Shown: one piece after another, positions 1 to 64,000 of the stretch | Position numbering within the stretch: the first letter of the stretch is position 1 | Layout of the letters: each line of letters begins with the position of its first letter | Assembly: GCA_024398055.1 (NCBI GenBank) | Contig: CP073749.1 | Span: 372,001 to 436,000, forward strand | Length of the DNA: 64,000 bases | Reading direction: 5' to 3' | Origin: a bacterium SCSIO 12741 | GTDB taxonomy: Bacteria; Bacteroidota; Bacteroidia; Flavobacteriales_G; Salibacteraceae | Notes under the pieces: generated by a model | What the model saw: the letters and a program-made list of their open reading frames with translations, nothing else | Databases searched by the model: none | Told to the model about the DNA's origin: nothing | Made by a program: the position numbers and the translations under genes

Positions 1-77
1 CAAGGAAAAAGTAGAACCGAGTGTGCAATCCGTTATATAAACGATTTGTCATCTAAAAAAAGGGACTAAATTTGCCC

Positions 78-170
78 ACTGAATGGGGTGCCCGAATGGG
101 CTGAGATCATACCCATCTTCGCTATCACAGCGGGGGAACCTGATCCGGATAATGCCGGCGTAGGAAATTA
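78..170 (+). promoter_or_regulatory. TPP (THI-box) riboswitch
   Basis: The conserved thiamine pyrophosphate aptamer blocks are present in order: GGGGTGC at 85-91, CTGAGA at 101-106, ACCC at 111-114, then ACCTGATCCGGATAATGCC from 138 and GGCGTAGGAAA at 157-167. A short optional stem (CGC...GCG, about 120-132) sits between the two halves. It lies immediately upstream of a TonB-dependent receptor, an arrangement known for thiamine-regulated outer-membrane receptors in Bacteroidota. TPP binding would be expected to lower expression. No intrinsic terminator with a T-run follows, so control may act on translation (inference). Confidence 0.95.
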
Positions 171-256
171 ATTTTATGAAACACAATTTACTTAAATCGC
201 ATCGGTGCTGTGGTACATCCCCCGTACTCGGTTCTGCATGCTCAAATCGAAAAGCG

Positions 257-2728
257 ATGAAGAAACTCGGCTTTTTAGTACTGTTTGCACTTTGGGGGAC
301 AATCCTGCAAGCGCAAACATCAGTGAAAGGAACCGTTACCGGAGAAAACGGTAATGCTATTGTTGGAGCCTCCGTGGCTCTGCTCGAAACCTATCAGGGT
401 GCCTTTTCAGGTGACGATGGGAAGTTTGAAATCTTACAGGTTAAGCCAGGTAACTACAGCATTCAGGTAAGCTATCTGGGTTATGAAAAACAAATCGACT
501 CCATTACAGTCGGTAGCGATCCCCTGGACCTAAACTTCAGTCTAACTCCAAATGCTTTGGTAACGGATGAAATCGTGGTAAGTGCTACCCGAGCTGGAAG
601 TGGTGATCCAATTGCTTCCACCGATCTCGACAAGAAAGAATTGGAACGCAACAACGTTGGACAGGATATGCCTTATGTCCTTCGCTTAACTCCCAGTGTG
701 GTTACCACATCGGATGCGGGTGCAGGAATTGGTTATACCAGTATTCGAATTCGAGGTTCCGACGCAACTCGGATTAACGTAACCATGAATGGTATTCCGA
801 TTAATGATGCAGAAAGCCAAGGAGTTTGGTGGGTCAACATGCCTGATTTGGTATCCTCGGTAGACGGAATTCAAGTTCAGCGTGGTGTAGGATCCTCTAC
901 CAACGGTGCAGGTGCCTTTGGTGGATCTATTAAAATGCAAACGAACCAGTTGAAGGACAAACCCTATGGAGAAGTTGCTTTGGGCGGTGGATCTTTCAAT
1001 ACCCAAAGAGCCAGCGTAGGTTTTGGAACCGGACTGATCGGTAAGCACTTTACAGTAGATGGACGTCTTTCTACGATTACCTCAGATGGCTACATGGATC
1101 GGGCAAGCTCTGATCTAAAATCCTACTATTTGTCTGCAGCTTACGTTGGAAAGAACACCAGCTTAAGGTTGATCACATTTGCCGGAAAGGAAAAAACTTA
1201 CCAAGCCTGGAACGGAATACCAGGACGATACCTGGACAGTGCCCGCACCTTCAACCCCTATGACTACGACAATGAGGTGGACAACTACGGTCAAACACAT
1301 TACCAGGCTTTGTTTACCCAAAAAATCAGTGATGCCTGGAGCGCCAATATCAATTTGCACTATACCGATGGTGGCGGCTATTTTGAGCAGTACAAAGGCG
1401 ATCAATACAATGATTTGCTGAACAAAGGCGGAAAAGAAGACCTTGCTGATTATGGAATGGCTCCAGTAATTATTGGTGGCGATACCATCACCCAGACAAA
1501 TCTGATTCGTCGTCGTTGGTTAGACAACGATTTCTACGGAACCGTTTTCTCCCTGAACTACGATAAGGGTGGAAAATTGAAAGCCACCTTGGGTGGAGGC
1601 TGGAACCAGTATGTGGGTAAGCACTATGGTGAAGTAATTTGGTCGGAGTATAGCAGCAACAGCCAGATTCGTCACCGCTACTATGACAATGACGCTACCA
1701 AGAATGACTTTAATGTCTACGCTAAAGCCAATTACCTGGTAGCCAAATTCATCACCATTTCGGCTGACCTTCAGTACCGCAATGTATTTTATGAGTTTAC
1801 CGGAGTGGATGATCAAGGAAATCCATTGCGTCAAACCGATCAGCTAAACTTCTTTAATCCGAAGGCTGGTTTGATGGTTCGTTTGAATTCTGTGAATGAG
1901 CTTTATGCCTCTGCGTCTATGGCCAACAGGGAGCCCAATCGCGATGATTACACCGAAAACACGGCAAGCAATCGTCCAAAGCCAGAGCAAATGATCGATT
2001 ACGAGTTGGGCTACAACTTGAAGATGAAAAAGCTGAGAGCAAACTTGAACTTCTACTACATGGACTACACGGATCAATTGGTAGTAACAGGTGAGTTAAA
2101 CGATGTGGGATCAGCTAAAAAAATCAATGTGCCGAAGAGTTACCGTACCGGATTGGAAATGATCATTGGTGTAGCTCCGTTGAATTGGTTGGAATTGAAT
2201 GCGAATGCAACGATCAGTACCAACAAAATTGAGTCCTTTACTTCCTATCACGATGATTGGAGTACTGGAGAACAAGTGGCCGTTACACGCAACAATACAG
2301 ACATCGCTTTTTCTCCAAACGTTATCTCAGGTGGTGAATTGCTTTTTAAGCTGCTTGATGACCAGGGAGTTAAGTACCGTTACGATCTGAACGCTTCCCT
2401 TCTTGGAAAGTATGTTGGGCCTCAGTACATCGACAATACGCAGAACGATAACCGCAAGCTCGATGGCTACTTCGTAAGCGATTTGCGCCTGGAATTCCGG
2501 GTTAGAAAATGGTTATTTAAAGAAGTAGTTGCTTCTTTTCAAGTTAACAATTTGCTGAGCGAAGAATACGTATCCAATGCCTGGAGTTACTCTTTCCGCT
2601 CACCTGGATTTGATCCTTCTTCCGGAGATCCTTACGTAAACCACGAAGGTGGAGACCGTTACAATATGATTGGCTACATGCCCAATGCAACCCGGAACTT
2701 CCTGTTCGGGTTAACCTTTAAGTTGTAG
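257..2728 (+). CDS. TonB-dependent outer-membrane receptor, probable thiamine (or precursor) uptake
   Basis: This is an 823-residue TonB-dependent receptor. From the chosen ATG there is a clean signal peptide (MKKLGFLVLFALWGTILQAQ), a carboxypeptidase-regulatory-like beta-sandwich (about residues 22-105), a plug domain with typical RIRGSDATRINVTMNG and VQRGVGSSTNGAG motifs (about 110-225), and a beta-barrel running to a C-terminal aromatic-rich end (NFLFGLTFKL). An in-frame ATG at 176 would add 27 residues that do not look like a signal peptide and are encoded by the stretch just after the riboswitch; I therefore prefer 257, but 176 cannot be excluded. The TPP riboswitch directly upstream assigns the substrate to thiamine or a thiamine precursor by known precedent. 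A strong terminator follows, so the gene is probably monocistronic, without the inner-membrane PnuT-type transporter that sometimes accompanies such receptors. Confidence 0.93.
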   Translation: MKKLGFLVLFALWGTILQAQTSVKGTVTGENGNAIVGASVALLETYQGAFSGDDGKFEILQVKPGNYSIQVSYLGYEKQIDSITVGSDPLDLNFSLTPNALVTDEIVVSATRAGSGDPIASTDLDKKELERNNVGQDMPYVLRLTPSVVTTSDAGAGIGYTSIRIRGSDATRINVTMNGIPINDAESQGVWWVNMPDLVSSVDGIQVQRGVGSSTNGAGAFGGSIKMQTNQLKDKPYGEVALGGGSFNTQRASVGFGTGLIGKHFTVDGRLSTITSDGYMDRASSDLKSYYLSAAYVGKNTSLRLITFAGKEKTYQAWNGIPGRYLDSARTFNPYDYDNEVDNYGQTHYQALFTQKISDAWSANINLHYTDGGGYFEQYKGDQYNDLLNKGGKEDLADYGMAPVIIGGDTITQTNLIRRRWLDNDFYGTVFSLNYDKGGKLKATLGGGWNQYVGKHYGEVIWSEYSSNSQIRHRYYDNDATKNDFNVYAKANYLVAKFITISADLQYRNVFYEFTGVDDQGNPLRQTDQLNFFNPKAGLMVRLNSVNELYASASMANREPNRDDYTENTASNRPKPEQMIDYELGYNLKMKKLRANLNFYYMDYTDQLVVTGELNDVGSAKKINVPKSYRTGLEMIIGVAPLNWLELNANATISTNKIESFTSYHDDWSTGEQVAVTRNNTDIAFSPNVISGGELLFKLLDDQGVKYRYDLNASLLGKYVGPQYIDNTQNDNRKLDGYFVSDLRLEFRVRKWLFKEVVASFQVNNLLSEEYVSNAWSYSFRSPGFDPSSGDPYVNHEGGDRYNMIGYMPNATRNFLFGLTFKL

Positions 2729-2755
2729 GCGTTATTGCCCCATAACTGCCTCAAA

Positions 2756-2794
2756 AGAGCCGCCTTGTTCTCCAACAGGGCGGTTCTTTTTTTT
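2756..2794 (+). terminator. Rho-independent terminator after the TonB receptor
   Basis: A 14-bp stem (2756-2769 with 2774-2787, two G-U pairs) closes a CTCC loop and is followed by eight T residues. It ends the transcript of the riboswitch-controlled receptor. Confidence 0.93.
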
Positions 2795-2930
2795 GGTGGG
2801 TACTGATTCTGAGTAGTTTGATTTTTTTCGGAACAATTTTTGCCAACGGCTGTATTAAATGAACCGATTCATTTCGGCTTAACAAATGCAAAACCGCTGC
2901 GCATAAGGTATCTCGAAGAGTTTATACCTG

Positions 2931-2938
2931 TATATTTG
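2931..2938 (+). promoter_or_regulatory. Bacteroidota -7 promoter element (TATATTTG)
   Basis: TATATTTG matches the Bacteroidota consensus TAnnTTTG and lies 19 nt upstream of the start codon at 2958. I do not see a clear TTG -33 element at the usual 17-23 nt spacing. Confidence 0.5.
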
Positions 2939-2957
2939 TGCCGTTAAAAACTATCAC

Positions 2958-5075
2958 ATGAAATTTTTAAAATACCTATCATTAGCCATTGTGCTGTTTT
3001 CAACTTCCCTGTTGAACGCTCAAATTGACGTAGGAATCAGTACCATATCCTCTCCGGCCACTGGATCTACGGTTAGCCCTGTTGTAACCCAAGTTGGGTT
3101 CGACATAAGAAATTACGGGACGATGACACTCCCGATGAATCATTCGGACACCGTTTTTATCGAATGCTTGATCAATAACAATCTGGTTGAAACCTATATT
3201 CGACCTCTCGCCACGGCTGCCCTTGCCCCTGGAGCAAGTGAGTCCTGGAACATCAACTTCGATTTTGGTAATTATAACCTGACTCCAGGTTCTACTTTTA
3301 CCTATTGCTTAAGAACCCGTTTGAAAAGCGACCCCACTTCGTCCAACGATACGCGCTGTGTAAGCTACACCTTAGCTTCTCAAGGCTTCGATTTGGGTGT
3401 TGGCCCAGGTTCGGTTGAAATTACCAACCCAACGGGTTATAATCCTAATTCTACGATTCCAATTGGAACTCCATTGAACGAATTGGCCTTTGATGTGGTA
3501 AACTACGGTTCCTCATCGGTACCAGCAGGTACAACAATCACCATTGATTTGAAAATTGGAAACGGAACTACCATCCCATTAAGCGGTTCCTTAGGCCAGA
3601 CCTTGGCTGCAGGTGGTACAACCAACTTTACCATTGATTGTTCTCCTGCCGGGATTGATGAAAGTCTACCTACGGTAACAGGAGGTTTTCAGATTTGTGT
3701 AGAAACTACCATGTCAAACGATCCGAACACAAACAATGATGGATCATGCTCCAGTTGGGCGATGGTTACCGGTGGCGGTAGCCAACCAACTATTGATTAC
3801 CTCTCTACCAATGCAGGTCCTGTAGGTTCCAAAGTGACCGTTTTCGGTAAAAACTTCTCTACTTCAAACATTGCGGTGTACTTCTCACCCGGTGTTCCTG
3901 GAAACGTAACGCGAAGTACGTCTACAGAAGTGGATGTTACTGTCCCTGTAGGAGCCAATTCCGGTGTTATTGCTTTGGTATCTAATGGTACGCCAGTAAA
4001 CGGACCTTATTTTACCGTGACTACTACACCTATCCATACCATTACCTCCATTTCTCCAAATGCAGGTCAAGTAGGTTCTCAAGTTACCATCAACGGTTCT
4101 GGATTTAGTACAAACCCTTCAGATCACACCGTTAGATTTGGTTCAGCTGCTGCAGTAGCTACCGTGAATTCGTCAACGGCAAATCAATTGATCGTAACCG
4201 TTCCAAACAACGCTGTTACAGGAAATGTAGAGGTTCGGTTAAATGGATTTTTTGCCGTATCTCCTGACACCTTTACTGTGACCACTGGCCCTGTTCCAAG
4301 CATCACGGATTTCAATCCTAAAACAGGTGCGCCCGGAATGGAAGTGACCATTACAGGTACCAATTTTGATCCGATTGCGGCTAACAATACGGTTACCTTC
4401 AACGGAGCCAACGCTACCGTAAAATCTGGAAATGCTTCTCAATTGATTGTTGAAGTTCCAGCCGGTGCTACCACAGGAAAGATCTCATTGACCACTGGAG
4501 GAATTACGGTTCAGTCTGCAACTGACTTCAACGTGGTGACTACTCCTATTATCACTGACTTCAATCCTAAGCAAGGTCCGGTTCAAACTACGGTAACTAT
4601 TGAAGGATTCAATTTCTCTCCAGTTGCTGCTAACAACACCGTATACTTTGGTACGGCTCAGGCAGGTACTCCAGTAGCTTCGGCTGATGGTAAAAAACTG
4701 ATTGTAGAAGTGCCTTTCAATGCTAAGGCCGGTGCTCAGTCTGTATCTGTTGAGGTAAATGGATTTACAGAGATTTCTAACATGACTTTCTCGGTTTCTG
4801 CCTTGAGCGTTGAAGAAATCAAAGGAGTTAAAATCAACAAGGTATACTACGCTAATAACGAAGTGGTATTGGATCTTCAAAATGCCCAATCGTTAAGCGA
4901 TTTGAGTTTGAGTGTGTTTAACCTGGAAGGTAAATTGATCGCTACCCGTCAGATTAATGCCGGTACTCAGGTAAATCAGCGTCTTGCTCTTGAGTTAAGC
5001 AATGGAACTTATGTAGTGTCTGTTGCCGAAAAAGGACAAGCCCTCGTTGCTAAGAAAATCGTAGTAGCGCAATAA
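2958..5075 (+). CDS. Secreted IPT/TIG-repeat protein with T9SS type A sorting domain
   Basis: This 705-residue exported protein has a signal peptide (MKFLKYLSLAIVLFSTSLLNAQ). Two CARDB-like beta-sandwich segments follow (about 22-270, each with DVGI/DLGV openings and NYG motifs), then four IPT/TIG immunoglobulin-like repeats (about 275-620). The repeats start at PTIDYLSTNAGPVGSKVTV, HTITSISPNAGQVGSQVTI, PSITDFNPKTGAPGMEVTI and PIITDFNPKQGPVQTTVTI. The last 80 or so residues (from VEEIKGVKINK) form a type IX secretion C-terminal sorting domain with the GTYVVSVAEKG core. No enzymatic domain is visible; adhesion or a structural surface role is the best inference. It is flanked by terminators on both sides and is a single-gene unit. 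Confidence 0.88.
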   Translation: MKFLKYLSLAIVLFSTSLLNAQIDVGISTISSPATGSTVSPVVTQVGFDIRNYGTMTLPMNHSDTVFIECLINNNLVETYIRPLATAALAPGASESWNINFDFGNYNLTPGSTFTYCLRTRLKSDPTSSNDTRCVSYTLASQGFDLGVGPGSVEITNPTGYNPNSTIPIGTPLNELAFDVVNYGSSSVPAGTTITIDLKIGNGTTIPLSGSLGQTLAAGGTTNFTIDCSPAGIDESLPTVTGGFQICVETTMSNDPNTNNDGSCSSWAMVTGGGSQPTIDYLSTNAGPVGSKVTVFGKNFSTSNIAVYFSPGVPGNVTRSTSTEVDVTVPVGANSGVIALVSNGTPVNGPYFTVTTTPIHTITSISPNAGQVGSQVTINGSGFSTNPSDHTVRFGSAAAVATVNSSTANQLIVTVPNNAVTGNVEVRLNGFFAVSPDTFTVTTGPVPSITDFNPKTGAPGMEVTITGTNFDPIAANNTVTFNGANATVKSGNASQLIVEVPAGATTGKISLTTGGITVQSATDFNVVTTPIITDFNPKQGPVQTTVTIEGFNFSPVAANNTVYFGTAQAGTPVASADGKKLIVEVPFNAKAGAQSVSVEVNGFTEISNMTFSVSALSVEEIKGVKINKVYYANNEVVLDLQNAQSLSDLSLSVFNLEGKLIATRQINAGTQVNQRLALELSNGTYVVSVAEKGQALVAKKIVVAQ

Positions 5076-5083
5076 TATTTCAG

Positions 5084-5122
5084 CGAGTCCCGATCTTCGG
5101 ATTGGGACTCGTTTTCTTTTTC
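5084..5122 (+). terminator. Rho-independent terminator
   Basis: A 12-bp stem (CGAGTCCCGATC at 5084-5095 with 5100-5111) with a TTCG tetraloop precedes a T-rich tract (TTTTCTTTTTC). It lies just after the stop codon of the IPT/TIG protein. Confidence 0.9.
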
Positions 5123-5262
5123 TTTTCAACCCAGCCCGCCCTTCCAGTTGACCTTCTTACCTCTTACCTTCTACCACTTATTTTTTTTACAAATTCCATC
5201 CTATTATTGAGGATTCAATGCTTTCTTGCTAAACGGATTTTAGGAAGCCTTTCGATCAAAAA

Positions 5263-6246
5263 TTAGTCCTTTTCGGATATTATCCTTGCCCCATCTTCCT
5301 CTCCGAGTTCACGATTTATCTTGTTGATCACCTCGTCCAATTCATGGGCACATTGCTCGATCAATTGAAGGTATTGCATGGAGGCTTGTGGTTCCATTCG
5401 GATCAAATCAATGAGTCCTAAAATACTGCTCAAGGGACCTCTAACATGATGAGAATTCAGGAAGGCATAATTCCGCATTTGCTCGTTTTTGCGATTGAGG
5501 GTGGCGTTTCTTTTCTCCAATTCTAAGTTGGCTTTTACCAAATCGGTTACATCAAAATTAACGCCCTTTACTTCCATCAATTTGCCTTGAATATACCAGG
5601 GCCGTACCCGGGAAATAATGTACCTCGGCCCTTCTTTAGAATGAGGAATTCGGAACATCAACTCCACCTGCTCTCCCGTTCGTTGTACCTCCTCCATGGC
5701 ATCACGAATCCGTTTCGAATCCTTCGGGTCCATTTGCTCGAAGACCCAATCCACGGAGGGAGGCTTATCGGAAACGGGTAATCCCCACAAGGCAAAATTG
5801 CCATTGCTCCATCGGTTTTCACGGGTTTGTACATTTACCCACCAGCTACCCATTTTGGCAATTTTCTCTGAATCGGTAAGGGCTGCTTCGTTGAGTTTTA
5901 TGCGAAGTTCGCGTTCGGTTAAAGGAGCAATCGGTTTGAAAGTACAGAGGTATCGGGGGCCAGATAACTTCTTCCAGGAAAGCCGGTTCCAACTAATTTC
6001 ACCTGAAGTAGTACCTATTCTCAACTCCAGAATTCCTTCCTGGTTTTGGCACTCCAAAAAAGATTCTTGAACCCTTTTCAAATCTGCATCATGAACCAAG
6101 GAAAGAAATGAATTACCCAGGATGGACGACGGCTTGTGGCCCCATAACCGCTCCAGAGACACGGAAACTTCAACCCACTTAAACTCCTTATCCAACAAAG
6201 CAAATACATCACCGGATTCAGTTAAGAGAAGTTGAGAAAGGGCCAT
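5263..6246 (-). CDS. PAS-domain protein with orphan HisKA-like phosphoacceptor motif, no kinase ATPase
   Basis: This 327-residue soluble protein lacks a signal peptide or membrane segments. Residues about 1-105 resemble a degenerate PAS fold (GDVFALLDKEFKWVEVS, GHKPSSILG). Residues about 120-240 are a PAS_3-type domain (KMGSWWVNVQTRENRWSN) ending in a short coiled coil (LELEKRNATLNRKNEQM). The C-terminus contains an H-box-like sequence, SHHVRGPLSSILGL, with the candidate phosphoacceptor His266. The protein then ends about 60 residues later, with no N, G1 or G2 boxes of a HATPase domain. Such truncated PAS-HisKA proteins are known in Bacteroidota; they could sense a signal and dimerise or be phosphorylated in trans. 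The gene converges on the upstream cargo gene and stands alone. Confidence 0.85.
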   Translation of the reverse strand: MALSQLLLTESGDVFALLDKEFKWVEVSVSLERLWGHKPSSILGNSFLSLVHDADLKRVQESFLECQNQEGILELRIGTTSGEISWNRLSWKKLSGPRYLCTFKPIAPLTERELRIKLNEAALTDSEKIAKMGSWWVNVQTRENRWSNGNFALWGLPVSDKPPSVDWVFEQMDPKDSKRIRDAMEEVQRTGEQVELMFRIPHSKEGPRYIISRVRPWYIQGKLMEVKGVNFDVTDLVKANLELEKRNATLNRKNEQMRNYAFLNSHHVRGPLSSILGLIDLIRMEPQASMQYLQLIEQCAHELDEVINKINRELGEEDGARIISEKD

Positions 6247-6319
6247 TGGTGTCGCAAATTAACTCACTAATTTACCTCCAATAAGTCAGTTCATTTGGAA
6301 GCTAAGCGACATTCCGGGG

Positions 6320-8530
6320 TCAGATGTTAAGCCAGTAGACGAGTTTAAAAACCAAAGAGCGGTTTCGGGGACTCCAAGGAGCATCTGTAGTGCCATAATT
6401 ATCCGTGTAGACTACATAAAAATCACTCATGGGTCGGAAGCGCCACTGCACCCTGGAGTTCACATTAAAGTTGGTTAACTGGGCATTGTATTGGAAATAG
6501 GTTGTCCAGTAGAGGGTGCGGGTGAAAGTTAACTCAACCTTGCTTTGAATCAAATCGAAAAAGGTATGTGCATAGGGCTGAGGCATTCGAATCTCCGTCC
6601 GTCTGTAATCCAGGGATAAATTGAGAAAGGGCTGCAACCTCAACCTCATTCCCAAGGTGGCATCAAATACCTGTCCGGTGTAGTATGATCCGTACTTAAC
6701 GGCGAGTTCTCCATTCAGCTTTCGGCGGATATCAGAATTGTAGGTGGCTTTAACATCGCGGTATTGGTACTTACCAGCTGGATGAGGATCGTTGCCCGAG
6801 AAGGTGATATCCCGATCGTAGAGCAGCCAGGTCATCTTTTCACTGTAGCGAAGTACCCAGCCTGAGGTGTTGGTTCGATTCTGCTCCCAGCTGACCTGAA
6901 AATCGTAGTCGGTGGTTTCAAAATTGACGTCCATGTATTGATCCAAATACAGGCTAAACTGGTTGTTTACAATCTTGCTGTTTTTCGGATAGGTCCGGTA
7001 GGTCAGTTTGGGCTCCAACCTCCAATACCCTTGACGAACCACCGTGTCCTGAATGGGGTTAAACCGGCGATTTCGGGGAACGAAGCCCGTTTGTGCTTCA
7101 TAGTTTTTCGCCACGTATTCATGATTCCACATCACAAACCAATGATGGCTATTGTACATTAACCAAGAGGCATGGGCATCCGAATACTTGTAGTTTTCCG
7201 GAACGAATGACTTGTGGTAAAAGACTTTTCCTCGCCACTTGTTGTCGGCTGAATAAATATCATAATCCACACCAAGAACCCGGTTGTAATCATTCACCGA
7301 AAAACGGTTGTTGGCAAAGGCCTGTCGATTTACCGCGATCACCCCAATGTTGCTTCGTCCAAAAATTTGCTGCTGAAAAGCGGCCACCGAGTAATTCTGC
7401 CCATCCAGCTTAAAATCTGAGGTTTCCAAAGGTGCGGTTTGCATGGTCATAGCGCCAACCCGCAGTTTCCGAGACAGCTTACCGCTTATTCTTGCCCCAC
7501 CAATAATCGGCACTACCTCTCCCCGATGCAATCCGATACGACGGCTAAAAAAGGGCCGTATTTGCCGGAAGCCAAACTTGGCGAAGAGGTCAGAATTCTC
7601 AATAAAAAAGGTTCGTTTTTCAGGAAAGAAAAGTTCAAATCGGCTAAGGTTAGTCACTTGATCATCCACCTCAACCTGGGAGAAATCCGGGTTGATCGTC
7701 AAGTCCAAATTCAGCGATGGAGTTAATACGATCTTGGCGTCTCCACCGGCATTGGCTGACAACTTGGTTGCTTCACCATTTTCCATATCCTGCTCAGCCC
7801 GAGCAATTGCGTAGGGTATTATCGATACGTTGCGTTTCGCTTTTTCTATGGGTCTATCCCAGGTCAAAGCTCCGGTATTGGACAAGGTAGAGGTGCTAAA
7901 GTTGAAAGGAACCTGGGCCCAGGTTGCAATTTCATTATCCTTAAAAGTCGTACGGCTAAAGTTGATATTCCAGTTTTCCAACCCGGTTTTATAGCGAATC
8001 GATTTAAGCGGAATAGCCATTTCCAAAGTCCAATAATCGCCCCAATCTTTTACTTCTGAGTACCAGATGTGATCCCAAACATTATCAATGTTGCTTCCAT
8101 TTTGAAGGGCTCCCTCCATTTGAGTTCCCAGCGGATTCAGGGCAAATACAAATCCATTGACTTGATCGTTGAAGGGATCGATATAGACCGCAAAATGGTC
8201 GTTGGTCATCAGATCAAAATCCCGTTTTAAGGATTGTAAAACATACTCCTTCCGAGATTGATTCCGGCATATAGCAGCCACATAAATAAAGCGATCGTTG
8301 TAGGTCATCATCACCTCCGTACGGTTGACCGAAGGCGCACTATCAGTCGGATAGTGTTGAATAAACTGAGAAATGGTGTCTGCATTTTTCCAGCAGAAAT
8401 CATCGAGCAGCCCATCCACCTTAACCACAGAATCCGTTTTGGATATGGACATGGCAGGCCGGGTTTGCGCCATTGATCGGTTTACGGTGATCAACAGCAG
8501 AAGCAATATCCCCAAAAGCACTCGTTTCAT
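6320..8530 (-). CDS. DUF5916 protein with N-terminal CBM9-like domain
   Basis: This 736-residue protein has a signal peptide (MKRVLLGILLLLLITVNRSMAQ), then a CBM9-type carbohydrate-binding-like domain (about 28-220; KVDGLLDDFCWKNAD, YVAAICRNQ, WTLEMAIPLKSIRY). A long DUF5916 region follows, rich in alternating aromatic beta-strands and ending in a likely outer-membrane barrel (FKLVYWLNI). The conserved DUF5916 stretch NPDFSQVEVDDQVTNLSRFE and FFPEKRTFFIENSDLF is plainly visible. The family is widespread in Bacteroidota and its biochemical role is not established. The position of the TACCTTTG element just upstream supports this start. The gene is divergent from the LpxL-like acyltransferase. 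Confidence 0.9.
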   Translation of the reverse strand: MKRVLLGILLLLLITVNRSMAQTRPAMSISKTDSVVKVDGLLDDFCWKNADTISQFIQHYPTDSAPSVNRTEVMMTYNDRFIYVAAICRNQSRKEYVLQSLKRDFDLMTNDHFAVYIDPFNDQVNGFVFALNPLGTQMEGALQNGSNIDNVWDHIWYSEVKDWGDYWTLEMAIPLKSIRYKTGLENWNINFSRTTFKDNEIATWAQVPFNFSTSTLSNTGALTWDRPIEKAKRNVSIIPYAIARAEQDMENGEATKLSANAGGDAKIVLTPSLNLDLTINPDFSQVEVDDQVTNLSRFELFFPEKRTFFIENSDLFAKFGFRQIRPFFSRRIGLHRGEVVPIIGGARISGKLSRKLRVGAMTMQTAPLETSDFKLDGQNYSVAAFQQQIFGRSNIGVIAVNRQAFANNRFSVNDYNRVLGVDYDIYSADNKWRGKVFYHKSFVPENYKYSDAHASWLMYNSHHWFVMWNHEYVAKNYEAQTGFVPRNRRFNPIQDTVVRQGYWRLEPKLTYRTYPKNSKIVNNQFSLYLDQYMDVNFETTDYDFQVSWEQNRTNTSGWVLRYSEKMTWLLYDRDITFSGNDPHPAGKYQYRDVKATYNSDIRRKLNGELAVKYGSYYTGQVFDATLGMRLRLQPFLNLSLDYRRTEIRMPQPYAHTFFDLIQSKVELTFTRTLYWTTYFQYNAQLTNFNVNSRVQWRFRPMSDFYVVYTDNYGTTDAPWSPRNRSLVFKLVYWLNI

Positions 8531-8538
8531 TCCCGGCC

Positions 8539-8546
8539 CAAAGGTA
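8539..8546 (-). promoter_or_regulatory. Bacteroidota -7 element (TACCTTTG) of the DUF5916 gene
   Basis: On the minus strand TACCTTTG matches TAnnTTTG and ends 8 nt before the ATG at 8530, implying a very short leader. No TTG is seen at the expected -33 spacing. Confidence 0.45.
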
Positions 8547-8591
8547 CACTTATCCCCTTCCCATAAGAGCTAAAAATGAGCAAACCACCCC

Positions 8592-8624
8592 TTGCTGAAC
8601 CTAAGCCGACAAAACCTAATTTTG
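8592..8624 (+). promoter_or_regulatory. Predicted promoter TTG-N22-TAATTTTG for the acyltransferase gene
   Basis: TTG at 8592-8594 and TAATTTTG at 8617-8624 fit the Bacteroidota promoter consensus with a 22-nt spacer. The ATG at 8631 lies 6 nt beyond the -7 element, so the transcript may be leaderless or nearly so. Confidence 0.5.
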
Positions 8625-8630
8625 CCGGCA

Positions 8631-9527
8631 ATGAGTTACTTTCTCACGGCCTGTTTGTACTACCTCGTGCTGTTTCCTATCAGCAGTCTCCCCATGAAGG
8701 TACTTTATGGCTTTTCCAACTTTTTGTTTTTCCTCATGTACCGGGTGGTAGGCTACCGAAGAAAGGTGGTTCAGATGAACCTTAGAAATTCCTTTCCCGA
8801 GAAATCGGACCAGGAACTTCAGGACATTGAAAAGAAATTCTACGAGCAGTTCTGTGACAACCTCATTGAAAGTGTAAAAGGATTGACCCTGAGTCCAGAG
8901 TTCATCAAAAAACGCATGGTTTGTCGCAATCCGGAATTACTCGACCGCTACTTTGAGCAAGGCAAGTCCGTGATTATTACTACCGGACACTACTACAGCT
9001 GGGAATGGTGGTTTCTCGCCATAGATATGCCGGTTAAGCACAAAATCGTATTAATCTATAAGCAATTGAGCAACGCCTATCTGGAAGGGAAACTAAAATC
9101 GGTTCGCTCTTCCTTTGGGCTACTGCCCCTGGCTTTTCAGGATGTAAGAGGCTTTTTTGCAGAAAAAGAAAATGGAAGCTTCGGTTACATTTTTGGAAGC
9201 GACCAGGCTCCTCATAAGGCCAACAAGGCGTATTGGGTTCATTTTCTAAATCAGGAAACTCCTGTGGCCTTTGGGGCGGAGAAGTTTGCCGTGGAAAAAG
9301 ACATCCCTGTTGTTTTTTGCCGAATCAATCGGCTGAAACGTGGCCACTTTGAGTTTGAATACCTCGATGTTTGCTCCGATCCTAAAGAAACCAACCATGG
9401 AGACATTACCAAGAAGTTTACCCTTCTGCTCGAGCAAACCATTCAACGAGATCCAGTAGGCTGGCTTTGGACCCATAAACGTTGGAAGCGGGAGAAACCG
9501 GAAGGAATGGACGTCCATTCTTTATAA
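8631..9527 (+). CDS. LpxL/HtrB-like lipid A acyltransferase
   Basis: This 298-residue protein belongs to the lysophospholipid/lipid A late acyltransferase family, which transfers a secondary acyl chain to the lipid A precursor at the inner membrane. It has an N-terminal membrane anchor (FLTACLYYLVLFPISS), a conserved entry motif (RRKVVQMNLRNSFPEKS), and the catalytic HX4E motif as GHYYSWEWW (His and Glu separated by four residues). Later family blocks FGSDQAP and TPVAFGAEKFA also fit, as does the C-terminal WLWTHKRWK. The length is typical of the family. A TTG at 8592 extends the frame by 13 residues, but it belongs to the predicted promoter and the ATG at 8631 gives a better N-terminus. In Bacteroidota the exact acyl position is unknown, so I give no symbol. 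Confidence 0.88.
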   Translation: MSYFLTACLYYLVLFPISSLPMKVLYGFSNFLFFLMYRVVGYRRKVVQMNLRNSFPEKSDQELQDIEKKFYEQFCDNLIESVKGLTLSPEFIKKRMVCRNPELLDRYFEQGKSVIITTGHYYSWEWWFLAIDMPVKHKIVLIYKQLSNAYLEGKLKSVRSSFGLLPLAFQDVRGFFAEKENGSFGYIFGSDQAPHKANKAYWVHFLNQETPVAFGAEKFAVEKDIPVVFCRINRLKRGHFEFEYLDVCSDPKETNHGDITKKFTLLLEQTIQRDPVGWLWTHKRWKREKPEGMDVHSL

Positions 9528-9720
9528 ATGGTTTCCGTCTCATTCTTTGAGTAGATTATTCCCTTTGTTACTTCTCTGTTGTCAGTGATCGTTTCACTCA
9601 GCTGTAACTGTATCCAACACATTAAAAACTGAATAATGGATTTGAAATGGATATGAAGCGCGTAGTTACAAACTACGCTTAGTTTTGGAAGGAATGGACG
9701 TTCATTCCTTGATTGAAGAG

Positions 9721-9769
9721 TAAAAAGAAAAGCCCCTTCAGTCAAGCTAGGCTCTTCCAAAGGGGCTTT
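9721..9769 (-). terminator. Rho-independent terminator of the chitinase gene
   Basis: A 10-bp inverted repeat (AAAGCCCCTT at 9729-9738 with AAGGGGCTTT at 9760-9769) is followed, on the minus strand, by TTCTTTTTA. It lies about 20 nt after the chitinase stop codon. Confidence 0.8.
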
Positions 9770-9790
9770 AGGATTAGGTTCTAATCGCGA

Positions 9791-12700
9791 TTAGGGAAAG
9801 TATACACGTTGATTAGAAAACTCACCTTGACGTCCAAGCATTCTAACGATATAAATACCGTGAAGACTGGAAGCATCAAAACTTTGAGTCACCGTATTCA
9901 ACTCCAACTTTTCTTGCATCACCACACGTCCATTCAAATCCAGAACAAACAGGTCGGCGAAAGTCTGATTCGCCTGCTCGTAGTTCACGGTCAAACGATG
10001 CTGAATAACGGCCACCCGGATAGCTTGCTCATCCTCTACATCATCCTGAACGGAGGAAACTACACCTGCAGAACGGGTTCCGGTAGAACAGTCGTCGATG
10101 TCAACCCATACAGAGTTTACTCCAGGTTCGTCGCCAGCATTGGCATACCATTGGTTTACCCATACATCACCATTGTGTACAACGGTATCGGCGTATCCAG
10201 TGGCGTAGATTACAGCGGCATCCCAAATGCGGTAGCCACATAACTTAGGCTCGGTAGAAGGATTACAGTAGAAATCAAATTTCCATCCTGTACTTACTCC
10301 AGGTGTATCGGTAGCTGCTAACCACCAGTCGTTGTGGTACACTTTGCCATCGTACTTCACATAGCTTCCGGCAGTGGCGTATACTTGAGGAACCCAGTTT
10401 GCAATGGTATCACAAGGAGAACCGGTGGTACTTGGCGCACTTACGCTAAAGCTTACGCTGGCGGTATCGGCCTTTCCAGTACTATCCGTAGCAATAGCAG
10501 TAAGGCTAAAGCTTCCGTAGGCTGCTGGAGTCCAACCGGCTGAATAACTGTTTCCAGAGGCCACAGCATTCAAGGTTTGCCCTCCAATCTGGAATTGCAC
10601 GGTAGCGAGATCACCGTCCGCATCGGTAGCAGTAGCTTGAAGATTAATGGACTGCAAACTGGCTTGTACCAAATCGGCACCGGCCAATGGGTAGCTGATG
10701 CCAACCACAGGTGCCTGGGAAGTGCTCACATTTTGAACGGTGAAGGTTACAACAGATGTACTACTTGCTCCATCGTTGTCGGTAGCTGTTACAGTTAAGG
10801 AGTAGTTTCCATACGCCGCTGGAGTCCAACTGGTGCTATATAGGCTACCTTGAGCTGACCCGGACAACGTTTGTCCATTGATCGCAAAATCCACAGAGGT
10901 TACCGCATCGTCATCGGTAACGGTTGCCACCAGGGTAATTGGGGCTAATGTAGCCGCAGTAATCACCGCTTGGTCCGCTGGAGAAACGCCACTGATAACT
11001 GGTGCCAGATTACCAGATGTTCCACAGTTCTGTACAAATTCCCAAACTTGGTTTACGCCAGGCTCTTCACCTGGATTCGCATACCATTTGTTTTTGTAAA
11101 TCTTGTTGTTGTGCGCTACTTGCTGATTAGGCGTTGGGTAAGCCAGGCTTGCATCCCAGGCAGCAATGCCCTCACATCCGGTAGAGGTAGACTCATCGAT
11201 AATGGTCACCTGAATACTGGCTGTAATAGAATCAGTTGCAGTGTAGGCAATAGCCTCTAAAGTATAAGTAGTAAAGGCACTTGGAGTCCAATCTACGGAA
11301 GCCGAGGTATAAGTCACTCCTTCCACGATGGTAGCCGTACTTAGGATCTCATTGTTAGGATCCATGAGGGTAATGGCTACAGGAACGGTGTCTCCTAAAG
11401 TGATGGCAATAGTACTGTTGTGTACCGGTGCCTGGAATGCGATTCCGGCTACATGGTTACACTCTTGGTAATCGATTTGGAAAGCGGGCATGTTGGCACA
11501 TCCCAACTCCAAAGGATTATCGGATCCGTCCAAGGCCATTCCTATACCAATAATGTCAGTATAGCGATCAAAGTGCGCAATACGGCCCAACACTTTTGCA
11601 TTTTCGGTTCCGCCGTTACACTCAATTCCACCGTTGATGATGTTCACAGTAGCTCCAAATCCCGGACGCAACCCACTCTGAATTTGAGCTGGGGTAGCAA
11701 CCCAATTACCTACCATTACGTCATGGCAAGATGGCTTAGGGTATTGCGGAGTCATCCAAAACCAAATGGCTGTTTGAAAGGCCAATACACCGTCAGAAGC
11801 AACCAAATCAGGATTGGACAGCAATACGTTTTTGTCTCCATACAGGAATTCACTCACTTGTCCGTAGTTGTAGTTCCAGCTCAACTGAATCGGTCCACGG
11901 CCGTGGTAAGACTTACCCGCAACAGCAGGATATTGGGCATTTCCGGCATCCACGTAACCAATGTTGTTGGTACCGGCATAACCTTGTTCCTCTTTGAAGT
12001 GAAGCCCCCAGGCATATTGTCCACCTGGTGCAGTAGGCCACCCGCCAGTAGTTTCCTGAGAAATGTTGGCCAAGAACGCCATCAAATCACGCTGCTTGGT
12101 TTCGAGAGAACCTGTGTTGGCAAAGTTTCCGTAGTCCACCACTTCGGTCATTATCTGAGCGGAATGCCCATCAAATCCAGCATCGTTGCGAATCACAGTA
12201 GTTACCCCAGTGGTTTTGTCCTTCCGGGTAATCTTGTACAAATTCGTAGCACATCTTCTTTCAAAAGTCACTTCAATATTGGCCATTTTACCCAAGGCTG
12301 AAATGAAGTTGTTGTAGCTGAAGAAGTCGTTTGTGATCACGTAGTTGTTGCCCACAAAACTTCCACCATGACGGTAAGGGAATAAACTATCCCACTGAGT
12401 AGCGGTAATCAAGGTTCCTGTTGGAGGAGTGGTCAATTGATTAACGCTAAAGGCTACGCTTTTCCGTAAAGTATCTCCTTTGGCATTGGCCGCTTCCACA
12501 GCCAGGGTGTAGTTTCCAAAAGCCGAAGGAACAAAGTCAAACGTATAATCGCTTCCCACTTGCTGAAAGCTCATGGCAGTATTGTTTACGGTAAATGCAG
12601 TGTATACGATACTTGAGCTGGTATCTTCGATGGACACAGCCATAGGAATGGTATCCAAGGCGGTTTGACTAATGACCTGACCATTGGCCGGGTTGTTAAT

Positions 12701-14281
12701 CACCACTTTCAAGTGAGATGCTGGTGGAGGGGTAATGGTTCCACCACCTAAAGTGTCTTTAGAAACAAATACACGGTTTAGTGCATTTACCAAAGGCGCT
12801 GAGGTACTTGGTGCATGAGGCAGTTTGTTGGAATAGGTTTGAGTAACCGTACCAGGAACCAAATCACCGAAGGCATGCCAGATGATTACACCACCAATAT
12901 TGTGGGTGTTCACATACTTGGCTTTTTCCTCAACGGATTGAACGTTGTCATAACTCAGAAAGTAGTTGCCCTTGGTTAGGTAAGGAACCTTGGCTTCATT
13001 ATCCCAGTGATAGGTCCAGCCATTGGCCGAATCGTTTTTGATGGCATAGTGTGTTGGAGTTCCATCAAAAGGTCCCCAATTGGTGTAATCGGCAGCCGTC
13101 ATCACCAATCCGTCAGGAGAGATGTTTTTAGACACTTTTACCGTTGGAGCATTCAACTGAGCACTTCCATTGGTGATTACACCACGCCCGTAAAAAGCAA
13201 CTCCCATGTTAATTTGACTTGGGTTTACGCCTTGAGATACGAGAAACTTAAAGGTACTGTCCCAAGACATTCCAGCTTCTTCCTCATTGGTGTAAGGATA
13301 CAACGGAGAATTGTGTCCGGCTTTGTTGCTCCACCCGCCATGCATGTCGTAAGTCATCATGTTGAAGTAATCCATGGTGGTGCTCAAGGCAGACCAGTTG
13401 AACCCGTTCAGTTTAACCGAGGAAGCATTAAATGCTGCCGTCAACAACTTGTTGGGGCCAATAGCAGCTCTGATTTCGGTCATCAAGGTTTGAAAGTTGG
13501 CGTAATCAGCGTTAGAACCGGTGAAGTTCATCCCACTGAATGCACCTGGAAACTCCCAGTCGATATCGATACCATCAAATCCCATGTTGATGAGCTTCTG
13601 GCAATCTTCTACAAACTTCTTTCTCTTGGCAGAATCAGCCGCCACATCAGGGAAGTGCTTAGACATACTCCATCCACCGATAGAGGCCATCAATTTCACG
13701 CCATTGTCGTGAGCCAGTTCCATTACTCCTTTGGCACCACCAGGCTTTGGCAATGACAAGGGGTAACTACCTGTTTCATTGGTCTGGGTATTAATCCACC
13801 CCGTTCCGTTCGGGTCACCTTTGTAGTGGTAGTCGCGGAATGCCCAGTAGTCAGCGTGTGTGGGTTGCTGATCCAGGTTTGTGGGCAAGTAGTGGATAAT
13901 CTGGATATCACCGTACAGCAACCAGTAGTCCCAGCTGGAGTAGGTATCGCTAAACAACAATTCCCCAGGCTGCTGGTCCACGCCCTGTTGGTGGATATTA
14001 GGATCCCGAAGGTCGCCACTATGCAAACTTCCGTCCACCGCTACTCCAAAGAAGGACCAGTTGAGCATGGTGTATTGGCTGTAATCTATGTTAAGTTGGT
14101 TGTAGAATCCTTTCGGCACTCCGTGGTTCGCTCCTTTCCAGGCATCCCACTGCGTGAAATAACCTATGACTTCCTTTTGGTGCTGATTCTTCGTGTATTG
14201 ATAGTTTGACGTTTGAGCACTTAACTGGGAAAATGCTAAAGTCAAAATCAACAAGAAGAGGTTTCTTGACCCCGTTGCCAT
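9791..14281 (-). CDS. Bimodular secreted chitinase (GH18 + GH19) with CBM5/12 domains and T9SS signal
   Basis: The protein is about 1496 residues long. From the ATG at 14281 it has a signal peptide (ATGSRNLFLLILTLAFSQLSAQ). A GH18 chitinase domain (about 36-485) has the catalytic motif DGIDIDWE (acid Glu near 243), the SIGGWS strand and the MMTYDMHG strand. An Ig-like linker (about 524-615) leads to a GH19 chitinase domain (about 624-918) with the catalytic Glu in ISQETTGGW (near 743) and the family signature SYHGRGPIQLSWNYNYG. Then come another Ig-like domain, a CBM5/12 chitin-binding domain (about 1036-1086), two Ig-like repeats (about 1093-1281), two more CBM5/12 domains (about 1289-1399; WVNQWYANAGDEPGV) and a T9SS type A sorting domain. 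GH18 retains and GH19 inverts configuration, so the modules attack chitin by different mechanisms. An upstream ATG at 14332 would add 17 residues. The gene stands alone between a terminator and a long leader region. Confidence 0.95.
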   Translation of the reverse strand: MATGSRNLFLLILTLAFSQLSAQTSNYQYTKNQHQKEVIGYFTQWDAWKGANHGVPKGFYNQLNIDYSQYTMLNWSFFGVAVDGSLHSGDLRDPNIHQQGVDQQPGELLFSDTYSSWDYWLLYGDIQIIHYLPTNLDQQPTHADYWAFRDYHYKGDPNGTGWINTQTNETGSYPLSLPKPGGAKGVMELAHDNGVKLMASIGGWSMSKHFPDVAADSAKRKKFVEDCQKLINMGFDGIDIDWEFPGAFSGMNFTGSNADYANFQTLMTEIRAAIGPNKLLTAAFNASSVKLNGFNWSALSTTMDYFNMMTYDMHGGWSNKAGHNSPLYPYTNEEEAGMSWDSTFKFLVSQGVNPSQINMGVAFYGRGVITNGSAQLNAPTVKVSKNISPDGLVMTAADYTNWGPFDGTPTHYAIKNDSANGWTYHWDNEAKVPYLTKGNYFLSYDNVQSVEEKAKYVNTHNIGGVIIWHAFGDLVPGTVTQTYSNKLPHAPSTSAPLVNALNRVFVSKDTLGGGTITPPPASHLKVVINNPANGQVISQTALDTIPMAVSIEDTSSSIVYTAFTVNNTAMSFQQVGSDYTFDFVPSAFGNYTLAVEAANAKGDTLRKSVAFSVNQLTTPPTGTLITATQWDSLFPYRHGGSFVGNNYVITNDFFSYNNFISALGKMANIEVTFERRCATNLYKITRKDKTTGVTTVIRNDAGFDGHSAQIMTEVVDYGNFANTGSLETKQRDLMAFLANISQETTGGWPTAPGGQYAWGLHFKEEQGYAGTNNIGYVDAGNAQYPAVAGKSYHGRGPIQLSWNYNYGQVSEFLYGDKNVLLSNPDLVASDGVLAFQTAIWFWMTPQYPKPSCHDVMVGNWVATPAQIQSGLRPGFGATVNIINGGIECNGGTENAKVLGRIAHFDRYTDIIGIGMALDGSDNPLELGCANMPAFQIDYQECNHVAGIAFQAPVHNSTIAITLGDTVPVAITLMDPNNEILSTATIVEGVTYTSASVDWTPSAFTTYTLEAIAYTATDSITASIQVTIIDESTSTGCEGIAAWDASLAYPTPNQQVAHNNKIYKNKWYANPGEEPGVNQVWEFVQNCGTSGNLAPVISGVSPADQAVITAATLAPITLVATVTDDDAVTSVDFAINGQTLSGSAQGSLYSTSWTPAAYGNYSLTVTATDNDGASSTSVVTFTVQNVSTSQAPVVGISYPLAGADLVQASLQSINLQATATDADGDLATVQFQIGGQTLNAVASGNSYSAGWTPAAYGSFSLTAIATDSTGKADTASVSFSVSAPSTTGSPCDTIANWVPQVYATAGSYVKYDGKVYHNDWWLAATDTPGVSTGWKFDFYCNPSTEPKLCGYRIWDAAVIYATGYADTVVHNGDVWVNQWYANAGDEPGVNSVWVDIDDCSTGTRSAGVVSSVQDDVEDEQAIRVAVIQHRLTVNYEQANQTFADLFVLDLNGRVVMQEKLELNTVTQSFDASSLHGIYIVRMLGRQGEFSNQRVYFP

Positions 14282-14332
14282 TTCATTTAAGAAAGGCCAG
14301 GATGCTTTTTTTTCAAGTGTGTTACCTATCAT

Positions 14333-14886
14333 AGTTAAAAATTTTGATGAATAAAGGATGCTGATACGCAGCCACTTAGAAGGAGGATTCGTTAAAAAGG
14401 GTGAAAGAAAACTTTCACTTCTTTAACATTTTGAGATGGTGATTTGCAAACTTTTTAGCGGATTCAGAGACCACGCTTCACAGCGAAATAATTTTGAGAC
14501 CGACCGGTTGGTTTTTAAGTGTGAATGGTCACAAAAAACGGATTTTCGGTTCGGTCAAATGGACTTTTTCTTGGATGAAATGCAAGAGCCAAAGTTGGGC
14601 ATTTGACAGTTTTTCTACCAAAAAATGACGAAATGAGAGGAAAAAACGCCTCTTTTTGATGAAAAATGAAACTAAATTGAAACTTTCTGATTGTCCCTTT
14701 TTCTATTCTAATGTAGAATTCAATAGAAGAAAGTGAATCCGTTTCCTGCTCATTGAGCCCATGCTTCTATATACCTCTTCATCGTCCTGAAAAAATAGGT
14801 TCAATTTTTTCGCTGCTTTCCTTGATTCCCTGCCCAATCTTTTCGAATCTTGCAGACCAAAAGTTACTCAGCTTATCCAAGACCTA
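14333..14886. other. Long divergent intergenic region upstream of the chitinase gene
   Basis: This 554-nt stretch has no convincing gene on either strand. It holds a perfect hairpin GTGAAAG-AAAA-CTTTCAC at 14401-14418, nested in a longer imperfect inverted repeat (GTTAAA at 14391-14396, TTTAAC at 14422-14427). It also holds a near-palindrome ACCGACCGGTTGGT at 14499-14512 and a weak AGAGG/CCTCT hairpin followed by T residues at 14636-14658. These may be control sites for the chitinase or for the gene starting at 14887; that is inference only. Confidence 0.5.
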
Positions 14887-15966
14887 ATGATGACTCAAAA
14901 AACAAAACCCACAATCCTATTTCAACTTGATATAGCTACAAAGGCAGCCCTTCTAATGGTGGTTATTCTCCTGGGGATGGCTCCGCTAAATACCCGTGCC
15001 GAAATCACTCCAGCCAGCGAAAACGAAAGCTTGGGACTACCTGGAGATAACTTAGACTTATATGCTACCCTGGACCTTTTTCAAAACTCAAAAACCATAG
15101 AAGAGTTTGAAGCCGCACTGAATAAAGAGGAGACCGGAATAAACAACCTGGACTTAAACGCAGACGGAGAGGTGGACTTCATCAAAGTGACTACTCAACA
15201 AGAAGACGACGATTTTGCCTTTGTACTTCAAGTAGATGTGCTGGAAAATGAGACGCAGGACGTGGCCGTCATTCTGGTGACCAAGGACAGCGAGGAAAAA
15301 GTAGATATTCAGCTCGTGGGAGATGAGGAGCTTTATGGAAAGGACTATGTGATTGAGCCCAAACCTGAGACCCCTGCGGTAACGGCCAATCCAGCCTACT
15401 CAGGTCCGGACACCGTGGTTGTGGAAAGTCAACCAGCCACCGTGGTTGTGTTGGAATCAGAACCCATTGTTCGTTACATCTATTCCCCAGTTTACGTTCC
15501 TTATATACCGCCTTATTATTATGGTTATTACCCTCCCTATTATCGCCCCTACCCGGTAGTTTCTTTTCATATTTACTTTGGCAGGACCCGACACTACCAC
15601 AACCGCTATTATGGTGGGCATCGCGGAGGAAACACGGTTATCATCAATAACAACCGTACCTACAACAATTACAGCGTAAACAAAAAGACCTCCAACACTG
15701 TGGTGCGCAACAAAAACGAAGGCAACTACAAAAGAGATCAAAGCCCCAATAAAGCACCACAGAAGATAGACAAGCCGAATAAGCCTAACAATCCCACTCC
15801 TCAGGCTCAGCCTAATCAGAAACCAAATGTTAACAAGGATAACCTCAAGGAGAACAAACCTAACACCCAAGCTAAAAAGCCAAATTCTAAACCCTCAAGT
15901 AAACCGGCGAATAAACCCAACAAAGCTCCAGCGAATAGAGCTAAGCCCAAAGGAGGAAGGAGGTAA
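14887..15966 (+). CDS. Exported hypothetical protein with Tyr/Pro-rich and Lys/Asn/Pro-rich tail
   Basis: I do not recognise a named family for this 359-residue protein. It starts with a membrane-targeting N-terminus (KAALLMVVILLGMAPLNTRA). An acidic folded region (about 40-175) contains an EF-hand-like DLNADGEVDFIKV segment and a DVAVILVTKDSEEKVDIQ strand pattern. Then comes a Tyr/Pro-rich stretch (about 200-235; YIPPYYYGYYPPYYRPYP), a His/Tyr/Gly segment, and a highly basic low-complexity tail of N, K, P and Q (about 255-359). The combination suggests an envelope or periplasmic protein whose tail may bind an anionic polymer (inference). The next gene starts about 50 nt downstream in the same direction and may be co-transcribed. 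Confidence 0.75.
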   Translation: MMTQKTKPTILFQLDIATKAALLMVVILLGMAPLNTRAEITPASENESLGLPGDNLDLYATLDLFQNSKTIEEFEAALNKEETGINNLDLNADGEVDFIKVTTQQEDDDFAFVLQVDVLENETQDVAVILVTKDSEEKVDIQLVGDEELYGKDYVIEPKPETPAVTANPAYSGPDTVVVESQPATVVVLESEPIVRYIYSPVYVPYIPPYYYGYYPPYYRPYPVVSFHIYFGRTRHYHNRYYGGHRGGNTVIINNNRTYNNYSVNKKTSNTVVRNKNEGNYKRDQSPNKAPQKIDKPNKPNNPTPQAQPNQKPNVNKDNLKENKPNTQAKKPNSKPSSKPANKPNKAPANRAKPKGGRR

Positions 15967-16015
15967 AAAAAGACTTCCGTATAAAATCCAAATCGATACA
16001 ATCAAGATTCGCTTA

Positions 16016-16828
16016 ATGATACCTAACAAGATTGCCATCCTCCTTATCCTGTTGTTCGTTGGCTCCTTTCAATGGACATCAGCACAAGAAAGTAAGGCCC
16101 TGACGAAAGAAGAACTGGCCAAAAAATTGGCGAACCCAATTGCCAGTTTAATCAGTGTTCCTTTTCAAAACAACATGGACTTGGGTATAGGCCCCAATAA
16201 TGGTTCAAGAAACACGCTAAATATTCAACCTGTTGTTCCCATCTCTCTGGGTGACAAAATGAACCTGATAACCCGATGGGTTCAACCCGTCATTTCCCAG
16301 TACGATATTTCCGGAGAAGGCACCTCTGAATTTGGCCTGTCGGATGCCGTGGTGAGTGCCTTCTTTAGCCCTACCCAATCGGCTGAAGGACTCACCTGGG
16401 GTGCTGGCCCTGTGTTTCTCGTTCCCACGGCAACCGATCAACTATTGGGTACCGAAAAATTCGGAGTTGGCCCTACAGCAGTTGCGCTCTACCAATCGAA
16501 TGGTTGGACCTTCGGAGGTTTGGTGAACCAAATTTGGAGTGTTGCTGGAAATGATAACCGCGGGGATGTCAATCAAATGTTTATTCAGCCCTTTATGACC
16601 TACAACTGGAAATCGGGAGCGGGAATCGGTGGTAATTTCGAAATCACTCAAAACTGGGAAACGAACAGCACCAATGCCTGGTTCAATCCTTTTGTAAATG
16701 CCATTACCAGCTTAGGAAATCAGAAGACTCAATTTTTGATTGGACCTCGATTCAACTTTACCTCATCAGGAGTTCCCAGTGCCGATTTTGGAGTGAGGGC
16801 TCAGTTGGTTTTTCTGTTTCCCAAATAG
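16016..16828 (+). CDS. Outer-membrane beta-barrel protein of the bacterial neuromedin U-like transporter family
   Basis: This 270-residue exported protein has a signal peptide (MIPNKIAILLILLFVGSFQWTSAQ) and family hallmarks: NPIASLISVPFQNNMDLGIGP, TLNIQPVVPISLGDKMNLI, LTWGAGPVFLVPTATD, and a C-terminal VRAQLVFLFPK strand. Databases often call the family neuromedin U, which has no functional meaning in bacteria; it is a predicted outer-membrane barrel of unknown substrate. The open frame extends back to 15827 inside the previous gene, but the ATG at 16016 starts exactly at the signal peptide. The short gap to the previous gene suggests a shared transcript. Confidence 0.82.
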   Translation: MIPNKIAILLILLFVGSFQWTSAQESKALTKEELAKKLANPIASLISVPFQNNMDLGIGPNNGSRNTLNIQPVVPISLGDKMNLITRWVQPVISQYDISGEGTSEFGLSDAVVSAFFSPTQSAEGLTWGAGPVFLVPTATDQLLGTEKFGVGPTAVALYQSNGWTFGGLVNQIWSVAGNDNRGDVNQMFIQPFMTYNWKSGAGIGGNFEITQNWETNSTNAWFNPFVNAITSLGNQKTQFLIGPRFNFTSSGVPSADFGVRAQLVFLFPK

Positions 16829-16923
16829 GCCAATTTCACCCAAACATTCCCTGCTCTTCCGATCAGTTTTCTGCCTTTATTCACGGGGATACTTCGTATC
16901 TTTACAAGGCCAAAACCTGATCT

Positions 16924-17964
16924 ATGAATAAGACCATAAGTCTCTCCAAAAACCTCTTCGGATTTGCTCTCCCCTTAAGCCTTTTGGGCGTTCTGGTTAT
17001 CCTTATGCGATCGTCTTTAATGAGCGATCACAACCACCTCGATCTGGCCATAACCATAGACCTGCTCCTCACCATTCCGCTGGTCTATTTTTTACTCATT
17101 CGTCGGACATCCATTCCCAAAACAACCGTGGTTCCCGTCATGGTTATTGGTATGTTCCTTGGGATTTACTTCTTACCCGAGGAGAATCAAACCTACCTGA
17201 AACTTTTCAAAACCTGGGCCCTTCCACTGATCGAATTCCTAGTGATTGGATTTGTTATCTACAAGGTGCGTCGAGGTATAAAAACCTACCGAGCTCAAAA
17301 GGGGACCACACCTGATGTATTCGATGCGCTTTTGCTCACCTCTCGAGAAATTCTTCCTTCCAGAGTAGCCGGACCCTTTGCCACTGAATTGGCAGTCATC
17401 TATTACGGCTTTATCCGATGGAGAAAGAGAACTTTAAACGCCGGCGAATTCAGCTACCACAAAAACAGTGGAACACCAGCCTTATTGGGAGCTGCCTTGT
17501 TTGTAATCGCCATTGAGACCACGACCTTTCACATTCTGCTTGAACGCTGGAGCATCTATGCCGCCTGGATTTTTTCAGGTTTGAGCATCTACTCCGGACT
17601 ACAGGTATTTGGCATTACCAAATCTCTGATGCAACGGCCGATTTCTATCCATGAGGATTCCCTCATATTGCGCTACGGAATCATGAGTCAGGTACAAATT
17701 CCATTGAATCAAATTGAAGCTCTCGAGCTTTCTCAGCAGTCCTTAAAAGAGGATAAATTGTGGTGTACCCTATCCCCTCTTGGTGAAGCAGAAAGCCATA
17801 ATCTGATTCTCCATCTCAAAGAAGAACATACCCTATCCGGCCTTTATGGGATCAAAAAGAAGTTTCAGGTTATTGCTTTTCATCTAGATGAACCCAAGGT
17901 TTTCAAACAGCAGCTGGAACAGGTTTGTGGATCACTCGAAATAAAGAATACCGAAAAGGCGTAA
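16924..17964 (+). CDS. Six-span membrane protein, function unknown
   Basis: This 346-residue inner-membrane protein has about six hydrophobic spans: LFGFALPLSLLGVLVIL, LAITIDLLLTIPLVYFLLI, TVVPVMVIGMFLGIYF, WALPLIEFLVIGFVIY, ALLGAALFVIAIETTTF and WIFSGLSIYSGLQVFGI. A cytoplasmic C-terminal region (about 235-346) contains a PH-like pattern (LILRYGIMSQVQIPLNQIEALELS) similar to bacterial PH domains fused to membrane proteins. I cannot name a family. A 7-of-8 match to the -7 consensus (TATCTTTA) lies shortly before the ATG. The next gene follows after 36 nt in the same direction. Confidence 0.75.
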   Translation: MNKTISLSKNLFGFALPLSLLGVLVILMRSSLMSDHNHLDLAITIDLLLTIPLVYFLLIRRTSIPKTTVVPVMVIGMFLGIYFLPEENQTYLKLFKTWALPLIEFLVIGFVIYKVRRGIKTYRAQKGTTPDVFDALLLTSREILPSRVAGPFATELAVIYYGFIRWRKRTLNAGEFSYHKNSGTPALLGAALFVIAIETTTFHILLERWSIYAAWIFSGLSIYSGLQVFGITKSLMQRPISIHEDSLILRYGIMSQVQIPLNQIEALELSQQSLKEDKLWCTLSPLGEAESHNLILHLKEEHTLSGLYGIKKKFQVIAFHLDEPKVFKQQLEQVCGSLEIKNTEKA

Positions 17965-18000
17965 AAATTATCTTGACCCTCTATAAATCAGACAATCTTT

Positions 18001-18594
18001 ATGAATAAATGGCTTAACAAAATAGAGCTACAGGATAATTTGGTCCGTTTAGTACCCATGACACTTGAGCATCTGGATGGCTTAACGATTGCTGTTCGGG
18101 ACGGTAACCTATGGGAACTTTGGTACACTACCGCTCCGGAGCCAGAGAACGTAAGGCGATACATTGAAACAGCTTTAGGAGAATACGACAAGGATGTTTC
18201 CCTTCCCTTTGTCGTTATTCGAAAAGCAGATTCTAAAATCATTGGCACCACTCGCTACATGAATGCGGATGGCCGGAACAAGCGATTGGAAATTGGGACT
18301 ACCTGGTACTCCAAATCCGCTCAACGCACCGGAGTAAACACTGCATGTAAATACCTCCTGCTCCACTATGCTTTTGAAAACCTAAATTGCATTGCAGTGG
18401 AGTTTAGGACACACTGGCACAATCAAGCTTCCCGAAAAGCCATTGAACGATTGGGAGCCAAACAAGATGGGATATTGAGAAATCATTCTATCGATAAAAG
18501 AGGTGGCCTCCGAGACACGGTTGTTTTCTCCATCCTTAACAGCGAATGGCCTGTGGTGAAAAGTTCACTGGAACAAATGATGCAGCGGAAATAG
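18001..18594 (+). CDS. GNAT family N-acetyltransferase (RimJ/RimL-like)
   Basis: This 197-residue cytoplasmic GNAT fold protein resembles RimJ/RimL-type acetyltransferases. Strand and motif order fit: NLVRLVPMTLEHLDGL at the N-terminus, IGTTRYMNADGRNKRLEIGTTW as beta4-beta5, the acetyl-CoA loop region SAQRTGVNTACKYLLLHYAFE, and the C-terminal NQASRKAIERLGAKQDGILRNH. The substrate is unknown. It ends 8 nt before the convergent stop codon of the next gene. Confidence 0.88.
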   Translation: MNKWLNKIELQDNLVRLVPMTLEHLDGLTIAVRDGNLWELWYTTAPEPENVRRYIETALGEYDKDVSLPFVVIRKADSKIIGTTRYMNADGRNKRLEIGTTWYSKSAQRTGVNTACKYLLLHYAFENLNCIAVEFRTHWHNQASRKAIERLGAKQDGILRNHSIDKRGGLRDTVVFSILNSEWPVVKSSLEQMMQRK

Positions 18595-18602
18595 TAGCCC
18601 CT

Positions 18603-19901
18603 TTATTCTGTTTCGAATTCCACCAAATGTGGCAATAGCGCTACGTCGTTGGAGGTTCTGAAATTACTTGTCACCCAAAACTTGTACTTGGTTTGTGGTT
18701 CCAGCTTCACCTGAAGTGTCCACGAAAGCGAATCCTCTGCCCAGATCCTATCCGTAACAAGAGGAAAAGCATCCTCTCCCAAATCAGAATAGTTAACTCC
18801 AGTGTTAAAACCATTGAGGGGTTCCGAAAACTGGATAGTGATTTGCTCGGTGTTCGGGTCCACCGCTTTGGATCCATTTTCGAAGGGCTGAAGGCGAACA
18901 ACACTTGGACGATTCTTTTGATCCTCTTTCCAGAGATCGTCAATGGCCTTGGAGAAAAAACCAGTTTGGTTGATAAAGGCATCAACGCTTTCTGAATCCT
19001 CATAATCCAGCTCAATAAGCTCCTTGATGGCTTGTCGCTTATCCGCTGCTTGTTCGTAATGACTTTCAGCGATAGCGTATCCAATGTAATAGCCCAAATC
19101 GCGTACCCCAAATTCATTCACGGAGTTACTCCACAGCCAATCGTGTGTCCATTCGTAGAACATTTCCTTTTCAAACTTTTCCTTTACACGGGGATTTCCC
19201 TTGCCATACTCAATGGCCGGAGCAGCGGAAGGGACACCCATGGCCTTAACAGATACAAATTCAGCCACACCTTCGTACAATACACGATAAAGCAAACGAT
19301 CGGAAATGGGATGTTGCTGGGTATGAACGTATTCATGAACATTGAGTAATACCAAATGATCCAATGGATTGGAGCCGAAGTAAGTTGCCAACCAATCATG
19401 CGTTCGACCTTCGAATTCGGAAATATCGATCGAGCTATCCGCCATGGCCAACTCACTGCCAATTAGTACTAAACTGTCGCGAGTAGTTCCATTGGTACGC
19501 ATACAACCCATGGTAAAATAAATAGCTGCGGGTCGCAGGGGCGAATAGATTGCCTCCAATTTGGTGATCCCGTCATTCAGTTCCTTGGCCATCCTTTTGG
19601 ACTGAAGCGTATTGGCTCGAAGGGAATTCAGGAATTTGGGGTAACGATTGATCATTTCCCGGTAATCCTCCAAGGTGTATTGACGAACTTCCCGAATTCG
19701 ATCCAGGCCAACAGAACCTCTTTGAATGTAGAGCGAATCTATTAGGTGCATTTGTCGGGCGCTATCGGTTTCCTGGACTACTGCATCAAAGGCCTGCCAG
19801 AAGTTGTCAATATCTGAAGTTACCACATGGCTGGTCTTTAATTCAGGTGACTGACAGGAAGCACAAAAGGCTATCAGTAAAAGCATCAATGCTTTATTCA
19901 T
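18603..19901 (-). CDS. Lipoprotein, putative HExxH metallopeptidase with C-terminal Ig-like domain
   Basis: This 432-residue protein has a lipoprotein signal (MNKALMLLLIAFCASC, Cys16). The central part has HEYVHTQQHP followed about 20 residues later by LYEGVAEFVS, a spacing that fits zinc peptidases with HExxH plus a downstream glutamate, as in the DUF2268 family. The segment IYFTMGCMRTNGTTRD...GSELAMAD upstream of it also resembles that family. The last 95 residues (from PSVVRLQPFENGSKAVDPN) resemble a Big_5-type Ig-like domain. It likely faces the periplasm or outer surface as an anchored peptidase; the substrate is unknown and activity is inferred from motifs. Confidence 0.75.
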   Translation of the reverse strand: MNKALMLLLIAFCASCQSPELKTSHVVTSDIDNFWQAFDAVVQETDSARQMHLIDSLYIQRGSVGLDRIREVRQYTLEDYREMINRYPKFLNSLRANTLQSKRMAKELNDGITKLEAIYSPLRPAAIYFTMGCMRTNGTTRDSLVLIGSELAMADSSIDISEFEGRTHDWLATYFGSNPLDHLVLLNVHEYVHTQQHPISDRLLYRVLYEGVAEFVSVKAMGVPSAAPAIEYGKGNPRVKEKFEKEMFYEWTHDWLWSNSVNEFGVRDLGYYIGYAIAESHYEQAADKRQAIKELIELDYEDSESVDAFINQTGFFSKAIDDLWKEDQKNRPSVVRLQPFENGSKAVDPNTEQITIQFSEPLNGFNTGVNYSDLGEDAFPLVTDRIWAEDSLSWTLQVKLEPQTKYKFWVTSNFRTSNDVALLPHLVEFETE

Positions 19902-20068
19902 TAGGTCTTCTTTTGCTGCTAAAACTAATCAATCCGAACACATTTATGGAATGAACCTAATGGCTAATATCCCAGCATCGTTGTACATTGCTCATTATTC
20001 AGTGGACGCCTTTGGATGACCAAAAAAACTCCAAAGATTTCGTATCCCGTACAATCAAACTTGAACAA

Positions 20069-20497
20069 ATGAAATTTAACCCCGATAGAATGATCTTGGA
20101 CTACAACAATGAGGTTTATGAAAAAGTGAGCCAAATTACCGGACTAAAATTTAAAACCCACATGAAAGGAAGTGGAGTAGTATTCGAGAAGATTTTTGAA
20201 ATGCATAATCTGATCTCAGGAAAGAAGCACTTTTTGCTTCTCACAAACTCCAACTCCATTCCATTCACCAACCGGGATGAATTCATTCAAAGTTTTATTC
20301 TATGGCTCAAAAAAAGTATTGCCGGGCTCAATAATGATCACCAACAATTGAACGATGAAGAGAACCAAGCCCTAGTAGACGAAAACTACATCTTCATCCA
20401 AAAGGATAGAATTGCTTACTCCGGAGAAAAGCAACTTAAGCTCCTTAACAAAATGAGAGAGCTGCGTGGTGAAGTACCCGATGTAAACAAAAAATAA
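20069..20497 (+). CDS. Hypothetical protein
   Basis: No family is recognised for this 142-residue soluble, charged protein. It contains a mixed alpha/beta pattern (KHFLLLTNSNSIPFTNRDEFIQSFILWLKKSI) and an acidic C-terminal third. The reading frame can be extended to a TTG at 19988; the ATG at 20069 is preferred because it has a normal start codon, but the N-terminus is uncertain. It precedes the S41 protease gene by 38 nt in the same direction and may share its transcript. Confidence 0.55.
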   Translation: MKFNPDRMILDYNNEVYEKVSQITGLKFKTHMKGSGVVFEKIFEMHNLISGKKHFLLLTNSNSIPFTNRDEFIQSFILWLKKSIAGLNNDHQQLNDEENQALVDENYIFIQKDRIAYSGEKQLKLLNKMRELRGEVPDVNKK

Positions 20498-20535
20498 AAT
20501 CGGCCAGATTACGATATCCATTCCAAAATAATTTC

Positions 20536-21773
20536 ATGAGGATCACAATCTTCTTAGGGCTATTTCTTTCCGTAATCTCGACTCAAGGCCAGGGCCTGTC
20601 TCAGGAGGAAAAAAAGGCCGGCTTAACCCTTGCCTGGAAAACGGCTCAAGACCAATTTGTCTATTTCGATCAAGTCTCGGTGAATTGGGACAGTTTGTAC
20701 CAAGCTAACCTACCCCAGGTTTTGGCCTCAAACTCCACTAAGGAGTATTATGAAATTCTGATAAAATTCTACGCTCAACTTAAAGATGGGCACACCTGGA
20801 TTTGGTACCCGGATTCCATCAACGATCAACTCAATACTATCCCAATTGAAACCGCCCTGATCGAAAACAAGATTATCGTAACCAATGTGCTTAATCCCGA
20901 GTTATCCAAAAGGATTCATCGAGGAGACGAAATAGTGACCATCCAGGGAATTTCCGCGATAGAATACGGGAGACAATTCATCATGCCTTTTGTGAGCAGC
21001 AGCACCGAGCAGGATTTGCTCTTACGAACCTATTCCTACGATCTGTTTTTAGGAAACATGGATGAGGATGTAAGACTGGAACTAAAAAGACAACAGGATA
21101 ATAGCGTTCAAACCATCCAGGTTAGCCGGAATTTGGAGTTCACCAATACCTTTCAATCCTACGAATTCCAGGTTCTTTCGGATAACGTCGGCTACCTAAA
21201 AATCAACACTTTTTACGAACGGAATTACAAAGCCATTTTTGACTCGCTATATTCAGTCATTCTCCCACCGATGGCCTTCTCATCGATCTTAGGCAAAACG
21301 GTGGAGGTTCAGGTCTTCAGGGAAATTATATCCTATCGCATTTTATAGAATCCCCTACTCTTTCAGCTAAGTACAAAACGAGAAGCGGTCCTGACGGACA
21401 GTGGGAAGAATTTCCGGCAGACACCATCTATCCGCAATCCAATAAAGAGATTTACGCCAAGCCCGTGATTCTACTCATTGGAAGTGGAACCTACTCCGCA
21501 GCAGAAGACTTCTGCCTCGCCTTCGATCAGGCCCATCGAGGAATTAAAATCGGCACCAAAACCTCAGGGAGCACCGGAAACTCTACCGGATTCGATCTTC
21601 CTGGTGGCGGTTATGGTCAAGTCACCATAAAAAGAGATTCCTACGTTGATGGAAAGGAATTTGTCGGTTATGGAATTGAGCCCGAAATAGAGGTGGAAAC
21701 TACCATTCAGGATGTAATTGAGGGCCGGGATACCGTTTTGTTGAAAGCAATCGAAGTTCTGAAAGATCGATAA
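20536..21773 (+). pseudogene. S41 family peptidase broken by a frameshift near 21264
   Basis: Together the two frames encode one S41 (tail-specific protease-like) enzyme. The first frame (20536 to about 21264) holds a signal peptide (MRITIFLGLFLSVISTQGQ), the N-terminal domain and a PDZ-like region (LSKRIHRGDEIVTIQGISA), up to GYLKINTFYER. At the run CTCCC (21262-21266) one base appears to be missing. Continuing in the frame ACC GAT GGC at 21267 gives TDGLLIDLRQNGGGSGLQGN, the expected S41 sequence, then the nucleophile Ser in GSGTYSAAEDF and the candidate base Lys in GTKTSGSTGNS. Without correction the first frame stops at 21348 before the active site. It could be a real pseudogene or a base-call error in a C run. 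Confidence 0.85.
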
Positions 21774-21822
21774 ACTTCTATTGAAAATTCTCGTTCTCTG
21801 ACTTCACTCTCGTTCTGTCTTC

Positions 21823-21891
21823 GTACCGAAGGCGGGAAGCCCCATCCGAACAGCGTTCTGCCGGGCGGGGAACCCTCACTCTGTAACCAGA
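21823..21891 (-). pseudogene. Partial tRNA-Leu-like remnant with an insertion in the T-loop region
   Basis: The 16 nt at 21823-21838 are identical to the 3' end of the tRNA-Leu at 21960-21975. The 22 nt at 21870-21891 match 21978-21999 of the tRNA with three mismatches. Between them are 31 nt where the real tRNA has 2, and the insert is partly self-complementary (GAAC-AGC-GTTC). The 5' half of the tRNA is absent. It lies just downstream of the tRNA on the same strand. Confidence 0.6.
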
Positions 21892-21920
21892 GATCGCTTT
21901 CACCAATTTCAGTTTAGGCC

Positions 21921-21954
21921 AAAAAAAAAGACCCAATCTTTCGAGAGGGTCTTT
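21921..21954 (-). terminator. Rho-independent terminator of tRNA-Leu
   Basis: On the minus strand the stem AAAGACCC/GGGTCTTT (21947-21954 with 21927-21934) with an inner TCT-CGAA-AGA hairpin is followed by a run of T residues. It begins 7 nt after the tRNA 3' end. Confidence 0.85.
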
Positions 21955-21960
21955 CTGTAG

Positions 21961-22044
21961 TACCGAAGGCGGGAATCGAACCCGCACTCTGTTGCCAGAA
22001 CTGGATTTTGAATCCAGCGCGTCTACCAGTTCCGCCACTTCGGC
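21961..22044 (-). tRNA. tRNA-Leu (anticodon CAA)
   Basis: The minus strand folds into a complete class II tRNA of 84 nt. It has acceptor GCCGAAG/CTTCGGT (a terminal G-U pair) with discriminator A, a D-arm, and the anticodon arm CTGGA-TTCAAAA-TCCAG giving anticodon CAA. A variable arm and a T-arm GCGGG-TTCGATT-CCCGC follow. The CCA end is not encoded. CAA reads the UUG leucine codon. Confidence 0.96.
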
Positions 22045-22219
22045 AAGTTTAATCTTCCTGGCTTTCGCCATTTGGATTAGCGGGGTGCAAATTTATTCAA
22101 ATGTTTGATTTGTACAATCGGGTAATGAAAAAAAGCTGGAATAACTTTAGAAAAACCCATACTCCAATTGAATAACTCTCCGAATTAGAACAACATAGGT
22201 CATTCAAAAAAATAAGGGC

Positions 22220-23479
22220 TTAAGTCTTCTGCTTCTTCTTACGAGCAGCTGGAAACAGCACATTGTTTAGAATCAAACGATACCCTGGTGAATTGGGGTG
22301 TAAGTCCAGGTCGGTGGGAGGATCACCTACATAATGCTGGTAATCTTCCGGATCATGACCTCCATAGAAGGTCCACTGCCCTTTTCCATATTTTCCGTGA
22401 ATGTACTTGGCACTCTCCAGGGATTTATTCTCTCCCATGATCAACACTTCGGGCTTGATGTATCGCTTATTGAAGGCGGTGGTTTGTCCCATAAACCCTT
22501 TGATTCTTTTCTCATGACTCTGGGTCAACATGGTGGGAACAGGATCCCACTTGGCACTGTAATCAAACAGGGTAAAGAAATCGATATTCTCAGGAGTCCG
22601 GGCATGAACCATGGTCGCATCAATGGTGCTGAATTCGTACTCCATCGGATTGCGGGTCAACATAAAGTCTTTGAAGGCAAAGGTTTTGGCAAAATCCAAA
22701 TGTTCATGAGCATGGGCATCGGCAGGGTCACCATCAAACATGCTTTCACAAATATCAACTTCCTCAGCACTAAGGGCAATATCGTAAGAATCGGTACCGG
22801 AGCACATGGTGAATAGAAATCCTCCACCAGCCGTGTATTCTTTGATTTTTAATGCCACTCCCAGCTTCAGCTCAGATACTTTATTGAATCCCAATCGAGC
22901 CGCTGTTTCTTCAAATTCCTTTACCTGAGCCTGGTACCAGGCAGCATTTCGGTAGGCCGCATAAAATCTTCCATATTGCCCGGTAAAATCTTCATGATGC
23001 AAGTGCAACCAATCGTACAGGTGCAAATCGCCACGTACAATTTCGTCGTCATAAATTACGTCATAAGGAATCTCAGCATAGGTCAAAACCAGAGTTACAG
23101 CATCATCCCAAGGTTGTTTTCCTTTGGGTGAATAGACTGCAATCTTGGGAGATTTTTCCAGCTTCATCACCTCCATGTTTACTTCGGGATTGGCTATTTC
23201 AGCCTTAATCGAGGCGGCTTGAGCATCAGGAATAATCTCATAACTCACCCCTCGAATGATACACTCACTCTCAATATCCTTGGAGTATTGGGTCATAAAG
23301 CTCCCGCCTCTGTAGTTGAGCAGCCATTCTACATCTACCTCATGAGCCAATACCCAATAGGCGATGCCATAAGATTTCAGGTGGTTCTTCTGTGAATGAT
23401 CCATCGGCAACAAAATGCGTGTAGACCAAGCATTTACAGAAAACAGCACCAACAACGTGACGGTTAGAATTCGAATCAT
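22220..23479 (-). CDS. Exported conserved protein commonly (mis)named asparagine synthetase B
   Basis: This 419-residue protein matches a Bacteroidota family often annotated as asparagine synthetase B. The hallmarks are SQKNHLKSYGIAYWVL, WLLNYRGGSF, AVYSPKGKQPWDDAVTLVLTY, YDWLHLHHEDFTGQYG, WTFYGGHDPEDYQH and LHPNSPGYRLILNNVLFPAA. From the ATG at 23479 it has a signal peptide (MIRILTVTLLVLFSVNAWS), so it is periplasmic or secreted. It lacks the N-terminal catalytic Cys of a glutamine amidotransferase and any ATP-pyrophosphatase SGGxDS motif, so the usual name is very probably wrong. The frame is open to 23542, but that extension disrupts the signal peptide. Function is unknown. Confidence 0.85.
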   Translation of the reverse strand: MIRILTVTLLVLFSVNAWSTRILLPMDHSQKNHLKSYGIAYWVLAHEVDVEWLLNYRGGSFMTQYSKDIESECIIRGVSYEIIPDAQAASIKAEIANPEVNMEVMKLEKSPKIAVYSPKGKQPWDDAVTLVLTYAEIPYDVIYDDEIVRGDLHLYDWLHLHHEDFTGQYGRFYAAYRNAAWYQAQVKEFEETAARLGFNKVSELKLGVALKIKEYTAGGGFLFTMCSGTDSYDIALSAEEVDICESMFDGDPADAHAHEHLDFAKTFAFKDFMLTRNPMEYEFSTIDATMVHARTPENIDFFTLFDYSAKWDPVPTMLTQSHEKRIKGFMGQTTAFNKRYIKPEVLIMGENKSLESAKYIHGKYGKGQWTFYGGHDPEDYQHYVGDPPTDLDLHPNSPGYRLILNNVLFPAARKKKQKT

Positions 23480-23539
23480 GGTGAACAAATGTAACGAATG
23501 AAAAGGCTGGATAGTCTTAAGGAGCGTTAAATCAATTTT

Positions 23540-23599
23540 CAATCTTGAATCTTGAATCTTGAATCTTGAGGGTTTACGCCTTTTGAAGATTCAAGATTG
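23540..23599. repeat. Short tandem TTGAATC repeats with an inverted copy
   Basis: CAATCTTGAATCTTGAATCT and its continuation contain four tandem copies of a 7-nt unit (AATCTTG) at about 23540-23569. The 14-mer CAATCTTGAATCTT at 23540-23553 recurs as its exact reverse complement at 23586-23599, which also encodes the end of the DUF3592 protein. It could form a hairpin between the two genes and act as a processing or stop signal. Confidence 0.75.
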
Positions 23600-24013
23600 G
23601 AAATTCGAGATTCCTAGACTGGCTGCCATTCCGCCTAAAATGAATAGTGCACCAACCACTATTACTCCAAGAGGAACCAGAACTCGAGTGGAGTAATCAT
23701 TCTTCATGACTTCATATTTACTCCCCTTTTTCTGATAGATGATTTTGATGACCTTTTCTTTGGGTTTCCAAAAGCTTCCAGACTTTAACTTTTGACGAAC
23801 TACTTCGCCTTCTTGGTCATAAAATTGAACGATTGGAAAATACTGTTTGCCGTCCTCATCTGAATATTCCTTGAACCCAACAATTTCGGCATCGGTTTGC
23901 GTTCCGTCTCGCTCCAATCGTTTTGTTCTCCACCAAAGAAAAAGACCAAGAATAATAATTAGAATTCCAACTCCATAGGTGGGAAGGGCGGATAGGATAT
24001 CAGTGGAGTTCAT
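23591..24013 (-). CDS. DUF3592 membrane protein
   Basis: This 140-residue protein has an N-terminal membrane span (TYGVGILIIILGLFLWW), a DUF3592-type soluble beta region (DAEIVGFKEYSDEDGKQYFPIVQFYDQEGE and the basic loop after it), and a second span near the C-terminus (VLVPLGVIVVGALFILGGMAA). DUF3592 proteins are small membrane proteins of unknown function. The last residues (ISNFQS) are encoded within the intergenic inverted repeat, which suggests the repeat invaded the gene end. Confidence 0.8.
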   Translation of the reverse strand: MNSTDILSALPTYGVGILIIILGLFLWWRTKRLERDGTQTDAEIVGFKEYSDEDGKQYFPIVQFYDQEGEVVRQKLKSGSFWKPKEKVIKIIYQKKGSKYEVMKNDYSTRVLVPLGVIVVGALFILGGMAASLGISNFQS

Positions 24014-24063
24014 GGCAATTTTATAGGTTAAGGCTAAACTCCAATCCGAGACAATCTTTAATG

Positions 24064-24103
24064 TTAAGATTTAAGATTTCTCTTTATGATTTAAGATTCT
24101 TAA
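24064..24103. repeat. Short AT-rich direct repeats (GATTTAAGATT)
   Basis: TTAAGATTTAAGATTT at 24064-24079 is followed by GATTTAAGATTCTTAA at 24088-24103, overlapping the dnaB stop codon. The unit resembles the AAGATTCAAGATT element at 23586, so this looks like a second copy of the same intergenic repeat type. Confidence 0.6.
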
Positions 24104-25629
24104 AACGGAACCTCATCCGATCCACTGCCGTCGTCGTTCATTTTTGAACTTCGGATCATGCCGCCGGTTTCGTCGAATTCGTTGTTGACCACTCCAATTG
24201 GGCCAAAGCCTTCGTTGTTGAATTCTTCGCGGTTCATAAACTTGGCAAGGTTTGCTACGAATCGAAGTTTAACGGTATCAAGACTACCATTCCTGTGCTT
24301 CGCTACGATCAATTCTCCCAAGTCATCTGTTGGCATTCCGTCTTCGTCTTCGGTAATTCCGTAGTAGGCCGGACGGTAGATGAACATTACCATATCCGCA
24401 TCCTGCTCGATCGCTCCCGATTCCCTAAGGTCAGACAGCATCGGACGTTTCTCCCCTCCCCTGGTTTCTACCGCACGACTCAACTGAGACAGAGCGATAA
24501 TTGGAACACTCAATTCTTTCGCAATACTCTTGATCGATCGGGAAATGGTCGAGATTTCCTGCTCCCGGTTTCCGTCATTACTTCCGGATGTCATCAGCTG
24601 GAGGTAATCGATGATTACCAATTGAATATCGTGTTGCGACTTCAGGCGTCGACATTTTGCACGGAGTTCGAAGATCGAAAGGGCCGGAGTATCATCAATA
24701 AAAATCGGAGCTTCAGACAAGCGATTAATCTTGGCATTAAGCTGCTCCCATTCGTGATTCTCAAGCGTACCTTTTTTCAGTTTTTCCTGAGACAGTTCAG
24801 TTTCACTCGCAATCAAACGATTGACCAACTGAAGGGCTGACATCTCCAGCGAGAACACCGCAACCCCTTTGTTAAATTCCACCGCCGTGTTACGAGCCAA
24901 AGAAAGTACGAAGGCCGTTTTACCCATACCAGGACGTGCAGCCAGTACAATCATATCCGAAGGCTGGAAACCAGAAGTTAACTGGTCCAGATCGCGGAAT
25001 CCGGTTTCAACCCCGGAAACCCCACCTTCTTTTTGAGCTACTTCTTCAATTTGCTGGATCGCCTGATGAATGAGTTCGTGCATTTTCTCGGAACTCCGTT
25101 TCAGGTTACCCTGAGCAATTCCAAACAGATCCTGCTCAGCTTGATTCAACAAGCTAAATACGTCGGTGGTATCGTCGTAAGCGTTTTTGATCGTGTCGGA
25201 CGAAATCCGAATCAATTCACGAAGAATAAATTTCTGAGAAATAATACGAGCGTGGTATTCCACATTCGCCGTAGAAGCCACTCGGTTCGTCAGCTGAGAA
25301 ATGTAGTAGGGCCCACCAATAAAGTCGAGGTGACCGGCACTTTTCAATTGTTGAGTAACCGTTAGAATATCTACAGGCTCCGACTCGTGGAAGAGCAACA
25401 TGATGGCCTCGAAGATTTTTTGGTGCGCTTCTTTGTAGAAACTTTCTGGCTTCAGAATATCGATCACATCGTTGACCGCTTCCTTCTCCAGCATCATCGC
25501 TCCCAGGACAGCCTCTTCAAGTTCAACGGCTTGAGGTGGTATTTTACCCAATTCCAATCCTGTTGGCATGGGTGCTTTTTTTCTCCTCCTACCAGTTGAC
25601 TCCCCTATTATATCCTTCATACTGTCCAT
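24100..25629 (-). CDS. dnaB: Replicative DNA helicase DnaB
   Basis: This 509-residue hexameric helicase unwinds DNA 5' to 3' at the replication fork. The DnaB N-terminal domain (about 30-135; PPQAVELEEAVLGAMMLE) is followed by the RecA-like domain with the DnaB-specific VETGFRDLDQLTSGFQPSD. The Walker A motif is ARPGMGKTAF (Lys237), Walker B is LVIIDYLQLM, and the conserved LSQLSRAVE and SGAIEQDADMVMFIYR segments are present. The length is normal and there is no intein. ATGs at 25629 and 25620 are both possible starts. It is divergent from the Omp85-family gene. Confidence 0.97.
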   Translation of the reverse strand: MDSMKDIIGESTGRRRKKAPMPTGLELGKIPPQAVELEEAVLGAMMLEKEAVNDVIDILKPESFYKEAHQKIFEAIMLLFHESEPVDILTVTQQLKSAGHLDFIGGPYYISQLTNRVASTANVEYHARIISQKFILRELIRISSDTIKNAYDDTTDVFSLLNQAEQDLFGIAQGNLKRSSEKMHELIHQAIQQIEEVAQKEGGVSGVETGFRDLDQLTSGFQPSDMIVLAARPGMGKTAFVLSLARNTAVEFNKGVAVFSLEMSALQLVNRLIASETELSQEKLKKGTLENHEWEQLNAKINRLSEAPIFIDDTPALSIFELRAKCRRLKSQHDIQLVIIDYLQLMTSGSNDGNREQEISTISRSIKSIAKELSVPIIALSQLSRAVETRGGEKRPMLSDLRESGAIEQDADMVMFIYRPAYYGITEDEDGMPTDDLGELIVAKHRNGSLDTVKLRFVANLAKFMNREEFNNEGFGPIGVVNNEFDETGGMIRSSKMNDDGSGSDEVPF

Positions 25630-25759
25630 GGCGCAAATTAAAGACTAAAGTTCCTGAATCAAGCTCAAGTTTCTTCACAAAGTCATCATAAGTTATCAAA
25701 GGTAGTTTTAAACAATTGTGGAATACAGGTTTAAACGAAGACCAGCCGCTCATTTCACG

Positions 25760-25767
25760 TAACTTTG
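25760..25767 (+). promoter_or_regulatory. Bacteroidota -7 element (TAACTTTG)
   Basis: TAACTTTG matches TAnnTTTG and lies 44 nt upstream of the proposed start of the Omp85-family gene. No TTG at standard spacing is visible, so this is a modest prediction. Confidence 0.4.
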
Positions 25768-25810
25768 AAACAATTTTGCACGCAATCTGCGTTGTAAAGC
25801 AGCTATTATT

Positions 25811-27580
25811 TTGGGATCATTCACAAGATATCGGAACCTGTTAGGGGTCATTCTGCTGGGGTTATTATTTCTGCCTCGGTCTGGATTCAGCACCCCTGAC
25901 TCGCTTCAATTTCTGGTGGAATACGAATTCATTAACGCTCCCAAAAATCTGGATTTCAGAAAGTTAAAAACATCTCAAACACGCGTAGACTCTGTCCAAG
26001 CCTGGAAGCAAGTAAACCGAACCCTGGAGTCTTTATACGCTATGGGCATGATTGAAGCCCAGGTAGATTCCTTCTTTTTTCAGCGTGACCATTACCAGGT
26101 GATTATTGAAACGGGTCCCGTTTATGAATGGGCCGGGTTATCCTCTGGAAATGTGGATGAAGGGGTTTTAAACAAGGTTGGTTTTCGCGATAAATTGTAC
26201 CGAAACAAGGCCCTTTCTCAGCGGGAAATTCGACTGCTTTTCAAACGCATAATTGAGTACTACGAAAACAACGGTTATCCCTTTGCTGGAATCCGTCTGG
26301 ATCAAGTCAAAATTGAAAACAACCAGATTTCAGCGGAGCTTCTACTGGAAAAAAACGCAGCGGTGCAATTCGATTCCATCATCATTCAGGGAGACGCAAA
26401 AATCACCAAGCAATACATCAGTAATTACATTGGTATCAAGCAGGATGATCCGTACAGTGAAAAGCTGGTTAAAGAGATTACCACCCGAATTCAGGAACTG
26501 GCTTTCGTGGATGAAATTCGAAGTCCTGAAGTTCATTTCTACACCGACAAAACCACGCTTACTCTTTTTCTAAAACACAAAAAAGCAAACAACTTCAGTG
26601 GAATTGTAGGTGTATTGCCTGAAGAAGGAACGGGAGATATCCTCATCACCGGTGATGTGAACCTAAGCCTCAAAAACGCCATTGGTAAAGGCGAAGAATT
26701 GGAGCTCAATTGGAAGAAACTACAAACCCAAACCCAGGATCTTTTTGCCCGATTGGAGTTTCCCTTTTTGTTCAATACTCCTTTGGGCGCCGACCTGTCC
26801 CTAAGCATCTATCGACGCGATACCACCTTTACCACCGTCAACAGCAATCTGGGTGCGCAGTTCATTTTGCGCGGAGGTGATTACGTTAAAGTCTTTTTTG
26901 AAAACAACCAATCCAATCTCATTTCAGTTGAAGGTCTCGATGTCATTACCGAGCTACCCGAATATGCCGATGTACGCAGTAATTCCTTTGGTGTAGGAAC
27001 TCAGCTTTCTCAATTGGATTACCGCCTCAATCCCCGGAGCGGGTTGGACCTTACCGGAGAAGTCAGTTTTGGTACCCGTGAAATACGGCGAAATCCAGCA
27101 GTGAATCAAGAAGTGTACGATTCGCTGGATTTAACCTCTAATCGATACCGTGGAAAACTGGATGCCCGGGTGTTTTTTCCATTTTTAGATCGCCACACTG
27201 TAATGGTTGGATCCCGAGCTGGGCTCATTATTGCCGATCAATTGTTTACCAATGAGCTCTATCGTATCGGTGGTTTGAAATCCTTGAGAGGATCGGATGA
27301 GGAATCCATTTTTGCATCCTCCTACACCATATTTACGGTTGAATACCGTTTTCTACTCGAGCGCAATTCTTTTTTCAGTTTGTTCTTCGATCAGGCCTGG
27401 TATGAAAATCAAGCTGCTCCGGAATTGATTACCGACACTCCCTTTGGATTTGGAGCCGGTGTAAGCTTTGAAACGAAAGTGGGTATATTCTCCTTGAACT
27501 ATGCCCTTGGAAAACAATTTGATAACCCCATTGAATTCCGTGCAGGAAAAATTCACTTTGGCTTTATAAACTATTTCTAA
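25811..27580 (+). CDS. BamA/TamA (Omp85) family outer-membrane protein
   Basis: This 589-residue protein has an export signal (LLGVILLGLLFLPRSGFS), POTRA-like modules (about 30-250; YISNYIGIKQDDPYSEKLV is a typical POTRA strand-helix pattern) and a C-terminal Omp85 barrel (about 260-589). The barrel has the conserved ELYRIGGLKSLRGSDEE, matching the family L6 region, and ends in GKIHFGFINYF. It is shorter than BamA itself, which has five POTRA domains, so it is a TamA-like or accessory member whose clients are unknown. The start is a TTG at 25811 (or a nearby ATT); no ATG is available before residue 78. It is followed 4 nt later by the GWxTD lipoprotein gene, suggesting an operon. Confidence 0.88.
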   Translation: MGSFTRYRNLLGVILLGLLFLPRSGFSTPDSLQFLVEYEFINAPKNLDFRKLKTSQTRVDSVQAWKQVNRTLESLYAMGMIEAQVDSFFFQRDHYQVIIETGPVYEWAGLSSGNVDEGVLNKVGFRDKLYRNKALSQREIRLLFKRIIEYYENNGYPFAGIRLDQVKIENNQISAELLLEKNAAVQFDSIIIQGDAKITKQYISNYIGIKQDDPYSEKLVKEITTRIQELAFVDEIRSPEVHFYTDKTTLTLFLKHKKANNFSGIVGVLPEEGTGDILITGDVNLSLKNAIGKGEELELNWKKLQTQTQDLFARLEFPFLFNTPLGADLSLSIYRRDTTFTTVNSNLGAQFILRGGDYVKVFFENNQSNLISVEGLDVITELPEYADVRSNSFGVGTQLSQLDYRLNPRSGLDLTGEVSFGTREIRRNPAVNQEVYDSLDLTSNRYRGKLDARVFFPFLDRHTVMVGSRAGLIIADQLFTNELYRIGGLKSLRGSDEESIFASSYTIFTVEYRFLLERNSFFSLFFDQAWYENQAAPELITDTPFGFGAGVSFETKVGIFSLNYALGKQFDNPIEFRAGKIHFGFINYF

Positions 27581-27584
27581 AAGG

Positions 27585-28889
27585 ATGGGATTAAGTCGTA
27601 AATTTGTGTCCTTGAAAAGTAGAATCGCATACCTTCCTCTGTGGATACTGATCGTTGGAATTGTTAGTGCCTGCTCGTCGAGCTACAACATTAGCAATGA
27701 AAACGTAGCCCAGATCTACAAACAAACCGACCAGCAAGTTCGCCCTGATTTTCAGGTTTACCACCTCAATGATGAAGAAACGGAATTGAATTTCCGAATT
27801 CAAAGTAAAAAACTGCTCTACGCCAAAAAGGGCGACAAGGGAAGCTACACATCTAAACTTCGGTTTAACTACGTGATGTATGAATCCTTTAACTCGAACC
27901 TCATCGCGGATAGTGGAACTTTCCACGTAACGGATACCAACAATGCCAAAGTGCTTAAGGAAATCAATGGACAGATTAAGCTCAAAGCGAAGTATCCCAA
28001 CAAATATGTGCTCAAAATCACGGCTCAGGACTTAAATAAAAACTCCAGCGAAACGACACTTCTGGTTGTGGACAAAACTTCTCGTCAAGGACGGCAAAAC
28101 TATTTGCTTGAAAATCCGGAAAAACGCGAAGTCAAGTATACCTACACTTGTGTGAAAGGAGAACAAATCAAGATTACCTACAACTCGGTTTACGCCCGCA
28201 AGCTCTATGTAAAATACTACGATCGGGATTTTCCACTGTCTCCTCCACCCTTTGCCTCCTACTCGCCCAAGCGGTTCGACTTTACTCCAGATAGCCTCTA
28301 TGAAGTGAATCTGGACATCGAAAACTCCTTTGTGCTGGACGTCAATAAAAATGGTTTGTACCACATTCAAACCGATACTTCTACTCGTGAGGGACTTACC
28401 CTGCTCTGTTTCGACGATTACTTCCCTCAGGTTCGCACTCCAGAAGAGATGGTAGGTGTGTTACGCTTTATCACTACCAATCGGGAGTATGAACGTATCC
28501 AAATGGCGGACGACACCCGTAAACAGGTAGAAGAATTTTGGCAAACCATTTCCAGCAGCAATGATCGGGCTCGAGAGTTGATTCGCAGCTACTACGGTCG
28601 TGTAGAAGAGTCGAACCGGTATTTTACTTCCCATATTCAGGGGTGGAAATCGGATCGGGGTTTGATCTACATTGTTTTTGGACCACCTGATGTGATTTAC
28701 AAAAGTGCCAACGGCGAAAGCTGGATTTATGGCAATGGCAAAAGTCAACCTACCCTAACGTTTAATTTCTCCTTGACTTTTAATCCTTTTAGCGCCAACG
28801 ATTTTCGGTTGAACCGAAGCCCGGAGTACAAAAACTTCTGGTACAAATCGGTAGATACCTGGCGACAAGGGCGGGTGTATAGTTACTAA
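27585..28889 (+). CDS. GWxTD domain-containing lipoprotein
   Basis: This 434-residue protein has a lipoprotein signal (LWILIVGIVSACSSS). A central beta-rich region is followed by the GWxTD domain (about 320-430), visible as VEEFWQTISSSNDRARELI, then HIQGWKSDRGLIYIVFGPPD, where the motif reads GWKSD (Ser for Thr), and NGESWIYG. The domain is common in Bacteroidota and its function is not established. It sits between the Omp85-family gene (4 nt) and rlmB (3 nt), so the three are probably co-transcribed. Confidence 0.9.
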   Translation: MGLSRKFVSLKSRIAYLPLWILIVGIVSACSSSYNISNENVAQIYKQTDQQVRPDFQVYHLNDEETELNFRIQSKKLLYAKKGDKGSYTSKLRFNYVMYESFNSNLIADSGTFHVTDTNNAKVLKEINGQIKLKAKYPNKYVLKITAQDLNKNSSETTLLVVDKTSRQGRQNYLLENPEKREVKYTYTCVKGEQIKITYNSVYARKLYVKYYDRDFPLSPPPFASYSPKRFDFTPDSLYEVNLDIENSFVLDVNKNGLYHIQTDTSTREGLTLLCFDDYFPQVRTPEEMVGVLRFITTNREYERIQMADDTRKQVEEFWQTISSSNDRARELIRSYYGRVEESNRYFTSHIQGWKSDRGLIYIVFGPPDVIYKSANGESWIYGNGKSQPTLTFNFSLTFNPFSANDFRLNRSPEYKNFWYKSVDTWRQGRVYSY

Positions 28890-28892
28890 TTC

Positions 28893-29654
28893 ATGGAACA
28901 TTCTTCGGATTTAATATTTGGTCTCCACCCTGTGGAGGAAGCGCTACGTTCATCGGTTCAGATCGATAAAATTTTAATTGCCCGTCAGGAAAAAGGGCAA
29001 CCCAGTGTGCGCACGGGAAGTTTGGACGAGATCAAAGAAAATGCTCGTAAAAAATCGGTTGCGATCAACTACGTTCCCGTAGATAAATTGAATCGCATTA
29101 CCCGTAAAAATCACCAGGGTGTGGTGGCCTTTATTTCTCCAATAAGCTTTCAATCTATTGAACAATTACTACCTCAATTGATGGAAAAAAAGGAGGCTCC
29201 ATTGCTTCTGGTTTTGGATGGAATCACCGATGTAAGAAACTTTGGATCCATCGTGAGAACTGCCGAGTGCATGGGCGTAGATGCTGTGGTGATGCCGGCC
29301 CGAAATGCGTCTCCTATTAATGCAGATGCTGTAAAAACCTCTGCTGGAGCAGTCTTCAATATACCCATCTGCAAGGAAAAGCACTTTGGAAGCATTCTTC
29401 AATTCATTCAAGAGTCTGGAGTTCGTTTATTGGCGTGCTCCGAGAAGGCGCTCATTCCCATGTATACTGCTCGGCTAACCGGCCCTCTTGCTGTGATTAT
29501 GGGTGATGAAGGCGTGGGAATTCATGAAAAGACCCTGGAACGCGTGGATCAGCATATCGGTATTCCCATGAAAGGAAAAACCTCATCCTTAAACGTTTCC
29601 GTAGCTACCGGAATGCTTCTTTCTGAATGCAACCGGCAGCGCTTATCCGAATGA
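28893..29654 (+). CDS. rlmB: 23S rRNA (guanosine-2'-O-)-methyltransferase RlmB / TrmH family
   Basis: This 253-residue SPOUT methyltransferase uses SAM to 2'-O-methylate a guanosine of 23S rRNA (G2251 in E. coli numbering). The substrate-binding N-terminal domain begins [14 protein letters not shown]. The knotted SPOUT domain carries motif 1 [17 protein letters not shown], motif 2 [11 protein letters not shown] and motif 3 [19 protein letters not shown]. Length and motif order fit RlmB; a related TrmH-type target cannot be excluded from sequence alone. It follows the GWxTD gene by 3 nt and precedes purE by 19 nt. Confidence 0.92.
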
Positions 29655-29673
29655 AAATTCTCATTTTTGCAGC

Positions 29674-30165
29674 ATGTCAGCACAAGTAGGTATTATCATG
29701 GGTAGCAAGAGTGACCTTCCGGTCATGCAAGAGGCTGCCGACATCTTAAAAGAATTTGGAATTGATTACGAATTGACCATTGTTTCGGCTCACCGAACTC
29801 CAGAACGCATGGTGGACTATGCACGCGGAGCAGCCGGTCGTGGAATCAAGGTGATCATTGCCGGAGCAGGAGGTGCAGCCCACCTTCCTGGAATGACGGC
29901 TTCGCTCACTCCCCTACCCGTAATCGGTGTTCCGATTAAATCAAGTAACTCGATTGATGGCTGGGATTCTATTCTATCCATTCTTCAAATGCCTAATGGA
30001 GTTCCTGTGGCCACAGTTGCCCTGAATGCCGCAAAAAATGCTGGAATTTTGGCCGCCCAAATCATCGGAGCCTTTGATTCTGAAATGTTGGCCAAAAACG
30101 CTGCCTACCAGGAATCTTTGAAAGAGAAGGTCATGGAGACCGTGCGCGAAGTGGAAGGACTTTAG
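29674..30165 (+). CDS. purE: 5-(carboxyamino)imidazole ribonucleotide mutase PurE
   Basis: This 163-residue enzyme is PurE class I, which converts N5-CAIR to CAIR in purine biosynthesis. Conserved blocks are [15 protein letters not shown] (phosphate binding), [10 protein letters not shown] (catalytic His region), [14 protein letters not shown] and [11 protein letters not shown]. Class I PurE normally works with PurK, which is not in this window. A CATTTTTG sequence, one base from the -7 consensus, lies 4 nt before the ATG. Confidence 0.97.
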
Positions 30166-30259
30166 GTCTGATTCTGCTAAACGCAAAGAGAAAGCCTAAA
30201 TTTAACGGGCAGCTAACTCACTTTCGGCTCAAAAGCTCTATTTTCGGTATCTGTTCAAC

Positions 30260-31108
30260 ATGAAAAAAGAACTTGCCCTATCCTTCTTGGCAATATGTCT
30301 TGGATTTTCCTTGATGGCCACCAAAAACGACCGTATTACCGGTGCCCGATCGGGTGCTATGGGAAACGCTTCTGTTACCTTTTCTTCGGTTTATTCGGCT
30401 TTCAACAACCAAGCTGGATTGGGAGGACTTGAGTATGCCGAAGCAGGTATCGCCTACCGGAATCACTTTATGCTGAGCGAAACGGGTTACAAGGCCGCTG
30501 CTGTTGCCGTTCCTTTTAAATCGTTTGGAGTTATCGGGGTGAGCTTTTCCTCCTTCGGTTATTCAGCCTATGGAGAGCATCAAATTGGATTGGCCTATGC
30601 CAAGCAATTTGGCAAGAAGCTGTCTATGGCTCTTCAACTGGATTATTTGCAACTGCAATTCAACGAACCCTACGGAAGCACTGGAGTTTTGCTGGGTGAA
30701 TTCGGAGTGCAAGCCCAATTGACCCAAGATTTGAGATTTGGTTTTCATGTATACAACCCTACCCGGGCCTATTTGAACAAAGATGTGGACGAACGGGTTC
30801 CCACGTACATTAAGGCAGGGTTGGCCTATGAATTCTCAGAAAAACTGCTCACCACTTTTGAAATCAACAAAGACCTGGATCACAACCCGGACTTTCGGGT
30901 GGGCGTGGAATACAAACCGGTGCAAAAATTGGCCATTCGAGCAGGGTTCAACACCTCTCCAGCTTCTCCTTCTTTAGGGGCAGGATTTCTTTTTGGCAAC
31001 TGGCGAATTGATTTGTCTTCCGAATACCACTATGCCTTAGGGTTCACCCCCCAGGCTTCTATTCGATATGTTTTTGAAAAATCTGCTTCCAAAAAAGCTC
31101 AGAAGTAG
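30260..31108 (+). CDS. PorV/PorQ-like outer-membrane beta-barrel protein
   Basis: This 282-residue exported protein has a signal peptide (ELALSFLAICLGFSLMA), a small-residue SGAMGNASVTFSSVYSAFNN segment typical of PorQ/PorV/UPF0164-type barrels, and regular amphipathic beta-strands to the end (ASIRYVFEKS). The family includes T9SS shuttle and accessory barrels, but the sequence alone does not place it within a subfamily. Its 3' end overlaps the next gene by 41 nt, so the two are likely translated together. Confidence 0.72.
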   Translation: MKKELALSFLAICLGFSLMATKNDRITGARSGAMGNASVTFSSVYSAFNNQAGLGGLEYAEAGIAYRNHFMLSETGYKAAAVAVPFKSFGVIGVSFSSFGYSAYGEHQIGLAYAKQFGKKLSMALQLDYLQLQFNEPYGSTGVLLGEFGVQAQLTQDLRFGFHVYNPTRAYLNKDVDERVPTYIKAGLAYEFSEKLLTTFEINKDLDHNPDFRVGVEYKPVQKLAIRAGFNTSPASPSLGAGFLFGNWRIDLSSEYHYALGFTPQASIRYVFEKSASKKAQK

Positions 31109-33191
31109 TTTTCTGACTGCGCTTTTGCTACTGGTTTTCTCAGGGCTACATGCCCAGAAAAACAGAAGCGAGCAAGCGATCAATTTGGTCGAAGAACGCA
31201 TCGAATACCTCACGCAATCTCTGGAAATAAGTGATGCCGATTTCACCACCCTTTTCGACGATCTGTACTTCTACTACGAGAATCCTTTGAACCTCAATGA
31301 AGCTACCCGAGAAGAGTTAAACCAGTTGCATATTCTCAACGATTTTCAAATCAACAACCTCCTTCGCTACCTGGATGAATACGGCTCGATGGCAACGGTG
31401 TATGAACTTACCCGGGTTGAAGGGTTTGACCCCAAGGCTATTCAAATGATATTGCCTTTTATCCAGGTGACGCCCAAAAAAGAAAAGGGTCAATTCAATT
31501 GGAAATTGGTTCCCAAGTACGGCAAGCACGAAGTGGTGATGCGATACACCCGGGTTTTTCCAGAGTCTGTAGGGTATCAGCCTGTAGCCGATTCAGTTTT
31601 GGAAGAAAACCCAAATGCCCGTTACCTGGGAAATCCAGATCGGTATTACTTCCGTTACCGATTCCAGTACCGTCAAAAAATAAGTGCGGGTTTTACCGCG
31701 GAAAAAGATCCAGGTGAGGAGTTCTTTACCGGAACTCAAAAAAGAGGATTTGACTTTTACTCAGCTCACGTTTTTGTGCGAGATATCGGTGTTATCAAAC
31801 GACTGGCAATTGGTGACTACCATTTTCAATTTGGGCAGGGAGTTACTTTCTGGTCAGGTTTTGGTTTCCGAAAAACTCCGGCTCAAACCGTAGAAGTACA
31901 GCGTTATGCCCAGGTGTTTCGTCCTTATACTTCTACCGATGAAAACAACTACCTAAGAGGTGCCGCTACCACCGTTGCTTTAGGGCCTGTGGAAATATCG
32001 GCGTTTTATTCCAATAAGGGGATTGATGGAAATCTGGGAGATCGGGATACCCTTTCTGCCGAGGAAGCAGCCAGTTTTACCTCTTTTCAAACCTCAGGAT
32101 TACACCGGACTCCTTCGGAAATAGAGGACAGAAAAGCGATTCGTGAAATCATTTATGGAGGGGCTTTGGAATACAAGTTCAAATTTGGACAGCTGGGAGT
32201 TACCGCCGTTCGTTCCGAATACTCCCCTACCCTCAACCGGGACTTACAGTTGTATCAGCTTTTTGAATTTAACAATGACCAGAATACCGTGGCCGGCTTG
32301 AACTACAAATTCGTACTCAACCGATTCACCTTATTTGGAGAAGAAGCCATCAGTGAAAACGGAGGGTATGCCTTGCTCAACGGAGCTGTGATGAACCTGG
32401 ACCAACGCTTTAAGATGAGCGCTTTGCATCGATATTACTCCCCCGATTACCAGTCTTTGTACAGCGAAGCCTTTGGTGAACGTAGTGGGGTAAGGAACGA
32501 ATCCGGAATATACCTGGGTGCAGAGTTCTACCCCATTCGACGTTTTTCGGTTCATGCCTTTGCCGATTTCTACACCTTCCCTTGGATATCCTACCGAACC
32601 GATGCTCCGGGAAGGGGAAATGAGTACTCCACCCAAGTGGTTTTCCGACCGGCACGTAAAATTGAATTCCTCTTCTTGTACCGCCACGAGACCAGAAGCA
32701 AAAACTACAATCCCCAGGAAGCTGCCATTAATCAAGTGAAAGATGAGCGCAACAACCGCTACCGGATTCAAATGACTGCCGACGCCAACAGCTGGCTTAC
32801 CCTAAGAACGCGATTGGAAGTTAAGGATTATAAACTGGGCAATGATGGTACGAAATACGGCTATTTGTTCTACCAGGATTTGTACTTCTATGCTTTGGAA
32901 AACAAACTGGCTTTGAAACTCCGCTATGCCTTGTTTGACACAGACGACTACGATGCCCGAATTTATGCCTACGAAAACGACATTCGTTATCAGTTCATCG
33001 TGCCTGCCTTTTCAGAGCGAGGTAGTCGAATATACCTAACGGGAAGTTACAAGTTTACCGATTGGGCCACCTTCTACCTCAAAGTTGGCCAAACCTACCT
33101 ATCTTCAAGAGATTACTTTGGAAGTGGAAAGGACCTGATCGAACAAGACACCCGAACCGACCTGAAAGCACAGCTGATTCTTAAATTCTGA
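31068..33191 (+). CDS. Exported helix-hairpin-helix protein with large C-terminal beta region
   Basis: This 707-residue protein has a signal peptide (FLTALLLLVFSGLHAQ). Near the N-terminus is a ComEA-like helix-hairpin-helix segment (about 70-135): NPLNLNEATREELNQLHILN, then GSMATVYELTRVEGFDPKAI. The remaining 550 residues are aromatic beta-strands resembling an outer-membrane barrel (FGQGVTFWSGFGFRKTP, ending DLKAQLILKF). This architecture recurs in Bacteroidota under the name helix-hairpin-helix domain protein, and its function is unknown. It overlaps the preceding barrel gene, which suggests related envelope roles. Confidence 0.85.
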   Translation: MFLKNLLPKKLRSSFLTALLLLVFSGLHAQKNRSEQAINLVEERIEYLTQSLEISDADFTTLFDDLYFYYENPLNLNEATREELNQLHILNDFQINNLLRYLDEYGSMATVYELTRVEGFDPKAIQMILPFIQVTPKKEKGQFNWKLVPKYGKHEVVMRYTRVFPESVGYQPVADSVLEENPNARYLGNPDRYYFRYRFQYRQKISAGFTAEKDPGEEFFTGTQKRGFDFYSAHVFVRDIGVIKRLAIGDYHFQFGQGVTFWSGFGFRKTPAQTVEVQRYAQVFRPYTSTDENNYLRGAATTVALGPVEISAFYSNKGIDGNLGDRDTLSAEEAASFTSFQTSGLHRTPSEIEDRKAIREIIYGGALEYKFKFGQLGVTAVRSEYSPTLNRDLQLYQLFEFNNDQNTVAGLNYKFVLNRFTLFGEEAISENGGYALLNGAVMNLDQRFKMSALHRYYSPDYQSLYSEAFGERSGVRNESGIYLGAEFYPIRRFSVHAFADFYTFPWISYRTDAPGRGNEYSTQVVFRPARKIEFLFLYRHETRSKNYNPQEAAINQVKDERNNRYRIQMTADANSWLTLRTRLEVKDYKLGNDGTKYGYLFYQDLYFYALENKLALKLRYALFDTDDYDARIYAYENDIRYQFIVPAFSERGSRIYLTGSYKFTDWATFYLKVGQTYLSSRDYFGSGKDLIEQDTRTDLKAQLILKF

Positions 33192-33193
33192 AT

Positions 33194-33262
33194 ATTGAAA
33201 TTTCAATGCTGATTTCTGAGGCAGCTCAAAATTCGAAGTTCAGAATCCAGAATTCGAAATTC
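33194..33262. repeat. AT-rich intergenic palindromes
   Basis: The gap before udk contains a perfect 14-nt palindrome, ATTGAAATTTCAAT (33194-33207), and clustered GAATTC/AATTCGAA units (33228-33262). The composition resembles the intergenic repeats near 23540 and 24064. No gene is evident here. Confidence 0.45.
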
Positions 33263-33279
33263 AACTCTATTTTTGCCCC

Positions 33280-33900
33280 ATGAGTTTAACTCCATATATC
33301 GTAGGAATAGCTGGCGGAAGTGCCTCAGGAAAAACGTCTTTCATTCGGGATATTCGAAATGCCTTACCCAAACATTCGTTGGCCGTTATTTCACAAGACC
33401 ACTATTACCTGCCTAAGGAGAAACAACAACAGGATGAAAACGGATGGATCAATTTTGATCTACCCACCTCCATCGATCGTCAAACTTTTTTGACCGATAT
33501 CCTTCGCTTGAAGGAAGGACATTCCATTGTTAAAACGGAATACACCTTCAACAACGCGGACAAAGAACCAGAGGAAATTGTGATTCAGCCTGCCCCTATA
33601 GTAGTGATGGAAGGCCTATTTGTTTTCCACTACGAGGAGATTCGTAAACTACTCGACTTGCGGGTTTATCTGGACGTTAGAGAAGACATCAAATTGCAGC
33701 GCCGCATCAAACGAGATGCAGAAGAGCGCGGCTATCCGGAACATGAAGTTCGCTATCAGTGGGACAATCATGTGACCCCATCTTACAAAAAGTACCTGCG
33801 TCCCTACCGGGATGATGCCCATGTAATCATCACCAACAATACTTCTTACAACAAAGGATTGGATGTTCTTTTGAGCCACCTGCGGTCCAAAATTTCGTGA
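33280..33900 (+). CDS. udk: Uridine kinase
   Basis: This 206-residue P-loop kinase phosphorylates uridine and cytidine in pyrimidine salvage. Walker A is GIAGGSASGKTS (Lys18), followed by the substrate segment ISQDHYYLPKEKQQ and NFDLPTSIDRQ. The lid-adjacent VVMEGLFVFHYEEIRKLLD and the basic LQRRIKRDAEERG are also present. Length is normal for Udk. TATTTTTG, a good -7 match, ends 4 nt before the ATG, suggesting a very short or absent leader. Confidence 0.95.
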   Translation: MSLTPYIVGIAGGSASGKTSFIRDIRNALPKHSLAVISQDHYYLPKEKQQQDENGWINFDLPTSIDRQTFLTDILRLKEGHSIVKTEYTFNNADKEPEEIVIQPAPIVVMEGLFVFHYEEIRKLLDLRVYLDVREDIKLQRRIKRDAEERGYPEHEVRYQWDNHVTPSYKKYLRPYRDDAHVIITNNTSYNKGLDVLLSHLRSKIS

Positions 33901-33921
33901 AAAACTTGTACCCCAATTTAC

Positions 33922-33952
33922 TTGGTGTGCTGCCCGGGTAAAATTACCTTTG
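33922..33952 (+). promoter_or_regulatory. Predicted promoter TTG-N20-TACCTTTG
   Basis: TTG at 33922-33924 and TACCTTTG at 33945-33952 match the Bacteroidota -33 and -7 elements with an optimal 20-nt spacer. They lie 30 nt upstream of the aldolase start at 33983. This is the best promoter match I found in the window. Confidence 0.7.
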
Positions 33953-33982
33953 CGCAAAACATAAACGCACAATAAGGGTACT

Positions 33983-34639
33983 ATGAAATTCTTTATCGAT
34001 ACGGCAAATCTGGAACAGATTCAAGAGGCTGCTTCCCTCGGAATTCTTGATGGAGTAACTACCAATCCTTCGCTTATGGCCAAGGAAGGAATTACCGGAC
34101 AAGAACGCATCATTCAACACTACATTGACATCTGCAACATTGTAGATGGTGACGTAAGTGCAGAGGTTATCTCTACCGATTTTGACGGTATGGTAAAAGA
34201 AGGTGAGCACCTGGCTTCTCTTCATGAGAACATCGTAGTAAAGATCCCTATGATCAAAGACGGTGTTAAGGCCTTAAAATACTTTTCGGATAAAGGAATT
34301 AAGACTAACTGTACCCTCGTATTCTCCGCTGGACAAGCCCTTTTGGCTGCTAAGGCCGGAGCTACTTATGTTTCTCCTTTCATCGGTCGTTTGGACGATG
34401 TATCTACAGACGGTATGGATTTGATTGCTCAGATTCGTCAGATCTATGATAACTACCTATACGACACGCAAATTTTGGCTGCGTCTGTACGTCACACCAT
34501 GCACGTGATTAAATGTGCTGAAGTGGGTGCTGATGTTATGACCGGACCACTTTCTTCCATCACTGGATTGCTTAAGCACCCTTTGACCGATATCGGTTTG
34601 GAAAAATTCCTGGCGGACTACCGCAAAGGAAACGCTTAA
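33983..34639 (+). CDS. fsa: Transaldolase-like / fructose-6-phosphate aldolase
   Basis: This 218-residue enzyme belongs to the small transaldolase subfamily (FSA/TalC). It opens with [16 protein letters not shown] and carries [13 protein letters not shown]. The Schiff-base lysine is Lys87 in ENIVVKIPM, and the later blocks [28 protein letters not shown] (from about 106) and [10 protein letters not shown] are intact. It either cleaves fructose 6-phosphate or acts as a short transaldolase in the pentose phosphate pathway; sequence alone does not decide. It is probably monocistronic from the promoter at 33922. Confidence 0.93.
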
Positions 34640-34666
34640 GTTCTTCGTTAATCCCTCTTTAGCTTC

Positions 34667-35119
34667 ATGCGGGCAGTAATTCAACGAGTGAGTCGAGCCA
34701 GCGTGGCCATTGACGACCGCATTGCGGGCAAAATTGATCAGGGCCTTTTGGTGCTGCTGGGGATCGAAGAGGAAGACGATCAAAATGACATGGAGTGGCT
34801 GAGTCGAAAGATTTGTCAGCTACGCATATTTGCCGATGAAAACGGGGCCATGAACCTGAGCGTTCAGGATGTGGGTGGTGATTTGTTGGTGGTAAGCCAA
34901 TTTACCCTACACGCCAAAACCAAAAAGGGTACTCGGCCCTCTTTCATCAAGGCAGCTCGTCCGGAAACGGCGATTCCCCTCTATGAAGCTACCGTAAAAC
35001 AGATGGAAGCCGATATGGGCAAACCTGTGCAAACGGGAGAATTTGGTGCGATGATGCACATTGAATTGATTAACGACGGACCGGTAACGATCTGGATAGA
35101 TACCAAAAACAAGGAATAA
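34667..35119 (+). CDS. dtd: D-aminoacyl-tRNA deacylase
   Basis: This 150-residue enzyme removes D-amino acids (and glycine from mischarged tRNA-Ala) from tRNAs, protecting translation fidelity. It starts MRAVIQRVSRASVAIDD, has the catalytic-region SQFTL motif, the KGTRPSF loop and the Gly-cisPro element in INDGPVTIWIDT. Length and motifs are canonical. Its stop codon overlaps the start of the MazG-like gene by one base, indicating translational coupling. Confidence 0.96.
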   Translation: MRAVIQRVSRASVAIDDRIAGKIDQGLLVLLGIEEEDDQNDMEWLSRKICQLRIFADENGAMNLSVQDVGGDLLVVSQFTLHAKTKKGTRPSFIKAARPETAIPLYEATVKQMEADMGKPVQTGEFGAMMHIELINDGPVTIWIDTKNKE

Positions 35120-35445
35120 TGACAATCCAAGAAGCACAAAAAACGGTTGATGAATGGATCAATACGATTGGCGTTCGCTACTTCAACGAATTGACCAATA
35201 TGGCACAATTGACCGAAGAAGTGGGTGAAGTTGCCCGTATTATCGCTCGTCGATATGGAGAACAAAGCGAAAAGGAATCGGATAAGGACAAGGACCTTGG
35301 TGAAGAATTCGCCGATGTTTTATTCGTATTGATTTGCCTGGCGAATCAAACGGGTGTGGACCTAACGGAAGCGTTTGAAAAGCGAATGGAGCGCAAAACG
35401 AAAAGGGACAAGGATCGTCACAAGAATAACGAGAAGCTTAAATAA
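35119..35445 (+). CDS. MazG-like nucleotide pyrophosphohydrolase
   Basis: This 108-residue all-alpha NTP pyrophosphohydrolase has the MazG-type metal motif: LTEEVGEVARIIARR (ExxE region) and LGEEFADVLFVLICLA (ExxD). Such enzymes hydrolyse (d)NTPs to the monophosphate and clean the nucleotide pool. The ATG shares one base with the dtd stop codon, so the pair is an operon; both work in quality control. The C-terminus is lysine-rich. Confidence 0.9.
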   Translation: MTIQEAQKTVDEWINTIGVRYFNELTNMAQLTEEVGEVARIIARRYGEQSEKESDKDKDLGEEFADVLFVLICLANQTGVDLTEAFEKRMERKTKRDKDRHKNNEKLK

Positions 35446-35458
35446 GGTAAGCACCCTG

Positions 35459-36781
35459 CTACTCCATCAGTTTATCTACCCTTAGAAACACATCCCAATA
35501 CTTTTCCTGGGTCATGTCGGCCCAATGGATTTGATAATAGCGGTATTGGTAGGTTTGAATCTGACACAGGAGTAGTAATGTAAGCACTCCTCCAACCAGT
35601 ACTTTGTGCCGCCATCCGGCAAACTGGTGCAGGGCCATAGCCAACAAAAAGCCGAATAGAGGAAGGTACTCGATATAAACCCGAGAAGAAAAACTACCTC
35701 CATAAAACCACATCCACCAGCTGGAAAGGACGTAGGTTAAAACCGCAAAAAAGAGGAGTACATTCCAGGCTTGAAACCGGTTAAATTTCCAAAGTCCCCA
35801 AAGACCTGAAACAAGAGCTAAGAGGTATAAAGGAGTGTACAGGAACAGCCCCTTTTTGTAACTAAACAGAATATCCCACATATGTGGGTCAGTCCAGATA
35901 AAACCTTCTTCACCGTAGGAATACACCCAAAAAGAGTCCACCGAAACGTAGTAGATCAATCCCTGGATAAAAGGAAAGAAAAGACCTATTAAAATTACAG
36001 GTAGCAGCTGGGCAGGTCGTTGAAGGAGATATCGAGCACCAAGTAAAAACTGAGATAGAGATCCAGCCAAAAAAGGAAGCAACAAAACCACCAAACCATT
36101 AACCGGTCTGATCAAAACAATCATCCCCAATACGGCTGCAACGCCCATGGCTGATAACCCATTTGGCTTCCGAAAATAGCGATCTCCCAAGGCTAAAAAA
36201 CCACTTACAAAAGCAAAGGAATAGACATGCGACATACCAGGTTCACTCACGATGTAGTAGAACAAATTGGTACCAAACACGAGTCCAATGAAAACCAAAA
36301 TTTGAGCACCTTCCTTCACTCCATACCGACGCAACCAAGCCCCGAGAAACAATAAGCCAAGCAGGGTATAAAACACCGCCGCTACATTAATAAACATGGG
36401 ATAAAGCCGCGAATATCCATCGGCATCACCACCCGACATCCAAGTAAGCACATGGGCCATACCAAAGAAAGGGGCCTGTGCCAAAGCGGTTCCCGCAAAA
36501 TACTTGTTGGTGACCTTTCCATTGGATTGGGTACGGTAGTCGTAGAAAAGATTGGGATCGTGGTATTTCTCTCTTTCGATCATATCGAAAAAGCCGTAGT
36601 TTAAATCCTGGTAAATGAATACCGCAGGCAGGTAAGCATAATAGCCCTTTCCGTCCGCTTCCAAAATGTTTTTCCATCTTTCCTTACCCCAATTCACATT
36701 GGAGCAAATGGCCAGCAAAAGGGCCGTCATAACCAATAGAACCCACCCTGAAGGTTTTATCTTTTTAAGCGGTTGTAACAT
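35459..36781 (-). CDS. Polytopic membrane protein, possibly a GT-C-type glycosyltransferase
   Basis: This 440-residue protein has about ten hydrophobic spans starting with GWVLLVMTALLLAICSNV. The first periplasmic loop contains acidic residues (LEADGKGYYAYLPAVFIYQDL) reminiscent of the DxD/ExD loop in GT-C (ArnT/PMT-like) glycosyltransferases. A C-terminal cytosolic stretch (WADMTQEKYWDVFLRVDKL) follows. I cannot assign a donor or acceptor. It forms a minus-strand pair with the lipoprotein gene upstream (23 nt apart). Confidence 0.7.
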   Translation of the reverse strand: MLQPLKKIKPSGWVLLVMTALLLAICSNVNWGKERWKNILEADGKGYYAYLPAVFIYQDLNYGFFDMIEREKYHDPNLFYDYRTQSNGKVTNKYFAGTALAQAPFFGMAHVLTWMSGGDADGYSRLYPMFINVAAVFYTLLGLLFLGAWLRRYGVKEGAQILVFIGLVFGTNLFYYIVSEPGMSHVYSFAFVSGFLALGDRYFRKPNGLSAMGVAAVLGMIVLIRPVNGLVVLLLPFLAGSLSQFLLGARYLLQRPAQLLPVILIGLFFPFIQGLIYYVSVDSFWVYSYGEEGFIWTDPHMWDILFSYKKGLFLYTPLYLLALVSGLWGLWKFNRFQAWNVLLFFAVLTYVLSSWWMWFYGGSFSSRVYIEYLPLFGFLLAMALHQFAGWRHKVLVGGVLTLLLLCQIQTYQYRYYQIHWADMTQEKYWDVFLRVDKLME

Positions 36782-36804
36782 GAAGGTGTAAAGGAATAAA
36801 AATC

Positions 36805-37551
36805 CTAAGGAATAAGCTGGCTTAGGTCAAAATAAGTGCAAGGGTCCCCGAGAATGGTTACCTCTCTGGAAACTACGGTACCAGGTGAAGTGTGTAATTC
36901 CAAAATATGCTTACCCTGAGTTAGTCGCAGGCTCTTTCCCGGATCCAAAGGTGAACGGGTGTCACATGGAACGGGATCAACATCATAATCGGAAGAGTTG
37001 ATCTCAACCACATAATCATCATCTACGCGCAGGGTCCAGGTAGAATTTAAAGGTTGGGAAGAATAGAAAACTACCTGCGTTTCGGAAAAAGCTTCCCGTG
37101 TAAGCATCACTTTCTGGCAAGCCTCAGGAATCAAATCCACACTTCCCTCCCATTCATTACCCGCCTGATCGGTAGCCCGGTAATTATAGGCTTGAGGAAC
37201 AAAGCGAGTAAAGGTTAGCTGACCTTCTCCACCTATACAGGCATCTTCTTCAATAGGGTGAAAATTGAATGTACCAGATCCCATACTTCCTCCATCGTAG
37301 CATTCTACCTTTTTGAGCTCAACATTTATGGCTCCTCCTTTTTCAGTATTGGTGCAAAATGAGATGGTTCCCGGAAGGTAGGAGCAACTGCATCCCTCAG
37401 GTTGTGCATTTGCGTTGTAGTTGTCCGCATTGGGATCAGCACACCCCGATTCTTTACAAGATTGAAACATAGCCATCAATGCCAACAATAGCAATCCTGT
37501 CCACTTTCCCTTTCGGGAAATGATATCTGCCCTTCTTAAAATTTCAACCAT
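36805..37551 (-). CDS. Lipoprotein of unknown function
   Basis: This 248-residue protein has a lipoprotein-type signal (GLLLLALMAMFQSCKES) with Cys at about position 32. Right after it is a Cys-rich DPNADNYNANAQPEGCSCSY segment, related to the short calcium-binding-like DP.A.NY..NA repeats common in marine Flavobacteriales proteins. The rest is beta-rich with several Cys pairs (CYDGG, CIGGEG, PEACQK, PVPCDT, DPCTY) that may form disulfides. No enzyme motif is seen. It is likely surface- or periplasm-anchored, and may be transcribed with the downstream membrane protein. Confidence 0.7.
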   Translation of the reverse strand: MVEILRRADIISRKGKWTGLLLLALMAMFQSCKESGCADPNADNYNANAQPEGCSCSYLPGTISFCTNTEKGGAINVELKKVECYDGGSMGSGTFNFHPIEEDACIGGEGQLTFTRFVPQAYNYRATDQAGNEWEGSVDLIPEACQKVMLTREAFSETQVVFYSSQPLNSTWTLRVDDDYVVEINSSDYDVDPVPCDTRSPLDPGKSLRLTQGKHILELHTSPGTVVSREVTILGDPCTYFDLSQLIP

Positions 37552-37698
37552 GTAGAATATTTTCCCCTGGTCAGGGGCTAAAAATATTCATTTCCTGTTA
37601 AACGCAAAAAAAAATGTTCTGAGCACTAGGGGATTCCCCTGGATCTAAGAGTCTAAAACACTATTGGCTATCAGCACTTTAAATAGATACCCAAGAAA

Positions 37699-38280
37699 TT
37701 AGGAAGTAAGTTCCTGATAGCGAAAGCAATCCTGCATGTGGTCATTCACCATTCCTGTAGCCTGCATATGGGCGTAGATAACAGTGGATCCAACAAATTT
37801 GAATCCCCGTTTTTTCAAATCCTTGCTAATCTTATCCGATAGTTCTGTTTTGGCAGGTACTTCTCCCATCTCCTTAAACTGATTCACCTGTGGTTTTCCA
37901 CCCACAAAATTCCAGATATAAGAACTGAAGGACCCTTCCTCTTCTTGCACCTTTATATAGGCCTGTGCATTAGAAATGGTGGCCAAAATCTTCAATCGAT
38001 TTCGAATTATCCCGGCATCCTGTAGCAATTCTTTGACCTTGGCATCATCGTATTGGGCAATCTTGCGGTAATCGAATTGGTCAAAAGCCCTTCGAAAATT
38101 CTCTCTTTTCCGCAACACGGTTATCCAGCTTAAGCCAGCCTGAAAGGTTTCCAAAATCAAAAACTCAAACAAGCGATCCTCATCGTATAAAGGAGTTCCC
38201 CATTCTTCATCGTGGTATTGGACATACAAAGGATCTGTTCCGCACCAGCTACATCTATTGCGGGAGTTGGTTTCTGACAT
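37699..38280 (-). CDS. tag: DNA-3-methyladenine glycosylase I
   Basis: This 193-residue base-excision repair enzyme removes 3-methyladenine from DNA. The zinc site is visible as N-terminal RCSWCGTDP plus C-terminal HMQATGMVNDHMQDC. The helix-hairpin-helix/catalytic region includes YHDEEWGTPLYDE, FEFLILETFQAGLSW and LKKRGFKFVGSTVIYAHMQA. Length and motif set are standard for Tag. It lies just downstream of the lectin/T9SS type B gene on the same strand, separated by 11 nt. Confidence 0.96.
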   Translation of the reverse strand: MSETNSRNRCSWCGTDPLYVQYHDEEWGTPLYDEDRLFEFLILETFQAGLSWITVLRKRENFRRAFDQFDYRKIAQYDDAKVKELLQDAGIIRNRLKILATISNAQAYIKVQEEEGSFSSYIWNFVGGKPQVNQFKEMGEVPAKTELSDKISKDLKKRGFKFVGSTVIYAHMQATGMVNDHMQDCFRYQELTS

Positions 38281-38291
38281 TGTATAAGGAA

Positions 38292-41200
38292 TTATTGGCC
38301 TTCTATTAAATAGATGATTCCGGTTTCGGATTGCTCGTATCCAAAGTTGTCTTTAAGGCCGGCATATTGAATCACATAAGTATAGACTCCTGCCGGACAC
38401 TTGGTTCCATTCGGATGATTTCCATCCCAGGCCGCTTCGAGTTCATGACCGGTAAAAACGAGTTGCCCCCATCGATCGTAAATGAACATGTGAAATTCAA
38501 GTACGTTCTGACCGTAAATTCTGAATTCATCATTGATTTCATCTCCATTCGGTGAAAACGAATTCGGAATCCAAAGGGTGATACTATCGCAGAGCTTTTC
38601 TATATTGATAATCGCCGTATCCATACAGCCGTGCTCATCCAATACTTCCAGAGTATAGCGCCCTTCTTTTTGAATAAGAATCTCTTTTCGCCTGCTCCCA
38701 TTGCTCCAATAGTATACTGCAAAATCATCTTCAGGCCCGAGGAAATAGTTCAAATTACACCAGGTAAAATCCAGGTCAGGGTCAAAGGTAATTTCCGGAT
38801 CTCCCACCACATTGATATCGAGCGTATCAGAAATGGCACATTTACCATCGTATGAATGAATGACCTGATAAACCCCTTCGCCACTATCTCTGGGCCTAAA
38901 TCTGCCCGTGGTATTAATTACCCCATCAATGGTCCATGTACCGCCGTTTGCACGACTTTCTAAACGTACACTTTCCACCGACAAACAATAATGAGTCTGG
39001 TTGAGAATGGTAGGGTCCTTGTACTCATGCACAAAGATGAATTTAGTCTCCCGGAAGCGACAACCGTTGGAATCAGAAACCACGTACCTTATGGCATGAT
39101 TACCCACATTAAGTCCATCAGGATTAAACCAACCCTGCGCAGAATCTACAACTCCTTTGCCCGAAAATTCACCTCCCGGAGTATTTGGGGTCAACTGGAT
39201 AATTTGATCCGAATTACAGGCAAAATCAGGTGCGGTAAATTCAGCATCCGGTTTCGCATGAATTCGAATTTGCTGGTGTCCCGTATCACCACAAGCCCCA
39301 GCAATTTCATAACGAATATTGTGTAACCCGGGACCAGCCGTAGAAGGGCTAAACCGCCCAACAATTTGATGCGTGATCCCCCGTCCAAACCAAGTTCCTC
39401 CAGGGTTTCGGGATCTAAGAACAGTATCGTTGTGGTTTTCACAAAACGGGCCATTGGTCAATAAGGTCGCATCAGCAGCCTGGGTAACTACTACATTAAC
39501 AGCAGCTGTATCTCGGCATCCATTCGTATCGAGCGTGATGTGGCTAATTGGATAATTACCAGCCGGAACATTTCTTGGATTAAAGACACCCAGTTTAAAA
39601 TCAGAAAGGCCATTCCCTAGGAAGCTACCGTTGGAAGTGAGGGTAAGTGCCGTATCGTTTGGTGAATTGGTGCAAAGGGCCGTTTTCAAATTAAAGGTTG
39701 GATCATCCGGCTTAGAAACCAGAATATTTAGGGTATCACTATCCGGACAACCACCGGTAAAGGAATAGACTATTTGATGGGTTCCAGGAAGTACAATTCG
39801 GGGATTGAACTGGCCGGTACCGTTTACTCCATTGCCACTCCAGGTTCCGCCCGTTTGAACGGGTACAAGCATAGATGGAGCATCATTAAAGCACTTCACC
39901 GTAGGACCATTAAAGCTGGCATCATTTCCCTGAGCTAACCAAAAGGTATCTCGAATGGTGGTTTTACAATGATTTCCCACGGTATAAACGGTGGCATTGT
40001 TTCCAAAGGGAGGTTGAAAATTGAGCAAGAAAGTTCCTTGTTGAGAAAGAAAAGGATTTCCGCTCCAGGTTCCGGTAGAAGGGTTAGCGGTAAAGGTGAC
40101 GTTAGGTGGTCCTGTACAAATGGTATCGGGCACAAAGGTTTGAACCGTTGGAAAGGTATCCACGATGAGGAAAATGGTTTGTGTATCTCCACAAAGTCCA
40201 CCGGAAGAATAGGTAACCCAATTGGTATCGAAGAGGGCTTGCCCTGGTGAAAACTGGCCATTGCTTGTATTCAGTCCCGAGCCTCCCTGCCATGTTCCAC
40301 CTGGATCTGCGGTGGTCAGCGTAAAAGGAGGATCACTTTTGCAGTAAATTCTTTTGGTGGTTGTTATGGTAGCATCGAAGGATGATGGGTCTATATTGAC
40401 CGTGACCGAGTCCAATATGGAATCACAACCCGCCGTGACCGTGACGTAATACTTTGTTGTGGCGGCTGGTGATGCCTTGGGATTGGCCACCGTATCACTA
40501 CTGAGACCGTTGGAAGGCCCCCACTTATAGCTGTAGCCCGTTCCACCTACATCTAAGGCAGCACTATCTCCTCCACAAATGGTGGTGTCTTTTAAAATGC
40601 TGGTGTAGCTATTCAGAATATTCTGGTAAACACAAAACTGCTGCAGGTTGCTCGCCCCACCTGTGGAAGCAACGATTCCCCAATAAACCAAAGAATCTTT
40701 AAAAACAGAGTCAATTAAGTTGCCCTGGTAAGAGGTTCTGAAATCGCAATCGAACCAAACCGATAAGCGGGTGGAATCCGCATCCCATGAAATTTTTACG
40801 TGGTGCCATTGCCCATCTTCCACATTGGTTGTGGTGGGTGAAATCTGGATCGGTCCAGCTAAGTTGTTGACGCCGGAATGATTATTATTCCCTTTGGCCA
40901 GGATGGCGAGGTGATCGTACCAGGGATCCGAGAGGTTTCCATTTTGCCAGGTATCAAACTCAATGACCACCGAGCTATCAAGACCTTGGTAGCCCATACC
41001 TCCTCCCCAGTACCATTCGAAGGACTTCGCGAAGGTCGAAATAGAAAAGCCATTCCATCCGCTCCCCCATTATTACTTCCAAGGTAAGCATCGAAGGTGT
41101 ATTCAAAATCGTGCTTAAAGTTGACCCGGGTATTGTTGTAAACCGCACCGCGTTGACTGTTGAGAGCCTGGGTAATTCGAAAGCACCCATTACCCAATAC

Positions 41201-41308
41201 AGCAGCCGTTCCGGTTACCGTGTATTGGGCATGAGAGACCATAGAAAATGCGGTCGCTACCCAAAGTGCAATTATGAGTTTAAATCTTATTCCCAGAAAA
41301 ACAGTCAT
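38292..41308 (-). pseudogene. Secreted L-type lectin-domain protein with T9SS type B sorting domain, split by a frameshift
   Basis: Two overlapping frames make one protein of about 1005 residues once a base is restored. The 5' frame (from the ATG at 41308) has a signal peptide (IIALWVATAFSMVSHAQ) and the start of a legume (L-type) lectin fold (FEYTFDAYLGSNNGGADGMAF). The 3' frame continues with GMGYQGLDSSVVIEFDTWQ and GQWHHVKISWDAD, the rest of the lectin domain. The shift lies in the G/C run near 41002-41012. Next come about seven related modules of roughly 80 residues (PGGTWQGGSGLNTSNGQF, TGGTWSGNGVNGTGQF, PGGTWFGRGITHQIVGRF and similar). The gliding-motility-type C-terminal domain follows (IPNSFSPNGDEINDEF, FIYDRWGQLVF, GVYTYVIQY), the T9SS type B signal. 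A homopolymer base-call error is as likely as a true pseudogene. Confidence 0.85.
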
Positions 41309-41431
41309 GAACCACCAGTTCGATGGTTCCAAATATAGCCATTATCCCGAGCTTTAGGAGCTTGAATGACAAATCGGTAGACCGGGCGAATGAACGGCCG
41401 GGCTGGATTGGTGGTTACAAGAGTATGGAGC

Positions 41432-41465
41432 AAAAAAAAGGGAGCTATGTCAGTAAGCTCCCTTT
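41432..41465 (-). terminator. Rho-independent terminator of atpDC
   Basis: A perfect 10-bp stem (AAAGGGAGCT at 41437-41446 with 41456-41465) is followed on the minus strand by a run of T residues (plus-strand A-run 41432-41439). It ends the atpD-atpC transcript. Confidence 0.9.
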
Positions 41466-41495
41466 GCGGAATTAGAACTATTAACTAAAAACAAA

Positions 41496-41729
41496 TTACT
41501 CCGCTAGTACTACAACGTTGTTGTTTAACACTTCAACTACGCCTCCATTAACCTGGAAACTTTCTTCGTTTTGACCGTTTTTTACCACGATCTCACCCTG
41601 GCGTAGGGAAGCGATCATCGGTGCATGATTATTCATCACACCGAATGATCCGTCTTTTCCAGGGAAGGTTACCAATTCGGCATCACCCTGGTATATGTTT
41701 TTGTCTGCAGTTAAAATCTCAACCGTCAT
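41496..41729 (-). CDS. atpC: ATP synthase F1 epsilon subunit (short form)
   Basis: This 77-residue protein holds only the N-terminal beta-sandwich of epsilon (MTVEILTADKNIYQGDAELV, FPGKDGSFGVMNNHAPM, LRQGEIVVK). The C-terminal helical hairpin found in E. coli epsilon (about 139 residues) is absent, as is usual in Bacteroidota. Epsilon is part of the central stalk of the F1Fo enzyme. Without the helices, the epsilon-type auto-inhibition of ATP hydrolysis should be missing. It lies 11 nt after atpD; the other ATP synthase genes are not here. Confidence 0.93.
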   Translation of the reverse strand: MTVEILTADKNIYQGDAELVTFPGKDGSFGVMNNHAPMIASLRQGEIVVKNGQNEESFQVNGGVVEVLNNNVVVLAE

Positions 41730-41740
41730 GTTTTCCTTTA

Positions 41741-43339
<1,599 letters not shown>

Positions 43340-43354
43340 TTAAATTAGCTACTT

Positions 43355-43388
43355 TTGAGCGAAATCAGAAGCCTCAAAATTATTTTTG
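43355..43388 (+). promoter_or_regulatory. Predicted promoter TTG-N23-TATTTTTG for ribF
   Basis: TTG at 43355-43357 and TATTTTTG at 43381-43388 fit the Bacteroidota consensus with a spacer at the long end of the range (23 nt). The -7 element lies 41 nt upstream of the ribF start. Confidence 0.5.
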
Positions 43389-43429
43389 TAAATCATTGAT
43401 TTCCTGAACCTTACACACCCGCTAAGAAG

Positions 43430-44359
43430 TTGAAAATTTACAACAGCATTTCGGAGTTTTCCACCACTCTCCCCATTGTCGGAACAACAGGAACCTTTGA
43501 CGGTGTTCATCTCGGTCATAGACAAATTTTAAAACGCATGTCGGAATCGGCTCGCGAAATGGAAGGAGAAACGCTCCTTCTCACCTTCTACCCTCACCCA
43601 AGGATGGTGCTGTTTCCCGAGAATAATGACCTGCGATTGTTGTGCTCTCAAGAAGAAAAAATTGAACTTCTTCGCGAAACCGGATTGGACCATTTGGTTA
43701 TTCACCCTTTTACCCGTGAGTTTTCAAGGCACACCTCCATTGAGTTTGTCCGGGATATCCTCATCCACCAATTGCACGTGAAGAAATTGGTGATTGGTTA
43801 TGATCATCAATTTGGTCGCAATCGGGAAGGATCTTTTGAGGAATTGGTGGAGCTCAGTGATCTCTACGGTTTTGAAGTGGAAGAAGTGCAGGCTCAAAAT
43901 TTTGGCGAAATCGACGTAAGTTCCACCAAGATTCGCAAGGCTTTGAATGCTGGAGATGCGGCAAAGGCTAATGCATACCTCAGCTCGAACTACCTCCTTT
44001 CCGGAACCGTAGTCGAAGGAGAAAAACTGGGCCGGAAAATTGGATTCCCCACTGCCAATATTGCCCTGGACTTTGCCCACAAACTTATTCCGGCACCGGG
44101 TGCTTATGCCGTTCGGGTGCGTTGTTTAGGAAATTTTTTCAAGGGTATGCTCAATATTGGGATACGCCCAACAGTTAATACTGGGAACCAGTTAACCCTT
44201 GAGGTGCACATTTTTGATTTTGACCAAAGCATTTATGGAGAATCGATTCAAGTGGAATTGGTTGACCGTATCCGGAATGAAGTTAAATTTGAAGGTATAG
44301 AGGCACTCCAGAAACAATTGCATGCTGATCGTGAAAAAAGTCTTTCCATATTGGGCTAA
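43430..44359 (+). CDS. ribF: Bifunctional riboflavin kinase / FAD synthetase
   Basis: This 309-residue enzyme makes FMN and then FAD from riboflavin. The N-terminal adenylyltransferase domain has the HxGH-type motif GTFDGVHLGHRQIL and LLTFYPHPRMVL, and the conserved DVSSTKIRKAL (ISSTxIR block). The C-terminal riboflavin kinase domain has GEKLGRKIGFPTANI and MLNIGIRPTVN. Translation appears to start at a TTG, because family proteins begin just here (MKIYNSI...) and no ATG is available nearby. Its end overlaps the leucine-rich repeat gene by 38 nt. Confidence 0.95.
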   Translation: MKIYNSISEFSTTLPIVGTTGTFDGVHLGHRQILKRMSESAREMEGETLLLTFYPHPRMVLFPENNDLRLLCSQEEKIELLRETGLDHLVIHPFTREFSRHTSIEFVRDILIHQLHVKKLVIGYDHQFGRNREGSFEELVELSDLYGFEVEEVQAQNFGEIDVSSTKIRKALNAGDAAKANAYLSSNYLLSGTVVEGEKLGRKIGFPTANIALDFAHKLIPAPGAYAVRVRCLGNFFKGMLNIGIRPTVNTGNQLTLEVHIFDFDQSIYGESIQVELVDRIRNEVKFEGIEALQKQLHADREKSLSILG

Positions 44360-44945
44360 TGCCTTGGCCACCTTTATTCTTGGGCTGATGACCTTTACGG
44401 TTCAGGGCCAACATTACTCCCTCGAACAACTTGACACGGTCTATACCTACACTTCTTTAGACGAAGCGCTCAAAAATCCTGAGGACGTTATCAAACTCAA
44501 CTTGCGAAAGAAAAAACTGGACTCGATCCCCAAGGCTGTCTTTACCTTAACCAACCTGCAAAGCCTGAACCTGGAAAAAAATAAGATTGACACGCTTCCT
44601 CCTGAATTGGGGCAACTAAAGCACCTGCAAGTGCTCAAGCTCAACAAAAACGTGATTCGGGAAATCCCGGAAGTAATCGGTGAGCTCACCGAACTAAAAC
44701 GTTTTCACATCGGAGAAAATATGCTGGTTTATGTGGATCCAGCGGTTGGTAAATTGGCTTCTCTCGAATACTGGGATATTTGGAGTAACGATCTTATTGG
44801 ACTGCCCAATACCATTAAGGAACTCAAAAATTTGAAGGAATTAGATATGCGTGTCAACGCGGTTAAGGAAGAAGTACAAGTAGAAATGCAGGACTGGCTT
44901 CCATCCGCTAAAATGCACTTCTCCTACGATTGTAATTGCTATTAG
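44322..44945 (+). CDS. Exported leucine-rich repeat protein
   Basis: This 207-residue protein has a signal sequence (YWANALATFILGLMTFTVQGQ) and about five leucine-rich repeats of the LxxLxLxxNxL type: VIKLNLRKKKLDSIPKAV, LQSLNLEKNKIDTLPPEL, LQVLKLNKNVIREIPEVI, LKRFHIGENMLVYVDPAV and LEYWDIWSNDLIGLPNTI. The repeat count is small and the role is likely protein binding in the periplasm or envelope (inference). It overlaps ribF by 38 nt and abuts the YkoF-like gene directly, so the three may form an operon. Confidence 0.85.
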   Translation: MLIVKKVFPYWANALATFILGLMTFTVQGQHYSLEQLDTVYTYTSLDEALKNPEDVIKLNLRKKKLDSIPKAVFTLTNLQSLNLEKNKIDTLPPELGQLKHLQVLKLNKNVIREIPEVIGELTELKRFHIGENMLVYVDPAVGKLASLEYWDIWSNDLIGLPNTIKELKNLKELDMRVNAVKEEVQVEMQDWLPSAKMHFSYDCNCY

Positions 44946-45209
44946 ATGAAAGTTTCTGTCGAAATCAGTAAGTATCCCCTCACCAAGGATTACCTGGAAC
45001 CTATTCAAAATTTTATTGACCAGCTTCACACCTATCCGGACATAAAGGTGGAAACCAATACCATGAGCACCCAAATATTTGGCGAATACGATTTAGTAAT
45101 GCGAGCCCTCCAGGCCTGTATTAAGCAATCTTTCATCGACGATTCTAAGACGGTGTTTTCCATGAAAATCCTAAATGCGGACCTCGATCCGGAAGCTCCC
45201 CAGTTTTAG
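44946..45209 (+). CDS. YkoF-family thiamine/HMP-binding protein
   Basis: This 87-residue cytoplasmic protein resembles the single YkoF/thiamine-binding ferredoxin-like fold: MKVSVEISKYPLTKDYLEPI, VETNTMSTQIFGEYDLVMRAL and FSMKILNADLD. Such proteins bind thiamine or its hydroxymethylpyrimidine precursor. In some bacteria YkoF pairs with a thiamine ABC transporter, which is not seen here. The start is one base after the stop codon of the preceding gene. With the TPP riboswitch receptor about 42 kb away, this is the second thiamine-linked element in the window. Confidence 0.72.
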   Translation: MKVSVEISKYPLTKDYLEPIQNFIDQLHTYPDIKVETNTMSTQIFGEYDLVMRALQACIKQSFIDDSKTVFSMKILNADLDPEAPQF

Positions 45210-45221
45210 CCACAAAGACTT

Positions 45222-45728
45222 ATGAACCAACAAATCACCTTACGACCATTTACCCGAGAAGATGCGCCGAGAATGGCGGAATTGGCTAACAATGCTTCGA
45301 TTAGCCAAAATATGCGCAACGCCTTCCCGCATCCCTATACCCGCGAAAATGCATTGGAATTTATTGGCATGGCCAACTCGATGGATCCTGTCACAATATT
45401 CGCCATCGAGGCCGATGGAACTTACGTTGGAAACATAGGCCTGCACAAAGCCGAAGATGTTTATCGAAAGAGCGCCGAAATCGGCTATTTCATTGGAGAA
45501 CCTTTTTGGAATCAAGGCATAGCGAGCGCAGCTGTAAAACAGATGGTGGAATTTGGATTTGAAACCTTGAATCTCAAACGAATTCACGCCGGCATCTTTG
45601 ATTACAACCAAGCCTCGGCACGGGTTTTGGAGAAATGCGGCTTTGAAAAGGAAGGAATAGCCCGAATGGCCGTATTCAAAGGAGACCAATTTTACGATGA
45701 ATTGCGCTACGCCATCATCAAAGCGTAG
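45222..45728 (+). CDS. GNAT family N-acetyltransferase (RimJ/RimL-like)
   Basis: This 168-residue protein is a RimJ/RimL-type acetyltransferase. Visible features are ITLRPFTREDAPRMAELANN at the N-terminus, GTYVGNIGLHKAEDVYRKSAEIGYFIGEPFW, the acetyl-CoA loop NQGIASAAVKQMVEFGF, and LKRIHAGIFDYNQASARVLEKCGFEKEG. The family includes ribosomal protein N-acetyltransferases, but the target here is unknown. It follows the YkoF-like gene by 12 nt in the same direction and may belong to its operon. Confidence 0.9.
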   Translation: MNQQITLRPFTREDAPRMAELANNASISQNMRNAFPHPYTRENALEFIGMANSMDPVTIFAIEADGTYVGNIGLHKAEDVYRKSAEIGYFIGEPFWNQGIASAAVKQMVEFGFETLNLKRIHAGIFDYNQASARVLEKCGFEKEGIARMAVFKGDQFYDELRYAIIKA

Positions 45729-45804
45729 AATGGATAAAAGAAATGCAGCCCACCTCAAATAAAGATGAGCTGCACCAGCGCTAATTCAGGATACTCGACC
45801 TAAA

Positions 45805-46680
45805 TTAAAAAACTACAATGCGATGATATTCTAAGAGTTGGCCCTCTTGATGAACTTCAAGAAGGTAAATCCCAGCGGGAAAATCCGACAAATCCCAGTT
45901 TTCCTCAGTCCCAATTCGGGATTCCCGGATTTTCCTACCAGCTGGTGATCTAAGGGTAAGCTTTGTACCTACCTCAACCCCGGTATAACGAATAGTTAGC
46001 ACATCACTAACCGGGTTGGGATAAACACTCACCTTAGCTTCTTCTACCACATTAATTCCCGTGACGTTGGGCGAAGAGCTTTTATCAAGCTCCCAATTCT
46101 TTGAAGGGTCATATAAATCGTCGTTCCACACGGTATTGGAACCTACGGCTGCCGCAACTTTCAGGGTTATCTTGTCTCCTCCCATCTCGGCATCAGTAAT
46201 CAAATCTGTCCTTTTCATACCCAGGTATATATACCCTTCTGCAGCACTTACCCGTGCCGATAAATTGTTGGAGTGAAGGTTTCGGTAATTGGACCCGTTT
46301 ACTCCGGCAGCATTGGATATCCCTATGGTTCCAATGTAGTTGGACGGAGCCGTTCCGGTTACCCAAAAAGTGAGTAGCTTGTGGTAAGGTGCTGTATTGG
46401 TTTGCCCCCAAAAGTTGAAGGTGGCTCCTCCGCCAGGAATATTGATCATGAGGTTTACTCCAAGCTGATTCAGATTTATTCCTGAGAGGTTATTCACGGC
46501 TATTCGAAACCAGAGGCTGTCGGATGCAGGCTCGTAGGAAACGGCCAATTCCGTACCGTCAAGGAGCATGGCATTACTCCCATCGCCAGATTGATCTGTT
46601 AGTAAGGTAGTGTAGGTTTGAGCGGAAAGTTGGGTGCCGATCAAAAAACAAATGGAAAAGAGATAAATAATGGTTTTCAT
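45805..46680 (-). CDS. Secreted protein with T9SS type A sorting domain
   Basis: This 291-residue exported protein starts with MKTIIYLFSICFLIGTQLSAQ. Residues about 22-200 are a beta-rich domain (GSNAMLLDGTELAVSYEPASDSLWFRIAV) of no family I can name, reminiscent of CBM9-like or DOMON-like sandwiches. The C-terminus is a T9SS type A domain: KVSVYPNPVSDVLTIRYTG, then AGRKIRESRI and PAGIYLLEVHQEGQ. It is one of five T9SS cargos between 45.8 and 57.2 kb. Confidence 0.82.
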   Translation of the reverse strand: MKTIIYLFSICFLIGTQLSAQTYTTLLTDQSGDGSNAMLLDGTELAVSYEPASDSLWFRIAVNNLSGINLNQLGVNLMINIPGGGATFNFWGQTNTAPYHKLLTFWVTGTAPSNYIGTIGISNAAGVNGSNYRNLHSNNLSARVSAAEGYIYLGMKRTDLITDAEMGGDKITLKVAAAVGSNTVWNDDLYDPSKNWELDKSSSPNVTGINVVEEAKVSVYPNPVSDVLTIRYTGVEVGTKLTLRSPAGRKIRESRIGTEENWDLSDFPAGIYLLEVHQEGQLLEYHRIVVF

Positions 46681-46795
46681 AAGTAGATAATTAAATGAGA
46701 CTTAGCCTGACAGACGAGGGGGTAGCCTGATCGTTGGCAAATCGGGTCTCTACATTATCTATACAAAACCGATAACTACCTATAAATCAATTTAG

Positions 46796-48439
46796 TCAAA
46801 TTGAATGTATGACTTCTGAAAGCCCATCTTTGGAAGACAACCCCAGTTTTTTACGCAATCGGTAACGGGCCATATCCACACTTTGGGGGGCAATATTGAG
46901 CAAGGATGCCATCTGTTTGGAGGATAAATTCATGCGCAGAAATGCACAGAGTTTTAAATCCGTAGAAGACAATCCGGGATAAAGCTGGGTTAGTTTCTGA
47001 AAAAAGGATTGATGAACCGCTTCAAATCGCAGGTTGAATTCCTTCCACTCCTGCTCGTTCAATTGAGTACTCTTCAAATAGGTTCTCAGCTCGATCGCCT
47101 CCTCCCTACCTGGATTTCCTGTAGCCAGCTTTTCTTCCACCTGGCGAATGATCTTCTGTTTGCGCTCCAGTTCGAGGGTGTAGGTAAGCAGGTGCTTTTC
47201 TTTTTCTTCCAATTTCAAATGAAGTTGTTCCGCATCCGACTCCAGTTGCTCAATATGAGCGGACCTGGATTTTCTCTCGGCATCCCATAAAACTTCTTTC
47301 TGCTTACCCTTCAAGCGGCTTTTTCGATACAACACCATGTAGACCATAGCCAAAACCAGGATTACAAGGAGAGCGATGGCCAACCAAGTCAGTAGTTTTT
47401 GCCTTTTATTCAATTGCCTTTTCCAAAAGTTTTGGGTGGACGCCAAATCCCGCTGAGCTTCTTCGGTCACCTGCTTTTTCTCGAGGGCCTTAATATTGCT
47501 CATTTTTCGAAGGCTGTACAATGAATCCTCATAGATCTTAGCCTGTTCAGCATGAAAGAGAGCTGCTTTATGATTACCTGCTTGTTGCTCCAAATCTTTC
47601 CAAAGCCGGTGGGCATCTTTTTGCCCTTCTGTGAATTCGAGTTCGTCCGCATACTTCAAGGCCTTATCCGCAGCCCATCGCGCCGAATCTGGAAATCCTT
47701 GTATGAGGTAGCCCTTACTGGCATTAATCCAGCAGTGCACCTCCGCTTTCCTATCACCCGATTGTTGCGCACAGTAAAGCCCCCTACGCCCATAGAAAAC
47801 CGCAGAATCCCCTTCACCCAAATCCGAAAAGACCAAGGCCTTGTTTTGGTAGCTCAATGCGAGGCAGGCTGAATCAGACAGGCTATCTGCCAAATGCAAA
47901 GCTTGGTTCAAATGCTCCAGGCTTTCCTGACTCCTTTGCTGCTTTTGATAGATTACTCCGAGGTTGATTAAATTCAGCATTTGAGCATACCGATCCTTGC
48001 GTTGCTTGCCAAGTTCAAGGGATTGGCGCTGGTATTTCTCTGCCCATTCCCATTCGCCTAAATCAATGTATAGGATGCCCAGACCGTTGCAAGCTCTAAC
48101 GGTAAGGTGATCGTATTGATGAGTCTGAGAGAGTTTGAGTGATCGGAAATAGTAGAACAATGCTGAATCCAAATCTCCTGCAATCCAATACCAGGCGCCA
48201 TTGGCCAGGTCGTTGTAGGCATGGTAAACCGAATCCGAAATAGCCACCACCGATCGATTCATGGAATCCAGGTAAAGTCGAGAGGAATCGGTCTGACTGT
48301 GTCTGTATTGGTTGTAGTGATCACTGTAATAGGTGTATACTTCGGTATCCGGGGTTTGCGCAGCGGAAAGCCAGGGCATCCCCAGAGATCCCAACAGGAA
48401 CAGGAAGCGAGTAATCACCCGAAATATTGGTTTGGTCAT
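46796..48439 (-). CDS. TPR-containing transmembrane regulator with C-terminal LuxR-like HTH
   Basis: This 547-residue protein has a signal or anchor sequence, about six tetratricopeptide repeats (roughly 40-300; LARSYQ-like helices such as ALFYYFRSLKLSQTHQYD and AEKYQRQSLELGKQRKD), one transmembrane span (LTWLAIALLVILVLAMVYMVLY, about 353-374), a coiled coil (about 385-440) and a C-terminal helix-turn-helix. The HTH shows DLKLCAFLRMNLSSKQMASLLNIAPQSVDMARYRLRKKL. This architecture is frequent in Bacteroidota, with periplasmic TPRs sensing and the cytoplasmic HTH binding DNA. Lying beside several secreted-protein genes, it could regulate them (inference). Confidence 0.88.
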   Translation of the reverse strand: MTKPIFRVITRFLFLLGSLGMPWLSAAQTPDTEVYTYYSDHYNQYRHSQTDSSRLYLDSMNRSVVAISDSVYHAYNDLANGAWYWIAGDLDSALFYYFRSLKLSQTHQYDHLTVRACNGLGILYIDLGEWEWAEKYQRQSLELGKQRKDRYAQMLNLINLGVIYQKQQRSQESLEHLNQALHLADSLSDSACLALSYQNKALVFSDLGEGDSAVFYGRRGLYCAQQSGDRKAEVHCWINASKGYLIQGFPDSARWAADKALKYADELEFTEGQKDAHRLWKDLEQQAGNHKAALFHAEQAKIYEDSLYSLRKMSNIKALEKKQVTEEAQRDLASTQNFWKRQLNKRQKLLTWLAIALLVILVLAMVYMVLYRKSRLKGKQKEVLWDAERKSRSAHIEQLESDAEQLHLKLEEKEKHLLTYTLELERKQKIIRQVEEKLATGNPGREEAIELRTYLKSTQLNEQEWKEFNLRFEAVHQSFFQKLTQLYPGLSSTDLKLCAFLRMNLSSKQMASLLNIAPQSVDMARYRLRKKLGLSSKDGLSEVIHSI

Positions 48440-48601
48440 TTACAAATTCTACTTATCCAATGATCGAAACAAGCTCTAAATTAAGTCGTTGGTCAAAAAA
48501 ACGCCTTCAATCTACCAAGAGGCGGTTTGGTTTTATTGAGCGTAAGGGTGAGTTTGAAGAGTGTACCCAAGTACAAATCCATCTGTTGAAAGGCGGAAAA
48601 C

Positions 48602-48648
48602 AAAAACTCCCAATCCGGTAAAACTTCTTTGACTGGAATGGGAGTTTT
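48602..48648 (-). terminator. Rho-independent terminator of the secreted SBBP-like gene
   Basis: A 14-bp stem with one mismatch (AAAACTCCCAATCC at 48603-48616 with 48635-48648) is followed on the minus strand by TTTTTGTTTT. It is 60 nt after the stop codon at 48708. The remaining gap up to 48440 carries no evident gene. Confidence 0.75.
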
Positions 48649-48707
48649 AAATGTCCTTCATTCTTTAGGTGTCCTCAAGGAACAGCCATCTGAATTCAAG
48701 TAAAAGG

Positions 48708-51365
48708 CTATTCTTTAATCAATTTGAATGAGCCGCTTTTGGTTTGAGATCGAACCCTTACCACATAGCTTCCTTGAGCAAGAGCTTCCACATGAATGGC
48801 ATTAACAGAAGCCGTTAATCTACCGCTTAAAACCCGTTGCCCTGTTAGGGAGTAAACTTCGAATTCTGCCTCTTCCTCAAGTTCCACATGAACCAGAGTT
48901 GAGCTCGGATTTGGCCAAACAGTAAAACGGGCAAATTCGCTAGTAAGCTCAGCCACCGAAACCGGAGTAAATCCACTTTCAAAGCGAGCCAGGTAACCTC
49001 CCGTCTGTCCACCATGCCCAGTCACATTAGACTGAAGGTAACTGCTCGGATTCGGTTTCTTAAGCGGAATGGTATTGGATGGGTCCGGATTGATTCCTCC
49101 TGAAATAAACACCCGGTCCGTTCCCGAGTTATAGGAAATCAACTGCTTTTGCTCTCCAGCTCCGCCTCCATACCAACTGCTCCAGGCCAATCGATCAGTA
49201 CGGCTGTAGGCTTGAATGTAAGAATCCTGAGAACCCTTTTGCCAGGCATTTCCGTTGGTGTCTTCCTGAAGCCAGAGTTCCTGATCATTGTCTGTTAAAA
49301 CAAAGGTCGAACCTGTAGGAGGTGTTCCATAATTGGCTCGTGACTGAGGTTGATTGCAGGTAGTACTACCAGTTACATAGAGGCCTACGCCCGGAACAAA
49401 TTCCAAATCCTCCACCGAAGAAAAGGAATTCGCATCGTTACAGCCCACGAAGGTGCGCCACTCAATTTGTTGGCGGTCTTTGAAACGGACAATCACTCCC
49501 TGACCTGGGTTGGATACGGTGGGCACCCATTGATAACCGTTGCTTGTGGTTGCCCCTGGGAAGGTAGAAGGGTCCTTGGTAGTTCCACCTAAATAAACCT
49601 GAGAAGAATCGTTTGGATCGATCGCCAAACTGGGATCGGTGATTTCTTCCCAGTCACTACCTAAAAAGGTAGACCACTGCATTTCATCCTGGTCATTTAA
49701 GGCGGCAATGAAGTAGTCGTGTCCCCAATTGCCTTTTCCATTGGCTTGGATGTAGGAGTTACCCGATTTGTCACATACGGGAAAGAGGTGGCGATGGAGG
49801 TTTAAATTGCTATGCGGCCACACACAACTTCCCGTTAAGCCATCCTTGGTCTTGGTATACCCGGCGATGTAATAATTCCCTTCGCCATCATGTTCTACCG
49901 CAGTAACTGCATCATCGTATCCACCACCAAAATAAGATCCATAGGAAAGGTTAAAATTATTGACATTGTACCGTCCAATAAACCCCTCGTCATCCGATTG
50001 CATGATCTGGTAATAGCTACTGTTGCTGGTTTGACGGGCAAGAGGAAACTTTCCTTGGGGTGTATTGGTTTTACCCACGATAATGACTTCGTTGTTTCCG
50101 GCATAATCCAGGTCATAGATTTCGTCGTTTTCTTCGCCGCCTATGTAGGTTTCTATTATTGGCTGGTCCAATTGGGCATTAAATCGAACCAGTACACCTG
50201 TATAATCGTTGCTATCCAAGGAAGGATTCTTTCCTAAATTTCTTAGAGAATCACTTTTAGTATGACCAGCTACCAAAATTTCACCATTCGGAAGAACCTC
50301 ACCACATGTAAACCGGTCTTCCAACCTCCCACCATAATAATTACCATAAAATTTCTCCCCTAAATCGGTAAATGATCCTATAAAGGCATCTTGATTTCCT
50401 TGAAACCTCTGGGGGGTATTTAAAAAAATTGGAAACGCTGAACTTCCTGTATGTCCTACCATATAGGTGAATCCTTGATTGCTTTGAAACAGGCCAAGCG
50501 GTTCATCATTTAGACTAGTACTCACATAGGTACTCCACTCCAACCCATCTGGATTACCAGATATGGAAGGAGTGCTCAGAGGTATAGGTGGCCCAGCTTG
50601 AATCACCAACATTTTAGCTGGATCGAAAGCTCCAATTGTTATACCTACCGTATGATCAGGAAATTGGGTATACCCGGGTTGCCAGTTTAGAGAAAGGACC
50701 TGACCATTAGCGTCCACTTGGTAGGCGATGGCCTGCTCCAGGGCAATTTGTAATTGATTTTGAAAAAGAGTGATCTGCTGAGGTGTTACATTCATTAAAT
50801 CATACCCCTCAAATTTGACCCGAATATCGGCCGGATCTCCACCCGGATGAATTACCCAATAGAGTTTATAGCCTCCCGCATTGCTGTAGATATGTTCGTC
50901 AATTTGAGGGTATATGTCTGGATAGACCACCCGGTTAAAGGACCTAACACCCGTTACTCCTTGGGGACATTGCGGTAACCAGAAATTATCCTCTCCCGGT
51001 AGAGAATCCCATCCTACCGGACTGGAAAAAACCTGAGAGGTTATCTCATCGTTGTTTACATGAAACATATCCAATCGCCTTAGGCTATCTGGAGCCAAGG
51101 AATCAAGGGCCGGAACAAGATGAACCCAGGAAATTCGGGTACTATCCAATAAATAAAGATCCAACGGAGTTCCCGTACAAGCAAACTTCACTCGAGGAAC
51201 TGAGTCAAAATTGGGATCACATACCTGCCCAAGGTTTTCTCGGAAATACAAACGATCAGAAGGTGGTTCCCCTTTCCCATCCGGAAGTTGATAGGTTTGA
51301 GAATAAATAGAAAAAGTAAGGATACATCCGAGTAAGGACAATCCCAGGGGTTTGAAATAACACAT
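48708..51365 (-). CDS. Secreted SBBP-like repeat protein with T9SS type A sorting domain
   Basis: This protein is 885 residues from the ATG at 51365, where a signal peptide begins (MCYFKPLGLSLLGCILTFSIYSQ). The N-terminal third (YFRENLGQVCDPN..., VKFEGYDLMNV) resembles the domain found before SBBP beta-propeller repeats in Bacteroidota surface proteins. The middle has repeats of the type GRLEDRFTCGEVLPNGEILVAG, GGEENDEIYDLDYAGNNEVI and GGYDDAVTAVEHDGEGNYYIAG, i.e. SBBP-like propeller blades. The last 75 residues form a T9SS type A domain (FARFTVWPNPSSTLVHVELE, ALAQGSYVVRVRSQTKSG). A surface-exposed or released role is inferred. The frame is open to 51425 but the extra 20 residues do not improve the signal. 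Confidence 0.82.
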   Translation of the reverse strand: MCYFKPLGLSLLGCILTFSIYSQTYQLPDGKGEPPSDRLYFRENLGQVCDPNFDSVPRVKFACTGTPLDLYLLDSTRISWVHLVPALDSLAPDSLRRLDMFHVNNDEITSQVFSSPVGWDSLPGEDNFWLPQCPQGVTGVRSFNRVVYPDIYPQIDEHIYSNAGGYKLYWVIHPGGDPADIRVKFEGYDLMNVTPQQITLFQNQLQIALEQAIAYQVDANGQVLSLNWQPGYTQFPDHTVGITIGAFDPAKMLVIQAGPPIPLSTPSISGNPDGLEWSTYVSTSLNDEPLGLFQSNQGFTYMVGHTGSSAFPIFLNTPQRFQGNQDAFIGSFTDLGEKFYGNYYGGRLEDRFTCGEVLPNGEILVAGHTKSDSLRNLGKNPSLDSNDYTGVLVRFNAQLDQPIIETYIGGEENDEIYDLDYAGNNEVIIVGKTNTPQGKFPLARQTSNSSYYQIMQSDDEGFIGRYNVNNFNLSYGSYFGGGYDDAVTAVEHDGEGNYYIAGYTKTKDGLTGSCVWPHSNLNLHRHLFPVCDKSGNSYIQANGKGNWGHDYFIAALNDQDEMQWSTFLGSDWEEITDPSLAIDPNDSSQVYLGGTTKDPSTFPGATTSNGYQWVPTVSNPGQGVIVRFKDRQQIEWRTFVGCNDANSFSSVEDLEFVPGVGLYVTGSTTCNQPQSRANYGTPPTGSTFVLTDNDQELWLQEDTNGNAWQKGSQDSYIQAYSRTDRLAWSSWYGGGAGEQKQLISYNSGTDRVFISGGINPDPSNTIPLKKPNPSSYLQSNVTGHGGQTGGYLARFESGFTPVSVAELTSEFARFTVWPNPSSTLVHVELEEEAEFEVYSLTGQRVLSGRLTASVNAIHVEALAQGSYVVRVRSQTKSGSFKLIKE

Positions 51366-51503
51366 TACTGTCAAGTTTAAGGGACCTGAGCCGGTAAAAT
51401 AAGCTGTGTAATAACCGGAATGCACAGGCCGGTTTATAATTCAATGGTCAAGCAACAGTTCCAGAATTCCTTCCTAGGATTTTAGTCTTGTTCACTGCTA
51501 CAA

Positions 51504-52937
51504 TCAGTATTTAATAAGCAAACCCGAATGACCATTTCGGGCCGGCAAATCTTTTGGGTCAACTCCAATAAGGTAATACGCTCCGGAAGAAAGATCGCTA
51601 AGATCCATGCTCTGACCTCCCGGATGAATGCTTCGTTGCAAAAGGACCCGACCACTTAAATCCACTACCCTGATATCCATCCATTCCTCGCTCCGGATGG
51701 TCACCAAACCTGAAGTTGGATTCGGGAAGAATGTAAATGTTTCTTGTTCTCTTTCGAGCTCTGAAACTCCTACATCATAAACCCCCACCTTTTGAATATT
51801 GGCTTTATCTGGGTGGCAGATGGTGGTTTCCAAATCTCCTGTCCATTTGGCTTGATAGGCGATAGATGAATTCCCGGAAATGTGTTGAAATCCTCCTGTG
51901 ATGTACATCGTATCATGGTAGAAGATCCCGTCATCTATGCTATTATCCATGGAATCCGATGAAAATTGGCACCATCGTTCACCATCCCAACGTGCCACAT
52001 TACTCTTGCATGGCTCACCATCAACCGATGTAAAATGCCCAAAGACATACAAATAACCATTGTGAACTTCTAAGTCATACACCGCATAATCAAAGCCTTC
52101 ACCCAATTCGTAGAAATGTTTTCCATCGTATTTAACAATGCAATTGGCAATCCCACCATATTTTTTCTGAAATCCGCCTCCGATGTAAAGCTCCCCTTTA
52201 TAGACTTTCATGGTTAGTACATCACCTAACAAACCCAGAACCTGCCAACCATTTACCGCCTGCCATTCATCCCCTTCAAGCACTTGCAAATTTCGATCGT
52301 ACACCGTTTCGCGAAACAATCCTCCAACATAAAGTTTGTCTTTATACTCCGCAAAGGTTTCCACTCCGACCGCAAAGTAGTTTCTAGATCGAATCAAAGG
52401 CATGGGCTTAAATTGGAATCCGTCCCATAAAACCATGCCCGGGGCAAGCATGTCGTTAATACTGTCAAATATTCCACCAATTAGCAGATCCCCTTTGTAG
52501 TTTTTCAGAGTTCTTATACTCGTATTCCATCCGGTATCGTCTATATGTTGGGAAGTAGGCCAGAATGTATCATTCTCAAGAACGGAAAGAAAATTTAATG
52601 GATTATTGGTATCTCCGAGGTACTTATAATTTCCACCTACATACAATTCATTATCAACTCTGACTAAGGAGGAGGTGGAATTACCGTGCGGAGTGTTACT
52701 TCTGGAGCTATCGAGCATTTCAAAATTCCCTATAGAATCCCATCTAAAAAGTGCCCCCCAATTTCCGCTCACCAAGTACTCTCCAGTATGATAAAGATGA
52801 TCTGTAACGGTATCATGGTAGTAACTACCCACGGCCCCTAACTTCATTTTTGGCGATAGCGCCTCCCAATGCTGGGCCTGAACTGATCCCACGCTCAATA
52901 CGGAAAGGATAAAGGATATGTACAGTTTAAGGCTCAT
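51504..52937 (-). CDS. Secreted propeller-like protein with T9SS type A domain (paralogue 1)
   Basis: This 477-residue exported protein has a signal peptide (MSLKLYISFILSVLSVGSVQAQ). A long repeat region (about 25-370) carries blades such as NELYVGGNYKYLGDTNNPLN, GDLLIGGIFDSINDMLAPGM, KDKLYVGGLFRE, GELYIGGGFQKKYGGIANC and HDTMYITGGFQHISG. The recurring L(Y/L)(V/I)GG.F motif suggests a beta-propeller. The end is a T9SS type A domain (FTFFPNPTSGLVTIRSEEW, LSSGAYYLIGVD). It has the same length as its tandem neighbour at 53065 and shares most of its sequence. Each copy has the same upstream and downstream sequence, so they arose by segmental duplication. Confidence 0.85.
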   Translation of the reverse strand: MSLKLYISFILSVLSVGSVQAQHWEALSPKMKLGAVGSYYHDTVTDHLYHTGEYLVSGNWGALFRWDSIGNFEMLDSSRSNTPHGNSTSSLVRVDNELYVGGNYKYLGDTNNPLNFLSVLENDTFWPTSQHIDDTGWNTSIRTLKNYKGDLLIGGIFDSINDMLAPGMVLWDGFQFKPMPLIRSRNYFAVGVETFAEYKDKLYVGGLFRETVYDRNLQVLEGDEWQAVNGWQVLGLLGDVLTMKVYKGELYIGGGFQKKYGGIANCIVKYDGKHFYELGEGFDYAVYDLEVHNGYLYVFGHFTSVDGEPCKSNVARWDGERWCQFSSDSMDNSIDDGIFYHDTMYITGGFQHISGNSSIAYQAKWTGDLETTICHPDKANIQKVGVYDVGVSELEREQETFTFFPNPTSGLVTIRSEEWMDIRVVDLSGRVLLQRSIHPGGQSMDLSDLSSGAYYLIGVDPKDLPARNGHSGLLIKY

Positions 52938-53064
52938 GATGTTTTAGTTTTACTCATTCAGGTAAAACCTTGGGTGAAGATACATAGTACCATTTAAAAT
53001 TTCAATCCAATAGGCACTCAACCTTCTTAACGCATTATAATTCAACGCCATATTCAAATTAGCA

Positions 53065-54498
53065 TCAGTATTTAATAAGCAAACCCGAATGACCATTTCG
53101 GGCAGGCAATTCTTTTGGGTCAATACTAATCAGGTAATACGCTCCGGAAGAAAGATTACTAAGATCCATGCTCTGACCTCCCGGATGAATACTTTGCCGC
53201 AAAAGCACCCGACCACTTAAATCCACTACCCCGATATCCATCCATTTCTCGCTCTGGATGGTCACCAAACCTGACGTTGGGTTCGGGTAGAATGAAAATG
53301 TTTCTTGTTCTCCTTCGAGCTCTGAGACTCCTACATCATAAACACCCACCTTTTGGATATTGGCTTTATCTGGGTGGCAGATGGTGGTTTCCAAATCTCC
53401 TGTCCATTTGGCCGTATTCACTATGCTCTTATCATTCGAAATTGAATCAAACCTACCTGTCACATACAAGGAATCGTGGTAAAAAATACCATCTGAAATT
53501 CCACGATACGTTTCTATAGAATCCGAAGAAAAGCGACACCATCGCTCTCCATCCCATCTGGCTACCTTACTGGGACATGGCAGGCCATCAACTTCTTCAA
53601 ATAGTCCAAACACATAGAGGTAGTCATTGTATACCTCAAAATCATACACATAAAAATCAAAACCCTCACCTAACTCGTAAAAGTGCTCTCCGTCGTATTT
53701 CACAATGTAATTGGCAATTCCTCCATGTTGTTTGCTAAAAGTACCGCCAATATAAAGCTCCCCTTTATAGACCTTCATGGTAAAAACTTCTCCAAATAGA
53801 CCCAAAACTTGCCAGCCGTTTACTTTTTGCCACCGGTCATTAGCCAAAACCTGCAAATTCCTTTCTTGCTTGGATTTACTAAACAATCCCCCGACATACA
53901 GGTTGTCCTTATACTCGGCAAAGACATGAACATCCACCGCCAAGTAGTTTCTGGATTGAATTACCGGCATCGTTCTAAATTCTACCCCATCCCACAGAAC
54001 CATTCCCGGAGCAAATAAGCCATTAATTGAATCAAAGGCCCCACCTATAAGTAAATTCCCCTTATAACTATACAATGTATTGATGCTCGGATTCCAAGTA
54101 TCCAATCGTACCGAAGTTGGATAAAAGGAGTCATTATCGAGAATGGATAAGCAATTAATCGGGTTATTGGTGTCACCCATGTATTTGTAGACTCCCCCAA
54201 CAAACAATTCATTGTTGTGCCGGAGGACCGATTTGGAGTAGTTACTATGTGGAGTTTGACTTACAGTACTGTCCAGTTTTTCAAAATTGCCCAGGGAATC
54301 CCAGCGAAAGAGTCCACCAGGTGAACCGTTGACCAAGTATTGACCAGTATGATAAAGGTGATCGGTTACGGTATCGTGGTAAAAGCTTCCCACAAACTGC
54401 GACTCTAATCTTGGTGAAAGTGCTTCCCAATGCTGGGCTTGTACTGAACCCAAGCTCAATATGGAAAGGATAAAGGATATGTACAGTTTAAGGGGCAT
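53065..54498 (-). CDS. Secreted propeller-like protein with T9SS type A domain (paralogue 2)
   Basis: This 477-residue paralogue of the preceding gene has the signal peptide MPLKLYISFILSILSLGSVQAQ and matching repeat blades (NELFVGGVYKYMGDTNNPIN, GNLLIGGAFDSINGLFAPGM, GELYIGGTFSKQHGGIANYI). The T9SS type A end (FSFYPNPTSGLVTIQSEKW, LSSGAYYLISID) also matches. Differences are concentrated in the middle blades (for example SKSKQERNLQVLANDRW versus RETVYDRNLQVLEGDEW), while the signal peptide and sorting domain are nearly identical. This pattern fits diversification of the exposed part with constrained export ends. Ligand unknown. Confidence 0.85.
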   Translation of the reverse strand: MPLKLYISFILSILSLGSVQAQHWEALSPRLESQFVGSFYHDTVTDHLYHTGQYLVNGSPGGLFRWDSLGNFEKLDSTVSQTPHSNYSKSVLRHNNELFVGGVYKYMGDTNNPINCLSILDNDSFYPTSVRLDTWNPSINTLYSYKGNLLIGGAFDSINGLFAPGMVLWDGVEFRTMPVIQSRNYLAVDVHVFAEYKDNLYVGGLFSKSKQERNLQVLANDRWQKVNGWQVLGLFGEVFTMKVYKGELYIGGTFSKQHGGIANYIVKYDGEHFYELGEGFDFYVYDFEVYNDYLYVFGLFEEVDGLPCPSKVARWDGERWCRFSSDSIETYRGISDGIFYHDSLYVTGRFDSISNDKSIVNTAKWTGDLETTICHPDKANIQKVGVYDVGVSELEGEQETFSFYPNPTSGLVTIQSEKWMDIGVVDLSGRVLLRQSIHPGGQSMDLSNLSSGAYYLISIDPKELPARNGHSGLLIKY

Positions 54499-54739
54499 GT
54501 TGTTTAGGTTTTACTTATTCAGAATAACCTCGGGTGAAGATACATAGTATCGCAGAAATTAAATCTCCACATGAATCTGCTCGCCTTACCCTTAAACGAA
54601 ATCCATTTTTTAAGGTTGGTTTGCTGGAAAAGTAGAGCATATGACCCATCCCTGAATTAGGGGATATCCCTAAGCTTCATTCAAAAATGTAGCCCTATAT
54701 TCGAGGCATTCGTGTTTTATATCTAATCTGCATTTAATC

Positions 54740-57247
54740 ATGAGAAGTTTTGTGCTTACTCTATCAGCCATCATTCTGGTTGCCAGCTCTTTTGGTCAAT
54801 CGGTGGAGGAGCTAATGAGCCAGGGGAAAAAATTTGAGGAGATCTCCAGGATCATGGAAACTCGTTTTGAAGGCCGCTCGGTCATCAAAGGCACCCCCAA
54901 TTATTCGCGGGCTTACAAACAATTTAAGCGTTGGCAATTTTTCTGGAAACATCGATTAACGTCAAATGGGGACTTTGCTTCGAGTTCACTCATCTACACG
55001 GCTTGGGAACAAGCTGAGTATCTTGCCCGAAACAAAACCGATAATGCGGCTAATTGGAGCTACGTGGGGCCAAAAAAAATGGTTACCTCATCGGTGGAAT
55101 ATTATCCTGGATTAGGTCGAATTAACGCAATTGCCATCCATCCGGTTAATCACCAAATCCTACTCGCTGGTGGTGCGAGCAGTGGCATTTGGAAATCGAC
55201 GGATAATGGAAAAACCTGGACATCAAAAACGGAACATCTACCCAGTATTGGCATCAGCGATATTGTTTTCGATCCCAATGACCACAACATCATATACGCG
55301 GCCACAGGAGATGCCGATGGAAACAGGGCTGTTTACTCCACTGGAATTTACAAATCGACAGATGGTGGGGAAACCTGGAGTATTGTTGGATTACCCCGGG
55401 ATTTAAGCGATAAGCTTTTCATTCGGCGCTTGGCTATGCCCGAAAGTCCGGCCAACACGATCCTGGCGACCACCAGCTCAGGCATTCAACGGTCCACGGA
55501 TGGTGGAAGTAACTGGACGGTCGTTGATTCCAAAAAGGGAGGTTCTGCTTTGGTCAAAAAACCTGGAAGCTCTACCACCTTTTACGTGGGAACTCGAGGC
55601 GGAGAAATTCTAAAATCAACGGATGGTGGAAGCAACTGGACGGATATTTCTCCGCAAGGAACTTCTTTATTTGCCCGAGTAGAATTGGCTGTAAGTGATC
55701 TGGATTCAAATTTCCTTTTTGCTATCGACATGCAAGGAACTACCCTAAAGTCCAATGATGCTGGTGCCACTTGGACTACCGCTACCCGAATAAGAAATTA
55801 CGATTCTCAACAAGGCTACAATATGACCTTGGCCGTTTCGCCATTGGATACCAATCTCATCCTCATTGGAGGTATAGAAGGCTGGCGTTCGTCTGATGGA
55901 GGAACTTCCTGGGAGAAATACCTGGATGGTTACTGGGAACAGGGTGAACCCTATTTTTATGTGCACTCTGACCACCATGATGCAGCCTTTAAGCCGGGAA
56001 CAAATATTCTTTATGATGCCAATGACGGTGGCCTTTTTTATGGTGATCTGTCCAAGGACTCTTCTTTTACGGACATTACCGAAGGACTGTACACTACTCA
56101 GTACTATGGCATCGGTGTTTTGCGATCGGATGCGAGTAAAATTATTGGGGGCGCTCAGGATAATGACGGTGTCTTTATGTCTGGCAATAGCGCTATTGGA
56201 TTGATCCCGGGAAGCGACGGTTTCGATGGACTAATCAACTACTCCAACCCAGATATTGGCTTAATCTCGATAACAGGTGGTGCCATTCACAAAACGGAGG
56301 ATGCCTGGGCTACTTCGAATGAGGTAACTCCCAACAACTTTGGCTCTGCCTGGGAAGTTCCTATGGCGATGCACCCGACTAATCCTGCCATTGTTTTTGT
56401 GGGAGGTAATCACTTAATGAAAAGCACGGATAACGGCGATAACTGGACGTCTATTTTGCAGCTGGCGGGTAACTTCAGCTCGCTGGCTGAAATGGATATT
56501 GCCCCATCCAATGGCGATGTAATTGTGGTGGCAGATAGCGATGGCGAAATACAACGAACTACCAATGGTGGACAAAACTGGACGAAGCTCTCTTCACCGG
56601 CCCCTCAAAACCATCGGATTTCAGGGATTTCTATTCACGGGACTAATCCAGACATCTTTTATGTTTCTATTTCCGGGTTTTCGGCCGGCGAGAAGGTTTA
56701 TCGTACGACGGATGGAGGACAAACGTTCAGTAATATCTCTCATGATCTACCCAACATCGCGGTGCATCACATTGCTTATGCGACAGGAACCAACGACGAT
56801 ATTTATGTCGCTACGGACCTGGGTGTATACCTGAATACAAACGGTTCTTCCAATTGGGTTCCTTTTCAGGCAAACTTACCCTATACTCAAGTCTATGAAT
56901 TGGAAATCAACTATGCGAGTCAAACGCTATTTGCAGCCACCTACGGTCGCGGAGTTTGGAAATCTCCTTTAGAAAACCACTCTACTCTCGGATTGGATCA
57001 TACGGATCAAGGAGATAATGGGTTCCAGGTTTATCCGACAGTGAATCAAGGGTCTTTCCATATTAAACAGGATCAAGAATCTGAATTTGAGGTAGTGGTT
57101 TACAACTTGATTGGTGGTGTACTTCATCACAGCACCCTAAGAGGAATGGAAAATCAGGTGAACCTTGGAAATCCTCCCTCAGGTATTTATCTGGTTGGAT
57201 TAAAACAAGGGGGCAAAATCACGACCCATAGATTGGTTATTGAGTAG
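54740..57247 (+). CDS. Secreted Asp-box (BNR/sortilin-like) repeat protein with T9SS type A domain
   Basis: This 835-residue exported protein (signal peptide MRSFVLTLSAIILVASSFGQ) carries a long series of Asp-box motifs (SxDxGxTW): KSTDNGKTWTS, KSTDGGETWSI, RSTDGGSNWTV, KSTDGGSNWTD, KSNDAGATWTT, RSSDGGTSWEK, KSTDNGDNWTS, RTTNGGQNWTK and RTTDGGQTFSN. Nine copies are spread over about 155-670, as in sortilin/Vps10-like beta-propellers. The C-terminus is a T9SS type A domain (FQVYPTVNQGSFHIKQDQE, PPSGIYLVGLKQGG). The family may be adhesive or glycan-binding; catalytic sialidase residues are not evident. It is immediately followed by a small lipoprotein gene. Confidence 0.9.
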   Translation: MRSFVLTLSAIILVASSFGQSVEELMSQGKKFEEISRIMETRFEGRSVIKGTPNYSRAYKQFKRWQFFWKHRLTSNGDFASSSLIYTAWEQAEYLARNKTDNAANWSYVGPKKMVTSSVEYYPGLGRINAIAIHPVNHQILLAGGASSGIWKSTDNGKTWTSKTEHLPSIGISDIVFDPNDHNIIYAATGDADGNRAVYSTGIYKSTDGGETWSIVGLPRDLSDKLFIRRLAMPESPANTILATTSSGIQRSTDGGSNWTVVDSKKGGSALVKKPGSSTTFYVGTRGGEILKSTDGGSNWTDISPQGTSLFARVELAVSDLDSNFLFAIDMQGTTLKSNDAGATWTTATRIRNYDSQQGYNMTLAVSPLDTNLILIGGIEGWRSSDGGTSWEKYLDGYWEQGEPYFYVHSDHHDAAFKPGTNILYDANDGGLFYGDLSKDSSFTDITEGLYTTQYYGIGVLRSDASKIIGGAQDNDGVFMSGNSAIGLIPGSDGFDGLINYSNPDIGLISITGGAIHKTEDAWATSNEVTPNNFGSAWEVPMAMHPTNPAIVFVGGNHLMKSTDNGDNWTSILQLAGNFSSLAEMDIAPSNGDVIVVADSDGEIQRTTNGGQNWTKLSSPAPQNHRISGISIHGTNPDIFYVSISGFSAGEKVYRTTDGGQTFSNISHDLPNIAVHHIAYATGTNDDIYVATDLGVYLNTNGSSNWVPFQANLPYTQVYELEINYASQTLFAATYGRGVWKSPLENHSTLGLDHTDQGDNGFQVYPTVNQGSFHIKQDQESEFEVVVYNLIGGVLHHSTLRGMENQVNLGNPPSGIYLVGLKQGGKITTHRLVIE

Positions 57248-57248
57248 G

Positions 57249-57677
57249 ATGAAAAAGCTTCTAATTCCATTAATCGTTGTTCTGATCTGGGGCTGTAATA
57301 GCTCTCAAATCACACAGGCGTCCAAACAAAACATACGCCCTGGAGTCCCTTCTGCTCCGGCCTATCGTCAATACTCCATCGAAATACTACGCAAAAGCGC
57401 ACAGCTCGCTCAAATAGATAGTGTGATTGTGAGAGACGGGCAAACCTGCTATAATGTGGGTTTTTCTCTGGTCAAATCGGGTAGCTCCATGCAACTCCAG
57501 AAAATGGATTCCGAAGGGACCTATTTAATCGAGGCATCTATGCGAAAAGAGCAGATTGCCTCAGAAAGAAGTTGCGACTCGTCAGAGGAAAAGGTCATTC
57601 TCTACCTCACCGAAAACGGCAAGGCTAAAACATTCGAAGTGGATTCCTTTAAAATAGAGGATATAAACAGGCGCTAA
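57249..57677 (+). CDS. Small lipoprotein of unknown function
   Basis: This 142-residue protein has a lipoprotein signal (MKKLLIPLIVVLIWGCNSS). The start at 57249, 2 nt after the stop codon of the preceding gene, gives a normal signal; a TTG at 57240 is unlikely. The mature part is mixed alpha/beta with two Cys (QTCYNVGFSLV, RSCDSS). No family is recognised. It probably shares the transcript of the Asp-box protein and converges on the M48 protease gene (10 nt gap). Confidence 0.65.
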   Translation: MKKLLIPLIVVLIWGCNSSQITQASKQNIRPGVPSAPAYRQYSIEILRKSAQLAQIDSVIVRDGQTCYNVGFSLVKSGSSMQLQKMDSEGTYLIEASMRKEQIASERSCDSSEEKVILYLTENGKAKTFEVDSFKIEDINRR

Positions 57678-57687
57678 CCTTCAGTAA

Positions 57688-58476
57688 TTAGGGCTTGTAG
57701 TATTTCATGGCCTCAGGCATCAAAGCCTTGAGATCAGAAACACGGGTGTCGTGTGAAGGGTGAGTCGACATAAACTCCATAGGCTGTCCACCGCCAGCCA
57801 TCGCATCCATACGTTGCCAGAATTCAACGGCCTGATTGGGATCATAACCCGCCATAGCCATCAAGATCAATCCTATGTGATCGGCTTCAGATTCATTGTT
57901 ACGAGAAAACTTAAGCATACCTACTTGGGTTCCCATTCCTACCGATTGCATGAAGATCTGCTTGGTCATCGTTGGGTTCTCGCCCATGGCGGCAGACAAA
58001 CTTCCGATACCCATATTGGCAACCATAGCCTGGCTCATTCTTTCGTTTCCGTGATTCGCCAAGGCGTGGGCCACTTCGTGCCCCATAACAACTGCCACTC
58101 CAGTTTCATCTTTACAAACGGGTAGAATTCCAGTGTAAAAAGCCACCTTTCCACCGGGCATACACCAGGCATTTACCTGCTCGGATTCAATTAGATTAAA
58201 CTCCCAGGCATAGCCATCGAGTTTCGAAGAAATTCCGTGATCGGCGTAGTACTTTTCGGCAGCTTGTTGGATACGAGTTCCTACTCTTTTAATCATTTGA
58301 ACCTGCTCCGAATTGTTGGACAGCTGACTCTCAGCCAACACTTCTTTGTACTGGCCAAAACTCATGGGCAGAAGTTCACTGTTGTTAACCAATTTGAGCT
58401 GCTTACGTCCCGTAATGGGCACAGAATTACAAGCAACAAAGGTGATGGCAAATACAATCCAAAAAAGCTTTCTCAT
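57688..58476 (-). CDS. M48 family zinc metalloprotease, lipoprotein
   Basis: This protein is 262 residues from the ATG at 58476. The N-terminus is a lipoprotein signal (MRKLFWIVFAITFVACNS). The M48 (Oma1/BepA/LoiP-like) domain has the zinc motif HEVAHALANHG and the third ligand in NNESEADHIGLILMA. CMPGGKVAFYTGILP and STHPSHDTRVSDL also match the family. It is likely an outer-membrane or periplasmic quality-control protease. The stop codon of rpe lies 12 nt before this start on the same strand. Confidence 0.92.
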   Translation of the reverse strand: MRKLFWIVFAITFVACNSVPITGRKQLKLVNNSELLPMSFGQYKEVLAESQLSNNSEQVQMIKRVGTRIQQAAEKYYADHGISSKLDGYAWEFNLIESEQVNAWCMPGGKVAFYTGILPVCKDETGVAVVMGHEVAHALANHGNERMSQAMVANMGIGSLSAAMGENPTMTKQIFMQSVGMGTQVGMLKFSRNNESEADHIGLILMAMAGYDPNQAVEFWQRMDAMAGGGQPMEFMSTHPSHDTRVSDLKALMPEAMKYYKP

Positions 58477-58487
58477 GACATTCAATT

Positions 58488-59147
58488 TTAGGCGACGCAA
58501 TTTCTTAAATCTGTGATGGTCTGTTCAGGATTCTCCGATCGAAAGACAAAACTTCCGGCAACCAGCACGTCGGCACCGTGTTCTACAAGTTTTCCAGCAT
58601 TTCCACTGTTTACCCCACCATCAATTTCAATCTTGGCTGAAGCGTTCTTTTGCTCAATCAAATTCTTAAGATCGGTGATTTTGGAGTAGGTATTTTCGAT
58701 GAATTTTTGCCCCCCAAATCCCGGGTTAACTGACATCAACAAAACCAAGTCCAGGTCACCAATGATGTCGTTAAGCAGATGAACCGGGGTATGTGGATTT
58801 AGAGAAACGCCAGCTTGCATTCCGGCATCTTTGATAGCCGCTACGGTGCGATGCAAATGCGTACAAGCTTCATAGTGTACGGTGAGGTTGTGAGTTCCGG
58901 CTTGGCGAAAATCTTCAATGTAGCGATCTGGGTCAACGATCATCAAATGCGTATCGATGTACTTGTCGGTGTAGCTGGCCATTTTCTTGATAATAGAAGG
59001 ACCATAAGAAATGTTGGGTACGAAAACTCCATCCATCACATCCATGTGAAGCCACTCGGCTTCGGAGCGTTGAATCATTTCTACATCGCGTTGTAAATTC
59101 CCAAAATCAGCCGCCAATAGTGACGGAGCAATCACCGGTTTATTCAT
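58488..59147 (-). CDS. rpe: Ribulose-phosphate 3-epimerase
   Basis: This 219-residue TIM-barrel enzyme interconverts ribulose 5-phosphate and xylulose 5-phosphate. Conserved metal and active-site blocks are IAPSLLAADFGNL, WLHMDVMDGVFVPNISYGP, YIDTHLMIVDP, LVLLMSVNPGFGGQKFIE and IEIDGGVNSGNAG. Length is normal. It works in the pentose phosphate pathway. The following M48 gene starts 12 nt downstream, so the two may be co-transcribed. Confidence 0.97.
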   Translation of the reverse strand: MNKPVIAPSLLAADFGNLQRDVEMIQRSEAEWLHMDVMDGVFVPNISYGPSIIKKMASYTDKYIDTHLMIVDPDRYIEDFRQAGTHNLTVHYEACTHLHRTVAAIKDAGMQAGVSLNPHTPVHLLNDIIGDLDLVLLMSVNPGFGGQKFIENTYSKITDLKNLIEQKNASAKIEIDGGVNSGNAGKLVEHGADVLVAGSFVFRSENPEQTITDLRNCVA

Positions 59148-59224
59148 GCTTCAAAAGTAAAATTTGTTAGGTAAAAAAGGGGCTGGATAATAATTATTCA
59201 ATAGCCAACAAGTGCTCAATTCTT

Positions 59225-59359
59225 TCGGATATGTTATCCGATAGCTAAAGATGCGGATTGCTCCCTTCGTTCATGAGGTCGCAAACTCAGTATGTAATCT
59301 GCTATGACTTCTCGGATTACAAATCCGAGGCTCAGACATCCGGATTGCAAATCCGGATG
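59225..59359. repeat. Cluster of three GGAT/ATCC hairpins
   Basis: Three perfect hairpins share a GGAT core. They are TCGGATA-TGT-TATCCGA (59225-59241), CTCGGATT-ACA-AATCCGAG (59311-59329) and CATCCGGATT-GCA-AATCCGGATG (59337-59359). They lie in the gap between rpe and the pnp terminator and have no open frame of interest. Confidence 0.75.
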
Positions 59360-59370
59360 AGTATGGGTAA

Positions 59371-59402
59371 TAAAAAAGCCCTTCGGAATTCGAAGGGCTT
59401 TT
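59371..59402 (-). terminator. Rho-independent terminator of pnp
   Basis: A 12-bp stem (59374-59385 with 59391-59402) around GAATT is followed on the minus strand by TTTTTTA. The other strand also ends in TTTTC, so it may act in both directions. It lies 27 nt after the pnp stop. Confidence 0.88.
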
Positions 59403-59428
59403 CTTTATATCAATCAACCAGTTCTTGC

Positions 59429-61564
59429 TTAATCTTGCTGAGCCGGTTTTGGAATCAATACTTTGCGAGAAAGCTTCATTTTACCTGACTTCTCATCGAT
59501 GCCGATAATTTTCACTTCCACTTCGTCACCTTCTTTCAGGTATTCGTTCACATCTTTAACCCGCTTGTGGTCAATTTCAGAGATGTGCAACAAACCGTCT
59601 TTACCTGGCAACACTTCAACAAATGCTCCGTAAGCCTGGATCGACTTCACTTTACCTTGGTAAGTTTCACCTACTTCTGGTACAGCTACGATCATTTTGA
59701 TACGCATCAATGCCTGATCCATATCTTCAGCGCCAACAGCAGCAATCTGAACGATTCCTTTACCGTCTACCTCTTCAATAGCGATAGTGGTATTGGTTTC
59801 GGCTTGGATTTCCTGAATCACTTTTCCACCAGGGCCAATCACAGCACCAATCAAATCTTTTGGAATAGTCATTTCCTCGATTCTTGGAGCGTGTGGTTTG
59901 TAATCTGGGTTGTGAACTTCAAGGGTTTTGTTCATCTCATTGAGAATGTGCAAACGACCGTTTTTGGACTGAGCCAAGGCGTTTTTCATAATCTCGTAAG
60001 TCAAACCACCTACTTTGATATCCATTTGACAAGCTGTCAAACCGTCTTTGGTACCTGCCACTTTAAAGTCCATATCTCCCAAGTGATCTTCATCACCCAA
60101 GATGTCAGACAATACAGCGTAGTTACCTGATTTATCCAAAATCAATCCCATGGCGATACCAGAAACTCCCTTAGGAATTTTGATACCAGCATCCATCAAG
60201 GCCAAAGAACCGGCACAAACAGTAGCCATCGAACTGGAACCATTAGACTCCAGGATATCAGATACAACACGTACTGTGTATGGGTTATCTGCTCCGTCTG
60301 GAATCATTGGCTTCAATGCACGGTAAGCCAAGTTACCATGACCTACTTCACGACGAGATACACCGCGAATCATTCTGGCTTCTCCTACTGAGAATGGAGG
60401 GAAGTTGTAGTGCAACATAAACTTCTCAGAACCTTGGTGCATAACACCGTCGATGTCTTGCTGATCCGTTTTGCTACCCAAAGTAACGGTAGTCAAAGAC
60501 TGAGTTTCTCCACGGGTAAATACTGCAGAACCGTGTGTATAAGGCAAGTAATCAACTTCTGACCAAATGGCACGAATATCTTCAGTTCCACGACCATCCA
60601 AACGAACGCGATCATTCAAGATCATGTTACGCATGGCTTCTTTTTCTACATCGTGGTAGTATTCATTTACCAAGCCGCCCCATTCGTCCAATACTTCTTC
60701 GCTAAGAGTTTCTTTGAACTCTTCACGGATCGCAGCAAAACCTTCGCCACGTTCTTTTTTAGAAGTACCTTTTTTGGCTAACTCATATACTTTATCGTAA
60801 CAAGCAGCGTGTACTTGCTGACGAAGTTCTTCGTTGTGAGTTTCGTGTGAATATTCACGCTTCTCTTTAGGAGCGCCAAACATTTCGGCCAATTTCAATT
60901 GCGCCTCACACTGAATCTTAATGGCATCATGAGCTTTTTCGATCGCTTCGAGCATTTCCTCTTCAGAGATTTCTTTCATCTCACCTTCCACCATTACGAT
61001 GCTATCCTTGGTAGCAGCAACCATGATATCGATATCGGTTCCTTCGCTTTCCAAAGCATCTTTAGTCGGGTTGATCACAAACTGTCCATCGATCCGAGCA
61101 ACGCGTACTTCGGAGATAGGCTCCTGAAAAGGAATGTCTGAAACAGCAATAGCTGCAGAGGCACCTAAACAGGCCAATGAGTCTGGCATGGTTTGGCCAT
61201 CTGTTGAAATCAGATAAACCAACACCTGAGTTTCCGCATGGAAATCTTCAGGGAACATAGGTCTAAGAGCACGGTCAATCAAACGAGAGGTCAATACTTC
61301 AACGTCAGAAGGACGAGCTTCTCTTTTGATAAATCCACCAGGGAATCGTCCTCCGGCTGCAAATTTTTCACGGTAATCTACCGTAAGAGGCATAAAGTTT
61401 ACCCCTTCTCTGGCTTCCGTTGCGGCAACTGCCGTAGCCAGTAACATTGTTCCACCACATTTCACAACTACGGATCCGTTTGCCTGCTTGGCCAACTTTC
61501 CCGTTTCGAGGGTAATCTCCTGCCCGTCGACTTCAAATGTGTGGGTTGTTCCTATTTTATTCAT
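59429..61564 (-). CDS. pnp: Polyribonucleotide nucleotidyltransferase (PNPase)
   Basis: This 711-residue phosphorolytic 3'-to-5' exoribonuclease forms a trimeric ring and degrades mRNA, releasing nucleoside diphosphates. Visible parts are two RNase PH-like domains (about 10-225 and 315-545; [20 protein letters not shown]), the all-alpha linker between them, a KH domain with [16 protein letters not shown], and a C-terminal S1 domain ([33 protein letters not shown]). The [23 protein letters not shown] and [19 protein letters not shown] blocks are intact. It lies downstream of rpsO as in many bacteria. Confidence 0.98.
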
Positions 61565-61614
61565 CTATTTTAATTTATTCTCTTGTTTAGTGGGAAACGA
61601 AAGGTCAATATACC

Positions 61615-61642
61615 AAAAAAGGCAATTTTTCAATTGCCTTTT
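61615..61642 (-). terminator. Rho-independent terminator between rpsO and pnp
   Basis: An 11-bp stem (AAAAGGCAATT at 61617-61627 with 61632-61642) with a short T-rich loop and a following T-run on the minus strand. It follows the rpsO stop by 20 nt and may cause partial termination before pnp, as seen at rpsO-pnp in other bacteria. Confidence 0.85.
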
Positions 61643-61662
61643 CTGTTTCGTATAGCGTACGA

Positions 61663-61932
61663 TTATTTTCTTAATCCCAGGTCTTTGATCACCTTACGAT
61701 ATCTTTCAATATCTCGGTGCTTCAGGTAGTCTAACAGACTTCTCCGCTTTCCTACCATCTTAATCAGCGAGCGCTGAGTATTAAAGTCTTTTCGGTTCTT
61801 TTTTAGGTGCTCGGTCAAGTGAGCAATTTTAAAGGTAAATTGGGCAATTTGTGCCTCGGCATTACCCGTGTTGGTTTCTGAACCTCCAAACTGCTTGTAA
61901 AACTCTTTTTTCTTCTCTGCTGTTAAATACAT
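61663..61932 (-). CDS. rpsO: 30S ribosomal protein S15
   Basis: This 89-residue ribosomal protein binds 16S rRNA early in small-subunit assembly. It begins MYLTAEKKKEFYKQFGGSE, with the family motifs TGNAEAQIAQFTFKIAHLTEHL and RSLIKMVGKRRSLLDYLK, and ends RYRKVIKDLGLRK. The ATG at 61932 gives the canonical length; an upstream ATG (61944) would add four residues. Confidence 0.98.
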   Translation of the reverse strand: MYLTAEKKKEFYKQFGGSETNTGNAEAQIAQFTFKIAHLTEHLKKNRKDFNTQRSLIKMVGKRRSLLDYLKHRDIERYRKVIKDLGLRK

Positions 61933-61969
61933 ATCTATCAACAAATTATCCGTCTCAAAATTAAGGGTG

Positions 61970-61977
61970 CAAATGTA
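61970..61977 (-). promoter_or_regulatory. Bacteroidota -7 element (TACATTTG) of rpsO
   Basis: TACATTTG on the minus strand matches TAnnTTTG and lies 37 nt upstream of the rpsO start. No clear TTG is present at the -33 spacing. Confidence 0.5.
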
Positions 61978-62009
61978 GCCATTTATTTTGAGTCTGTCGG
62001 AAAATAATT

Positions 62010-62855
62010 TTAATTTTTAAATAGACGAATCATTTGAGCCAGATTCGTCTTTAAATCTTTTCTTTCTACAATGTAATCTAAGAACCCGTGTTCCACCAGA
62101 AACTCAGAGGTTTGAAATCCTTCAGGAAGTTCTTTTCCAATGGTTTCTTTAACGACACGAGGTCCTGCAAAACCGATCAATGCGCCAGGTTCTGCAATGT
62201 TGATATCACCCAACATAGCGTAAGATGCGGTTACACCTCCGGTAGTAGGATCAGTCAACAAGGAAATATAAGGAAGACCTGCTTTAGCCAACAAGGTCAA
62301 TTTTGCCGAAGTTTTCGCCATTTGCATCAGCGAGAAGGCAGCCTCCATCATCCGAGCTCCACCTGATTTAGAAATCATAATGAAGGGAAGATTGTGCTCA
62401 ATGCAGTAATCAACAGCCCGGGCAATTTTCTCACCCACAACTGAACCCATGGAACCTCCAATAAAATTGAAGTCCATACAGCCGATTACCACTTCATGGC
62501 CTTTCAGCTTACCCGTAGCCGTACGAATAGCGTCTACCAATCCTGTTTTCTTCTTGGACGAATTCAAACGGTCCGTGTATTTCTTAGTATCCTCAAACTC
62601 CAGGGGATCGCCTGAAGAAAGGTTACGATTCAATTCATCGAACTTATTCTCGTCAAACAGGATACGGAAATATTCAATGGATCCAATACGTTCGTGATAC
62701 CCACAGCTTTCACATACCCACACATTGGTGGCGTGATCTTCTGATGGGGTTACATGCTTACACTGACGACATTTGTACCAAAGTCCTTCAGGAGTTTCCT
62801 TTTTGTCTTTGGTTGGGGTGTTCACCCCTTGCTTCATCCTTTTAAACCAACTCAT
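62010..62855 (-). CDS. accD: Acetyl-CoA carboxylase carboxyltransferase beta subunit
   Basis: This 281-residue subunit transfers the carboxyl group from biotin to acetyl-CoA in the first step of fatty acid synthesis. The N-terminal zinc ribbon is visible (YKCRQCKH and VWVCESCGY, four Cys). Crotonase-fold blocks are [61 protein letters not shown] and [15 protein letters not shown]. Length is typical. accA is not in the window, as is common in Bacteroidota. It lies 36 nt downstream of fbaB on the same strand. Confidence 0.97.
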
Positions 62856-62891
62856 ACGCGTCCTTCATTAACCGGATAAAATTAAAGAAAA

Positions 62892-63953
62892 TCAAGCGAG
62901 CGTTACCTGAGACTCCAAGTATACGTCTTGAACCGCTTGAATTAGATTAACTCCTTCTGCGACCGGTTTTTGGAAGGCTTTACGTCCCATGATCAATCCT
63001 TGACCACCAGCACGTTTGTTTACTACAGCTGTCATTACGGCTTCTTGCAAGTCAGAGTCTCCTGCAGAAGCACCACCTGAGTTGATCAATCCGATTTTAC
63101 CCATGTAGCAGTTTGCCACTTGGTAGCGTACCAAGTCAATGGGGTGATCAGAGGACAATTCGCTGTATACTTTATCGTGGGTCTTACCAAAGCCAACAGC
63201 GTTGAATCCGCCGTTGTTGGTAGCCATCTTTTGCTTAATGATATCGGCTTGGATAGTTACACCGATGTGGTTTGCTTGTCCAGTCAAGTCAGCTGCAGTG
63301 TGGTAGTCTACACCGTCTTTCTTGAATCCGGAGTTACGCAAGTAGCACCATAGAATGGTAGCCATTCCCAATTCGTGAGCACGCTCAAATGCCTCAGCAA
63401 TTTCCACAATTTGGCGCTCGGCCTGATCAGATCCAAAGTAGATAGTTGCACCAACAGCGGTAGCACCCATGTTCCAGGCATCCTCAACGGAACCGAAAGA
63501 AATCTGATTAAAGGTATTGGGATAAGTCATCAATTCATTGTGATTAATCTTTACAATGAAAGGAATCTTGTGGGCATATTTACGAGAGCATTTAGCCAAA
63601 ACACCAAACGTGGAAGCAACTCCGTTACATCCAGCTTCGATAGCCAGCTCAACGATATTATCGGGGTTAAAATAACGAGGGTTTGGAGCAAAAGAAGCCG
63701 CAGCCGAGTGCTCAATTCCCTGGTCAACCGGAAGGATAGACAAGTATCCAGAACCACCTAAGCGTCCATGATTGTACAATCTGGCCAGGCTGTTCAATAC
63801 CTGGTTGCTTCGGTTTGACTGAATGAATTCACCGGAAACAAAATCCGGGTTGGGTTGAGCGATGTCCTCTTTGGCAATCGTCTGGCTTGTGTGGTCGAGT
63901 AAGTAACTCGCTTTATCTCCTAATAATTCTTGTATCCGGGCATATGTGCTCAT
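62892..63953 (-). CDS. fbaB: Class I (DhnA-type) fructose-bisphosphate aldolase
   Basis: This 353-residue metal-independent aldolase interconverts fructose 1,6-bisphosphate with triose phosphates. It resembles the bacterial FbaB/DhnA group: [20 protein letters not shown] near the N-terminus, [50 protein letters not shown] and the C-terminal [14 protein letters not shown]. The Schiff-base Lys is probably in the QADIIKQKM region (assignment by family, not proven here). A -7 promoter element lies 31 nt upstream of the ATG. Confidence 0.95.
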
Positions 63954-63983
63954 AGGAACAATTTTTAATCCGATTTAAGCCGG

Positions 63984-63991
63984 CAAATGTA
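63984..63991 (-). promoter_or_regulatory. Bacteroidota -7 element (TACATTTG) of fbaB
   Basis: TACATTTG on the minus strand matches TAnnTTTG and lies 30 nt upstream of the fbaB ATG. The -33 position would lie beyond the end of this window. Confidence 0.5.
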
Positions 63992-64000
63992 AATATTATT

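Follow-up and report, generated by a model that had tools for sequence, protein, structure and literature searches.

The analysed stretch of 64,000 nucleotides from the bacterium SCSIO 12741, referred to as the window, carries a single open frame for a protein with a GH18 and a GH19 chitinase module (9791-14332, minus strand), which comprises 1513 amino acids counted from the first ATG. Position 14281, given as the end of the gene in the preliminary description of this DNA, corresponds to codon 18, which is an ATG as well. This codon is the likely start, the putative signal peptide begins there, and it coincides in position with the N-termini of L005 and L023, two fused relatives. The parts of the protein are as follows, with residues counted from the first ATG.

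9791..14332, minus strand: whole open frame, 1513 amino acids; likely start at codon 18 (14281)
14216..14281, minus strand: signal peptide, residues 18-39, read by eye (MATGSRNLFLLILTLAFSQLSA); its position matches the N-termini of L005 and L023
12863..14170, minus strand: GH18 catalytic module, residues 55-490 (PF00704, 221.7 bits, cut-off 29.6)
13697..14050, minus strand: long segment between GH18 barrel strands 2 and 3, residues 95-212 (secondary structure of the model)
12959..13183, minus strand: alpha+beta insertion (chitinase insertion domain) between GH18 strands 7 and 8, residues 384-458 approximately (secondary structure of the model)
12410..12823, minus strand: GH18-GH19 linker containing a single Ig-like domain, residues 504-641 (Pfam, comparison of relatives)
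11480..12409, minus strand: GH19 catalytic module, residues 642-951 (PF00182 at 730-931, 210.3 bits, cut-off 25.5)
12125..12283, minus strand: beta-sheet insert of about 50 residues in GH19, residues 684-736 (strands in the model; 48-56 residues in relatives)
11024..11176, minus strand: CBM5/12-like module 1, residues 1053-1103 (PF02839, E 1.3e-4, 22.4 bits, cut-off 26.2)
10790..11002, minus strand: Big_7 Ig-like domain, residues 1111-1181 (Pfam); a second Ig-like domain follows at about 1209-1301
10265..10414, minus strand: CBM5/12-like module 2, residues 1307-1356 (PF14600, E 0.0032, 17.8 bits, cut-off 27)
10088..10240, minus strand: CBM5/12-like module 3, residues 1365-1415 (no Pfam match; 35 bits with the profile of relatives)
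9815..9997, minus strand: T9SS sorting tail (type A, probable), residues 1446-1506 (PF18962 reaches 24.0 bits on the isolated tail; cut-off 27)

The fusion of both chitinase families in one polypeptide, as claimed in the preliminary description, was confirmed by the single frame and by the profile search, in which PF00704 (E 2.4e-65) and PF00182 (E 4.6e-62) each scored far above the curated cut-off. The motifs quoted there, DGIDIDWE (residue 253), ISQETTGGW (residue 757) and GRGPIQLSWNYNYG (residue 811), occur once each. Both active sites appear intact by sequence, as had been said of the look of the two modules, the catalytic residues being kept in either of them, and Pfam found three Big_7 stretches in the whole protein in agreement with the proposed Ig-like linkers. 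What the computation shows directly is the single frame, the two modules with their catalytic residues preserved and their folds as predicted, as well as the insertion domain and the CBM-like repeats.

The GH18 module combines the TIM-barrel profile with the DxxDxDxE motif (D253, D256, D258 and E260). These residues together with Y328, D329 and W485 are invariant in an alignment of 25 sequences (A2) taken from the 58 rows of the GH18 tree. The AlphaFold model of the module (pLDDT 87.7) found its best structural match in the PDB in the insect group I chitinase 3wkz (Z 39.9, 336 residues, 1.9 A) and matched Bacillus ChiA1 (1itx) with Z 37.3, while the top PDB match by sequence was ChiW of Paenibacillus FPU-7 (5gzt, 5gzu). 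Strands and a helix lie in the model between the strands E328-332 and E435-438 (module numbering), as expected for a chitinase insertion domain, which is also indicated by the resemblance in structure to 1itx and other GH18 enzymes that bear this domain. Much of the long segment at residues 95-212 lies ahead of the point at which the main sequence alignments to PDB chains begin.

In the GH19 module the residues E760, E782 and S818, which we take to correspond to barley E67, E89 and S120 (the two catalytic glutamates and the serine positioning the water), are invariant in an alignment of 34 sequences (A1) from the 59 rows of the GH19 tree. The catalytic residues of all four fused proteins are kept in both module alignments. 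The active-site assignments proposed for GH18 and GH19 draw in part on general knowledge of the families and on alignments to solved enzymes. According to its AlphaFold model (pLDDT 92.0) the GH19 module resembles the plant chitinases 7v91 and 3cql (Z 34.0, 234 of 310 residues, 1.5-1.6 A) and 2baa (Z 32.6). An assignment to the endolysin branch of GH19 was rejected, since the phage endolysins 9ms7 and 8p8e reached only Z 14.9 and Z 12.1 compared with Z 34 for the plant chitinases.

The module thus has the catalytic residues and the overall fold in common with the plant class I/II GH19 chitinases (3cql, 2baa), but differs from them in having an additional beta insert (about 50 residues) and in its location within a multi-module bacterial protein. 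In 30 of the 34 aligned modules an insert of 48-56 residues separates an early helix from the conserved F in the DYGNF region, whereas in the remaining ones (the untrimmed frames of L078, L081, L091 and L100) the helix leads directly to this F. The insert was not seen in the solved GH19 chains aligned here, and five of the sequence alignments to solved chains begin at its end. No known fold for the insert was seen in the PDB match lists of the whole GH19 module, and a narrow literature search, which says little, found no paper on GH19 inserts. Many of the inserts carry a stretch similar to FERRxGTNxYxxTRxDKxTG; their sequence is variable and FERRxGTN does not occur in all 30.

The three CBM5/12 domains of the preliminary description can be upheld as CBM-like repeats. 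With a profile derived from 104 different repeats in relatives, which had been selected by a pattern of our own making, modules 1, 2 and 3 scored 62, 42 and 35 bits, respectively, compared with 5.2 bits for the best of 200 shuffles of the protein. However, all three remain below the Pfam cut-offs and no CBM5/12 module was listed in the whole-protein Pfam scan. Module 1 matches the solved domain 6z40 (cpb33A, E 2.2e-4) and the chitinase C domain 2d49 weakly, and the CBM5/12 modules of the fused relatives L005, L023 and L057 lie above the Pfam cut-off.

The type IX sorting signal holds up less well than described. The tail of the protein scores below the Pfam cut-off of 27 bits both alone and in the whole-protein scan (19.3 bits) and below the NCBIfam cut-off as well (TIGR04183, 15.2 bits, cut-off 23). 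A profile of the tails of 92 relatives did not separate it from shuffled sequence (5.0 bits versus 4.8 bits for the best shuffle). On the other hand, the host genome encodes SprA in full length (TIGR04189, 2489 bits). Each of the fused relatives L005, L023 and L057 has a T9SS tail match, which exceeds the cut-off only in L057. Among the ten frames of relatives that were scanned, the tails of L057, L069, L025, both L034 frames and the GH18 frame of L048 scored above 27 bits, whereas those of L005 (24.5), L023 (23.0), L054 (26.6) and the GH19 frame of L048 (26.4) scored below. Taking together the sub-threshold tail, the SprA of the host and the above-threshold tails of some relatives, export of the protein by the T9SS is likely.

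The host genome is a single contig of 5.1 Mb with a completeness of 95.9%. Its only GH19 match is this protein; of its two GH18 matches, the other one lacks the canonical motif and reads QGLMLDFE at this position by eye. At E 0.001 no match to GH20, SusD (PF07980) or LPMO10 was detected in the genome at this completeness. Two GH3 matches were found, one of them with the NagZ-like stretch KHFPGHG. Elsewhere GH20 matches are present in G001 (one, 69.9 bits), a genome of another genus of the same family, in Sediminicola (five) and in Aquimarina aquimarini (two). Of the ten neighbouring genes scanned in the window, three have no match, and the others include those for a TonB receptor (with no SusD), a PAS/histidine kinase, a TIG protein, an acetyltransferase and a lipid A acyltransferase. 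Hence, a chitin utilisation locus of the Flavobacterium johnsoniae ChiA type was not found, with GH20 and SusD PF07980 lacking and the ten neighbours being unrelated. Due to the lack of GH20, SusD PF07980 and LPMO10 matches, the standard chitin utilisation locus does not appear to be there to use the products.

The absence of the classic locus keeps an antagonistic role of the enzyme open. Its targets would then be chitinous walls, be they of fungi, algae or small animals, and feeding on chitin would be secondary to antagonism or predation. Such a role would suit the only GH19 match and the only GH18 match with the canonical motif in a genome devoid of matches to the accessory functions named above, placed among genes that form no chitin locus, and GH19 enzymes are introduced as commonly known antifungal agents in the relevant passage of PMC10535946. 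However, the two GH3 proteins, including the one with the KHFPGHG stretch, could cleave chitobiose, importers other than SusC/D exist, and at a completeness of 95.9% a gene may be missing from the assembly. Altogether, we regard a mainly antagonistic role as rather unlikely.

The same architecture was newly found in G001, Sediminicola luteus and A. aquimarini. The fused relatives (L005, L023 and L057) share with the window protein the order GH18, Ig, GH19, Ig and three CBM5-like repeats, and this order is kept at about 70% amino acid identity in three genomes. A scan of 84,980 species genomes, which may leave out near kin of the window, with six peptide patterns, which miss distant relatives, yielded 62 loci, two of which encode the fusion in a single frame (L023 of S. 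luteus and L057 of A. aquimarini Aq135). At a further locus (L022, Flavobacteriales UBA6049) the linker and GH19 are encoded; its contig starts inside the protein, so that a GH18 half would lie outside the contig. With the window's own genome included, the fusion was detected in 2 of 35 genomes of its family and 2 of 42 genomes of its order, in either case plus the contig-cut copy (G011), and in 2 of 395 genomes of a class sample in which at most two candidates were scored per genome. Based on these counts the fusion looks rare and patchy in its distribution. Duplicate rows (L001, L002, L004, L006, L021, L084 and L085) were left out. Near relatives of the GH18 module were also observed outside the Bacteroidota, in MAGs of Lentisphaerota and Bacillota (L042:5334-9983, L074 and L046, the module of the latter being split over two frames), possibly as a result of lateral transfer or mis-binning.

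Trees were computed for GH18 (58 rows; hits below 300 bits or 280 model positions dropped) and GH19 (59 rows; hits below 240 bits or 190 positions dropped). In the GH18 tree one clade (support 100/99) unites the window with G001 and Sediminicola, and L057 is placed on a long branch outside all its near relatives. In the GH19 tree the same three modules and the contig-cut L022 form a clade (100/99), which adjoins stand-alone GH19 proteins of Chitinophaga (98/85), while L057 is found among stand-alone GH19 proteins of Aquimarina and Tenacibaculum (99/94). The groups for the subsequent topology tests were named after the trees had been seen. A single clade of all fused rows is compatible with the GH18 data (AU p 0.131). 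By GH19 a single origin of all fusions is rejected (AU p 1.3e-5 with L022 and L069 in the clade); the value of 1.8e-60 obtained without L022 and L069 is inflated, as it forces those close relatives out of the clade. Two fusions, with the one in Aquimarina apparently independent by GH19, are the better reading. One old fusion followed by repeated loss of GH18 is possible, the more so because of the GH18 result and because one such loss has been seen.

This loss is found in Aquimarina muelleri DSM 19832, where L069:7285-10104 lacks about 1,990 bases compared with L057:7863-12416 while the frame is kept. The GH19 protein of L069 retains the signal peptide and the first GH18 residues (...SKQVI), which are followed directly by EEHPLVSRAQW, the stretch ahead of GH19. 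It reads as the product of a fused gene that has lost GH18 in frame. Apart from L069, no GH18 remnants ahead of GH19 were recognised by eye in the other stand-alone proteins. Since the A. muelleri derivative does without GH18, the partnership of both modules seems not to be indispensable in every lineage. A. muelleri DSM 19832, which we assume to be the type strain like V1SW 49T, has two GH19 frames (L051 and L069). The pertinent entry of PMC10535946 on A. muelleri V1SW 49T lists GH18 (2) and LPMO (1) and no GH19.

Three stand-alone GH19 proteins (L024, L033 and L043) have three CBM5-like repeats behind GH19 in nearly the same spacing as the window protein; relative to the latter, one gap is longer in L036 and one is shorter in the fused L057. 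This shared spacing suggests that GH18 was added in front, i.e. that a GH18 module was probably joined N-terminally to an existing GH19 protein. A secreted GH19-Ig-CBM protein would accordingly have gained the GH18 module, and the fused gene would since have descended, and probably also moved between lineages, as a whole. The base composition of the gene showed no sharply foreign half, the GC content of its parts ranging from 0.46 to 0.49 compared with 0.447 for the window.

Sediminicola groups with G001 before the window does in both trees (GH18 98/85; GH19 99/82, L022 included). The order of the window is represented by 42 genomes in three families, and UBA6049 and Sediminicola are Flavobacteriales according to their NCBI titles. 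Since the window's order seems too small to hold the Flavobacteriaceae, we infer that the gene has probably been transferred as a whole from one lineage to another. Conserved synteny was not found: the Pfam-scanned neighbours differ between the window, G001 and Sediminicola, and when the window's first 30 kb were compared by tblastx with the loci of the two others, all of the matches listed fell within the chitinase gene.

In 23 loci, which were fetched by resemblance to the query and do not represent a random sample, GH18 and GH19 are encoded in separate frames, the nearest same-strand pair lying within 250 bases, measured from frame to frame, in 19 of them. The GH18 neighbour is a near relative of the window GH18 (>750 bits) in six of these 19 close pairs and a distant GH18-like frame (40-51 bits with our profile) in 13; the frame of L048 is the one of the 13 confirmed by Pfam as GH18, together with CBM5/12. 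Separate neighbouring frames of this kind in many Aquimarina and Tenacibaculum loci, as well as the in-frame loss in A. muelleri, would fit a neutral accretion, in which the modules act independently and their fusion has the sole effect that half as many secretion signals and CBM sets suffice. A neutral origin is nevertheless quite improbable in view of the fused order being kept at about 70% identity in three genomes and of a second lineage having the same fused order.

Our preferred reading, to which we assign a probability of roughly 0.6, is that of a secreted two-engine chitinase whose GH18 and GH19 modules cooperate on chitin while being held there by CBM-like modules after probable export by the T9SS. 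GH18 enzymes act with retention and GH19 enzymes with inversion of configuration. We infer the endo and exo roles, the direction of action, the secretion route and the cooperation as follows. The signal peptide would take the protein out of the cytoplasm and the type IX system probably out of the cell, where the three CBM5/12-like modules would hold it on chitin. The GH19 module with its plant-class-I-like open cleft would cut the chains internally with inversion. The GH18 module with its chitinase insertion domain would start at the new ends and run along the chain, releasing mainly chitobiose with retention.

By analogy with ChiA of F. johnsoniae, the two modules may plausibly act together on crystalline chitin. 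According to the ChiA passages of PMC5127042 and PMC7426924, its N-terminal GH18 domain (ChiA_N, with a large insertion domain) is exo-acting and probably processive, while ChiA_C is an endo-acting GH18 in which the insertion domain is absent or much smaller. The same passages report that full-length ChiA at 1 uM converted >80% of beta-chitin in 24 h, whereas the mixed domains, each at 5 uM, reached 35%. ChiA is a secreted T9SS chitinase of very large size, as the window protein probably is too, and both have a binding middle part and two catalytic modules, to which different roles are ascribed. Both begin with a GH18 module that has an insertion, located between strands 7 and 8 in the window protein and forming a large insertion domain in ChiA; the likeness of the window GH18 to ChiA_N is one of this shared domain. 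In contrast, the second module of ChiA is a GH18, whereas that of the window protein is a GH19, which by the same analogy could take the endo role. The middle part of ChiA binds chitin although no known CBM is predicted in it, while the window protein has CBM5/12-like modules. Furthermore, ChiA is encoded in a chitin utilisation locus with a GH20 and SusC/D-like pairs, whereas the window gene has no such locus. ChiW of Paenibacillus FPU-7 (5gzt, 5gzu) also unites two chitinase modules in one surface-expressed chain, but both of them are GH18.

It would go further to assume that the Bacteroidota built a CBM-bearing chain of an exo-acting GH18 and an endo-acting GH19 at least twice, that this chain is the sole canonical chitinase here and that the GH19 insert helps on solid chitin. 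If so, one gene would supply the entire attack on chitin. We consider this extended proposal doubtful.

Proteins combining GH18 and GH19 have appeared in at least four earlier papers, so that the novelty implied by the preliminary description was overstated. Table 1 of PMC4928363 counts two among 11,953 genomes, and single cases appear in the respective passages of PMC6626019 and PMC10576748, the latter a dual protein in Endozoicomonadaceae. Two diatom proteins (TwChi10/22) are called unique fusions in the section concerned of PMC12028343, and a tree of 90 sequences, Aquimarina included, is marked for GH18 and/or GH19 domains in PMC7883442. The proteins of the former four sources have the same two families on one chain as the window protein; they are given there as counts or domain annotations, and the likeness is one of family content. 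No biochemical study of a GH18-GH19 fusion was found in the open-licence literature, most subscription journals being outside the scope of the search. GH18-GH19 fusions seem rare and little studied. As such fusions were already mentioned, the protein represents an unusual form of the known multi-engine chitinases: it is a rare, conserved variant of a two-engine secreted chitinase and not a new category.

While known two-engine chitinases such as F. johnsoniae ChiA combine two GH18 modules, the second engine is here an unrelated, inverting GH19. Natural forms include a single chain with both modules, separate neighbouring genes and an in-frame deletion of GH18, which makes the value of covalent linkage in the breakdown of crystalline polysaccharides testable with nature's own constructs. 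The two-engine idea has precedents; what is useful is the range of forms, fused, neighbouring and reduced, that occur in nature.

Another mixed-activity chain, in which GH19 is located far from the N-terminus, as in other Aquimarina loci, was observed at L034:13890-18167, where a GH5-CBM6-CBM5/12-GH19 protein is encoded directly downstream of a double-GH18 protein.
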